A stretch of 39,554 bases of DNA from Actinomycetes bacterium (lineage in GTDB: Bacteria > Actinomycetota > Thermoleophilia > Gaiellales > F1-60-MAGs149): the NCBI GenBank assembly GCA_025360225.1, contig JANYCN010000083.1, positions 1-39,554 on the forward strand, read 5' to 3'. Both the position numbers and the translations under genes were made by a program. Below the pieces are notes generated by a model. It saw only the letters and a program-made list of their open reading frames with translations, did no database searches and had not been told where the DNA came from. Below are positions 1 to 39,554 of this stretch, in pieces (within the stretch, counting starts at the first letter, position 1; the number at the start of each line of letters is the position of its first letter).

Positions 1-150
1 GCGCGACGTTCCCGCGAAGCCCACGATCCGGCACGCAGAGCGGGCCGGGGCGTGGTCGCCGAAGCTGAGCGGCGTAGCCACCCGACGGGTGGCAGAGCCG
101 ACAAGCGCAGGACGATCCAGGCAGTCGGATGACCACGCCATTTCACAATC
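1..150. repeat. Terminal inverted repeat, left copy
   Basis: This 150-bp block is the reverse complement of 39405-39554; I find one mismatch, at position 62. Both copies run off the window edge in the same outward orientation, as expected when a contig stops inside a multicopy element. No transposase motif is recognisable. All GC-rich frames are largely open, so open frames here mean little. It could be the end of an insertion sequence or another dispersed repeat. Confidence 0.9.
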
Positions 151-156
151 AGACCA

Positions 157-200
157 CTAGTAGTGCTCGATTGTCAAATGGCATCACAAAGCACTACTAG
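157..200. repeat. 11-bp inverted repeat inside the left repeat boundary
   Basis: CTAGTAGTGCT (157-167) and AGCACTACTAG (190-200) form a perfect 11-bp inverted repeat around 22 bases containing GATTGTCAAATGGC. That core is an inverted near-copy of GATTGTGAAATGGC at 137-150 (minus strand). The right-hand repeat boundary lacks this roughly 35-base segment, so it looks like a small insertion flanked by CTAG. CTAG-type target duplications are known for some IS5-family elements, but no family is assigned. Confidence 0.6.
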
Positions 201-209
201 GAGCCCGTC
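197..209. repeat. 13-bp block shared with 39382-39394
   Basis: CTAGGAGCCCGTC here is the exact reverse complement of 39382-39394. It is a second inverted block inside the 150-bp terminal repeats. The spacer between the two blocks is 46 bases on the left and 10 on the right. It contains the stop codon of the exported-protein gene. Confidence 0.7.
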
Positions 210-1618
210 GCCGGCGCGGGTATTCGGACGGTGAGAGCTCGGATCGTGCCTGCCTGATCGTCGATCAGTCCGGACAGCCCAGGGCTCGCAGCTGTCTGCC
301 AGACCAGGGTGGCCGAGCGCCCGTCCAGCGTGATCGTCACGCGCGTCTCGCGCAACCCGCTCGGCGATCTGATCGAGACCGGCGGCGTCCACGCGCCGCG
401 CGCGCCAGAACGGGTCGTGATCCGAACCACCGGCTCATGCGCGCCATCTCGGGCCATCCAGGCGACGATCGCCGACCCGTCTCCCGCTCGAGCGAGCTGG
501 GGGAAGAGGCTCGGGTTGTCGGAGGCCGGCGCCTCCTGAGCCGGGGCAAGGGGTGTCAGGTCAGACCACGCTCCGGCTGAGGAACGCGAGACCGCCTCTA
601 CGAGGAAGTCCGCCTCCACGACGACGTCGGCTGCACCGTCACGTCCAACCGCGGCGCCCGCCAGCGCCGTGAGGTTCCCACCCGCCAACGTCACGACGGA
701 CGAGGGTGTTCGCCAGCCCGCGGCCACGCGGACGGTCCCGGTTGCACCTTGTGCGACGGTGACGACGATGCCGCGACCGTGACCGTCCGTCGCGAACGCC
801 GCGTCGTCGCAGCTCGCGGTTCCGTGCACGGAGGGGCGGTGGCGCACGACCCACCGCAGGCCGTTCGTCGCGGTCGCCGACGCTGCTCCGAGGCACGCCC
901 CGTCTCGGTTGTCCTGCCATGCCACCTCCACGCTGTCGCGTCCGGTGCTCGCGATCAACAGCTGCGTCGGCGAGTCAGAGAACGGCAGCGACGACACGGA
1001 GGACCGGATCCACTGGTCGCCTCCCGCAGGAAGGGTGGCGGCCTCGACTCGCGGCCGGACGGCGCTCGCATCGCGCCAGACGATCGTCACGCGACCGCTC
1101 TCGGTCGCGGAGACGACAAAGTCAGAGGCGCTACCGATCGCGGCAACGGCCCGTGGTGCCGACCACGCCACGGCTCCTGGCCGCCGGCGAGCGACCGTCA
1201 GTGCCGGGGCCGCCCACACGGCAGTGACCACACCGTCACCGCCCACCACCAGCTCCGCTGGCCCCGCGTCGGTGGTCTGGTGTGAAACGTCAACCGGCGA
1301 CGACCAGGCGCCGCCCGGAGCACGCTGGGCAGACTGCAGCACCAACGATCGCCCATCGGTGCGCTGCCAGAGCGCGGTGACGATCCCCTCCGGCCCGGTG
1401 ACGACGCGCGGGAAGATGGCGGAATGCCCGACACGGGAGAGCTCAATCACGTGAGCGCCAATACCAGGTCCCGCCCGGGAGAGCGTCGTCGGCGCGGCGG
1501 TGACCGGTCCCGGCGGGGGAACGACCAGCCCACCGCCGTCAAGAGAGCTCGCGACGGCGACGCCGGCAACGAGTGCGACGAGCCCGACGACGAGGTAGTT
1601 GGCGCTGACGCGGCTCAT
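197..1618 (-). CDS. Exported protein of unknown function, propeller-like repeats
   Basis: This 473-residue protein has an N-terminal hydrophobic segment (about residues 7-25, VVGLVALVAGVAVASS) that could be an uncleaved anchor or a signal peptide. A low-complexity Pro/Ala linker follows. The remaining ~400 residues contain loose repeats of the form 'G-x-x-T/V-x-x-W' (ALWQRTDG, AVWAAP, IVWRDAS, VAWQDNRDG, VAWMARDG, LVWQT), as in sialidase-like or other beta-propeller blades. The catalytic role is unknown. The last codons and TAG stop (GACGGGCTCCTAG read on the coding strand) are identical to a block next to the right-hand terminal repeat, so the natural C-terminus may have been replaced by repeat sequence. 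It is divergent from queF, with 80 bp between starts. Confidence 0.7.
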   Translation of the reverse strand: MSRVSANYLVVGLVALVAGVAVASSLDGGGLVVPPPGPVTAAPTTLSRAGPGIGAHVIELSRVGHSAIFPRVVTGPEGIVTALWQRTDGRSLVLQSAQRAPGGAWSSPVDVSHQTTDAGPAELVVGGDGVVTAVWAAPALTVARRRPGAVAWSAPRAVAAIGSASDFVVSATESGRVTIVWRDASAVRPRVEAATLPAGGDQWIRSSVSSLPFSDSPTQLLIASTGRDSVEVAWQDNRDGACLGAASATATNGLRWVVRHRPSVHGTASCDDAAFATDGHGRGIVVTVAQGATGTVRVAAGWRTPSSVVTLAGGNLTALAGAAVGRDGAADVVVEADFLVEAVSRSSAGAWSDLTPLAPAQEAPASDNPSLFPQLARAGDGSAIVAWMARDGAHEPVVRITTRSGARGAWTPPVSIRSPSGLRETRVTITLDGRSATLVWQTAASPGLSGLIDDQAGTIRALTVRIPAPATGS

Positions 1619-1662
1619 CCAGACTCTGTGCAGGCCCGTTCTCCGTCGACGGGTTGCCGCCG

Positions 1663-1691
1663 TTGTCGTCGAACCGGGAAGCCAGCATACT
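1663..1691 (+). promoter_or_regulatory. Predicted promoter of queF, leaderless
   Basis: TTGTCG (1663-1668), a 17-bp spacer and CATACT (1686-1691) form a good sigma-70-type promoter. The ATG of queF begins 7 nt after the -10 box, so the predicted transcript begins at or next to the start codon. No Shine-Dalgarno is present and I see no room for a preQ1 riboswitch. Confidence 0.6.
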
Positions 1692-1698
1692 CCACCCC

Positions 1699-2079
1699 AT
1701 GACGTTGACGAAGCTTGGCAACCCGGAGGCGGGTAGAGACCGCCACCTCGAGGCGTTCGCTGTCGACGACCCGTCGCTCGCGATCGTCCTCGACTGCAGC
1801 GAGTTCACGTGCCGCTGCCCCGTCACCGGACAGCCCGACTGGGCGACGATCGAGATCCGCTACCACCCCGGGCCGCGCGTCGTCGAGACGAAGAGCTTGA
1901 AGCTGTACCTCGAGACGTTCCGCGAGGTCGGCGTGTTCCACGAGCACGTCGCGCGGACGATCCGCGACGACCTCGTCGCGCTGCTCGACCCGATCGAGCT
2001 AAGCGTGTCGATGCGCTTCAACCGCCGCGGCGGGATTGCCGTGACGGCGACCTCGGCCTACACGCCCGCGAGCAACTGA
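1699..2079 (+). CDS. queF: NADPH-dependent 7-cyano-7-deazaguanine (preQ0) reductase
   Basis: QueF reduces the nitrile of preQ0 to preQ1 in queuosine tRNA-modification biosynthesis in the cytoplasm. The 126-residue length fits the short single-domain (YkvM-type) class. Visible landmarks are the nucleophile region EFTCRCPVTGQPDWATI, with the conserved Cys before PVTGQPD, and ETKSLKLYL, the family substrate-binding segment. The conserved HE pair (FHEHV) follows. I chose ATG 1699, not the upstream in-frame ATG at 1654, because homology begins just after it and a -10 box sits 7 nt upstream. It is convergent with the next gene, overlapping 22 bp. Other queuosine genes are not in the window. Confidence 0.93.
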   Translation: MTLTKLGNPEAGRDRHLEAFAVDDPSLAIVLDCSEFTCRCPVTGQPDWATIEIRYHPGPRVVETKSLKLYLETFREVGVFHEHVARTIRDDLVALLDPIELSVSMRFNRRGGIAVTATSAYTPASN

Positions 2080-2615
2080 CGCAGCAGGGCCTGCCCGGTC
2101 GGCGCGAGCGCTGCCAGAGCGCCAGGGATGTCCCACCGGCTGCGATCAAGCTCCTCGACGACGTTCGAGACAACGCGTACCTCGATCGCTGGGACGCCGG
2201 CGATCGCCGCGGCGCGCAGCACGCCGAACCCCTCCATCGCCTCGACGGGAGCGCCCGTCGACCGCCCGACGGCAGCGGTGGTGGCGATCTCGACGACCAC
2301 CGCGTCGGGTAACGCCCGCACGGCAGCGGCGAGGATCGAGGGAGCAGGGGCGAGGACGCGCTCGACCGGGATCGCCGCCGCGATGTCGCTGTAGCTCGAG
2401 CGCAGCCCGACCACCACGGCGCCGAGCGGGATCGCTGAGGAGCGTCGCGCCCCCGCGATGCCGACGTGCAGGATCGCCTCCGGGCGCCGGCCGACCACGC
2501 TTGCAGCCGTCGCCGCAGCCGCCTCCACCGGCCCGACGCCACAGGAGAGCGTCCGGGCAGCACCTCCGACCCAGGCGAGCTCGAAGGGTGTCGCGGCGAC
2601 AACGAGGAGGTCCAC
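2058..2615 (-). CDS. mqnB: Futalosine hydrolase-like nucleosidase (MqnB family)
   Basis: A 185-residue nucleoside phosphorylase/hydrolase-fold protein. In the futalosine route to menaquinone, MqnB removes hypoxanthine from futalosine. It opens with VDLLVVAATPFEL, typical of the family. It carries the glycine-rich VGIAGA segment (about residues 51-56), and the MEGFGVLRAAAIAGVPAIEV region with E-x-x-E-G-F-G (residues ~125-131), matching the nucleobase/ribose-binding and catalytic area. The start is GTG 2615 with a CAGACT -10-like box 7 nt upstream; the frame stays open far upstream but without homology. No other mqn genes are visible, so the exact substrate (futalosine, aminofutalosine or MTA/SAH) rests on family resemblance. 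Confidence 0.8.
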   Translation of the reverse strand: MDLLVVAATPFELAWVGGAARTLSCGVGPVEAAAATAASVVGRRPEAILHVGIAGARRSSAIPLGAVVVGLRSSYSDIAAAIPVERVLAPAPSILAAAVRALPDAVVVEIATTAAVGRSTGAPVEAMEGFGVLRAAAIAGVPAIEVRVVSNVVEELDRSRWDIPGALAALAPTGQALLRQLLAGV

Positions 2616-2642
2616 GGCTCGGAGTCTGCCAAACTCCCCGCC
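2616..2642. promoter_or_regulatory. 27-bp divergent region with two back-to-back -10 boxes
   Basis: On the minus strand CAGACT (2623-2628 as its complement) lies 7 nt before GTG 2615. On the plus strand CAAACT (2630-2635) lies 7 nt before GTG 2643. Both genes would be leaderless, and each -35 region would lie inside the opposite gene's first codons. Confidence 0.4.
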
Positions 2643-2942
2643 GTGACGATCGTTGCCTACGAGCTCGCTGACCGCCCGGCCGCGCTGCTGGTGGACTACG
2701 CCACGTGCTCGGCGGCCTGGCGCGTCGTTGACCGCGAGGTAGCGATCGCCGACGTTCTCGCGATCGCACCGGCGGACGTCGTCGTGCGGCTCGTACGGCG
2801 TTCGATCACCGAGGTGCGCGCGGCGGCGAGCGGCAGCCCTGCCGACGGCGAGCGTCTGCGCCGGCTCGCGGCGGCGATCTGGCGCGAGTTCCGCGACGCA
2901 GAGGCGAACGTCGGCGAGCAGACGACCCTGCCGGGGATGTGA
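2643..2942 (+). CDS. Small protein of unknown function upstream of PPK2
   Basis: A 99-residue, probably cytoplasmic, mainly helical protein with no signal or membrane segment. It begins VTIVAYELADRPAALLVDY from GTG 2643. Its end overlaps the PPK2 start by 4 bases (GTGA), so the two are very likely co-transcribed and translationally coupled. I do not recognise the family. The central part (VVRLVRRSITEVRAAASG) and the Trp/Arg-rich helix RLRRLAAAIWREFRDAEANVG suggest a helical bundle. It may be a regulator or partner of the polyphosphate kinase, but only the overlap supports this. Confidence 0.6.
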   Translation: MTIVAYELADRPAALLVDYATCSAAWRVVDREVAIADVLAIAPADVVVRLVRRSITEVRAAASGSPADGERLRRLAAAIWREFRDAEANVGEQTTLPGM

Positions 2943-3727
2943 CGGTGCCGACGACCGGTGTGCTGGTCTCGCACCTCGAGAGGGTCGACCTTGCGCGCGT
3001 CGCACCTGACGACCGGCTCGGTTACGCCGACCGGTCAGCTGCAGCGGCGGCCGCTGACCGCGACGGCGCCCGGCTCGCCGAGCTCGCGACGATGCTCACG
3101 GCAAACCGCACGCATGCCCTGCTCGTGGTGCTGCAGGGGATCGACGCGTCCGGCAAGGACGGCGCGGTCCGCCAGGTGTTCTCCGCTGTGAACCCGTCAG
3201 GGTTGCGCGTCACCGCCTTCAAGGAGCCAACGGCAACCGAGCTCGCTCACGACTTCCTCTGGCGGGCGCACGCGGCGACGCCTGCCCGGGGCGAGATCGG
3301 GATCTGGAACCGTTCCCACTACGAGGACGTCCTCGTGCCTCGCGTCGACCGGCTCGTGCCGAAGGCCGTCTGGCGACGGCGTTATCAAGCGATCAACGCC
3401 TTCGAGGAGCACCTCACGAACGAGGGAACGCTCGTCGTGAAGTGCTTCCTGCACGTCTCGCAAGCCGAGCAGGAACGCCGGCTCGACGAGCGCCTGGCCG
3501 ATCCCCACAAGACGTGGAAGTTCTCGCCAGCCGACCGCGCCAAGCGCGAGCAGTGGCCCGAGTACCGTGAGGCGTACGAGGCGCTGCTCTCGAAGACGTC
3601 GACGAAGCACGCGCCGTGGCACATCATCCCGGCCGACCATCCGAGCGTGCGCAACGCGGCGATCACGAGCCTGCTCGTGCAGACGCTCGAGGGCCTTGCG
3701 ATGACCTGGCCGCAGGCCGGAGGGTGA
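2939..3727 (+). CDS. ppk2: Polyphosphate kinase 2 family (PPK2)
   Basis: A 262-residue cytoplasmic enzyme transferring phosphate between polyphosphate and nucleotides. It has the Walker A-type loop GIDASGKDGAV (about residues 67-77), followed by the Walker B/lid region GIWNRSHYEDVLVPRV (about 121-136) and KCFLHVSQAEQERRLDERL (about 168-186), all hallmark PPK2 segments. PHKTWKFSPADRAKREQW follows, as in class I/III members. It begins at GTG 2939, overlapping the upstream small gene by 4 bases, and ends one base before the ATG of the SHMT-like gene. Substrate class (ADP, AMP or GDP) cannot be assigned by eye. Confidence 0.93.
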   Translation: MTVPTTGVLVSHLERVDLARVAPDDRLGYADRSAAAAAADRDGARLAELATMLTANRTHALLVVLQGIDASGKDGAVRQVFSAVNPSGLRVTAFKEPTATELAHDFLWRAHAATPARGEIGIWNRSHYEDVLVPRVDRLVPKAVWRRRYQAINAFEEHLTNEGTLVVKCFLHVSQAEQERRLDERLADPHKTWKFSPADRAKREQWPEYREAYEALLSKTSTKHAPWHIIPADHPSVRNAAITSLLVQTLEGLAMTWPQAGG

Positions 3728-3728
3728 C

Positions 3729-5011
3729 ATGACGCACGGGTGGCAGTCAGAGGCGGCGCGGGCGTTCCGCACCGCGCACGGCCCCGTGATCGCGGCGATG
3801 GCGATCGACGATCTGGACGCTGCGATACATCGGCTCGTCGCCCAGCTGGAGCATAAGGTCGACGAGGAGTGCATCGTCCTGTACGCCGGCACGAACGCGG
3901 TCAGCCCCCGGGTCTCAGCGCTGCTCGCGTCGACGATCGGCTCGCGGCCGAACCTCGGCGCACCAGGCGACAAGCACAACCGGGGAATGGATGCTGACTC
4001 GCAGCTTGAGCTCGTCGCGCAGGAGGCGTTCTGTCGGCTCTTTGCTGCCGCTACGCCGAGCTGCGGGTGGCGTCGGGCTCGCTGGCAAACCTGTACGTCT
4101 ACATGGCGACGTGTCGGCCGGGCGACCGTGTCCTTGCGTTCTCCGACACGGCAGCCGGACACCCTACGCACCACGCGATCGGCGCGGCCGGCCTGTACGG
4201 CCTCGACGTGCGCGACGTGCCGTTCGACGAGGCGCGCATGGACGTTGACGTCGGCGCGCTCGCGCGCCGCGCGCGCGAGGACCGCCCGGCGCTGATCATC
4301 GTCGCCGGCTCGATGTGCCTGCACCCGTACGACGTCGCCGGGGTGCGGTCGGTCGCCGACGAGGTCGGCGCGAAGGTCCTGTACGACGCTGCTCACATGG
4401 GCGGCCTGATCGCCGGCGGGCGGTTCCAGCAGCCACTGGTCGAGGGCGCGCACGTCATCACCGGGTCGACGTACAAGAGCCTCGGCGGCCCGCCGAGCGG
4501 GATGATCCTGACCGATGACGACGCGATCGCGGAGCGGCTCGATGCGATCGCCTTCCCCGGCCTCACCGCGAACTTCGATCTCGCGCGGCACGCAGCGCTC
4601 GCCGTGGCGGCGCTCGACCTGCTGGAGCACGGCGTGGCCTACGCGGACATGCAGGTCGCCAACGCCCAGGCTCTCGGCAGCGAGCTGACGGCGCGCGGCG
4701 TCACCGTCTTCTCCGCCCGGGGAGCGCACACGGCGAGCCAGCACCTGGCTCTCCCGTGCGACGCCTCCAAGACATCGTTGTCGCTCGAGCGAGCGAACGT
4801 CCTGACGAGCGTGATCAGCGTGCCCGGCTCGGCGGCGCTCCGCCTCGGCACGCAGGAGCTGACGCGACGCGGCATGGAGCCGAGCGACATGGCCGACGTC
4901 GCCGATCTCGTGGCACGCGTGCTCATCGACGGCGAGGAACCCGGTTCCGTCGCACCAGACGCGACGGCCCTGCGCCGACGCTTTGACGGCCTGCGCTTCG
5001 TCCGCCCCTGA
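3729..5011 (+). pseudogene. Serine hydroxymethyltransferase-like PLP enzyme, one-base frameshift
   Basis: The N-terminal part (3729 to about 4050) reads DLDAAIHRLVAQ, YAGTNAVSPRV and DADSQLELVAQEAFCRLF, SHMT-like sequence leading up to the PLP domain. The rest continues in another frame as YAELRVASGSLANLYVYM, then YDAAHMGGLIAGG and TGSTYKSLGGPPSGM, where the Lys is the predicted Schiff-base residue. One base is missing near GCTGCCGCTAC (4044-4054); adding one C restores a continuous ~427-residue protein of normal SHMT length. The active-site context is STYKSLGGP rather than the usual TTTHKTLRGP, so this is a divergent relative, not a standard GlyA. Everything else is well conserved, so either a sequencing error in a C run or a very recent mutation is likely. 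It is third in the PPK2 operon. Confidence 0.75.
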
Positions 5012-5118
5012 CGTGTACGCTCAAAACCGGTTTCGGCAAACGTTGGCGCTAACGCGCGGCCCGCAGTGACCTCATCGAGCGCGTTGACGGCTCGAACCGT
5101 TCCAATCGCGCGGCGCCC

Positions 5119-5146
5119 TTGCGCGAGCGGTCGATCCGGTTATACT
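5119..5146 (+). promoter_or_regulatory. Predicted promoter of the liv operon
   Basis: TTGCGC (5119-5124), a 16-bp spacer and TATACT (5141-5146) lie upstream of the lipoprotein gene, giving a ~80-nt leader that ends in GGAGG (5225-5229) five bases before ATG 5235. The rest of the 223-bp gap 5012-5234 contains the palindrome AAACCGGTTT (near 5026) and nothing else recognised. Confidence 0.5.
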
Positions 5147-5234
5147 CTCGCGGATGCGCGAGCAAGAACCCGTGCCCGGGCGCGGAGGAAGTCCGGCACG
5201 GAACGCGCAGAAACGCACGACAACGGAGGACTGC

Positions 5235-6539
5235 ATGAAGCAGGGGTGGAAGAAGTGGGTCGCGCCTGTCGCGATCGCAGCGGGCGCCGCGGTGCTCGCA
5301 GCTTGTGGTAGCTCGAGCTCGACGCCGACCAGCACGGGCGGTGTTGCCGCGACCGGCGGGTCCTCGAGCACGCCAGCGGCGACGACGCTGATCGTCTCGT
5401 CGGACACGCCGCTGCAGGGATCGTCGAAGGACGCCTCGGTCGACACCGAGAACGCGATCAAGCTGATCCTGAAGCAGGCGAACAACAAGGCCGGCAAGTT
5501 CACGATCACGTACAAGTCCTACGACGACTCGACGGCCGCAGCCGGCAAGTGGGATCCGGCGCAGTGCGCAAAGAACGCCCAGGACCACGTCGCGAACGCC
5601 GGCGAGGTCGCCGTCATGGGCACGTACAACTCGGGTTGCGCGAAGATCGAGGTGCCGGTCCTCAACAAGGACCCATCCGGGCCGATGCTGATGATCTCGC
5701 ACGCCAACACGAACCCTGGCCTGACGAAGGCCTGGGATCCAGGTGAGCCCGACAAGTACTACCCGACCGGCGTTCGCAACTACGGCCGCATCGTCGCGAC
5801 CGACGACTACCAGGGCAACGCCGGCGCGCAGTTCGCCTCGCAGGACCTCAAGGTCACGAAGTGCCTCGTGCTGAACGACACGCAGACCTACGGCGTCGGC
5901 GTCGCGAAGGCCTTCGCCGATGCTGCCACCAAGGTCGGCATCACGGTCCTCGACAACGTCGGCTGGGATTCGAAGCAGTCCAGCTACGTGAACATCTTCG
6001 AGAAGTACAAGAGCAGCGGCGTCGACTGCGTCTACCTCGGCGGCATCAACGACAACAACGGCGTGACGCTGATCAAGGACAAGGTCAAGGTCCTCGGAGC
6101 GAACGACGGCAAGGTCAAGCTGATCGGCCCCGACGGGTTCACCGGTTACCCCGAGGTGCAGAAGCTCGCCGAGGCACAGGGCATGTACCTGACGTTCGCC
6201 GGCCTGCCGACGGACGTGCTCGCGCAGGCGGGCGGCGAGGCGCAGAAGTTCCAGACCGACTTCAAGGCTGAGTACGGCCACGCGCCCGCCTCGAACTACG
6301 CCGTCTACGGCGCCGCTGCGATGCAGCTCATCCTCAAGGCGATCGCCGCCTCGGACGGCACGCGCAAGGGCGTGCGTGACGCCGCGTTCTCGGGCATCAC
6401 GATTGACGCAGCGAGCTCCGTCCTCGGCAAGGAGTTCGGCATCGACCCGGCGAGCGGCGACACGACGGTCAAGGACATGGCCGTCGAGCTGATGAAGGGC
6501 AACGCGGAGACGTTCCTCAAGCCCTGGCCCGTCCAGTAG
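5235..6539 (+). CDS. livK: ABC transporter substrate-binding lipoprotein, branched-chain amino-acid type
   Basis: A 434-residue periplasmic-binding-protein fold type I receptor for a HAAT-family importer. The signal peptide (MKQGWKKW then a hydrophobic AAGAAVLAAC) has the lipobox LAAC with Cys24, followed by a Ser/Thr/Gly linker, so it is a membrane-anchored lipoprotein. The mature part starts TTLIVSSDTPLQGSSKD, the usual family opening. ATG 5235 is preferred over the earlier in-frame start because of the GGAGG five bases upstream and the lipoprotein signal. It is first in livKHMGF. Ligand is unknown: leucine/isoleucine/valine is the family default, but HAAT systems also carry urea, amides or aromatic compounds. 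Confidence 0.92.
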   Translation: MKQGWKKWVAPVAIAAGAAVLAACGSSSSTPTSTGGVAATGGSSSTPAATTLIVSSDTPLQGSSKDASVDTENAIKLILKQANNKAGKFTITYKSYDDSTAAAGKWDPAQCAKNAQDHVANAGEVAVMGTYNSGCAKIEVPVLNKDPSGPMLMISHANTNPGLTKAWDPGEPDKYYPTGVRNYGRIVATDDYQGNAGAQFASQDLKVTKCLVLNDTQTYGVGVAKAFADAATKVGITVLDNVGWDSKQSSYVNIFEKYKSSGVDCVYLGGINDNNGVTLIKDKVKVLGANDGKVKLIGPDGFTGYPEVQKLAEAQGMYLTFAGLPTDVLAQAGGEAQKFQTDFKAEYGHAPASNYAVYGAAAMQLILKAIAASDGTRKGVRDAAFSGITIDAASSVLGKEFGIDPASGDTTVKDMAVELMKGNAETFLKPWPVQ

Positions 6540-6569
6540 TCTCGCACGACATCACCTGAACGGGTAACC

Positions 6570-6604
6570 CGGGGTGGCTCGGCCAGCAGTGCCGGGCCAC
6601 CCCG
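6570..6604 (+). terminator. 14-bp stem hairpin between livK and livH
   Basis: CGGGGTGGCTCGGC (6570-6583) pairs with GCCGGGCCACCCCG (6591-6604) across a 7-base loop; one position is a G-U pair. No U-run follows. In many ABC operons such a hairpin after the binding-protein gene protects or partly terminates the mRNA so that the receptor is made in excess; that role is inferred. Confidence 0.65.
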
Positions 6605-6623
6605 ACGTCTCTGAGGACAACGG

Positions 6624-7661
6624 ATGGCAGCAACAACACAGGCACGCCGGAGCCCCTTCGCGGGCATCGGCGTCTCACAGGCAGGACAGGGAGTCCTGGT
6701 CGGGCTCCTCGCTCTCTGGCTTCTGTGGGAGTTCGGGCACGCCCCGGCCCAGATGACCCAGGTGACGATCAACGGGATCCTGCTCGGCGGCCTCTACGCC
6801 CTGATCGCGCTCGGGTACACGATGGTGTACGGCATCATCGAGCTGATCAACTTCGCCCACGGCGACCTCTTCATGCTCGCGGGGGTCCTCAGCGCAAAGC
6901 TCCTCACCGACGTGATGGGCTTCGAGACGGCGTCGGTGGGTTCCTGGCTCGCGGTCGCGTTCACGCTCGTGGTGGTCGTGATCGCCGCTGCCTCGACGAA
7001 CGTCACGATCGAGTTCCTCGCGTACCGCCGGCTTCGGAACGCACCGAAGCTGACGCCGCTGATCACGGCGGTCGGCGTCAGCTTCATCCTGCAGAACCTC
7101 GGCAACAACTGGAACGGGTCGGCCCCCAAGCCGCAGCCGCAGCTGATCTCAGATGGCAACCTCTCGATCGGGTCGATCGACATCCCCTGGGCGAGCGTCG
7201 TCGTCTTCCTCATCACGATCCCCCTGCTGCTGCTGCTTCGCTGGCTCGTCACGCAGACGCGCCAGGGCAAGGCGATGCGGGCAACAGCGCAGGACCCCGA
7301 CACGTCACGGCTGATGGGCATCGACGTCAACCGGACGATCTCCTTCACCTTCGCGATCGCCGGCGGGATGGCCGGCGCGGCCGGCCTGATGTTCGTCGAG
7401 ACGGTCGGCGTGACCCGCTATGACGCGGGGTTCCAGCTCGGCCTGATCGCCTTTACGGCGGCCGTCCTCGGCGGGGTCGGAAACCTCACAGGCGCCGTCG
7501 TCGGCGGTCTGCTGATCGGGGTCATCCAAGCCTGGAACGACGGTGCGCCGAACGGCTTCGGCCAGGAGTGGTCGCAGACCGTCGTGTTCTCGGTCCTGAT
7601 TCTTCTGATCGTGTTTCGCCCAGCAGGTCTCTTCGGCACGTCAACCACGGAGAAGGTGTGA
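6624..7661 (+). CDS. livH: Branched-chain amino-acid type ABC permease LivH
   Basis: A 345-residue integral membrane protein with about eight hydrophobic segments. The family signature NGILLGGLYALIALGYTMVYG (about residues 50-70) and the following INFAHGDLFMLAG are unmistakable for LivH. TRQGKAMRATAQDPDTSRLMGIDV (about 210-235) is the cytoplasmic EAA-like loop that docks to the ATPases. The N-terminal ~25 residues are a polar extension. The gene follows the intercistronic hairpin and its stop overlaps the spacing to livM closely. Confidence 0.93.
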   Translation: MAATTQARRSPFAGIGVSQAGQGVLVGLLALWLLWEFGHAPAQMTQVTINGILLGGLYALIALGYTMVYGIIELINFAHGDLFMLAGVLSAKLLTDVMGFETASVGSWLAVAFTLVVVVIAAASTNVTIEFLAYRRLRNAPKLTPLITAVGVSFILQNLGNNWNGSAPKPQPQLISDGNLSIGSIDIPWASVVVFLITIPLLLLLRWLVTQTRQGKAMRATAQDPDTSRLMGIDVNRTISFTFAIAGGMAGAAGLMFVETVGVTRYDAGFQLGLIAFTAAVLGGVGNLTGAVVGGLLIGVIQAWNDGAPNGFGQEWSQTVVFSVLILLIVFRPAGLFGTSTTEKV

Positions 7662-7663
7662 TC

Positions 7664-8839
7664 ATGGCGACGCCGGACCATGCCGTCCAACGTGCACCGC
7701 GCCGCAAGCGGACCCTTGCTGACTGGGTGCAGCCGATCGTCTTCATCGTCTTCGCCGTCTCCCTCCCGACGATCCACAACGCCCTCGGCACGACCGGCGA
7801 TAGCTGGCTGCCGCTGACAACGCTCTCGTTCTGCGCCATCTTCGCGGTCTTCGGCGTCGGCCTGAACATCGTCGTCGGCTACGCCGGACTCCTCGACCTC
7901 GGCTACGTCGCGTTCTTCGCCATCGGCGCCTATGCCGGCGGCTGGTTCATGTCCGACTTCGTGCCGGTCAGCCGCTTCGACTTCTTCGGCGGCTCGCAGA
8001 ACGTGAAGATACCTGGCATCCACCTGAACTTCTGGCTCGTAGTGATCATCGCGGTGATCCTCTGCGCGGCCGCTGGGATCGTCATCGGTGCACCGACCCT
8101 CCGCCTGAAGAGCGACTACCTCGCCCTCGTGACGCTGGGTTTCGGGGAGATCATCGGTCAGGTCGCGACGAACGGCGGCGCCATCGCCGGTCATAACATC
8201 ACGAACGGCTCGGTCGGCATCGGGCCGGTTGACGAGGCGAACCTACAACCGTTCGACCTCATACCCGGCGTGCCAACGCTCGTGGGCACGTTCGATAACG
8301 ATGTCCGGTACTACGTGATCATCGCGATGCTCGCGGTGTTCATGTTCGTGTCGCTTCGCCTACGTGACGGGAAGCTCGGGCGAGCGTGGCTGGCAGTGCG
8401 CGAGGACGAGCTTGCTGCAAGCCTGATGGGTGTCCCGCTCATGCGGACGAAGCTCTGGGCGTACGCTGTCGGCGCGGCCGCCGGTGGGATCGGCGGCGCC
8501 TTCTCGGTGATCACGTTCGGCAGCATCGACCCGTCGCAGTTCAACTTCCAGGTCTCCGTGATCATCCTCGTGATCGTGATCGTTGGCGGGATGGGCAACG
8601 TCTACGGCGTCGTGCTCGCCGCGTTCATCCTTGAGTGGCTGAACTACACCGGGATGGGTCAGATCGGCGGCGCGATCGGCTTCGATAACCTGCCGAACTG
8701 GGAGTTCTTGATCTTCGGCCTGATCCTCGTGCTGATGATGCTGTTCCGTCCCGACGGGCTTCTCCCAGCGGCACGACAGAAGCAGGTCCGTGCGGTCGAG
8801 GCCCAGCTAGAGACGCTCGGCACGGAGGGGACGGCATGA
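7664..8839 (+). CDS. livM: Branched-chain amino-acid type ABC permease LivM
   Basis: A 391-residue membrane protein, second permease of the liv importer. Signature segments are VGLNIVVGYAGLLDLGYVAFF (family 'G-x-S/D-L-G' region, about 65-85), APTLRLKSDYLALVTLGFGE, and the coupling loop LGRAWLAVREDELAASLMG. The N-terminus MATPDHAVQRAPRRKR is basic and cytoplasmic. ATG 7664 follows livH by 2 bases; a GTG two codons earlier overlaps the livH stop and is an alternative. The stop overlaps livG by 4 bases (ATGA). Confidence 0.93.
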   Translation: MATPDHAVQRAPRRKRTLADWVQPIVFIVFAVSLPTIHNALGTTGDSWLPLTTLSFCAIFAVFGVGLNIVVGYAGLLDLGYVAFFAIGAYAGGWFMSDFVPVSRFDFFGGSQNVKIPGIHLNFWLVVIIAVILCAAAGIVIGAPTLRLKSDYLALVTLGFGEIIGQVATNGGAIAGHNITNGSVGIGPVDEANLQPFDLIPGVPTLVGTFDNDVRYYVIIAMLAVFMFVSLRLRDGKLGRAWLAVREDELAASLMGVPLMRTKLWAYAVGAAAGGIGGAFSVITFGSIDPSQFNFQVSVIILVIVIVGGMGNVYGVVLAAFILEWLNYTGMGQIGGAIGFDNLPNWEFLIFGLILVLMMLFRPDGLLPAARQKQVRAVEAQLETLGTEGTA

Positions 8840-9624
8840 GCGACAACGTTCTCGAGGCGCGGGGCATCCGCGTCGAGTTCGGGGGGCTCGTCGCCGTTAA
8901 GGACGTCGACTTCACGATTCCGAACGGGTCGATCGTCAGCCTGATCGGCCCGAACGGTGCTGGGAAGACGACGTTCTTCAACGTCCTCACTGGCCTCTAC
9001 AAGCCAGCCAGCGGGTCAGTGGCGTTCGACGGACGAAACGTCACTGGCAAGGCGCCTCACTCGATCGCGAACAGAGGCATGGCCCGGACGTTCCAGAACA
9101 TCAGGCTCTTCGGCATGATGACCGCGGCTGAGAACGTCATGGTCGCGATGCACCACCACCTGCGCGGAGGCCTCTGGCAGACCGTTCTGGGCACGCCGGG
9201 GCAGCGCCGCGAGGAGCGCGGCGCCCGCGAGACGGCCCGTGAGCTGCTGGACTACGTCGGCATCGGTGGGACGGACGAGGAGTTCGCGAAGAACCTGCCA
9301 TACGGCGACCAACGCCGGCTCGAGGTTGCAAGGGCGCTCGCGCTGCGTCCGAAGCTTCTGCTGCTCGACGAGCCGACGGCCGGCATGAACCCGAAGGAGT
9401 CGGCGGCCTTCACCGCCTTCGTCCACAAGGTGCGAGACGACAAGGGGCTCTCGATCCTCCTGATCGAGCACGACATGAAGGTCGTGATGGGCGTCTCCGA
9501 ACACATCACCGTGCTCGACTACGGCGAGAAGATCGCCGAAGGCTCGCCGGCCGAGATCCGAGCGAACCCGCGGGTGATCGAGGCCTACCTCGGCAAGGCC
9601 GCGACGGTTGGAGCGACGGAATGA
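8836..9624 (+). CDS. livG: Branched-chain amino-acid type ABC ATPase LivG
   Basis: A 262-residue ABC ATPase energising the liv importer. Walker A is GPNGAGKTTFFN (about residues 36-47). The Q-loop region ARTFQNIRLFGMMT follows. The signature segment is degenerate, NLPYGDQRRLEVARALA (usually LSYGQQRRLEIARALA), with Asn-Leu-Pro in place of the common Leu-Ser. Walker B is LLLLDEPTAGMNPKE and the H-loop LIEHDMKVVMG. It overlaps livM and livF by 4 bases each, indicating translational coupling. Confidence 0.94.
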   Translation: MSDNVLEARGIRVEFGGLVAVKDVDFTIPNGSIVSLIGPNGAGKTTFFNVLTGLYKPASGSVAFDGRNVTGKAPHSIANRGMARTFQNIRLFGMMTAAENVMVAMHHHLRGGLWQTVLGTPGQRREERGARETARELLDYVGIGGTDEEFAKNLPYGDQRRLEVARALALRPKLLLLDEPTAGMNPKESAAFTAFVHKVRDDKGLSILLIEHDMKVVMGVSEHITVLDYGEKIAEGSPAEIRANPRVIEAYLGKAATVGATE

Positions 9625-10367
9625 GCGCAACGATGACGCGAGGCGAGGGTCGCACACCGATCCTCGCGATCCACGACATGCACACCTACTACGGCTCGAT
9701 CGGTGCCGTCAAGGGCATCTCGATCGAGGTCTTCGAAGGTGAGATCGTCACCCTGATCGGCTCGAACGGGGCCGGCAAGTCAACGACGATGCGCTCGATA
9801 TCTGGCATCGTCCCGCCGCGGCGGGGAACGATCACCTTCCAGGGTCAGACGATCAGCGGGATGCCTGGTCACAAGGTGACGGCGGCAGGCATCTGCCAGT
9901 CGCCGGAGGGTCGACGCATCTTCGGTCGGATGACCGTGCTTGAGAACCTCGAGCTCGGCGCCTTCCTGCGAAACGACAAGGCCGAGATTGCCGCCGATCT
10001 CGCCCACGTGCTCGACCTGTTCCCCCGTCTCAAGGAACGGCTCACGCAGAAGGCCGGCACGATGTCCGGCGGCGAGCAGCAGATGCTTGCCGTTGGACGA
10101 GCGCTGATGGGCAAGCCGAAGCTGCTGATGCTCGACGAGCCGTCGATGGGGCTCGCGCCCGTGCTCGTGGAGCTGATCTTCGAGACGATCCGGCGGATCA
10201 ACGCGGACGGCATGACGATCCTGATGGTCGAGCAGAACGCGCTCGCCGCTCTCGAGGTCGCGAACTACGCCTACGTGCTCGAGTCCGGCACGATCAAGCT
10301 TCAGGGGCCCGCCGCCGAGCTCGCGACGAACGACGAGGTCCGTAAGGCCTACCTCGGCGAGAGCTGA
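9621..10367 (+). CDS. livF: Branched-chain amino-acid type ABC ATPase LivF
   Basis: A 248-residue ABC ATPase, partner of LivG. Landmarks: HTYYGSIGAVKGIS, Walker A GSNGAGKSTTMR (about 44-55), CQSPEGRRIFGRMTVLENLELGA (the LivF hallmark), signature MSGGEQQMLAVGRALM, Walker B LLMLDEPSMGLAPVL and H-loop-like VEQNALAAL, where the usual His is Gln as in many LivF proteins. It is last in the operon and is followed by a strong hairpin. Confidence 0.94.
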   Translation: MSATMTRGEGRTPILAIHDMHTYYGSIGAVKGISIEVFEGEIVTLIGSNGAGKSTTMRSISGIVPPRRGTITFQGQTISGMPGHKVTAAGICQSPEGRRIFGRMTVLENLELGAFLRNDKAEIAADLAHVLDLFPRLKERLTQKAGTMSGGEQQMLAVGRALMGKPKLLMLDEPSMGLAPVLVELIFETIRRINADGMTILMVEQNALAALEVANYAYVLESGTIKLQGPAAELATNDEVRKAYLGES

Positions 10368-10383
10368 ACCTCGTCTCGCGCTG

Positions 10384-10417
10384 CCCGACCCGGCGAGCAA
10401 TTCGCGCCGGGCTCGGG
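10384..10417 (+). terminator. GC-rich hairpin after livF
   Basis: CCCGACCCGGCG (10384-10395) pairs with CGCCGGGCTCGGG (10405-10417), with one bulged base and a 9-base loop. There is no U-tract. The position directly after the liv operon and before the -10 box of the next gene fits a terminator. Confidence 0.5.
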
Positions 10418-10430
10418 TAGCGTGAGACGG

Positions 10431-12239
10431 GTGAAGCTGAAGCTCTCTCTCCCCCTCCTGCTCGGCGTGCTCGCGTTCCCCGGCTCGGCGCTCGCTGCCG
10501 GCCCTGCCGGACCGCTCGGTGGCACCCTTGGCTGCGTCCACGACGGACTGGCGACGACGACACCGGCCTGTGACGGAGGGAACGCGCTCACCGGCGCAAC
10601 CGCCGTCGTCGCGACGGCCGACGGGACGTTCGTCTTCGTCGCAGCACCCGACGCGGCCGCCGTCTCCTTCTTCGCACGCGACGCGCAGACGGGAGCGCTC
10701 ACGACCGGCGGTGCCGGAACCGGCTGCATCGCCAACGCAAAGGCAAACGGGTGCGAGGACGGCCACGACCTCGCCGGCTCTGCGAGCCTTGCGCTCACCC
10801 CTGACGGCAAGGTGCTGTACGTCGCTGCAACGACCGACTCGGCGGTGTCCGGGTGGGCGGTCGGGAGCGACGGAGCGCTGACCGCGATCCCTGGCGCATG
10901 CTTTCACACCGCCATCAAAGTTCCGGAGACCGGCTGCGAGCAGGACGTCGACCTCGGCGGCGCGTCGAGCGTCGTCGTCTCGCCCGACGGCAAGAACCTG
11001 TACGTGGGCTCGACGACCTCCGGTACCGTCGCGACGTACGCGATCGGCACCGGTGGCGTGCTGACACGCCAGGACCTGGCCCAGCCGGCAACGGCCGTCG
11101 GCGCGCTCGCGATCGCCAGCGACGGCCTGACGGTCTACGCCACCAACGGGACAGACGTGCTCGCCTGGACGCGTTCAGCGGTAGACGGCGCGCTCAGCGC
11201 GCCAGCTAGCGCGCCATTGACAGGCGCCGCGGGCGTCGCCGTCGCGCCGGACGGTGACGTGATCGTCGCGACCGGCGACGGTGTCACCGTTCTCCACGCC
11301 GGACTGGTCGCGCTCTCAGGCACCGCCGGCTGCGTCCACGACCCCGGCGCCAATGCGAGCTGCTCGGCCGGTCACCACCTCACCGGGGCGAGCGCCGTCC
11401 ACCTCTCCGCCGACGGCACGACGGTGTACGTCGCCGCCGGCACGGCGAGCGCCGTCGTCGCCCTCAGCCTCGCAAGCAACGGCACGCTGACCCAGCCCAC
11501 GACCGCCGGCGCCTGCTCCCACAGCGGCCCCTCGACGTCGACGTGTGCGGGCTCATACGACATCGACGGCGCTGCGAGCGTGGCGCTGCTTCCCAACGGC
11601 GACGTGCTGGTGGCTGCACGCACGAGCGCTGCGGTCGTCACGCTGCGACCACAGCACGCGCCCGTGTGCGTCGGCGCTGCCGCGCAGGTCGATCGCGCCG
11701 GCCCCGCCGTGCACTTGCAGATCGGCTGCACGGACGCCGACGGCGACCCGCTCGTGCTCACCTGGTCTGACCCCGCAGCGGGCAGCCTGCTGAACTGGAA
11801 CGGGCTCGGCGTCGACTACAGGCCAAACGGCCTCGCGATCGGCACCGACTCGTTCTCGTTCTCCGCGAGCGACGGCGCGAACCTCTCGGCGACCGCGACC
11901 GAGACGATCACGATCTTCGATCACACCGCGCCGAAGCTGCTGCTCGCCTTCGTCACGACCAAGACGACTCGGGGCGCCGTTGCGCTGAAGGTGACCTGCA
12001 AGGGGAACGACCCGTGCCGCGGCTCGGTGAGGCTGACGAGCGGCGGGAAGGTGATCGGCACCGCCTCCTTCGCGCCAGCGGCGTCCGGCTCGACGCGCAC
12101 CGTCCTCGTCAAGCTGAACGCTGCCGGTCGGGCGCTGCTCCTGGCAAAGCACAAGCTCGCCGTCGTCGCGGTCGCGACCGTCAGCGACCTCGCGCACAAC
12201 GTTGGGACGTCAACCGCGAAGGCGACGATCAGGTCGTAG
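10431..12239 (+). CDS. Secreted beta-propeller protein with Cys-pair blades and cadherin-like C-terminus
   Basis: A 602-residue exported protein. A Sec signal peptide (KLKLSLPLLLGVLAFPGSALA) ends near residue 23. It has about five visible blades of the pattern G-C-x(8-12)-C-x-x-G-x-x-L-x-G-A/S...S/T-x-D-G-x-x-[LV]-[YF]-V-A-A, for example GCVHDGLATTTPACDGGNAL, GCIANAKANGCEDGHDL and GCVHDPGANASCSAGHHL. The paired cysteines probably form one disulfide per blade. From about residue 420 there is a cadherin/Ig-like region (DADGDPLVLTWSDPA, DSFSFSASDGANLSA), then a beta-rich tail. This resembles lactonase-like propellers frequent in Solirubrobacterales. GTG 10431 is chosen because TAGCGT lies 7 nt before it; GTG 10422 is possible. 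No catalytic function can be assigned. It overlaps the convergent MFS gene by 11 bp. Confidence 0.75.
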   Translation: MKLKLSLPLLLGVLAFPGSALAAGPAGPLGGTLGCVHDGLATTTPACDGGNALTGATAVVATADGTFVFVAAPDAAAVSFFARDAQTGALTTGGAGTGCIANAKANGCEDGHDLAGSASLALTPDGKVLYVAATTDSAVSGWAVGSDGALTAIPGACFHTAIKVPETGCEQDVDLGGASSVVVSPDGKNLYVGSTTSGTVATYAIGTGGVLTRQDLAQPATAVGALAIASDGLTVYATNGTDVLAWTRSAVDGALSAPASAPLTGAAGVAVAPDGDVIVATGDGVTVLHAGLVALSGTAGCVHDPGANASCSAGHHLTGASAVHLSADGTTVYVAAGTASAVVALSLASNGTLTQPTTAGACSHSGPSTSTCAGSYDIDGAASVALLPNGDVLVAARTSAAVVTLRPQHAPVCVGAAAQVDRAGPAVHLQIGCTDADGDPLVLTWSDPAAGSLLNWNGLGVDYRPNGLAIGTDSFSFSASDGANLSATATETITIFDHTAPKLLLAFVTTKTTRGAVALKVTCKGNDPCRGSVRLTSGGKVIGTASFAPAASGSTRTVLVKLNAAGRALLLAKHKLAVVAVATVSDLAHNVGTSTAKATIRS

Positions 12240-13407
12240 CCGGACGCGGCGAGCGCGGGAGCGCGATTGCAACAACGAACGCTGCCGCCATCAGGGCTCC
12301 CTCCGCGACGATCGTTGCGCGCAGGCCCTGATGGTCGGCGAGCTTGCCGAGCAGCGTCGTCGTCAGAGCGCCGAACCCGATCGACAACCCGAGCACGACG
12401 CCAGAGGCGAAGCCGACGTGGCGGGGCAACGCCCGCTGCGCGACGACGACCAACGGATAGAAGTTCATCTCCTCGACGAGCCCGATCGCGCCCATCAGCG
12501 CGAAGACGCCCCACACCGGGGCGACGGCGACCGCGGCGACGAGCGGGACGACCGTCCCAAACGACCAGACGACGATGCGGCGGAAGCCGAACCGGTCGGC
12601 GAGCCGGCCACCGATCAGCGTTCCGAACGCGCCCGCCACGAGCAGCGTCGTTCCGGCCGCGTTCGCCGCCGCCTCGCTCGAGCGCAGCACGTGCCACAGG
12701 TAGAGCGGCACGAACGCCTGGACGCCGAAGTGCATGCCGGTGCGCAGCGCCGCAGCCAACGCTGCGAGGCTGAAGACCCTCCAGTCGCTCGGGCTGTCCG
12801 CCACCGCAGCGGCGCGGGACTCCGGAGCAGGCCGGAATCGGCCGAGCGAGGGCAGCGCGCGCCACAGCGCAACGGCGACGATGAGCGGGACGATGGCGAT
12901 CACGGACGTCGCTCGCAGGCCGCCGAGTAGCGCGAGCGGTGTCACGAGGATCGGACCGAGCGCCCAGCCCGTCATGCCGCCGACGGCGAAGAAGCTCATC
13001 CCCGTCCCCTGACGGCCGCTGGCGGCTGAGACCCAGCTCGCGTAGCGCACGCCTTCCGGGTGGTACATCGCGACGCCGACGCTCGCGACGCCGAGCGCGA
13101 GCCCGGTCGTAAGGTACGACGGCATCAAGCCAACGAGCGCGACACCGCTCGCCGCGAGCAGCGACCCCACGGGCATCAACCAGGACGCGTGGATGCGGTC
13201 GGCGAACGCGCCGAGTAGCGGCTGGATCAGCGACGAGCCGAGGCTCGAGAACAGGAACAACGCCCCGGCGGCGCCGAACGTGTAGCCGCGTTCGGCGATC
13301 AGGAACGGCAGGAGCGGCGGGACGATGCCCTGAGCGAGGTCGACCGCGAGATGCCCGACCGCGAGAACGCCGATGGCGCGCCGATCGATCGGCGCCGTGT
13401 CCGACAC
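12229..13407 (-). CDS. MFS transporter, fosmidomycin-resistance-like
   Basis: A 392-residue, about 12-TM major facilitator. The N-terminal VGHLAVDLAQGIVPPLLPFLI is typical of the FsR/fosmidomycin-resistance branch, and GAFADRIHASWLMPVG is the loop 2-3 motif region. GGRLADRFGFRRIVVWSFG repeats the G-x-x-x-D-R-x-G-R/F-R motif in the second half. Role inferred: drug or metabolite exporter. GTG 13407 directly abuts the TAG stop of the upstream FAD enzyme gene, so the two form an operon and may act on one compound. The 3' end overlaps the convergent propeller gene. Confidence 0.85.
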   Translation of the reverse strand: MSDTAPIDRRAIGVLAVGHLAVDLAQGIVPPLLPFLIAERGYTFGAAGALFLFSSLGSSLIQPLLGAFADRIHASWLMPVGSLLAASGVALVGLMPSYLTTGLALGVASVGVAMYHPEGVRYASWVSAASGRQGTGMSFFAVGGMTGWALGPILVTPLALLGGLRATSVIAIVPLIVAVALWRALPSLGRFRPAPESRAAAVADSPSDWRVFSLAALAAALRTGMHFGVQAFVPLYLWHVLRSSEAAANAAGTTLLVAGAFGTLIGGRLADRFGFRRIVVWSFGTVVPLVAAVAVAPVWGVFALMGAIGLVEEMNFYPLVVVAQRALPRHVGFASGVVLGLSIGFGALTTTLLGKLADHQGLRATIVAEGALMAAAFVVAIALPRSPRPATT

Positions 13408-14754
13408 CTACCGCTCGGACTGCAGCCGAGCGCGGACGCGCTGGGCGGCCTCCTGGCCCGTGCCGACGGAGCTCTCCGTGTACCACGTCCCAAGGTAATC
13501 CCCCGCGAGCTCGATCCGGCCGAGCGGGCGCTCGAGCGCGTCCTGCAGCCGACCTCGGCCCGGAGCCGGGTACGGGATGCACCGCTCGTTGCGGTAGACG
13601 ATCGTCTCCTCGATGATCTCGCGCGTCTCCGGAAAGAGCGACTGGAGGCCCGCCGCGAAGGTCGCGACGACGGACTCGTCGTCCATCTCGTAGAACGGCA
13701 GCGCCCCGTCCCCTGAGCGGTACATCATCAGGCTCCCGCCGGGCTTGCGGACAGCGCTGCGCGGCCGCACGACGTTCGCCATGTTGAACACCATGTTGAA
13801 CGGCTGGCCCGGAGTCGCGATCGCGTAGATATCGTCGTACGGCATTGCACGCTGCTCGTTCGTGAGCATCGCGACGCAGAGCATCGGACCGTACTGGATC
13901 GCGGCAAGGGCGCTCGCCGTGTCGGCCGGCAGCCCGGGAAGGAGCGTCCTCGCCTCGAACGCCCGCGTGGCGACGATCGCGTGCCGCGCGTAGAGCGTGC
14001 CGCCGCCGTGCGTGATGCGGACGCGGTCGCCCTCGTCGACGACCTCCGAGACAACGGTGTCGAGCAGGATCTTGCCCTCGAGCTCCGCGGCGATGCCGTT
14101 CATCAGCGCCTCGGGTCCACCGATGATGTTGCGCGACAGCCCACCGCCAGTCGACCAGACGAGGGCGAAGTACGCGATCCCCTGCCCGACGGCGAGCTGC
14201 TCGGGCTCGGCCGTCGAGCGCGTGACGGTCGGACGGATGATCGCGTCGGCGTCCGGCGGCAGCTCACCGATGAACTCGGCGAAGGTCGTGTCACCAAGGT
14301 GATCGAGGATGCGGCGACGCGTCGCCGACAGCGGCTCGCCGGGACGCGGCTTCGCGAGCCGGTTGTAGCGCGCGACCGCGAGACGGATCTTCGCGCCGAC
14401 GCGCACCATCGCCACGCGGTCACGCGCAGCCATCGGGATGCGCACTGGGAACGTCTCGACCCGGCCGCTGGCGATCAGCTTGCCGTTCATCGCGATCGCC
14501 GTCAGCACGCCGGGGACTGGGACGGCCTCGACGCCGACGTCGGCGATCAGGCGGCCGGTCGCGGTGCCAGCGCCCGAGAAGACGTGCGCACCGACGTTGA
14601 GCCAGTAGTCGCCACGACGCTCGCTGCGGATGCGCCCGCCGATCCTGTCGGACGACTCGAGCACGACCACGTCACGGTTGCGCAGATCCCACGCTGCAGC
14701 GAGACCCGCGATCCCTCCGCCGACGATCGCGACCTCGTGTGTGACCTCGCTCAT
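13408..14754 (-). CDS. FAD-dependent amine oxidase / protoporphyrinogen-oxidase-like protein
   Basis: A 448-residue flavoprotein of the flavin-containing amine oxidase superfamily. The FAD dinucleotide-binding motif VAIVGGGIAGLAAAWDL (residues ~8-24) is followed by VVVLESSDRIGGRIRS, the GG doublet that contacts FAD. The C-terminal FAD motif is RIELAGDYLGTWYTESSVGTG (about 413-433). The substrate-binding centre is not diagnostic; heme-, carotenoid- and polyamine-type relatives share this layout. ATG 14754 has TACGCT 7 nt upstream, suggesting a leaderless transcript. It heads an operon with the MFS gene. The first codons and upstream promoter are nearly duplicated at the start of the DUF3237 gene (16532-16569). 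Confidence 0.8.
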   Translation of the reverse strand: MSEVTHEVAIVGGGIAGLAAAWDLRNRDVVVLESSDRIGGRIRSERRGDYWLNVGAHVFSGAGTATGRLIADVGVEAVPVPGVLTAIAMNGKLIASGRVETFPVRIPMAARDRVAMVRVGAKIRLAVARYNRLAKPRPGEPLSATRRRILDHLGDTTFAEFIGELPPDADAIIRPTVTRSTAEPEQLAVGQGIAYFALVWSTGGGLSRNIIGGPEALMNGIAAELEGKILLDTVVSEVVDEGDRVRITHGGGTLYARHAIVATRAFEARTLLPGLPADTASALAAIQYGPMLCVAMLTNEQRAMPYDDIYAIATPGQPFNMVFNMANVVRPRSAVRKPGGSLMMYRSGDGALPFYEMDDESVVATFAAGLQSLFPETREIIEETIVYRNERCIPYPAPGRGRLQDALERPLGRIELAGDYLGTWYTESSVGTGQEAAQRVRARLQSER

Positions 14755-14778
14755 GGCACTGAGCGTACCCGATCGGCC
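14741..14778. repeat. 38-bp duplicated start cassette, copy A
   Basis: This stretch contains the first codons, the ATG and the -10 region of the FAD amine-oxidase-like gene (minus strand). It matches 16532-16569 at 34 of 38 positions in the same orientation. Confidence 0.7.
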
Positions 14779-14816
14779 GCCACGGGCAACTCGCGGCAGG
14801 CTACACTCGACGGCGA
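14755..14816. promoter_or_regulatory. Divergent promoter region between two FAD-enzyme genes
   Basis: Only 62 bp separate the starts. On the minus strand TACGCT (complement at 14762-14767) lies 7 nt before ATG 14754. On the plus strand TACACT (14802-14807) lies 9 nt before ATG 14817. No clear -35 boxes or Shine-Dalgarno sequences are visible. Confidence 0.45.
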
Positions 14817-16061
14817 ATGGTGATCGTTGTCGGCGCCGGCATCGCCGGCCTCAGCCTGGGCCTGACGCTCCACCAGCTCGGCATCGCGTTTCGGATCGTC
14901 GAGTCAGCCGGCGAGCTGCGGCCGCTCGGGGTCGGGATCAACCTGCAGCCGAACGCGGTGCGCGAGCTGTTCGACCTCGGCCTCGCGGACGAGCTCGAAC
15001 GGATCGGTGTCCGGACGCGGCAGTACGGCTTCTACACCCGCCGCGGTCAGGAGATCTGGGTCGAGCCGCGCGGCACCTGGGCCGGCTATCGCTGGCCGCA
15101 ATACTCCGTTCACCGGGGCGCGCTCCAGGTCGTGTTGCACGACGCGCTCGTCACGCGGGCCGGCTCTGGCTGCCTCCGCCTCGGCGTCGCGGCAGTCGGC
15201 TACCGGCACACGGGAGACGGGGTGACGCTCCTTCTCGCGAGCGGCGAGCAGATCCACGGTGACGTTGTGATCGGCGCTGACGGGATCCACTCGGCGGTGC
15301 GAGGGACGATGCATCCAGACGAGGGCCAGCCGGTCTGGGCGGGCGCAACGCTCTGGCGCGGGACGACGCTCGCGCAGCCCTTTCTCGGCGGCGCCGCGAT
15401 GGCGCTCGCCGGCAACGATCGCCAACGGGTGGTTGCCTATCCGATCTCCGGCACCGATCGGGCCGGGCTGGCGACGATCAACTGGATCGCAGAGCTGCGC
15501 GTCGATCCTTTGGACGGCTATCACCGTGAGGACTGGACGCGCCGGGTCGACCGCGCACGGTTCGCGCCGCGGTTCCGCGAGTGGACGTTCGACTGGCTCG
15601 ACGTCCCTGCGCTGATCGCCGGCGCCGATACGGTGTACGAGTACCCGATGGTCGATCGCGATCCGGTCGCGACGTGGGTCGAAGGATCGGTCGCGCTGAT
15701 CGGTGACGCCGCACACCCGACCTACCCTGTCGGGTCGAACGGCGCGAGCCAGGCGATCGTCGACGCGCGCGAGCTCGGGGCCTGCCTGCGTGCTCACGGC
15801 GTCTCACGGCGGGCGCTCGCGGAGTTCGACGAGCGCGTGCGACCACGCATGGAGCGGGTGATCCTCGCCAATCGCGGACGCGGTCCTGACGCCGTGATGC
15901 AGATGGTCGAGGACCGCTGTGACGGCCCCTTCGAGCGGATCGACGAGGTCATCCCCCACGCCGAGCTCGCCGCCCACGCGGCACGCTACAAGGCGCTCGC
16001 TGGCTTCTCGATCGACGAGCTGAACGCCCGGCCAGCGCTGATCGGGCCGATCGTTACCTGA
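14817..16061 (+). CDS. FAD-dependent aromatic-ring-type monooxygenase
   Basis: A 414-residue flavoprotein of the group A hydroxylase family (PhzS/salicylate-hydroxylase type). VIVVGAGIAGLSLGLTLHQLG (residues 2-22) is the GxGxxG FAD motif. The DG motif is VVIGADGIHSAVRG (about 151-164). The GD motif is SVALIGDAAHPTYPVGSNGASQ (about 290-310), followed by a helix. It would hydroxylate an aromatic or heteroaromatic substrate with NAD(P)H and O2; the substrate is unknown. It is divergent from another FAD enzyme and convergent, with 8 bp overlap, with the DUF3237 gene. Confidence 0.87.
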   Translation: MVIVVGAGIAGLSLGLTLHQLGIAFRIVESAGELRPLGVGINLQPNAVRELFDLGLADELERIGVRTRQYGFYTRRGQEIWVEPRGTWAGYRWPQYSVHRGALQVVLHDALVTRAGSGCLRLGVAAVGYRHTGDGVTLLLASGEQIHGDVVIGADGIHSAVRGTMHPDEGQPVWAGATLWRGTTLAQPFLGGAAMALAGNDRQRVVAYPISGTDRAGLATINWIAELRVDPLDGYHREDWTRRVDRARFAPRFREWTFDWLDVPALIAGADTVYEYPMVDRDPVATWVEGSVALIGDAAHPTYPVGSNGASQAIVDARELGACLRAHGVSRRALAEFDERVRPRMERVILANRGRGPDAVMQMVEDRCDGPFERIDEVIPHAELAAHAARYKALAGFSIDELNARPALIGPIVT

Positions 16062-16545
16062 CGACGAACACGTCGATCGTCACGACCTCGCTCGTGAACC
16101 GACAGTCGGCGACGAACACGTGGTCGGCGAGCCAGCCGTGCCGACCGGCGCCGACGTCGAAGACCGGGGTCGTGCGGAAGTAGTAGGAGCTCGCGGCGAC
16201 GGCCTCGCCGCGGTCAAGACGCTCCGTGACCTCGGCCGGCGCGACGAAGAGCCCGCGGTTGGCGATGTAGATCGGCGTCCCGTCATCGGCCTGGAGCACG
16301 TAGTGCGCCTCAACGCGCGACGTCCCGTCGGGCCGCGCGAGCTCGTAGTCAGCGCCGCCTGCAAGCACCACACCATGCAGCAGCGGGCCTGCCACCGTGC
16401 CACCGGTGATCGGCGTGATCCGTCGCTCGCCTTCGCGGCCCGAGCCGGCGAGGAGCGTCGCGCCGATGGTCGCGCGGATCGTGAACGCGTGCTCGACGAC
16501 GGGCGCGGTGACCACGAGCGCACCCTCGACCGTGACGTCGCTCAT
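16054..16545 (-). CDS. DUF3237 family protein
   Basis: A 163-residue cytoplasmic beta-barrel-type protein of the DUF3237/UPF0311 family. The signature ITGGTVAGPLLHGVVLAGGADYEL (about residues 46-68) and AHYVLQADDGTPIYIANRG (about 82-100) are characteristic. Function is not established. Its ATG overlaps the stop of the upstream EamA gene by 4 bases, so they form an operon. It also has its own -10-like TAGGCT 7 nt upstream, inside the EamA 3' end, within a segment duplicated from the amine-oxidase start region. Confidence 0.85.
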   Translation of the reverse strand: MSDVTVEGALVVTAPVVEHAFTIRATIGATLLAGSGREGERRITPITGGTVAGPLLHGVVLAGGADYELARPDGTSRVEAHYVLQADDGTPIYIANRGLFVAPAEVTERLDRGEAVAASSYYFRTTPVFDVGAGRHGWLADHVFVADCRFTSEVVTIDVFVVR

Positions 16546-16569
16546 GGCGCTGAGCCTACCCGATCGGTC
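16532..16569. repeat. 38-bp duplicated start cassette, copy B
   Basis: It covers the DUF3237 start (minus strand) and the last codons of the EamA gene. It matches 14741-14778 at 34/38 positions, including both the -10-like box and the first codons MS(D/E)VT. Confidence 0.7.
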
Positions 16570-17414
16570 GCGACCAGCAGGAGCCCGGCGAGCACCAACG
16601 CCGCGCCGATCGCCGCGCCGATCCCCGGCCGTTCGCCGAGCACGAAGACCCCGAGCGCAGACGCGATCACCGGCTCGGCCAGCACGAGCGTCGTCACCGT
16701 CGGCGCGGGGAGCTGGCGCAGCGCACGGCCGAACAGGACGTAGGCGACGACCGTCGGGAAGATGCCGAGGTACACCACCGTGACGACGCCGCTCGGATGA
16801 GCGACCCAGCCGGGGCCGCTGAGCAGGAACGCCGGGACGAGGAGCGCGCCGGCGAGCCCAAACGAGCTCGTCATCACCGCGAGCGAGCTCTCACCGGTGG
16901 CGATCGCGGCCTTCGTCGTGACGGTGTAGCCGGCGTAGCCGAGGCCCGCCACGAGAGCGAGCCCGACACCGACCGGGTCGACCATCGACGTCGTCGGGCT
17001 GGCGAGAACGGCGATCCCGACGACGGCGATCGCGGTCGCCCCAACCCAGCGGCGGGTCGGGCGGCCCTGGCCGACGAGGAGCGCGATCAACCCGGCGAGC
17101 GGCGGGCCAGAGCCGATCGTGACGACGGTTCCCACGGCGACACCGGCGCGGTCGAGGCCGGCAAAGAACGCCAGCTGGAAGACGGCGACGAGCCCCGCCG
17201 AGAGGACGATCAGCCACGGCCGTCGAGGGCGGATCGCGACGCCGGAGAGCCGCGCGACGAGCAGAAGGCCGACGCCGCCGACGACGAGCCGGCCGGCGCC
17301 GACACCGACGGGGCTCGCGCCAGGAACTCCCAGGGCTCGCGCCGTGCCGGTCGTCGCGAACATCGTGGCGGCGACGAGCGTCTCCGCCACGGCCCGCCCG
17401 CGGGTGATCGTCAT
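16542..17414 (-). CDS. EamA/DMT-family membrane transporter
   Basis: A 290-residue protein with about ten transmembrane segments in two EamA repeats, the drug/metabolite transporter layout. The second-repeat ends with PTVVAYVLFGRALRQLPAPTVTTLVLAEPVIASALG, the usual 'A-x-x-x-x-L-E-P-V-x-A' motif. ATG 17414 is chosen because upstream sequence is Arg/Pro-rich and non-homologous. Substrate unknown. It is co-transcribed with the DUF3237 gene (4-base overlap). A 41-codon frame (17411-17536) also ends with a 4-base overlap at this ATG and could be a tiny leader gene, but I would not call it a protein. Confidence 0.85.
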   Translation of the reverse strand: MTITRGRAVAETLVAATMFATTGTARALGVPGASPVGVGAGRLVVGGVGLLLVARLSGVAIRPRRPWLIVLSAGLVAVFQLAFFAGLDRAGVAVGTVVTIGSGPPLAGLIALLVGQGRPTRRWVGATAIAVVGIAVLASPTTSMVDPVGVGLALVAGLGYAGYTVTTKAAIATGESSLAVMTSSFGLAGALLVPAFLLSGPGWVAHPSGVVTVVYLGIFPTVVAYVLFGRALRQLPAPTVTTLVLAEPVIASALGVFVLGERPGIGAAIGAALVLAGLLLVATDRVGSAP

Positions 17415-17578
17415 GCCCGGTCGCCCGACCAGAGCGCAGGTGGCGCCTGCACCGCCCGGCAGAGGCCGAGCAGGGCGAGATCGTCCTCGGCGCCCCGGGC
17501 GAGGAAGCGCGCGCACGCGAGGTGGTCCTGCGTCATCACACCTGGCAGAGTGCCATTCGCGACGCTCCCGGGCTCGTT

Positions 17579-17607
17579 GGATATATCGTACGCCTTTCGG
17601 ATATACT
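17579..17607 (+). promoter_or_regulatory. vapBC promoter with two GGATATA repeats
   Basis: GGATATA occurs at 17579-17585 and 17599-17605, exactly 20 bp apart (two helical turns). The second overlaps the -10 box TATACT (17602-17607). GTG 17615 begins 7 nt after the -10, so the antitoxin mRNA is probably leaderless. The repeats are the likely operator for VapB or VapBC autorepression. Confidence 0.55.
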
Positions 17608-17614
17608 CGGATGT

Positions 17615-17809
17615 GTGGGCAAGCATCTGATCGACGTCGACGAGGAGACGCTCTCGGCTGCGCGGGCGGAACTGGGTACCGCGACGATCAAAGGCACGGT
17701 GAACGAAGCGCTACGGCGAGTGACGAGCGACAGACAGCCGTTAATCGAAGCCGCGCTCGACGCGCTCGCGGCGACCGAGTTCGGCGAACGATCCGACGCG
17801 TGGCGGTAA
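17615..17809 (+). CDS. vapB: VapB-type antitoxin
   Basis: A 64-residue antitoxin. The N-terminus GKHLIDVDEETLSAARAELGTATIKGTVNEALRRV matches the ribbon-helix-helix DNA-binding part of VapB/type II antitoxins; the acidic, small C-terminal tail would wrap around the toxin. GTG 17615 is favoured over any upstream in-frame start by the homology start and the -10 box. The stop overlaps the toxin start by 10 bp, the usual antitoxin-first coupling. Confidence 0.85.
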   Translation: MGKHLIDVDEETLSAARAELGTATIKGTVNEALRRVTSDRQPLIEAALDALAATEFGERSDAWR

Positions 17810-18213
17810 CCCATCTGATCGATACGAGCGTGCTCACGCGGCTCGCTCAGCTAGCTGTCCGTTCCGTCATCGAACCGATGGCTCGGGCGGGACATCTCGT
17901 TCGCCCGAGCATCTGCGACCTTGAAATCGGTTTCTCTGCTCGATCCGCCGAGGAGTGGGATCGCCTCGCCTCCTCGCTTGGCGTGTTCGGCGTGATCGAG
18001 ACGAACGGCGATCACGTCCGACGGGCTCTTCAGGTGCAACGACTCCTAGCAGCGAGGAGCCAACGCGGACGGAAGGTCCCGGACCTTCTGGTAGCAGCGG
18101 CAGCCGAGGAGAAGGGCCTTGTGGTCCTGCACTACGACGCAGACTTCGAACGGATCGCGACGGTGACCGGTCAGCGGCATGAGTGGGTCGTTCCAGCCGG
18201 GTCAATCTCCTAG
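17800..18213 (+). CDS. vapC: VapC-type PIN-domain ribonuclease toxin
   Basis: A 137-residue PIN-domain RNase. The expected acidic residues are visible: Asp in HLIDTSVLTRL (about residue 8), Glu in ICDLEIGFSA (about 42), Asp in RGRKVPDLLVAAAAEE (about 95), and Asp in HYDADFERIA (about 113). Length and order match VapC. The toxin cleaves RNA (tRNA or rRNA in known cases) and is neutralised by the upstream VapB. The reading frame is intact with all catalytic positions, so it should be active. A GTG start overlaps the vapB 3' end. Confidence 0.9.
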   Translation: MAVTHLIDTSVLTRLAQLAVRSVIEPMARAGHLVRPSICDLEIGFSARSAEEWDRLASSLGVFGVIETNGDHVRRALQVQRLLAARSQRGRKVPDLLVAAAAEEKGLVVLHYDADFERIATVTGQRHEWVVPAGSIS

Positions 18214-18277
18214 CTAGAACCCGGCTCCGTGGGCGCCGCCGATGGGCTAAGCGCCCCGTCGCGCGCACCCCGGGAGG

Positions 18278-19039
18278 CTACAGCTCCCGTGCGACGGAGA
18301 CGGCGAGCCCGGCGACGATCTCGGGCCACACCACCGCGCCCTTCTCGGCGGTCGCGAGCGTCGCCTTCCAGAGCACGCCAGAGGCGGGGATGAAGTCGTC
18401 CGGCGCCGGCACAAGGTCGTAGCTCGGGTGGCGAGCGGAGGCATCGTCGACGGCGCGGTCGAACAGCACCTTCTCCGGACAGAGATGCAACATCAGCGAG
18501 GTCTCGAGGATCGCGGCGTGCTCGACGTCCCAGCCCTGGAAGTCGCCCTCGAACATCACCTCCATCGCGTGCTCGGAGAGGCCCGCAAACGCTGCCTCGA
18601 CGACCATGATGCGCACGCCGTCGGCGTGCGGCGAGCGCTCACGGGCGAGCACGGCGGCCTCGTAGATGAAGTTCGCGTTCTCGTAGTGCCAGTTCAACAG
18701 GACGAGGCGCTTGAAGCCGGAGCGCATCAGCTCGACGAGCACGTCCTCGACGACCGCCATCAGCGTGCGGGCGCTGACGCTGATCGTGCCGGGGAAGGTC
18801 TGCCCGCCGCCCGACAGGGGCCGCGAGCGGTACCCGTAGGTGATCGGCGGCGCGACCAGCAGGTCGTTCTCCTCCGCGATCGCGTGGGCGAGCGCGGAGG
18901 AGAGGTCGACGTCGCACGACACCGCCAGGTGCGGGCCGTGTTGCTCGGTGGAGCCGATCGGCAGCACGACTCCGGTGCCGCTTGCGGCGGCGTCCCGGAG
19001 CTCGGGCCAGGTCAGGTCGGCGTACCACCAGGAGCGCAT
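18278..19039 (-). CDS. crnA: Creatininase (creatinine amidohydrolase)
   Basis: Opens the creatinine ring to creatine. The 253-residue protein follows the Pseudomonas creatininase closely by recall. Metal-site motifs are LPIGSTEQHGPHL (Glu and His), CDVDL (Asp) and NWHYENANFI (His and Glu of the HYEN motif). SGGGQTFPGTIS and GWDVEHAAILETSLML are the other creatininase signatures; the latter carries the conserved Trp and Glu near the substrate. ATG 19039 is 4 bases after the permease stop, giving operon order creatinase, permease, creatininase. Retention of these motifs, not just the superfamily fold, is why I call true creatininase rather than a mycofactocin MftE-type relative. Confidence 0.9.
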   Translation of the reverse strand: MRSWWYADLTWPELRDAAASGTGVVLPIGSTEQHGPHLAVSCDVDLSSALAHAIAEENDLLVAPPITYGYRSRPLSGGGQTFPGTISVSARTLMAVVEDVLVELMRSGFKRLVLLNWHYENANFIYEAAVLARERSPHADGVRIMVVEAAFAGLSEHAMEVMFEGDFQGWDVEHAAILETSLMLHLCPEKVLFDRAVDDASARHPSYDLVPAPDDFIPASGVLWKATLATAEKGAVVWPEIVAGLAVSVAREL

Positions 19040-19043
19040 CAGG

Positions 19044-20474
19044 TCAGTCTCCGCCCGAGCTGCTCGGCACACCCATCAGGGAGTCGCCCGACACGGCGCG
19101 CGCGGCCAGCGCAAGCCCTGCGTAGAGGACACAGCCGAGCACCCACGCCTGGAAGATGACGACGCCGTCCGAGAAGATCCCCGACGGCGCGTCGAAGAAG
19201 GACGTCCACACGCCAGCGCCGTACGATCCGTACGCCATCGCGACGACGAGCGAAACGATCGCCGGCCAGTTCGCGACAGCAGCCTGATTCCAGGAGGGGA
19301 CCTTCGAGAGGTCACGGCTAAATCCAAGCCGCGATAGCACGAGCTGGTCGGTGTACATGATCGCCGTGGCGGTCGGTACCGTCACGGCCAGCAGGGCGAC
19401 GCTCTTGAAGAAGTTGCCCTGATCGGACGTCACCCACCACGCCATGAACCCACCGCCGGCGGCGAGGATCGCACACGTGTAGACGCGACGCCACCCGGGG
19501 ATCCCTCCGAGCAGGTTCTGCCCGGCGTTGAGCGCCTCGTAGTAGTTGGCGTCGTTGACCGCGACCTGCGAGGCGGTGGCGAGAACGAAGGCGACGATCG
19601 AGATGCCACCGAGCGAGAACGCGACGCCCTCGGCGACTCCCTTGAAGTTGTCCGCATTATCGATCCGTGCGGCCATGATCCACCCGGCAAGGGGGAAGAG
19701 GATCTGGCCGACGAAGAGCCCGATCGCGAGCGGCGGAACGACCGCCGAGAGCTTCGGCTTCGCGTAGCGGAAGAGGTCCGGCTCGTTCCCGTAGGTCGCG
19801 AACGAGATCGCGAGAGCGATCCCGCCCGCCATCGCCGTTCCCGAGTTCACGTGCATGTCGAGGACCTTGGAGTCGCTCGTCAGCGCCTTGATCACCGTCC
19901 ACACGACCCAGAGAAGCGTCGCCGGTGCCGCGACCCAACGCGCGAAGGCCGTGATGCCGGTGAACCCGAGGACGTTGTTGACGATCCCGACGATCGCGAT
20001 GATCACGCCGATCGTCACGACGCTGTCCAAGCCGTAGAGGCTGCCCCAGATGCCCGCGAGGAAGTTCGCCTGGAACCCGACCCAGCCGAGCGGCAGGATC
20101 ATCACGAGGATCGATACGAGCCACGAGCCGGCTGCGCCGAACACCGACCGGCTCATCAGGGCATGCGTCTGGCCACGCCAGGCGCCGAGATAGGCGGCCG
20201 GGATCGCATACGCGAGGTAGGCGATGGCGCTGACCGAGACGATCTTCAGCATCTCGTTCATGCCGTAGCCGGAGCCGTACAGGTCCATCCCGAGCGCCAT
20301 GTAGGAGAACCCGGCGTACAGCGTGATCCAGAGCGGGACGTGGTGCGTCCACGTGCCGCGCCGGACCTCGAGCGGCACGATCCCGTCGTGGCTCGAGGAG
20401 TAGTCGTGCGAGATCTCCCGCGATCGCTCCTCGCTATCAGAGATCGCGTGCGTGCCGCTCACTGCCTCGCTCAT
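19044..20474 (-). CDS. NCS1-family permease, probable creatinine/creatine or cytosine importer
   Basis: A 476-residue membrane protein with about 12 TM segments. The polar N-terminus (SEERSREISHDYSSSHDGIVPLEVRRGTW) is typical of CodB/NCS1 permeases. TLYAGFSYMALGMDLYGSGYG and YAIPAAYLGAWRGQTHALMSR cover TM1-TM2, where NCS1 proteins have the conserved Gly-rich sites. ATG 20474 has GGAAGGACAGG just upstream, a clear Shine-Dalgarno, unlike most genes here. It lies between creatinase and creatininase genes, so the substrate is likely creatinine or creatine; this is inferred from context, because NCS1 proteins in general carry cytosine, purines, allantoin or hydantoins. Confidence 0.85.
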   Translation of the reverse strand: MSEAVSGTHAISDSEERSREISHDYSSSHDGIVPLEVRRGTWTHHVPLWITLYAGFSYMALGMDLYGSGYGMNEMLKIVSVSAIAYLAYAIPAAYLGAWRGQTHALMSRSVFGAAGSWLVSILVMILPLGWVGFQANFLAGIWGSLYGLDSVVTIGVIIAIVGIVNNVLGFTGITAFARWVAAPATLLWVVWTVIKALTSDSKVLDMHVNSGTAMAGGIALAISFATYGNEPDLFRYAKPKLSAVVPPLAIGLFVGQILFPLAGWIMAARIDNADNFKGVAEGVAFSLGGISIVAFVLATASQVAVNDANYYEALNAGQNLLGGIPGWRRVYTCAILAAGGGFMAWWVTSDQGNFFKSVALLAVTVPTATAIMYTDQLVLSRLGFSRDLSKVPSWNQAAVANWPAIVSLVVAMAYGSYGAGVWTSFFDAPSGIFSDGVVIFQAWVLGCVLYAGLALAARAVSGDSLMGVPSSSGGD

Positions 20475-20503
20475 GCCTGTCCTTCCTTCCCGGGGGGACA
20501 TCT

Positions 20504-21727
20504 TCAGCTGACGATGTTAGTTGATGGGCCGTACGGAAAGCCGGTGATGTTCCGGTTGCCGTCCTCCGTGATCACGAGGATGTCGTGCTCGCGGTAGCCG
20601 CCAGCTCCCGGCTCGCCTTCAGGGAGCATGATCATCGGCTCCATCGAGACGACCATCCCTGGCTCGAGCACGGTCTCGATGTCCTCGCGCAGCTCAAGCC
20701 CGGCCTCCCGTCCGTAGTAGTGGCTGAGCACGCCAAAGCTGTGCCCGTAGCCGAACGTGCGGTGCTGGAGGAGGTCGTGCCTGCGGTAGATCTCGTTCAG
20801 CTCGGCGGCAACGTCGCAGCACCGGGCGCCGGGCACCAGGAGCTCGATGCCGCGCTCGTGCACCTCGACGTTGACGTCCCAGAGCCGACGCGACGCGTCG
20901 TCGCACGCTCCGGCGAAGAGCGTCCGCTCGAGCGCGACGTAGTAACCGCCGACCATCGGGAAGCAGTTCAGGCTCAGGATGTCTCCGTGCTCGATGCGCC
21001 TGCTCGTTACCGGGTTGTGGGCACCGTCGGTGTTGATGCCGGACTGGAACCAGACCCACGTGTCCATCAGCTCGGCGTGAGGCCACGTGCGCGCGATCTC
21101 GCGCACCATCGCCTGCGTGCCGGCGAGGGCGACCTCGTACTCCGGCACGCCGACGGCGATCGCGTCACGGACGGCGTAGCCGCCAACGTCGGCGACGCGG
21201 GCGCACTCCGTGATGTGGGCGATCTCCGCGGCGCTCTTGACCATCCTCTGACGCATGCATGCTGCGCTGATGTCGACCAGCGCGATGCCCGGCAGGGCAG
21301 CCTCGAGCTTGGCCTTCGTCTGCACCGTGATGAAGTCGAGCTCGACGCCGAGACGCCGCGCCCCCGTGGACAGCACCTCGCGGACGGCGCGGAAGTAGTT
21401 GTCGCGCTGCCAGTCGGTGTAGACGAGGTTCTCCCCGTACGTGCGGCGGTATGGCTGGCCGGCGTCGATGTTCGCCGAGATCGACGTCTGCGTGTCGTGC
21501 GACACGACGAGCCCGTACAGGCGTCCGAAGTGGCAGAAGACGAGGTCGCCGTAGTAGTCGATGTTCTGATAGCTCGAGAAGAGCACGGCCTGCAGGTCGA
21601 GCTCGAGCATCGTCCCGCGCACCCCGGCGAGGCGGCGTTCCATCTCCGCAGCGGGGAACATCGGCGTCGCCTTCGCGCCGTTCGGGATCGCGATCAGGCT
21701 CGGGCGATCAGGTTGGGCAACGGCCAT
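20504..21727 (-). CDS. Creatinase (creatine amidinohydrolase)
   Basis: Hydrolyses creatine to sarcosine and urea. The 407-residue length equals the family norm (about 403-410). It has the pita-bread fold of M24 enzymes but not their metal residues. Long stretches match Pseudomonas creatinase by recall: SYQNIDYYGDLVFCHFGR, YTDWQRDNYFRAVRE, DTWVWFQSGINTDGAHNPVT, FGYGHSFGVLSHYYGREAG and EPGMVVSMEPMIMLPEG. The His of GYGHSFG is the catalytic base. The start ATG 21727 has GAGGAG five bases upstream. It heads an operon with the permease (29 bp downstream) and creatininase, opposite the PucR regulator. This is the clearest functional assignment in the window. Confidence 0.95.
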   Translation of the reverse strand: MAVAQPDRPSLIAIPNGAKATPMFPAAEMERRLAGVRGTMLELDLQAVLFSSYQNIDYYGDLVFCHFGRLYGLVVSHDTQTSISANIDAGQPYRRTYGENLVYTDWQRDNYFRAVREVLSTGARRLGVELDFITVQTKAKLEAALPGIALVDISAACMRQRMVKSAAEIAHITECARVADVGGYAVRDAIAVGVPEYEVALAGTQAMVREIARTWPHAELMDTWVWFQSGINTDGAHNPVTSRRIEHGDILSLNCFPMVGGYYVALERTLFAGACDDASRRLWDVNVEVHERGIELLVPGARCCDVAAELNEIYRRHDLLQHRTFGYGHSFGVLSHYYGREAGLELREDIETVLEPGMVVSMEPMIMLPEGEPGAGGYREHDILVITEDGNRNITGFPYGPSTNIVS

Positions 21728-21812
21728 GTGGGCTCCTCGCTCGACGATGCGGACAGTCTCCCGCGTCGGACCGACCAGGGGAAGGGGATGGAGCGCTAGA
21801 CTTCTCTACCTG

Positions 21813-22931
21813 ATGGTGGAGGAACATCCACTCTCGCTCCGTGCTCTCGTCGCGATCCCGGCCCATCGGATCGAGGTGCTGGTCGCCGATCGCCTCGATC
21901 GGACGATCCGCTTCGTCCACACCAGCGAGATGCCCGACCCAGGCAAGTACCTCGAGGGCGGCGAGGTCGTGCTCACCGCCGGGTTGTGGTACGTGCATGG
22001 CACCCCTGCAGCGACGTTCGTCGCCGAGCTCGCCACCGCCGGCGCGCTGGCGATCGGCTTCGGCGTCACCCCCGCCGTTCCCGAGGTGCCAGCAGAGCTC
22101 GCCGCAGCCTGCCGACGGCACCGCCTGACGTTGTTTCGCATACCACCTGGCGTGCCATTCCTCGCGATCGAGACGTCTTTCGTCGAGCGGTTCGTCGCCC
22201 TGTCGGAACGCCGCTACGCGGCCGAGCTGTTCGACCTGGTGCTCGCTGGCGAGTCACAGCACCCCGCGGTCGCTGCGCGGCTCAGGACGTTCGGGATCGA
22301 TCCAGCTCGCGCGATCGTGGCGCTGCACGCCTCGACCCCCGACCCGCCGAAGCACCTCGGCTCCGTGGAGACGTTGCTCCGCCACGCCGACGTGCAGGCG
22401 GCCGTCGCGCCGCACGCTGAAGGGATCTCGCTCGTCGTCGCCTGGCCGACGGGCGACGTCGGCGCGCTCGCGCGCGCCCTGCACGAGCGCCTCGGGGACG
22501 ACATCGCGGTCGGTGCCGGCAGCATCGCCGCGAACGCTCACGGCCTGCGACGCAGCGTGATCGAATCCCGCCACGCCTGCGCCTTCGCCCACCGCCGCCG
22601 CGACGCCGGCTATGCCACGCACGATGCAGTGGCGTCGAACGCCATGCTCCTCGCGATCCAGGACGACGCGGTGATCGACGCCTTCGTCGAGCAACTGCGT
22701 CCCCTGACGGAGCAGGATGCGGCACGTGGCAGCGCGCTCGTCGCGACGCTCGAGGCGTTCCTCAGCAACGGGTCGCGTTACGCCGAGACGGCCGCGCGCC
22801 TCCACGTCCACGTGAACACCCTCCGTAAACGGCTCGAGCGGATCGAGATCCTCACCGGGCGCGATCTGACGCGGACGGACGACGTCGTCGACCTCTACCT
22901 GGCGCTGCGCGCTTCGGCGTCGACCGTGTAA
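21813..22931 (+). CDS. PucR-family transcriptional regulator
   Basis: A 372-residue cytoplasmic regulator. The N-terminal PucR domain (about residues 8-125) reads VHTSEMPDPGKYLEGGEVVLTAGL, the family hallmark. A middle GGDEF-like/CdaR region follows. The C-terminal helix-turn-helix (HTH_30, about 325-365) is YAETAARLHVHVNTLRKRLERIEILTGRDL. PucR proteins sense purine, ureide or related nitrogen metabolites. It is divergent from creatinase with 85 bp between starts, so it probably controls the creatinine operon and itself. ATG 21813 is chosen from domain start; TAGACT lies 10 nt upstream. No clear inverted operator is visible in the gap. Confidence 0.88.
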   Translation: MVEEHPLSLRALVAIPAHRIEVLVADRLDRTIRFVHTSEMPDPGKYLEGGEVVLTAGLWYVHGTPAATFVAELATAGALAIGFGVTPAVPEVPAELAAACRRHRLTLFRIPPGVPFLAIETSFVERFVALSERRYAAELFDLVLAGESQHPAVAARLRTFGIDPARAIVALHASTPDPPKHLGSVETLLRHADVQAAVAPHAEGISLVVAWPTGDVGALARALHERLGDDIAVGAGSIAANAHGLRRSVIESRHACAFAHRRRDAGYATHDAVASNAMLLAIQDDAVIDAFVEQLRPLTEQDAARGSALVATLEAFLSNGSRYAETAARLHVHVNTLRKRLERIEILTGRDLTRTDDVVDLYLALRASASTV

Positions 22932-22939
22932 CGGCGCCG

Positions 22940-23392
22940 TCAGGAGACGCCGATGTCCTCGTTCCAGACGAACGGGTTCGCAGCGATCCAGCCACCGAGC
23001 AGGTCGATGCAGGTCTCATCGGCGAGATCGACCACCTCGAAGCCAAGCCCGGCGAGCCAGTCGTGCCCGCCATGGAAGTTGACGCTCTCGCCGAGGACGA
23101 CGCGGGAGATGTTGAACTGGCGGACGAGGCCCGAGCAGTACCAGCAAGGGGACAGCGTTGTCACCATCGTCATGCCGCGGTAGCTGCGCTGTCGACCGGC
23201 CTTGCGGAACGCGTCCGTCTCGCCGTGCAGCGACGGATCGCCGAGCTGCACGCGCTGGTTGTGTCCGCGTCCGACGAGCGTCCCGTCCGCGGCGAAGAGC
23301 GCCGCGCCGATCGGGATCCCGCCAGCTGCGAGCCCGATTCGCGCCTCCTCGAGCGCGACCTGCAGCATCGCGCGATCGTCAGGCATCGACAT
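22940..23392 (-). CDS. Zn-dependent cytosine deaminase-type enzyme, possible creatinine deaminase
   Basis: A 150-residue CDA-superfamily deaminase of the yeast FCY1-like (small) type, not the large bacterial CodA. EEARIGLAAGGIPIGAAL, GRGHNQRVQLGDPSLHGETDAF (zinc His and catalytic Glu in HGE) and TTLSPCWYCSGLV (PCxxC zinc ligands) align with yeast cytosine deaminase. The conserved VVLGESVNFHGGHDWL and a C-terminal EDIG are also shared. Some such enzymes act on creatinine, guanine or cytosine. Being 0.9-4.7 kb from creatinase/creatininase, creatinine deamination to N-methylhydantoin is plausible but inferred. It overlaps the upstream gene by 14 bp; start is ATG 23392 or the ATG two codons later. 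It ends 8 bases after the convergent pucR stop. Confidence 0.8.
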   Translation of the reverse strand: MSMPDDRAMLQVALEEARIGLAAGGIPIGAALFAADGTLVGRGHNQRVQLGDPSLHGETDAFRKAGRQRSYRGMTMVTTLSPCWYCSGLVRQFNISRVVLGESVNFHGGHDWLAGLGFEVVDLADETCIDLLGGWIAANPFVWNEDIGVS

Positions 23393-23849
23393 AGGTATAG
23401 CGGAAGTCGCAGCAGGAAGCACCCTGCATCAGCGTCTGGGTGCGCTCGAGCCTGAGGCGGGCGTCGTAGCCCTGGCAGAACACGCCGTCGCGGTTGCAGG
23501 ACAGGATCCCGCCGATCGCGCCGAGCCCCATCTCCCGGTAGGTCTCGGCGTAGCGGCAACGGGTGACGTTGAAGTGAAACGCCGTCTCGGACGCCTCGAT
23601 CACGTCGACCTCGAGCGCGCCGTCGAGCGACCACAGCTTGGAGAGCTCCTGGAACGTCGCCATGCTCGTGCCGCCGACGGTGCGTTCCGCGAAGGACGCT
23701 CCGGCCGCGATCGCTGCGCGCTCAATCGCCCGCGTGAGGATCGCGCGCGCCGCCTCCTCGCCGACCGCCGCGACCATCTCCTCGTAGATCGGCGCGATCA
23801 CCTCGGCCTCGATCTTCCGGCGTTGCAGGATCGGCAGCTCACCATCCAT
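23379..23849 (-). CDS. L-2-amino-thiazoline-4-carboxylic acid hydrolase-family protein
   Basis: A 156-residue protein with the motif set of the ATC-hydrolase family: QRRKIEAEVIAPIYEEM, FNVTRCRYAETYREMGL, GGILSCNRDGVFCQGYD, and RTQTLMQGASCCDFRY. The conserved Cys/Asn/Arg/Asp residues in CNRD and CDFRY are intact. In Pseudomonas the founding member opens the thiazoline ring of ATC to N-carbamoyl-cysteine. Here it is next to a deaminase that may make N-methylhydantoin, so a heterocyclic ring-opening role in creatinine breakdown is an attractive but untested idea. ATG 23849 is 11 bases after the ALA-synthase stop, and its end overlaps the deaminase, so all three are one operon. Confidence 0.82.
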   Translation of the reverse strand: MDGELPILQRRKIEAEVIAPIYEEMVAAVGEEAARAILTRAIERAAIAAGASFAERTVGGTSMATFQELSKLWSLDGALEVDVIEASETAFHFNVTRCRYAETYREMGLGAIGGILSCNRDGVFCQGYDARLRLERTQTLMQGASCCDFRYTYVDA

Positions 23850-23860
23850 CGAGCGGGAGC

Positions 23861-25075
23861 CTACACCGATCGCGACAGGAGCGGAAGCCCGAGGTGCGAC
23901 CATGTCTCGACGGCGGCGACGAGCAGGTGCGCCTCGTCCTCATCGGTGTGCAGCGGCGACGGCGTCAGGCGCAACCGCTCGCTCCCGCGCGCAACCGTCG
24001 GATAGTTGATCGGCTGGACGTAGATGCCGTGGCTGAGGAGCCGCTCGCTCGCGGCGGTGCAGCGCTCCGCGTCTCCGATCAGGACGGGCACGATGTGGCT
24101 CTCGTCCGACATCACCGGGATGCCGGCGGTGACGAGCCGGTCGCGAAGACGGCCGACGCGTGCAAAGAGCTCGTCGCGCTCGGTGTCGGAGCGACGCAGG
24201 TGGCCGATGCTCGCCATCGCCGCAGCGACGACGACGGGCGAGAGCGAGGTCGTGAAGATGAACCCAGGGCCGTAGGAACGCACGAGATCAACGACCGTCT
24301 CCGAGGCCGCGATGTAGCCGCCCATCGCACCGACCGCCTTCGCGAGGGTGCCCTGGATCACGTCGACGCGGTCGGCGATGCCGAGCGCCGCGGCGACGCC
24401 AGCTCCCTGGGGGCCGTACATGCCGACGGCGTGCACCTCGTCGAGGTAGGTAAGCGCGCCGTAGCGCTGCGCAACGTCGACGATCGCCGCGATCGGAGCG
24501 ATGTCACCATCCATCGAGTAGACCGACTCGAAGGCGACGATCCGCGGGCGCCCGGACGGGATCGCGGCGAGCAGCGCGGTCAGATGCTCGACGTCGTTGT
24601 GACGGAACACCTGCACCTCGGCCGAGGTGCGGCGCATCCCCTCGATCATCGAGTTGTGGTTCAGCTCGTCGGAGAGGATCACGCAGCCGGGGAGCATGTC
24701 CCCGAGCGTGGAGAGAGCGGTCAGGTTCGCCAGGTAGCCGCAGGCGAACAGGAGCGCCGCGGGCTTCCCATGCCAGTCGGCGATCTCCCGCTCGAGCGCG
24801 ACGTGGTAGCTCGTCGTGCCGGAGATGTTGCGCGTGCCGCCGCTCCCGGCGCCGGTGCGTGCCGCGGCCGCCGAGGCCTCAACGACGACCGGGTTGCGCG
24901 ACATGCCGAGGTAGTCGTTCGAGCACCAGACGGTCACCCGGCGGTCGCCGTCGACGCTGTGGTGCACGGCGCCGGCGCCGACCTCCGGGAGACGGGAGAG
25001 CTCTGCGAAGGTGCGGTAGCGGCCTTCGGCGCGTAGACGATCAAGCGCCTCGGTGAAGATCGCCTCGTAGCTCAC
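23861..25075 (-). CDS. 5-Aminolevulinate synthase (C4-pathway type)
   Basis: A PLP-dependent alpha-oxoamine synthase of 404 residues, condensing glycine and succinyl-CoA to 5-aminolevulinate. Landmarks: [17 protein letters not shown] (ALAS N-terminus), [82 protein letters not shown] (PLP Asp and His), and [13 protein letters not shown] with the Lys of the Schiff base. Close relatives make 8-amino-7-oxononanoate or 2-amino-3-ketobutyrate, but GTRNISGT and the N-terminus favour ALAS. GTG 25075 has TATCCT 7 nt upstream. It heads a three-gene operon with the ATC-hydrolase-like and deaminase genes. In Actinobacteria ALAS often serves C5N-unit natural products rather than haem. Confidence 0.85.
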
Positions 25076-25091
25076 AAGCCTCAGGATACTG

Positions 25092-25823
25092 CTACGCGCC
25101 GGTCGGGCCGGTGGGCAACGCTGCCCCGCCCGAGCCGAACCCCTGATCCGGAGCGCCGGAGCCGTCGCCTGGGCCGCCAGGGCCACCAGGGCCACGGCCG
25201 TCGCCCTTGCGCGCGATCAGGGCGTCGAGCTCGCCGGTCTCACGCGCCACGACCGCTTTCGCCTGGTCGGCGGTGATCCGGCCGTCCTTCACTGCCGCGT
25301 CAACGTCGGCCTGGATCGCCGCCGTCAGCGCCGTCCTCAGGTCGGCCACGCTCTTGCCCTGCACCTTCGCGAGGTCACCAAGCGACTTGCCGCTCTCCAG
25401 CTGCTGGTGCAGAGCATCTGCGGTGAGGCCGAGCGCCTTCGCAGCTGCTGCCGTGAGGCCCCCACCACGAGGGCCGCCGCGATGGTCGCCGTCACCGGGA
25501 CCGCCAGGCCCGCCGCCCGGACCGCCCATCGGGCCGCCGAACAGCCGCACGCCACCGCTCTTGATCCGCGCCTTCAACTTCGCCGCCTGGTCGGCGGTGA
25601 TCGTTCCGGCCGCAACAGCGGCATCGACGCGATCAAGCAGCGCTTGCGTGACGGCATCGGTGAGCTTCGCCGGTGTCACGCCGAGGCGGTTCGCGGCGTC
25701 CGCGATGACGGCCCTCTGCTCCTCTGCCGGCGAGTGGAGCGCCTTCGCGGCGTAGGCCACGGCACCGCCGGTGAGGGCGAACGCGCCACCCACTGCCACT
25801 GCAATCCTCGTCGAACGCCTCAT
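25092..25823 (-). CDS. Secreted helical-repeat protein of unknown function
   Basis: A 243-residue exported protein. The signal region is [24 protein letters not shown]. Two related repeats follow: [20 protein letters not shown] with [13 protein letters not shown], and [20 protein letters not shown] with [13 protein letters not shown]. They are separated by a Gly/Pro-rich linker ([14 protein letters not shown]). The tail is again Gly/Pro-rich. Such proteins are common in actinobacteria and have no fixed function. ATG 25823 has AGGTGG 5 bases upstream. It faces the two-component operon across a 233-bp gap, so the kinase/regulator may control it. Confidence 0.75.
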
Positions 25824-26056
25824 CGCTGCCACCTTGCGGTACGGGTTGTCTGGTCCCTATTCCACCAGGAAACGGTGAACGCGACCTAAGAATGGGCCAC
25901 GCCGACGGAGAACGGCAGCGCGAGCAGGCACACTGGGGGCGTGAGGCGCTGTACGGCGCTTGCACGTGCCCCAGACAGCCCTTCGCGACGCGCAACGCTC
26001 CCGCTCGCTCCGGACACCCGATGAACTCGCCATCTCCAAGCCACACCGCTAAGAGC
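25824..26056. other. 233-bp divergent intergenic region
   Basis: It lies between the secreted helical-repeat gene and the response-regulator gene. I see the Shine-Dalgarno-like AGGTGG for the minus gene (about 25829-25834) and a GC-rich stretch, but no convincing promoter boxes or operators. An in-frame ATG at 26021 could extend the response regulator by 12 residues. Confidence 0.5.
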
Positions 26057-26746
26057 ATGCGGATCCTCGTCGTCGACGACGAACCGGCGCTGCGCGACTC
26101 GCTTTCGCGGGCGCTGCGCTTCGAGGGATACACGGTGACCGTGGCGCGGGACGGGCACGAGGCGCTCGCACGGCGCCGTGAGGACGCGCCCGACCTGATG
26201 ATCCTCGACGTGATGATGCCCGGCATCACTGGCATCGAGGTCTGCCGCCGGCTCCGAGCAGGCGGCGACGGCATCCCCGTGCTGATGCTGACCGCGCGCG
26301 ACGCCGTCGGCGACCGGGTTTCCGGGCTCGACGCGGGAGCCGACGACTACGTGCCGAAGCCGTTCGCGCTGGAGGAGCTGCTGGCGCGCGTGCGAGCCCT
26401 GCACCGACGCCGTAGCGCCGCCGCCGACGCGGCGGGTGGCGACGCGCCGCTGCGGTTCGACACCCTCACGCTCGACCCGCTCGGATACGACGTGACGCGC
26501 GGTGATCGCCGCCTCGAGCTCACGCGTACCGAGTTCTCGCTGCTCGAGCTGTTCCTGCGCCACCCGCGCCAGGTGCTCACGCGGACGCAGATCTTCGAGC
26601 GGGTCTGGGGGTACGACTTCGGCTCCTCGTCAAACTCGCTAGACGTGTACGTTGGCTACCTGCGCCGCAAGCTCGAGGAGGGCGGCGAGACGCGACTCGT
26701 CCAGACCGTGCGCGGCGTCGGCTACGTGCTGCGAGTCGACCCGTGA
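26057..26746 (+). CDS. OmpR-family response regulator, MprA-like
   Basis: A 229-residue regulator. Receiver domain: acidic pair [15 protein letters not shown] (about residues 2-16), phosphoacceptor Asp in [15 protein letters not shown] (about 51), [18 protein letters not shown], and the Lys of [18 protein letters not shown]-terminal winged helix: [35 protein letters not shown] and [17 protein letters not shown], the OmpR/MprA signature. ATG 26057 fits the family start. It overlaps the kinase gene by 4 bases. Its divergent neighbour, a secreted protein, is the obvious candidate target. Confidence 0.93.
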
Positions 26747-28089
26747 AGCTGCGCACCCGCCTTGCCTTGCTGTCTGCTGGCGCGACTGCCGCGGTGGTCG
26801 TCGCGGCGTCGATCGCAGCCTACGTGACGACCAGCAACGACCTGCACCGCGCGTTCGACGAGCGGCTGATGGCTCGCGCGGACGGCCCAAGCCCGCGTCG
26901 CGGGTTCGATCCTGACCGCCTAGGCGTCCCGCCACGCCCGGGTCCGGACGGGATCCGCACGACGGACGTGTCGTTGCGGGTGATCACGGCGGCGGGCGTC
27001 GTGATCACGCTGCCCGGCGACGAGCGGGCAGCAGCCGTCACCAAGGATGACATCGCGGTCGCTGCCGGAAAGCGCGGCCGGCTGCTGCGCGACGCCGAGG
27101 CAGCGGGGATCCACGTACGCGTGTACACGGTGTCGCCGCGCGCCGGGTTCGCGGTGATCATCACGCAGCCGCTCGCCGCGGTAGACGACGCCCTCGCGCA
27201 CCTGCAGCTCGTGCTGTTGCTGATCGGCGGGGTCGGCATCGCCGTCGCCGCGGGTCTCGGACTCCTCGTCGCGCGCGCCGGCCTCTCGCCGCTCGACCGT
27301 CTCGGCGCCGCTGCCGAACGTGTGGCGACGACGGAGAACCTCGCCGACCGGCTACCCGAGGAGGGGGCGAGCGAGCTCTCCCGGCTGGGAACGACGATCA
27401 ACGGCATGCTCGAAGCGCTCGAGGCCTCCCGCGCGCAGCAACGTCACCTGATCGAGGACGCGAGCCACGAGCTGCGTACGCCGCTCGCCAGCATGCGCAC
27501 CAACGTCGAGCTTCTGGCGCGTTCCGAGACGACGGGGACGGCGATCCCCGTCGAGGACCGTCGCGCGCTGTTGCGCGACCTGACCGAACAGGCCGAGGAG
27601 CTCTCCGTGCTCGTCGGTGAGCTCGTCGACCTTGCGCGCGACCCGTCCGTCTCGGCCGAGAGCGGCGAGGTATCCCTGGCCGCAGTGGTGGAGCGTGCCG
27701 CAGCGCGGGCTCGCTCGCATGATGGCACAACAATCACCCTCGACTTGACGGATAGTGTTGTGCTCGGCGACCAGCGCCTCCTGGAACGGGCCGTCGTCAA
27801 CGTGATCGCCAACGCCCTCGCCTGGTCACCGCCCGACGGCACCGTCGAGGTTCGTCTCGCTGGGCAGATGATCACCGTTCGCGACCACGGCCCAGGCTTC
27901 CTCCCAGACGACCTCCCCCGGGTGTTCGACCGCTTCTACCGAAGCGATGACGCGCGGGGCAAGCCTGGCAGCGGGCTCGGCCTGGCGATCGTGCATCAGG
28001 TCGTCGCCCGCCACGGCGGAACGGTCGAGGCGCACAACGCGCCGGACGGAGGCGCGGTGGTGACCATCGCGCTACCATCATCACCATGA
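26743..28089 (+). CDS. Sensor histidine kinase, MprB-like
   Basis: A 448-residue membrane kinase. TM1 is about residues 6-28 ([21 protein letters not shown]); an extracellular sensor of about 120 residues follows; TM2 is about 150-172 ([21 protein letters not shown]); then a HAMP linker. The phosphoacceptor is in [18 protein letters not shown] (about 237-254). ATP-binding boxes are [16 protein letters not shown] (N), [22 protein letters not shown] (G1/F) and [18 protein letters not shown] (G2). It starts with GTG overlapping the regulator and its own stop overlaps the next VOC gene by 4 bases, unusual because that gene is metabolic. Confidence 0.93.
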
Positions 28090-28874
28090 TTGCAGACGCA
28101 ACGACCTTGGGGGCAGTTCGGCTTACCGTCGCGGACATCGACCAGGTAGGCGACTTCTACCGCCGCGTGATCGGCCTCCACGATGACACGCTCGTCGAGC
28201 TGGTCTCCGATCCCGCCGCTCCAGCGCGGGCCCGCGGCACGTCCGGCCTGTTCCATCTCGCCCTCCTCGTCCCCAGCCGCGCCGAGCTGGCGCGCGCGAT
28301 CCGCCGCGTTGGCGACAACGGCTGGCGCCTTGCCGGCGCGTCAGACCACCTCGTCTCCGAGGCGGTCTACCTGAGCGACCCCGAGGGGAACGGCATCGAG
28401 ATCTACCGCGATCGCCCCCGGGCGGAGTGGCGCCAGAGCGCGGCAGGCGAGCTGGCGATGGACACGCTCCCCCTCGACCTCGACTCGGTGATGGCCGAGG
28501 AGCCGAGCGACACCGACCCCGGCATGGCGGCGGGAACGACGATCGGCCACGTCCACCTGAACGTCGGCTCGATCGCCGACGCCGACGCGCACTGGTGCGG
28601 CACCGTCGGCTTCCAGGCGACGGTGCGGGGCTATTCCGGCGCGCTGTTCGTCGCCGCCGGCGGCTACCACCACCACCTGGGTCTAAACATCTGGAACGGC
28701 GCCGGCGCACCTGCACCACCCCGCGGGACACGCGGGCTCGACCACCTCACGATCAACGCCTCACCGGCGGACATCGAGGCGATCACCGTGCGCACGCCGG
28801 AGGTTGAGGAGACCGAGCGCGGGCCGATCATCACCGACCCGGCGGGGAACCGCGCGCTCCTGCGAGCGATCTGA
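28086..28874 (+). CDS. Two-module VOC (glyoxalase/extradiol dioxygenase-like) protein
   Basis: A 262-residue protein with two vicinal-oxygen-chelate modules, as in CatE-type catechol 2,3-dioxygenases. Module 1: AVRLTVADIDQVGDFYRRVIGL, LFHLALLVPSRAEL and YLSDPEGNGIEIYRDRP (Glu ligand in G-x-x-I-E). Module 2: GHVHLNVGSIADADAHWCGTVGF, GGYHHHLGLNIWNG and IITDPAGNRALL, where the last motif lacks the usual Glu. Typical metal ligands (His, His, Glu) are partly present. The start overlaps the kinase stop by 4 bases, so it is in the two-component operon. Substrate unknown. Confidence 0.85.
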   Translation: MIADATTLGAVRLTVADIDQVGDFYRRVIGLHDDTLVELVSDPAAPARARGTSGLFHLALLVPSRAELARAIRRVGDNGWRLAGASDHLVSEAVYLSDPEGNGIEIYRDRPRAEWRQSAAGELAMDTLPLDLDSVMAEEPSDTDPGMAAGTTIGHVHLNVGSIADADAHWCGTVGFQATVRGYSGALFVAAGGYHHHLGLNIWNGAGAPAPPRGTRGLDHLTINASPADIEAITVRTPEVEETERGPIITDPAGNRALLRAI

Positions 28875-28926
28875 CCCGAGCGCCGGGTCACGACCCGCCG
28901 CGCCGTCGGGTAGATTGGGCGTCACG

Positions 28927-29472
28927 ATGATCAACGAGGCGCGGTCTCAGAAGGTCGACGGCGGGATCGAGCCCGCGAGCGACGGATGGTTCGTCGTCAA
29001 CGTGCGCGACACGGCGTGGAACACCCACCACGCGTTCGGCGCCGGCTGCGTCTTCGAGAGCCGCGACGGCGCGCGGTTCCCGGAGCTCGGGATCAACATC
29101 TCCGTCGTTCTCCCCGGCCAGCCGCTCTGCCTGTACCACAGCGAGTCAGCACAGGAAGACTTCCTCGTGCTCGCGGGAAGCTGCGTGCTGCTCGTGGAGG
29201 GCGAGGAGCGACCGTTGCAACCGTGGGACCTCGTCCACTCGCCAGCCGGCACCGAGCACGTCATCGTCGGTGCCGGCGACGGCCCGGCGGTCGTGCTGGC
29301 GGTTGGAGCACGACACGCGACCGAGGATCTCCGCTACCCGCGCACTGCACTCGCCGAGCGCTACGACGCGAGCGCAGAGGAGGACACGCCCGACCCGAAG
29401 GTTGCCTACGCCCGTTTCCAGCGTCCCGTCCCCGGCCGTCCGGAGTACTGGGACAGCCTGCCCTGGGCCTGA
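28927..29472 (+). CDS. Cupin-domain protein
   Basis: A 181-residue soluble protein with one cupin barrel. The first motif is seen around LCLYHSESAQEDFLVLAGSC, then VEGEERPLQPWDLVHSPAGTEHVIVG (second motif, G-x-x-P/A-x-x-x-H). Histidine and glutamate metal ligands are plausible (YHSE...EDF, EH). The C-terminal region is polar. A TAGATT box lies 10 nt before ATG 28927. Function unknown; many such proteins bind sugars or small carboxylates. Confidence 0.8.
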   Translation: MINEARSQKVDGGIEPASDGWFVVNVRDTAWNTHHAFGAGCVFESRDGARFPELGINISVVLPGQPLCLYHSESAQEDFLVLAGSCVLLVEGEERPLQPWDLVHSPAGTEHVIVGAGDGPAVVLAVGARHATEDLRYPRTALAERYDASAEEDTPDPKVAYARFQRPVPGRPEYWDSLPWA

Positions 29473-29754
29473 GCGAGCCGGTGCTGGGCGCGGTCTTCGC
29501 GGGGATGGCGGCCGCCCTTTACGCGTAAACGGGCCCTGCGGGACGACCATGGCCCCCGCTCGATCCCACCAACGCGCCATCGTCGACGCTCATTGAGTGT
29601 CTCCTAGTAAAACCGGCCTGCCAAGCTTGACCCTGGAACACCCGATGACCGTGGCATTTGACAATCGCACCACGACGTCGCGGTCGGCGATCCGCTCATC
29701 ACCCAAGACGGCGCTCAACCGGCGGCCGAACGACCGTGATTCAGCCGGACTGAC
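29473..29754. other. 282-bp gap with repeat remnant
   Basis: It contains a hairpin, GCCCTTTACG against CGTAAACGGGC (29514-29533), probably the cupin terminator, and the degenerate terminal-repeat copy at 29600-29672. The last part joins the accessory gene pair. No gene is supported here. Confidence 0.55.
29600..29672. repeat. Degenerate third copy of the window-end repeat boundary
   Basis: TCTCCTAGTA at about 29601-29610 recalls GCTCCTAGTA (197-206, complement). GGCATTTGACAATC (29653-29666), followed by GCACCAC, recalls GCCATTTGACAATCGAGCAC read from the left end. It lies at the edge of the lower-GC accessory region. Confidence 0.4.
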
Positions 29755-30387
29755 TCACGGAGCGGGTGAAAATCCAGAGGAGTCGAACCGATCCGTCCAT
29801 GGCGGGTCGGCGATACCGTAACAGAGAGGCCGACGTCCAACGCCCAGGTGCGAGTCGGACACAAACCCGCGTGGGTGAACTACGCTTGTCACTAGTCGAT
29901 TACGGGCGACGTACGTTAGTACTGCGCCGAGAACTCCGACCGAACGGCGCGAATCAACGATCTTGAAGTCGATGTCGATCTCCATAAGTGCATCACCCGA
30001 AGGGACGTACGGCAGTTTGTACACCGACTGCACGTCGGTTGGTGGGAGCCACTGCACCGCCTGTCGCCTCGCCACGTATACCCTCGTAGCGACGGCGTTG
30101 ACCACCCTCAAGGGACGAACGCTCACCAGACGCTGGAGATCCGTACCGCGAGCCGGGAAATACCATGCATTCAGCGTCACAGAGCGACGCATAGGATCAA
30201 AAGGAGCCTGCGCGCAAATGTTCCCGTGCGGATACACGAAAAGCGAGGCGCCACCGCCACGCGCCACAATGTCCGGTGCCCGAAGGCTGACGGCGGCAAT
30301 CAGTGCCCAGACGGCAAGCGCAATCACGGATCCAACGATCAGGCGCCCCCATTTTGTGCCTGCGCACCTACGGCGCGTAAATTGCAT
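29755..30387 (-). CDS. Membrane-anchored protein, overlapping partner of the large secreted protein
   Basis: A 210-residue protein of unknown family. One TM helix near the N-terminus (RLIVGSVIALAVWALIAAVSL) follows a basic stretch (FTRRRCAGTKWG), so the remaining ~170 residues are probably outside the membrane. They are beta-rich with few recognisable motifs (SVTLNAWYFPARGTD, LMEIDIDFKIVDSRR). ATG 30387 has GAGG six bases upstream, inside the preceding gene, and the genes overlap by 20 bp, giving tight coupling. Base composition is less GC-rich than its neighbours (33 of 60 in 29881-29940). It may anchor, transport or neutralise the large protein, but no homology supports any one role. Confidence 0.65.
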   Translation of the reverse strand: MQFTRRRCAGTKWGRLIVGSVIALAVWALIAAVSLRAPDIVARGGGASLFVYPHGNICAQAPFDPMRRSVTLNAWYFPARGTDLQRLVSVRPLRVVNAVATRVYVARRQAVQWLPPTDVQSVYKLPYVPSGDALMEIDIDFKIVDSRRSVGVLGAVLTYVARNRLVTSVVHPRGFVSDSHLGVGRRPLCYGIADPPWTDRFDSSGFSPAP

Positions 30388-33300
30388 CCATGGCCTCAAT
30401 GGCGTTGGGATCGTTTAGCACAAGACAGTACCGCATGTCGTGGCCGCTTACGTTCTTCCAACCCACGCGCCACGTCTTGCTCGCCCCGTTATCGGCCTGA
30501 ATGCCCGCGCCAATACCGATGGTAGCCGTCTTGAACAGCGGCGTAGACGTTAGACTCAGGTCGAGCGAAAACGATTCGGTCGTCTTAGTCGTATTTGTCG
30601 CCCCGTACGTCCACCCTGCAGACGCCACCTGGGACGCGTATGTCGACGCGGTACACCTCAGTCCGCCGTAGTGAAGGCCGTCCATCTGCCCGGAATCCGA
30701 AGTGATGGCGCCGCCGATCCACTTCAGTGTCTGCCAGTACCGAGAATACCGGCAAGCGGCATTGACCCCCACGTATCTCGCTTCTACATAGCGAGCATAC
30801 CACTTGTGATCACCGGCAACTCCCGGAACATGGGCTTCGAACTCCGCATAGTCGGAGACGGCGTGCGATCCCTTGGCCTTGATTACACCCGCTGCATCGA
30901 TACTGAAACTCGTTGTGACGACGTGTTCGGTGCCTGTGGAGAAACCGAACTCCGTGTTGAAGTCAGAGTCAGAACTATATCGCAACTCGGTGATCGGCAT
31001 CCAGGTTTGACGCTCCTGCTTCTTCGTCGCCTTTGGCCGGCAGCTGGGTGGAACCGGAAAATGAACGCCAGGCGCCGGCCCCGGCGGCGCCTGATTGGGG
31101 GCAGCGTCGCCATTTAACGCGGGGCTGAGCTCCACGTCAGGGGCCGGCGCCATCCCTGCCACCTGCCCGCTCTGTACAGCAGTCGCGACCACCTCGACGT
31201 CGACGTTATTTGTTCCGTCGTCGGCCGTAACCATAAGGTTTCCCTGAACCGTGCCGCCTAGCCCCGATCCGCCGACCATGTCGATAACACTTGCGTCGTC
31301 CAGGCGAATCGGTATCGAGTAACGACCGAGACCGTCAGTGACACCGGACCCTGCATACGCGAAAAAAGACGTCCCCGCGGAATCGGACGCATACGGCTCG
31401 TAGCGGATGCTGATCACCGCGCCGGCCAGCGGCAAGCCTAATCGCGTGACGATCCCACCGATGTCTGGCAGAGCGTACGCCGGCGCAACACGTGCGACTG
31501 TGAAGGTCAGCGCGGTCGACGTCGAATGACGAACGGTGTCTGAGCTAATCGCTTCGACCGAATAAGAGCCAGCTGCCGGCACGTCGACCCATGCGTCTGA
31601 CGTGCCTTGGGGTGCTTGTCCATCCGTCGCGCAACTTTCGGGACACGTCACCACCGAACCCTGCGCGGTGGCAACTAATGCGCCGGTACCACTTCGAATG
31701 TTGAATTGGACCATCCCGACCTCCCCCGCGTCACCGTCCCGAAACGCTGCCGAAAGGTGCACACGCGCCGAGGACAGTACGGCTGCCTTTACCGGAGCCG
31801 TGATGATTGGTACGTCGGGTGCGTATGCGTCGACGACAACCGTGAGCGCCGCGGTAGTGCTGGTTGTGCTGATGTTCCCGGCGACGTCGACGCTAGCGAC
31901 GTGGACGTACCACGGCCCCGGGGTGTCCGGGACATTCGTCGCCGTCGCAGTGGTCTGCAGGGTGCCGGTGTTCGCGAACGTGGTGGGGGAGCCGTCGATC
32001 AGGACGCGGTAGCCGCTGACGCCGCCAACGGCGCCGTTGGTCGCGGCGTTGTCGGTCGCGGTCCAGGACGCGCTGATCATGCCGTAGGTAACGGTCGGGG
32101 TGATCACCGGCGCGGACGGCGCGACGCTGTCCACCGTGACGCTGATCGCGTTGGTCGGCGCGGAGTCCACCGGCCATCCGTCATAGCGATGATACCCATC
32201 ATACCCGTAGGCCTGGACGTCGTAGCGACCATCGGCCACCGTCACGGTCGTGGTGCTAGCGCTGCCGGACGGCGTCTGCGTACCGAAGTAGTCCGCTCGG
32301 ACACCGGTCGCGGCCGGCGTCATCGGGAACTTCACCCACCCCGCGGTCGCGTCCGGATCGCTGAACGTCGCCGACAACGCCAGCGCACCGCTTGACGCGG
32401 TCTGCGTCGCCGCGGACGAGCCATTCACGGCGAACCCCGTCGGCACGTTCGGAAGGGTGTCGTAGGGAACCTGCAGCACCGGCGGCGTCGCGGTCGCGCC
32501 GGACGCGAACCGCTTCCACCCGAACGTGTCGAGCTCATCGCCGTACGCCTTCAAGACGATCCCATTGTTCGTCATCCCATGCGTCCAGTTCCACACCAAC
32601 CCGGACAGGTCCTGGCCAGCGCTACCGGTGCTAAGGCTGATCGTGCCCGCCGGACAACTCGAAGAGTAGCCCTTCGCGGTGTTCAGATACGCGTACCGCG
32701 TCAACAGACCTGGCATCGGTGACGTCGTCGACGAGCCCGCCCACGAGATCGAATGGGTCGCGTCGAACACCGGCGCCGCCGCCGCCGCCCACGCCTCAAC
32801 GATCCGCGGCGTACAGCTCCACGCCCACGTCTCAAACAGATCAAGATGCGTCCCCGACAACAACGCGACCGACGGGCTCCCGAGCTGCGACACGTTGAAC
32901 CGCAAGAACGAGCGATCAACGTCCACGCCGTCGTACGTCCCCGTCCGGAACTCCGCCTTGTTCTCGTACACCGCCGTCGAGTACGTTTTCGACGTGTACA
33001 CATCCCAGGTATCGCTCAACGGGAACCACGGATCGATCGTCACCGGGTACGTCAACCGCGGCCGGTCAAAGAACGCGGCGTCCGGCGCCAGCACCAGCGT
33101 CGGCGCATCCGGCGTCCCACCCAGGACGATCGGGACCGTCGCCGAGTCAACGGCAAGCCCAGAATGCGGATCAGTCGCAGCACCCTCGATCGTCGCATAC
33201 CCCGGATCAGACACCACCACGCCCGACCTCGCGTCACGAAGCTCCAGCTGCCCGAGCGCGTTCACGACCGCCGTCAACCCGCGAAGCCCGAGCGGCTGGT

Positions 33301-33916
33301 TCACCACCAACGGCATCGTCGGACGCCGCTTCACGACAAAGAACTGCTCGAACCCCGCCGGCCCGACCCGCACGACAACATCGATCCCCGGCAACGCATC
33401 AACGTACCGCGCCTCATCACCGGACAGGATCGGCGTCGGCAACGACCGAAGCCACCCAAGCGACACCGCATCGACGCCGCCCGAGATCCGCGCGAGAAAC
33501 CCATCCGCACCGCCATCGCTCAGCGTGATCGCCGACGCCGCCTGCACCGGATGCACCCCTCCAGAATCCATCACCAGCGTGGTGTCGACCGGCAACCACC
33601 CGCCCGCACCCATCACATCATGCACCCGCACCGGCGAGGCGGACAACTCCATCACCCGCGACCCATCAGGCTCGACATACACCCCCGAAAACACCGAGGA
33701 CTCCGACCCGACAAGCACCGGCAACCCCGAAGCCGAAGCCAACGCCGCCGCATCCACCCCCGACGACGCAGCCGCGAGACCCTGCGCATACAACGGCTCC
33801 GAACCGGCCGACACCGCCGGCACCGTCAGACCAGCGTCAACCGGCCCAGCTACCGCCGAACCCACACCGACCCCGCCCAGCGCTATCGCCAACGCCGCGG
33901 CAAACGACCACCGCAC
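30368..33916 (-). CDS. Giant secreted multidomain protein (DNRLRE-like, Fn3/Ig-like, novel C-terminal domain)
   Basis: 1182 residues from the in-frame GTG 33916, which has no Shine-Dalgarno. A signal peptide (SFAAALAIALGGVGVGSAVAG) is followed by an N-terminal region like those of actinobacterial Rhs/wall-associated proteins: LRGLTAVVNALGQLELRDA, then LTYPVTIDPWF, then a DNRLRE-like domain with FRTGTYDGVDVDRSFLRFNV. Further on are Ig/Fn3-like units (DSVAPSAPVITPTVTYGMIS; DAYAPDVPIITAPVK). The Pro-rich linker at about residue 960 precedes a ~200-residue C-terminal domain with alternating polar/hydrophobic strands (TESFSLDLSLTSTPLFKTAT). No Rhs repeats are seen. The true start may be ATG 33984, out of frame by one CT unit. 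Its C-terminal third is less GC-rich (36/60 at 30841-30900 against 44/60 at 33721-33780), so the tail may be an acquired module. Confidence 0.75.
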   Translation of the reverse strand: MRWSFAAALAIALGGVGVGSAVAGPVDAGLTVPAVSAGSEPLYAQGLAAASSGVDAAALASASGLPVLVGSESSVFSGVYVEPDGSRVMELSASPVRVHDVMGAGGWLPVDTTLVMDSGGVHPVQAASAITLSDGGADGFLARISGGVDAVSLGWLRSLPTPILSGDEARYVDALPGIDVVVRVGPAGFEQFFVVKRRPTMPLVVNQPLGLRGLTAVVNALGQLELRDARSGVVVSDPGYATIEGAATDPHSGLAVDSATVPIVLGGTPDAPTLVLAPDAAFFDRPRLTYPVTIDPWFPLSDTWDVYTSKTYSTAVYENKAEFRTGTYDGVDVDRSFLRFNVSQLGSPSVALLSGTHLDLFETWAWSCTPRIVEAWAAAAAPVFDATHSISWAGSSTTSPMPGLLTRYAYLNTAKGYSSSCPAGTISLSTGSAGQDLSGLVWNWTHGMTNNGIVLKAYGDELDTFGWKRFASGATATPPVLQVPYDTLPNVPTGFAVNGSSAATQTASSGALALSATFSDPDATAGWVKFPMTPAATGVRADYFGTQTPSGSASTTTVTVADGRYDVQAYGYDGYHRYDGWPVDSAPTNAISVTVDSVAPSAPVITPTVTYGMISASWTATDNAATNGAVGGVSGYRVLIDGSPTTFANTGTLQTTATATNVPDTPGPWYVHVASVDVAGNISTTSTTAALTVVVDAYAPDVPIITAPVKAAVLSSARVHLSAAFRDGDAGEVGMVQFNIRSGTGALVATAQGSVVTCPESCATDGQAPQGTSDAWVDVPAAGSYSVEAISSDTVRHSTSTALTFTVARVAPAYALPDIGGIVTRLGLPLAGAVISIRYEPYASDSAGTSFFAYAGSGVTDGLGRYSIPIRLDDASVIDMVGGSGLGGTVQGNLMVTADDGTNNVDVEVVATAVQSGQVAGMAPAPDVELSPALNGDAAPNQAPPGPAPGVHFPVPPSCRPKATKKQERQTWMPITELRYSSDSDFNTEFGFSTGTEHVVTTSFSIDAAGVIKAKGSHAVSDYAEFEAHVPGVAGDHKWYARYVEARYVGVNAACRYSRYWQTLKWIGGAITSDSGQMDGLHYGGLRCTASTYASQVASAGWTYGATNTTKTTESFSLDLSLTSTPLFKTATIGIGAGIQADNGASKTWRVGWKNVSGHDMRYCLVLNDPNAIEAMDAIYAP

Positions 33917-33933
33917 CCGCCACGAGACCGACC

Positions 33934-33957
33934 GAGAGAGAGAGAGAGAGAGAGAGA
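33934..33957. repeat. (GA)11 / (CT)11 dinucleotide microsatellite
   Basis: About 11 CT units on the coding strand of the giant gene lie between ATG 33984 and GTG 33916. The ATG-to-GTG distance is 68 nt. Loss of one unit (66 nt) or gain of two (72 nt) would join the ATG to the long frame. The tract lies inside the codons that would encode the n-region of the signal peptide. Confidence 0.85.
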
Positions 33958-33971
33958 ACTCGGGGAACGAC

Positions 33972-34046
33972 GGCCATACATCATCCGAACCACTCCAATT
34001 CGACGGCGACGGCGCCCATTATGCACGTTCGGCATACCCAGGTCAA
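33972..34046 (-). promoter_or_regulatory. Promoter, ribosome binding site and ATG for the giant gene
   Basis: On the minus strand TTGACC (34046-34041), 17 bp, and CATAAT (34023-34018) are a near-consensus promoter. Then TTGGAGTGG contains GGAG (33996-33993), 8 nt before ATG-ATG at 33984. The predicted leader is about 25-30 nt. This is a better expression start than GTG 33916, and the -35/-10 pair is closer to consensus than any other in the window. Confidence 0.6.
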
Positions 34047-34056
34047 GACGGCTCAC

Positions 34057-34085
34057 ATGACAGGGACATGACAATGACATGACGC
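34057..34085 (-). promoter_or_regulatory. Three direct repeats, PHO-box-like operator
   Basis: Read on the minus strand: GCGTCAT-GTCA-TTGTCAT-GTCC-CTGTCAT. Each 7-bp unit is followed by 4 bp, giving exact 11-bp spacing. CTGTCAT is the E. coli PHO-box half-site, and this 7+4 geometry is typical of PhoB/OmpR-family winged-helix regulators. The last repeat ends 10 bp upstream of the -35 box of the giant gene. Which regulator binds is unknown; the actinobacterial PhoP consensus differs. Confidence 0.5.
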
Positions 34086-34135
34086 GACCTCGCGCCGACC
34101 TCCCGCGACCACCCTCTCGAAGACCGCGACCCCCA

Positions 34136-34165
34136 CTGGCTCCTGGAACCCGACCTCGGAGCCAG
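34136..34165 (-). terminator. Hairpin after the TMADH-like gene
   Basis: CTGGCTCC (34136-34143) pairs perfectly with GGAGCCAG (34158-34165) around a 14-base loop, 18 bases past the stop at 34184. No U-run. It may terminate the LLM-TMADH operon before the next promoter. Confidence 0.35.
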
Positions 34166-34183
34166 CACCTGCCTGGCTGGATC

Positions 34184-36220
34184 TCAAACGCCAGCGCGCT
34201 CGCGCGCGTACGGCAGCGCCCGGCGCGGGTCGTCCGAGTCGATCTCACGCCCGAGGCGGTGCCCGTCGAAGATCGCGTCCGCCAGGAGCCGTGGGGCGAC
34301 GCAGTCGCCGATCGAGTAGGTCGCTGCCCGCGCGCCGAGCGCGCGGGTCAGCGTGTCGCGCGACCGGCGCGCCGTCACCAGCACGACCCCGTCGGCAGCG
34401 CGCTCCAGCTCCGCGCCGTAGCGGGAGAGACGCACGGACCCGTCGTTGATCGACGCAACGGACGCGTCACACACCACCTCGACACCGAGGCTGGCAAGCC
34501 GGGTGCGCACCGGATGGGCCTCGAGCGTCCTCTCGAGGAACGGCCCGGCTGTTGGGAGCGAGGTCACGAGGGTCACCCGCCGACCGGCGAGCGCGAGCAT
34601 CTCCGCCATCCCGACGCCCATGAAGTATCCCTCGGCGTCGTAAACGATCACCTCGCCGTCGGGTGGCAGGTCACCGGCGATGACACGCTCGGGCGTACGC
34701 ACCATAGCGAGCTCAGCGCCCGGGATCACGCGTTGCGTGACGGGGTTCAGGCCGTCTGCGACCCAGCTCGAGCCGGTCGCAAGGACGACGATGTCCGCGC
34801 CGTACTCGTCCACGCCCGTCGCGTCGAGCGTGGTCGAGAGGTGCACCTCGACGTTGCGCAGCCGGCGCAGCTCACCCTGGCGCCAGTCGACGAGACGGTG
34901 CCACTCCCCGAGACCGGGAAGCTTCGAGGCGAGCGCGGCATAGCCGCCGAGGCGCGGAAGGGCCTCGACGAGATGCACGCGCCGCATGCCGCGGTTCGCG
35001 AGCACGATCGCGCACTCCATCCCGGAGACGCCGCCACCGACGACGAGCACGTCTGACCCGGCGTTCGTGGCGCGCGTGAACCGCTCCGGGTGCCAACCGC
35101 GTCGGTACTCCTCCCCCGCCGTCGCGTTCTGCGTGCAGCCGATGTTTGCGGGGACGAGCGCCTTCACGAGGCACACGTTGCAGCCGATGCACTCGCGGAT
35201 GCGGTCTGCCTCGCCGCGCTCGATCTTCGCTGGCAGGTACGGGTCGGCGATCGACGGTCGCGCGGCGCCAATCAGATCGGTGAGGCCATCGCGGACGATC
35301 TGGGCCATCGTATCGGCGGACGTGAAACGACCGACGGTGACGATCGGTTTCGCGGTCGCCTCGCGTACGCGCGCCGTGAACGGCAGCTGCGAGCCCTCCG
35401 GGAACAGCCGCGACGGGGTCATATCGACCCAGCCGTTGGCGATCGTGCCGGTGTTCACGTCCCACAGGTCAACGAGCGGGTCGGCGAGGCGGATGAACGC
35501 CAGCGCGTCGTCGATCGTCAGCCCGCCGTCCGCGCGCGCGTCGACGGACATGCGGCACGCGAGGGCACAGTCATCGCCAACAGCTGAACGCACGCGCTCC
35601 ATCGTCTCGAGCCAGAAGCGTGAACGGTTCGCAAGCGAGCCACCGTAGCGATCGGTGCGCAGGTTCGTGAACGGGGAGAGGAACTGGCCGAGCAGGTAGC
35701 CGTGAGCGCCGTAGGTGTAGATGATGTCGAAGCCGGCGTTACGCGCACGGAGCGCCGCGGCGACGTACCAGCCCTGGATCTCCTCGATCTCCGAGACGGT
35801 CAGCTCGCGCGGTACGGTCATCGGGTACACCTCGGACGGCACCTGTGACGGTGCCGCGGTCGCGGCGCGACTCACGTTCCCTTCGACGTTCTTCCCGCCA
35901 TGCCACAGCTGGCAGCCGACGAGCGCTCCCGCGGCGTGTCCCTCCTGCACGAGCAGGCGCAGGTTGTGCTCGTCGTGGTCGTCCCAGAGCCGGCCGATCG
36001 GCTGCGGCGCCCGGTCGGACTCCGGGTGCACCGCGACGATCTCGGTGCAGACGGCAGCCCAGCCGCCCTCTGCCTTGGTCGCGCGAAAGCGGGCCTGCGA
36101 GCGCGGGCGCTCCGTGCCGAACCCCGTGCAGTGCGGCACCTGGTAGAACCGGTTGCGCAACCTCTTCGGGCCGATCTGCACCGGCTCAAACAGGATGTCG
36201 TGGCGCGGATCGCGGGCCAT
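34184..36220 (-). CDS. Trimethylamine dehydrogenase-family flavoprotein, altered substrate pocket
   Basis: 678 residues: an N-terminal Old-Yellow-Enzyme TIM barrel with covalent FMN, a 4Fe-4S cluster and an FAD/NAD-like C-terminal part. ARDPRHDILFEPVQIGPKRL and NRFYQVPHC match TMADH by recall; the Cys of YQVPHC is the 6-S-cysteinyl FMN attachment. The cluster is CIGCNVC-x11-C, followed by TQNATAGEEYRRGWHPE. YTYGAHGYL keeps the Tyr and His of the catalytic triad. The three aromatic residues forming the trimethylamine bowl (Tyr60, Trp264, Trp355 in TMADH as I recall) appear as Ile, Gly and a small residue, so the substrate is probably another secondary or tertiary amine. It follows the LLM gene with a one-base overlap (TGATG). 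Confidence 0.88.
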   Translation of the reverse strand: MARDPRHDILFEPVQIGPKRLRNRFYQVPHCTGFGTERPRSQARFRATKAEGGWAAVCTEIVAVHPESDRAPQPIGRLWDDHDEHNLRLLVQEGHAAGALVGCQLWHGGKNVEGNVSRAATAAPSQVPSEVYPMTVPRELTVSEIEEIQGWYVAAALRARNAGFDIIYTYGAHGYLLGQFLSPFTNLRTDRYGGSLANRSRFWLETMERVRSAVGDDCALACRMSVDARADGGLTIDDALAFIRLADPLVDLWDVNTGTIANGWVDMTPSRLFPEGSQLPFTARVREATAKPIVTVGRFTSADTMAQIVRDGLTDLIGAARPSIADPYLPAKIERGEADRIRECIGCNVCLVKALVPANIGCTQNATAGEEYRRGWHPERFTRATNAGSDVLVVGGGVSGMECAIVLANRGMRRVHLVEALPRLGGYAALASKLPGLGEWHRLVDWRQGELRRLRNVEVHLSTTLDATGVDEYGADIVVLATGSSWVADGLNPVTQRVIPGAELAMVRTPERVIAGDLPPDGEVIVYDAEGYFMGVGMAEMLALAGRRVTLVTSLPTAGPFLERTLEAHPVRTRLASLGVEVVCDASVASINDGSVRLSRYGAELERAADGVVLVTARRSRDTLTRALGARAATYSIGDCVAPRLLADAIFDGHRLGREIDSDDPRRALPYARERAGV

Positions 36221-37152
36221 CAGCTGAGCGTAGCGACCTGGCGTACGAGGTCGCGACACAGATCACCGACGGCGGCAACGTCATCGGTGAACATCGACGG
36301 CTTGAAGCAGATCGACGAGTAGCCCTGCGCGAGCTGACCCGGAATCGACGCACAGGCCTGCGCGAGGTCGGCGAGGTCGTCGGTGCCTGCGAACGTGCCG
36401 CGGATGCCACCGATCATCTCGATCTCGGCCAGCGACCGGCCACGTTCCCGAAGCGCCAGATCGAGCTGCTCGAGCTCGCCCGGGGTCGGGGATCCGAACG
36501 GGTGGAACCCGTGGCCGTAGGTCGCCAGACGGCGGATGATCGGCGCGTTCAACGCCATCCCGCCAAACCACATCCGCGGGCCGTCTGCTCGGAACGGCTT
36601 CGGCTCGCAGTACACCTCGGTGAAGGGAAAGCGCAGCCCTGGATGGCTCGCCGGCGTCTGCGTCCAGGCGGCGCGCATCGCGAGGAGCTGCTCGTCGAGG
36701 ATCGCGCCGCGCTCGCCGAACGGCACGCCGAGGGCGTCATACTCGTCCCGGTGCCAGCTCACCGTCGGTTGCACGACGAGACGCCCCTCGGCGAGGAGGT
36801 CGAGCGTCGCGAGCTGCTTCGCCAGCAACAACGGGTGGCGCAGCGGGGCGATGATCGCCGCGAGCGCGATCCGGATCGTCTGCGTCGCCGCGGCGATCGC
36901 GCTCGCGAGGACGATCGAGTCGGGCCACGGCGTCGCCGGATCCTGGTTCCCGGGCGCCGCGTAGTCGCGCGGGTTCCCCATGATCCCACCCGCGCCAGAG
37001 GATCGGCCGAGCACCACGTGCTCGGACAGCATCACCGTGTCAACTCCCGCACGCTCCGCGTCAACGGCGATCTGCAGCAACGCGCGGAGATCGCGTGGCG
37101 GCGTCAGCGTCCAGTTCTCCGACAACACGAGCACGAGACGCGGGACGGCCAC
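36220..37152 (-). CDS. LLM-class (luciferase-like, probably F420-type) oxidoreductase
   Basis: 310 residues, TIM-barrel bacterial luciferase family. LVLVLSENWTLTPPRDLRALLQIAVDAERAGVDTVMLSEHVVLG gives strand 1, helix 1 and the SEH motif. IRIALAAIIAPLRHPLLLAKQLATLDLLAEGRLVVQPTVSW is the conserved core for F420/FMN binding. SHPGLRFPFTEVYCEPKPF and MWFGGMALNAPIIRRLA follow. A cofactor of F420 is likely but FMN is possible. The start is GTG 37152 with TAGCAT 7 nt upstream. It is coupled to the TMADH-like gene, so it may work on the same amine or its aldehyde product. Confidence 0.85.
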   Translation of the reverse strand: MAVPRLVLVLSENWTLTPPRDLRALLQIAVDAERAGVDTVMLSEHVVLGRSSGAGGIMGNPRDYAAPGNQDPATPWPDSIVLASAIAAATQTIRIALAAIIAPLRHPLLLAKQLATLDLLAEGRLVVQPTVSWHRDEYDALGVPFGERGAILDEQLLAMRAAWTQTPASHPGLRFPFTEVYCEPKPFRADGPRMWFGGMALNAPIIRRLATYGHGFHPFGSPTPGELEQLDLALRERGRSLAEIEMIGGIRGTFAGTDDLADLAQACASIPGQLAQGYSSICFKPSMFTDDVAAVGDLCRDLVRQVATLS

Positions 37153-37162
37153 GCAGCCGATG

Positions 37163-38095
37163 CTACCAGCCGCGCCACGGCCGCTGGCGCAGCGCGGCTC
37201 CGCCGACACCCAGGCCGAGCCCGATCGCCGACACGACGAGGCCGCGCGCGATGCCCGCGGGGAGCGCCGAGTTGACGTACGGCTTTGCGAGGACCGCCAG
37301 CTGCGCGGATGCGAGGAACGCCGAGGTGACACCGACACCGCCAGCAACCCACGGGCGATGTCGCCGCGGCGTCGCCGACGTCGCCGCCGCGACGGTCAGG
37401 ACGGTCGCGAGAACCCCGACGACGGCGGCTCCGCGGGCGAGGGACGTGTGCGGCCCGGCGAACCCGCCACCGACAGCAGCTACCAGCATCGCCGCGAACG
37501 ACAGGACGGCGGGGAGCCCCGTCCAGCGAACAACGGGCCCGAGCAGGGCGAGCATCCCGATCACGGCGAGGTACACGCCGAGAGACGGCCCCGGCCCACG
37601 GAGGTGCACGCCCGCCAACGTGACGAGACGTCCGTTCAGCGAGATTCGCACCGACCACGCACCGAGCGGCGCCGCCAGCCGGTGCTCGTGCCATTGCAGG
37701 TGGTCAGCATCGCCGATCGCTCGCCAACGCGGCGGCGCGGCGGGGTCGGTGCTCATCGCCACGCCAGCAGCGGCGAGGCCGACAAGGTGCGCCTCGGCGG
37801 AGCGGTCATTGACCTCAGCTACCCCGTGGGCGAGTCGCAGGAACGCCTCGTTGGCAAGCCCGAAGACGACGAGCGAGGCGTCAGGCGGACCGGCGACCCA
37901 GAGCGACTGATCGCCGTCGAGGACCGCGACCCGTAGCCCGGCGACGGGTGGCGCGACCGACCGGAGCATCGCCTGGTCGTCCGTCGCCGCCGGCGCGCTC
38001 GTCCCGCCATGCGCCTCGGCGATCGACGGCACGCCAAGCATCACCGACGCCGCGATCACGGCACCGAGGATGCGCCAGGGCGGCCGATCCGTCAC
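37163..38095 (-). CDS. Exported membrane protein with W-H-x-H-R motif, unknown family
   Basis: 310 residues. An N-terminal signal peptide (RILGAVIAASVMLGVPSIAEA) is followed by HGGTSAPAATDD and an extracellular domain of about 120 residues containing LQWHEHRLAAPLGAW. A W-H-x-H-R motif like this recurs in CopC-like actinobacterial proteins. About five TM helices follow, for example GVYLAVIGMLALLGPVV and AAVVGVLATVLTVAAA. GTG 38095 is favoured because TACCGT lies 7 nt upstream; GTG 38104 is the alternative. It is divergent from the ureohydrolase, with 39 bp between starts. A metal or redox role is only suggested by the His-rich motif. Confidence 0.7.
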   Translation of the reverse strand: MTDRPPWRILGAVIAASVMLGVPSIAEAHGGTSAPAATDDQAMLRSVAPPVAGLRVAVLDGDQSLWVAGPPDASLVVFGLANEAFLRLAHGVAEVNDRSAEAHLVGLAAAGVAMSTDPAAPPRWRAIGDADHLQWHEHRLAAPLGAWSVRISLNGRLVTLAGVHLRGPGPSLGVYLAVIGMLALLGPVVRWTGLPAVLSFAAMLVAAVGGGFAGPHTSLARGAAVVGVLATVLTVAAATSATPRRHRPWVAGGVGVTSAFLASAQLAVLAKPYVNSALPAGIARGLVVSAIGLGLGVGGAALRQRPWRGW

Positions 38096-38134
38096 GATAC
38101 ACACGGTACAACGGACGGGATTGGAGGCACCACC

Positions 38135-39130
38135 GTGAACGCGTTCGACGAGCTCTCCCCGAGCGACAAGATGATGGTCGACGGCCTGTACTGGTGGGGC
38201 CCGGCGACGCTCTTTCGCTGCCCGCATGACCCGGACCCGGCCGCGTGTGAGATCGCGCTGGTCGGCGTCCCGCACAGCGCCGGGAACGGCTCCACCGAGC
38301 ACGATCAGCATCTCGGGCCACGCGCCGTACGCAACGTGTCGGCGTTGCAGCGCCGCTATCATGCGGTCTTCGACATCGATCCGTGGGCGACCTGTCGGAT
38401 CCACGACCTCGGCGACGTGCCGCTACCCGAGCTGAACGACAACGAGGCGTCCGTGAGGCGCATCACCTCGGCGTTCACACGCATCGCGAACGCACGAGCG
38501 CGACCCGTCTCGATCGGCGGTGACCACGCCATCACCGGCGCGATCGTGCGCGGGCTCGCGACCGCTGGCCGGCCGGTCGGGCTCGTGCACCTCGACGCCC
38601 ACATCGATGCGTACGACTCGATCCCGCACTGGATGGGCTCGCGCGACAGCGCGGCGCACTGGGCGGCGTACCTCGTGCGCGAGGGACTGGTCGACCCCGC
38701 GCGGAGCATCCAGATCGGCATGCGCGGAAACCCCCGGAACGCGACCTGGCTCGATCCGAGCTACGAGCTCGGCTACGAGGTCGTGACGATGGAGCGCTAC
38801 CGCGAGCTCGGCGCCGCGGTCTGTGCGCGGATGATCCGCGAGCGCGTCGGTGACGGGCCGGTCTACGTGACGTTCGACCTCGACTGTCTCGACGCGACGG
38901 TTGCGCCGGCCGTGTCGAACCTCGAGCCGGCGTTCACAGGGTGGAACGTTGACGAGGCGTTTGCGCTCGTCCGCGCCCTCCGCGGCTGCGACATCATCGG
39001 TGGCGACGTCGTCTGTCTGATGCCGACGAAGGACAGTCCAAACCAGATCACCGCGATGGTCGCTGCCGCTGCCGCGTTCGAGCTCGTGGGCCTGATCGCC
39101 GACCGGCTACGGCAGACGCGGGGCCGCTGA
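38135..39130 (+). CDS. Ureohydrolase (agmatinase/guanidino-acid hydrolase family)
   Basis: 331 residues of the arginase fold. Binuclear manganese/nickel ligands are visible: SIGGDHAITGAIV (His), HLDAHIDAYD (Asp-x-His-x-Asp) and FDLDCLDATVAP (Asp-x-Asp-x-x-Asp). They hydrolyse a guanidino group to urea. The long N-terminus (FDELSPSDKMMVDGLYWWGP) differs from short agmatinases and is like guanidino-propionase/-butyrase types. Substrates could be agmatine, guanidinobutyrate, guanidinopropionate, or guanidine. GTG 38135 has GGAGG five to ten bases upstream. The creatinine island 13 kb away shares the guanidino theme, but the genes are not linked. Confidence 0.87.
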   Translation: MNAFDELSPSDKMMVDGLYWWGPATLFRCPHDPDPAACEIALVGVPHSAGNGSTEHDQHLGPRAVRNVSALQRRYHAVFDIDPWATCRIHDLGDVPLPELNDNEASVRRITSAFTRIANARARPVSIGGDHAITGAIVRGLATAGRPVGLVHLDAHIDAYDSIPHWMGSRDSAAHWAAYLVREGLVDPARSIQIGMRGNPRNATWLDPSYELGYEVVTMERYRELGAAVCARMIRERVGDGPVYVTFDLDCLDATVAPAVSNLEPAFTGWNVDEAFALVRALRGCDIIGGDVVCLMPTKDSPNQITAMVAAAAAFELVGLIADRLRQTRGR

Positions 39131-39185
39131 GGTACCAGGAGCCCGTCAGATACGGTCGGCGATGGCGCGTGGGTGGGATCGAGCG

Positions 39186-39240
39186 GGCGGCCGCCGTCCT
39201 GCAGCGCTTGCTGGGGCACGTGCAAAGGGCGGCGGCCGCC
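39186..39240. repeat. Hairpin 1 in the right-end element
   Basis: GGCGGCCGCCG (39186-39196) pairs with CGGCGGCCGCC (39230-39240), an 11-bp perfect stem. The 33-base loop contains the palindrome GCACGTGC. Confidence 0.6.
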
Positions 39241-39249
39241 ACCGAAGAC

Positions 39250-39281
39250 CGTACGTTCGGCGCTGTTTAGCCGAATGTACG
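39250..39281. repeat. Hairpin 2 in the right-end element
   Basis: CGTACGTTCGGC (39250-39261) pairs with GCCGAATGTACG (39270-39281) with one G-U pair and an 8-base loop. Confidence 0.75.
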
Positions 39282-39303
39282 AGAGCCGCGCAACCGGGTG
39301 GGT

Positions 39304-39333
39304 GTACGTGTACCGACGCAGCGGTACACGTAC
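39304..39333. repeat. Hairpin 3 in the right-end element
   Basis: GTACGTGTACCG (39304-39315) pairs perfectly with CGGTACACGTAC (39322-39333) around the loop ACGCAG. Confidence 0.8.
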
Positions 39334-39404
39334 CGGAGGGCGGAGGTCTCTCCGATCCGATGCGACAGCACCGAACGTTTTGACGGGCTCCTAGCTAGTG
39401 ATCG

Positions 39405-39554
39405 GATTGTGAAATGGCGTGGTCATCCGACTGCCTGGATCGTCCTGCGCTTGTCGGCTCTGCCACCCGTCGGGTGGCTACGCCGCTCAGCTCCGGCGAC
39501 CACGCCCCGGCCCGCTCTGCGTGCCGGATCGTGGGCTTCGCGGGAACGTCGCGC
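39405..39554. repeat. Terminal inverted repeat, right copy
   Basis: Reverse complement of 1-150 with a single mismatch (at 39493, against 62). An ATG-initiated open frame (from 39413) runs to the window end, but it is a poorly supported GC-rich frame. Confidence 0.9.

Follow-up and report, generated by a model that had tools for sequence, protein, structure and literature searches.

A (CT)11 tract at the start of a gene for a giant secreted protein in an actinobacterial genome is, we consider it highly probable, a switch for translational phase variation driven by slipped-strand mispairing. The gene lies in a window of 39,554 nt (the whole stretch of DNA analysed), which is contig 56 (C56) of a 3.24-Mb draft genome, 97% complete and in 89 contigs. 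Taken alone, the window is compatible with an assembler miscount of the tract, or with translation from GTG 33916. Once the remainder of the genome is considered, phase variation becomes the best interpretation: paralogues of the gene and two other genomes show the same arrangement, and it is very probable that these actinobacteria turn exported proteins on and off at random, in the manner of Helicobacter.

The elements of the locus are collected in Table 1. An earlier note on this DNA had described the promoter, the GGAG, the paired ATG codons and the repeat, and all were confirmed base by base. The tract codes for Ser-Leu repeats whatever the frame, and is followed directly by a single C (33934). 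The main frame begins CGG TCG GTC TCG TGG CGG, and then reaches GTG 33916. The tract begins 28 nt after the first letter of ATG 33984, and this ATG is in frame with the long ORF when 28 + 2n is divisible by 3, n being the number of CT units. At n = 11, the assembled length, the ATG yields an out-of-frame product of 33 aa; at n = 10 or 13 it reads into the long frame. The arithmetic thus agrees with the earlier view that the 1182-residue frame is off register and would be restored by loss of one CT. So does the N-terminus joined in this way, MMYGRRSPSSLSLSLS-RSVSWRVRWSFAAALAIALGGVGVGSAVA, with the claim of a signal peptide: its n-region is basic, and it contains a hydrophobic core and an AxA site, judged by the simple charge, hydropathy and AxA heuristic used for all signal-peptide calls here. 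GTG 33916 has no properly spaced Shine–Dalgarno sequence, as had been noted, only a directly abutting GGCGG, and a signal peptide starting there would be short and weakly charged by the same heuristic; a start at this codon is disfavoured.

Table 1. Features of the locus in the window (positions are those of the window)
Feature	Position	Strand	Remarks
-35 box, TTGACC	34041..34046	minus	sequence and scan; 17-nt spacer to -10
-10 box, CATAAT	34018..34023	minus	sequence and scan
Shine–Dalgarno-like GGAG	33993..33996	minus	8 nt before ATG 33984
ATG-ATG (33984, 33981)	33979..33984	minus	off register with respect to the long frame at n = 11
(CT)11 tract, proposed switch	33935..33956	minus	reads GA on the plus strand
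GTG 33916, alternative start	33914..33916	minus	3' of the tract, in frame with the long ORF
Giant secreted protein, body, 1182 aa	30368..33916	minus	signal-peptide core WSFAAALAIALGGVGVGSAVA, conserved N-domain, DNRLRE domain (NF033679), C-terminus
214-aa ORF	29755..30399	minus	one likely membrane segment

Three properties of a contingency locus, those that can be read from sequence, are present here. (CT)11 is a tandem repeat whose unit is not a multiple of three, and its length is far above chance (the expectation even for (CT)7 in the window was 0.00 in 100 dinucleotide shuffles). Changes in unit number shift the frame, and the tract sits between a start codon and the body of the ORF, with the caveat of GTG 33916. 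And the tract is kept at the same functional position in diverged homologues. Two further observations concern the surroundings of the gene. The 214-aa ORF, for which no Pfam match was found, overlaps the 3'-end of the giant gene by 32 nt and may be a coupled partner, although its membership is uncertain. Just 5' of the -35 box (34055-34083, minus strand) lie three copies of TGTCAT/ATGACA-like motifs, which also occur upstream of the promoters of three of the paralogues described below (C33, C34 and C88) and are perhaps a site for a shared regulator; the 7-mer TTGTCAT is not enriched across the window.

Pattern searches for CT tracts and G runs in the whole genome place this tract in a small and uniform set. 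There are exactly five (CT)7 sites, on C56 (the window), C45, C33, C88 and C82. All five tracts of this length or longer are sense-strand repeats that separate a start codon from the signal core or body of a large secreted protein, being placed either upstream of the hydrophobic core of the signal peptide or inside it. Each is preceded by a TTGAC[A/C] promoter with a spacer of 17 or 18 nt; a -35/-10 layout similar to that of the window precedes the tracts of five other loci in the genome. The ORFs behind the CT tracts run from 285 to 2443 residues, both ending at contig ends. The chance that five of five such tracts would fall at gene starts is on the order of 1e-7, by rough arithmetic that takes about 5% of positions and strands to lie within the first ~100 nt of a gene and assumes about 3100 genes. 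Runs of G≥9 elsewhere in the genome mostly lack the geometry of a frame switch, and three are at contig ends. One C9 run (L090:1501-1509; G000:C53:15613-15621) separates GGAGAGAGG from the ATG of a further secreted protein (MPRFLATGRRPGAALFAAALAALLWP). The length of this run would alter the spacing of the ribosome-binding site, and this may be one more variable locus.

The conserved N-domain of the window protein occurs in five copies in the genome, the other four being 31-66% identical to the window copy, and all five carry a tract: n = 11 on C56, n = 10 on C45 and on C33, n = 9 on C88, and a G10 run on C34. C34 is the most diverged copy and has no CT tract; its start codon opens MGVRGAAGVLVLSAVVTATAASLTGM, a full signal peptide, which is followed by G10 and then by the body in a different frame. 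The paralogues are not fully independent of one another, and may have inherited one ancestral tract.

Comparison with related genomes, which the earlier note had proposed, brought out a homologue with a tract in another genus, and homologues outside the taxonomic family that have no tract at the coding start. A search of 60 relatives for (CT)8 found two tracts in G003, a genome of the same family and another genus. One, (CT)9, belongs to the homologue of the window gene, where it lies behind TTGACA and an ATG, out of frame; the other, (CT)8, is within MRRVHLLSLSLSLSVAFALSSGAALA of another secreted protein, in frame. A wider search for the N-domain covered 129 genomes from the order and 396 from the phylum. 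All six copies of the domain inside the taxonomic family have a tract no more than 250 nt away, versus none of 39 loci outside the family with a tract at the coding start, some of these loci being cut short upstream. The contrast has a probability of ~1e-6 by hypergeometric arithmetic, in which paralogues are counted though not independent. A scan of genome contigs yielded distant homologues only (Amycolatopsis, Cellulomonas), and these have no tracts either. One of the outside loci (L138:1263-1271; G311:C17) has a C9 run just after TTGACGGCT, in what resembles a promoter spacer, and could vary in phase through promoter spacing.

That such switches are rare in high-GC actinobacteria, as the earlier note held, is borne out for CT tracts in general: of 396 genomes drawn from across the phylum, 17 have CT≥9. 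The claim has to be tempered, however, by a distant second case with five genes. G389, an actinobacterium of another family, has six CT tracts. Five (CT8 to CT19) follow the likely start codon of a secreted protein and precede its signal-peptide core, with N-termini such as MMPVSTVPD-(SL)n-RILGRGFVRRCGGALAALVLAAGVLAALPLERAAA. Among the proteins that can be read far enough, at least two contain choice-of-anchor R domains. As the G389 proteins are unlike the window family, this looks, on their sequences, like convergent use of the tract device. The other CT tracts inspected in the phylum were mostly intergenic, at contig ends or in very long arrays, and were left uncounted. Three cases may be mentioned. 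Two paralogous genes for LuxR-type regulators (G138:C18; L148) each have a CT tract of about 10 units just before the helix-turn-helix region, and are possibly phase-variable regulators. A (CT)19 tract (G055:C239; L074:6008-6046) lies directly 5' of a frame resembling an ABC-transporter permease, where leader spacing could vary. And in an actinobacterial genome of 8.6 Mb (G477:C12; L155), (CT)48 close to the end of a contig and flanked by long CA arrays looks like foreign or misassembled repeat DNA.

Several other explanations of the tracts have to be weighed, and the one that deserves most attention denies that the tract is translated. If translation began at GTG 33916 and its equivalents, the tract would be an untranslated leader, for example one that modulates expression by its length, and there would be no frame switch. 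GTG 33916 and the core that follows it do resemble a short signal peptide; the codon lacks a ribosome-binding site, however, and a better start lies upstream, with GGAG and a frame that stays open through the tract. The paralogues divide on this question. An in-frame start 3' of the tract could, by our heuristic, yield a usable signal peptide in the window gene, C45, C82 and G003:C56, so the argument for the window gene draws in part on its relatives. The caveat applies most seriously to C82, where the ATG after the tract is preceded by AGGAG at a good spacing. For C33, C88, C34 and G003:C30 no convincing signal peptide was found from a start beyond the tract. The strongest single argument comes from C34: because its body has no signal peptide of its own (by the same heuristic), ribosomes appear to be meant to cross the tracts. 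The states in which the loci were assembled do not by themselves decide. C45, C33, G003:C30 and G389:C12 are in frame (C33 from its ATG; a GTG with AGGAGG is out of frame), whereas the out-of-frame loci are the window gene, C88, C34, C82, G003:C56 and four of G389. About 4 of 13 loci in frame agrees with drift of the tracts through three frames, for which one third is expected, but a leader tract predicts the same fraction. Overall we regard the leader explanation as unlikely.

Miscounting by the assembler was named in the earlier note as the main alternative, and it has since become a minor one. In this explanation the tract is real, and the gene is in frame and constitutive. Repeat runs are indeed prone to miscounts, the draft is in 89 contigs, and one unit is enough to change the state of a gene. 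Yet ordinary reads exceed the 18-26 nt of these tracts; three genomes hold several out-of-frame loci whose tracts differ in length, one of them a homopolymer; and the placement of all the CT tracts of the genome at signal peptides is left unexplained. A miscount could alter the ON/OFF state of one gene, but could not create a recurring arrangement, and an in-frame tract of such length would still be a likely site of slippage; we give this explanation very little chance. Scarcely more probable is that the tracts have expanded, neutrally or with slight harm, in N-termini under little constraint, in a cell without loop repair, the OFF genes being on their way to pseudogenes. The n-regions of signal peptides may well tolerate Ser-Leu repeats, and no MutS1 was found. 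But (CT)≥7 occurs nowhere else in the genome, the N-termini of homologues elsewhere in the phylum have no tracts, and the OFF bodies are open for about 900 to 2400 aa with no other lesions, which argues for recent expression. Least probable of all, in our estimation, is that ribosomal or transcriptional slippage provides some protein at any length, so that the tract sets a basal level rather than ON or OFF. Repeats can cause transcriptional or translational slippage, and the G10 paralogue would be prone to it; CT repeats, however, are to our knowledge not classic slippery sites, and unsystematic inspection showed no stimulator.

Translational phase variation, the geometry of which the earlier note had recognized, is upheld by all the (CT)≥7 tracts of the genome, by the five paralogues and by the homologue in another genus, and might operate as follows. 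Transcription would start from the TTGACC/CATAAT promoter, and ribosomes would start at ATG 33984 and cross the CT tract, itself a part of the export signal's n-region. When the number of units equals 1 modulo 3, they would continue into the signal-peptide core and the giant, secreted DNRLRE-domain protein (ON). At other unit numbers, including the assembled n = 11, translation would end after a few dozen codons (OFF). Slippage during replication would add or remove CT units, probably at a raised rate, since repair of small loops is not expected in this organism. The genome encodes NucS; its sole MutS-family gene is MutS2 (TIGR01069, 668 bits, with an Smr domain), and no MutS1 turned up in the draft, which is 97% complete. 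Short indels escape correction by NucS-type mismatch repair (PMC8228993). With NucS present and no MutS1 found, slippage in a 22-nt CT tract would go largely unrepaired, apart from proofreading by the polymerase, and we infer that missing loop repair makes the tract unstable. With six loci in the genome, each cell would hold a random mix of several giant secreted proteins, among them at least one RHS protein with a phospholipase-A2-like C-terminal tip, and the benefit might be varied surface or antagonism proteins under attack or competition.

The proteins that would be switched differ in content. The window protein matches NF033679 (DNRLRE) with 41.2 bits, against a cut-off of 34; it has no Pfam match, and no RHS family, neither repeats nor core, matched it. 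No solved structure matched its C-terminal part, and fold prediction without an alignment gave a mean pLDDT of 32 for the C-terminal 238 residues. C82 matches a PPC domain. C88 is of the RHS type: it has RHS repeats, an Rhs core and a tip similar to prokaryotic phospholipase A2 (29.2 bits, just under the Pfam cut-off of 29.4). On the 3' side of its gene (G000:C88:25000-29206) are a lipoprotein-like ORF and, as an orphan, an RHS C-terminal module of 443 aa whose tip differs; judged from the predicted products, this is the layout of polymorphic toxins, usual for the exchange of RHS tips. In C34 there is a laminin-G-like domain, and the next gene is again of the RHS type; its open frame (2213 aa; L039 from about 8615, continuing in L167) overlaps the 3'-end of C34, so that the frame state of C34, the G10 gene, could affect the RHS gene through polarity. 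The common theme would seem to be giant size and export, and some of the proteins show features of antagonism between bacteria.

The mechanism itself is well known. In Helicobacter pylori oipA, a CT repeat at the 5'-end of the coding sequence, in the signal-peptide region, sets the frame ON or OFF by its number of units (PMC10564699), and sabA varies in phase by a CT repeat at its coding 5'-end (PMC4081817). The likeness lies in the CT dinucleotide repeat, its place at the coding 5'-end and the unit count that sets the frame. OipA and SabA, however, are outer-membrane adhesins of a Gram-negative, host-bound pathogen, unrelated to the proteins described here, and their switching is demonstrated whereas ours is inferred. 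The window protein has no homology to Hop/OipA, with no Pfam match, and the resemblance is one of mechanism only. The opa genes of Neisseria have pentanucleotide repeats in the signal peptide. They too form a multi-locus surface-protein family with a repeat switch in each signal peptide. Opa phase variation is listed in PMC11868660. The unit there is CTCTT rather than CT, and the proteins are unrelated and from another phylum. Closer in taxonomy are the homopolymer tracts of Gardnerella, many of them at surface-protein genes (PMC11287997), of Cutibacterium acnes (PMC4746626) and of Mycobacterium tuberculosis (PMC11898584). They share with our case slipped-strand or homopolymer indels in the same phylum, but concern host-associated organisms and tracts that are often upstream or regulatory, and no multi-locus dinucleotide tracts in signal peptides were found described in these reports. 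The likeness to RHS/YD polymorphic toxins lies in the paralogue C88; the window protein has DNRLRE and no RHS. Word searches of the open-access literature found neither a multi-locus dinucleotide system in an actinobacterium nor a tract-switched RHS gene. With strong comparative support, then, what would be new is not the mechanism but the phylum, the repeat type and the cargo of DNRLRE and RHS proteins.

An association of long simple repeats with dependence on eukaryotic hosts has been described, and mono- and dinucleotide repeats are reported to be suppressed in Actinobacteria (PMC4060949). We lean, by a little, towards a wider conclusion: that apparently free-living actinobacteria (known only from draft genomes, their lifestyle being assumed) possess multi-locus CT phasomes in signal peptides, evolved at least twice, that shuffle giant secreted proteins including RHS toxin-like ones. 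The two origins would be the DNRLRE/RHS family (this genome, G000, and G003) and the choice-of-anchor R family (G389). If this is true, phase variation by simple sequence repeats would also be a strategy of environmental bacteria, and not mainly of host-bound ones. The six-locus set and its distant parallel would bring dinucleotide contingency loci to a phylum for which the reports cited here describe homopolymer cases only, and would tie phase variation to RHS-type secreted proteins. CT tracts within signal peptides would, moreover, offer a cheap and general screen, applicable to existing metagenome reads.
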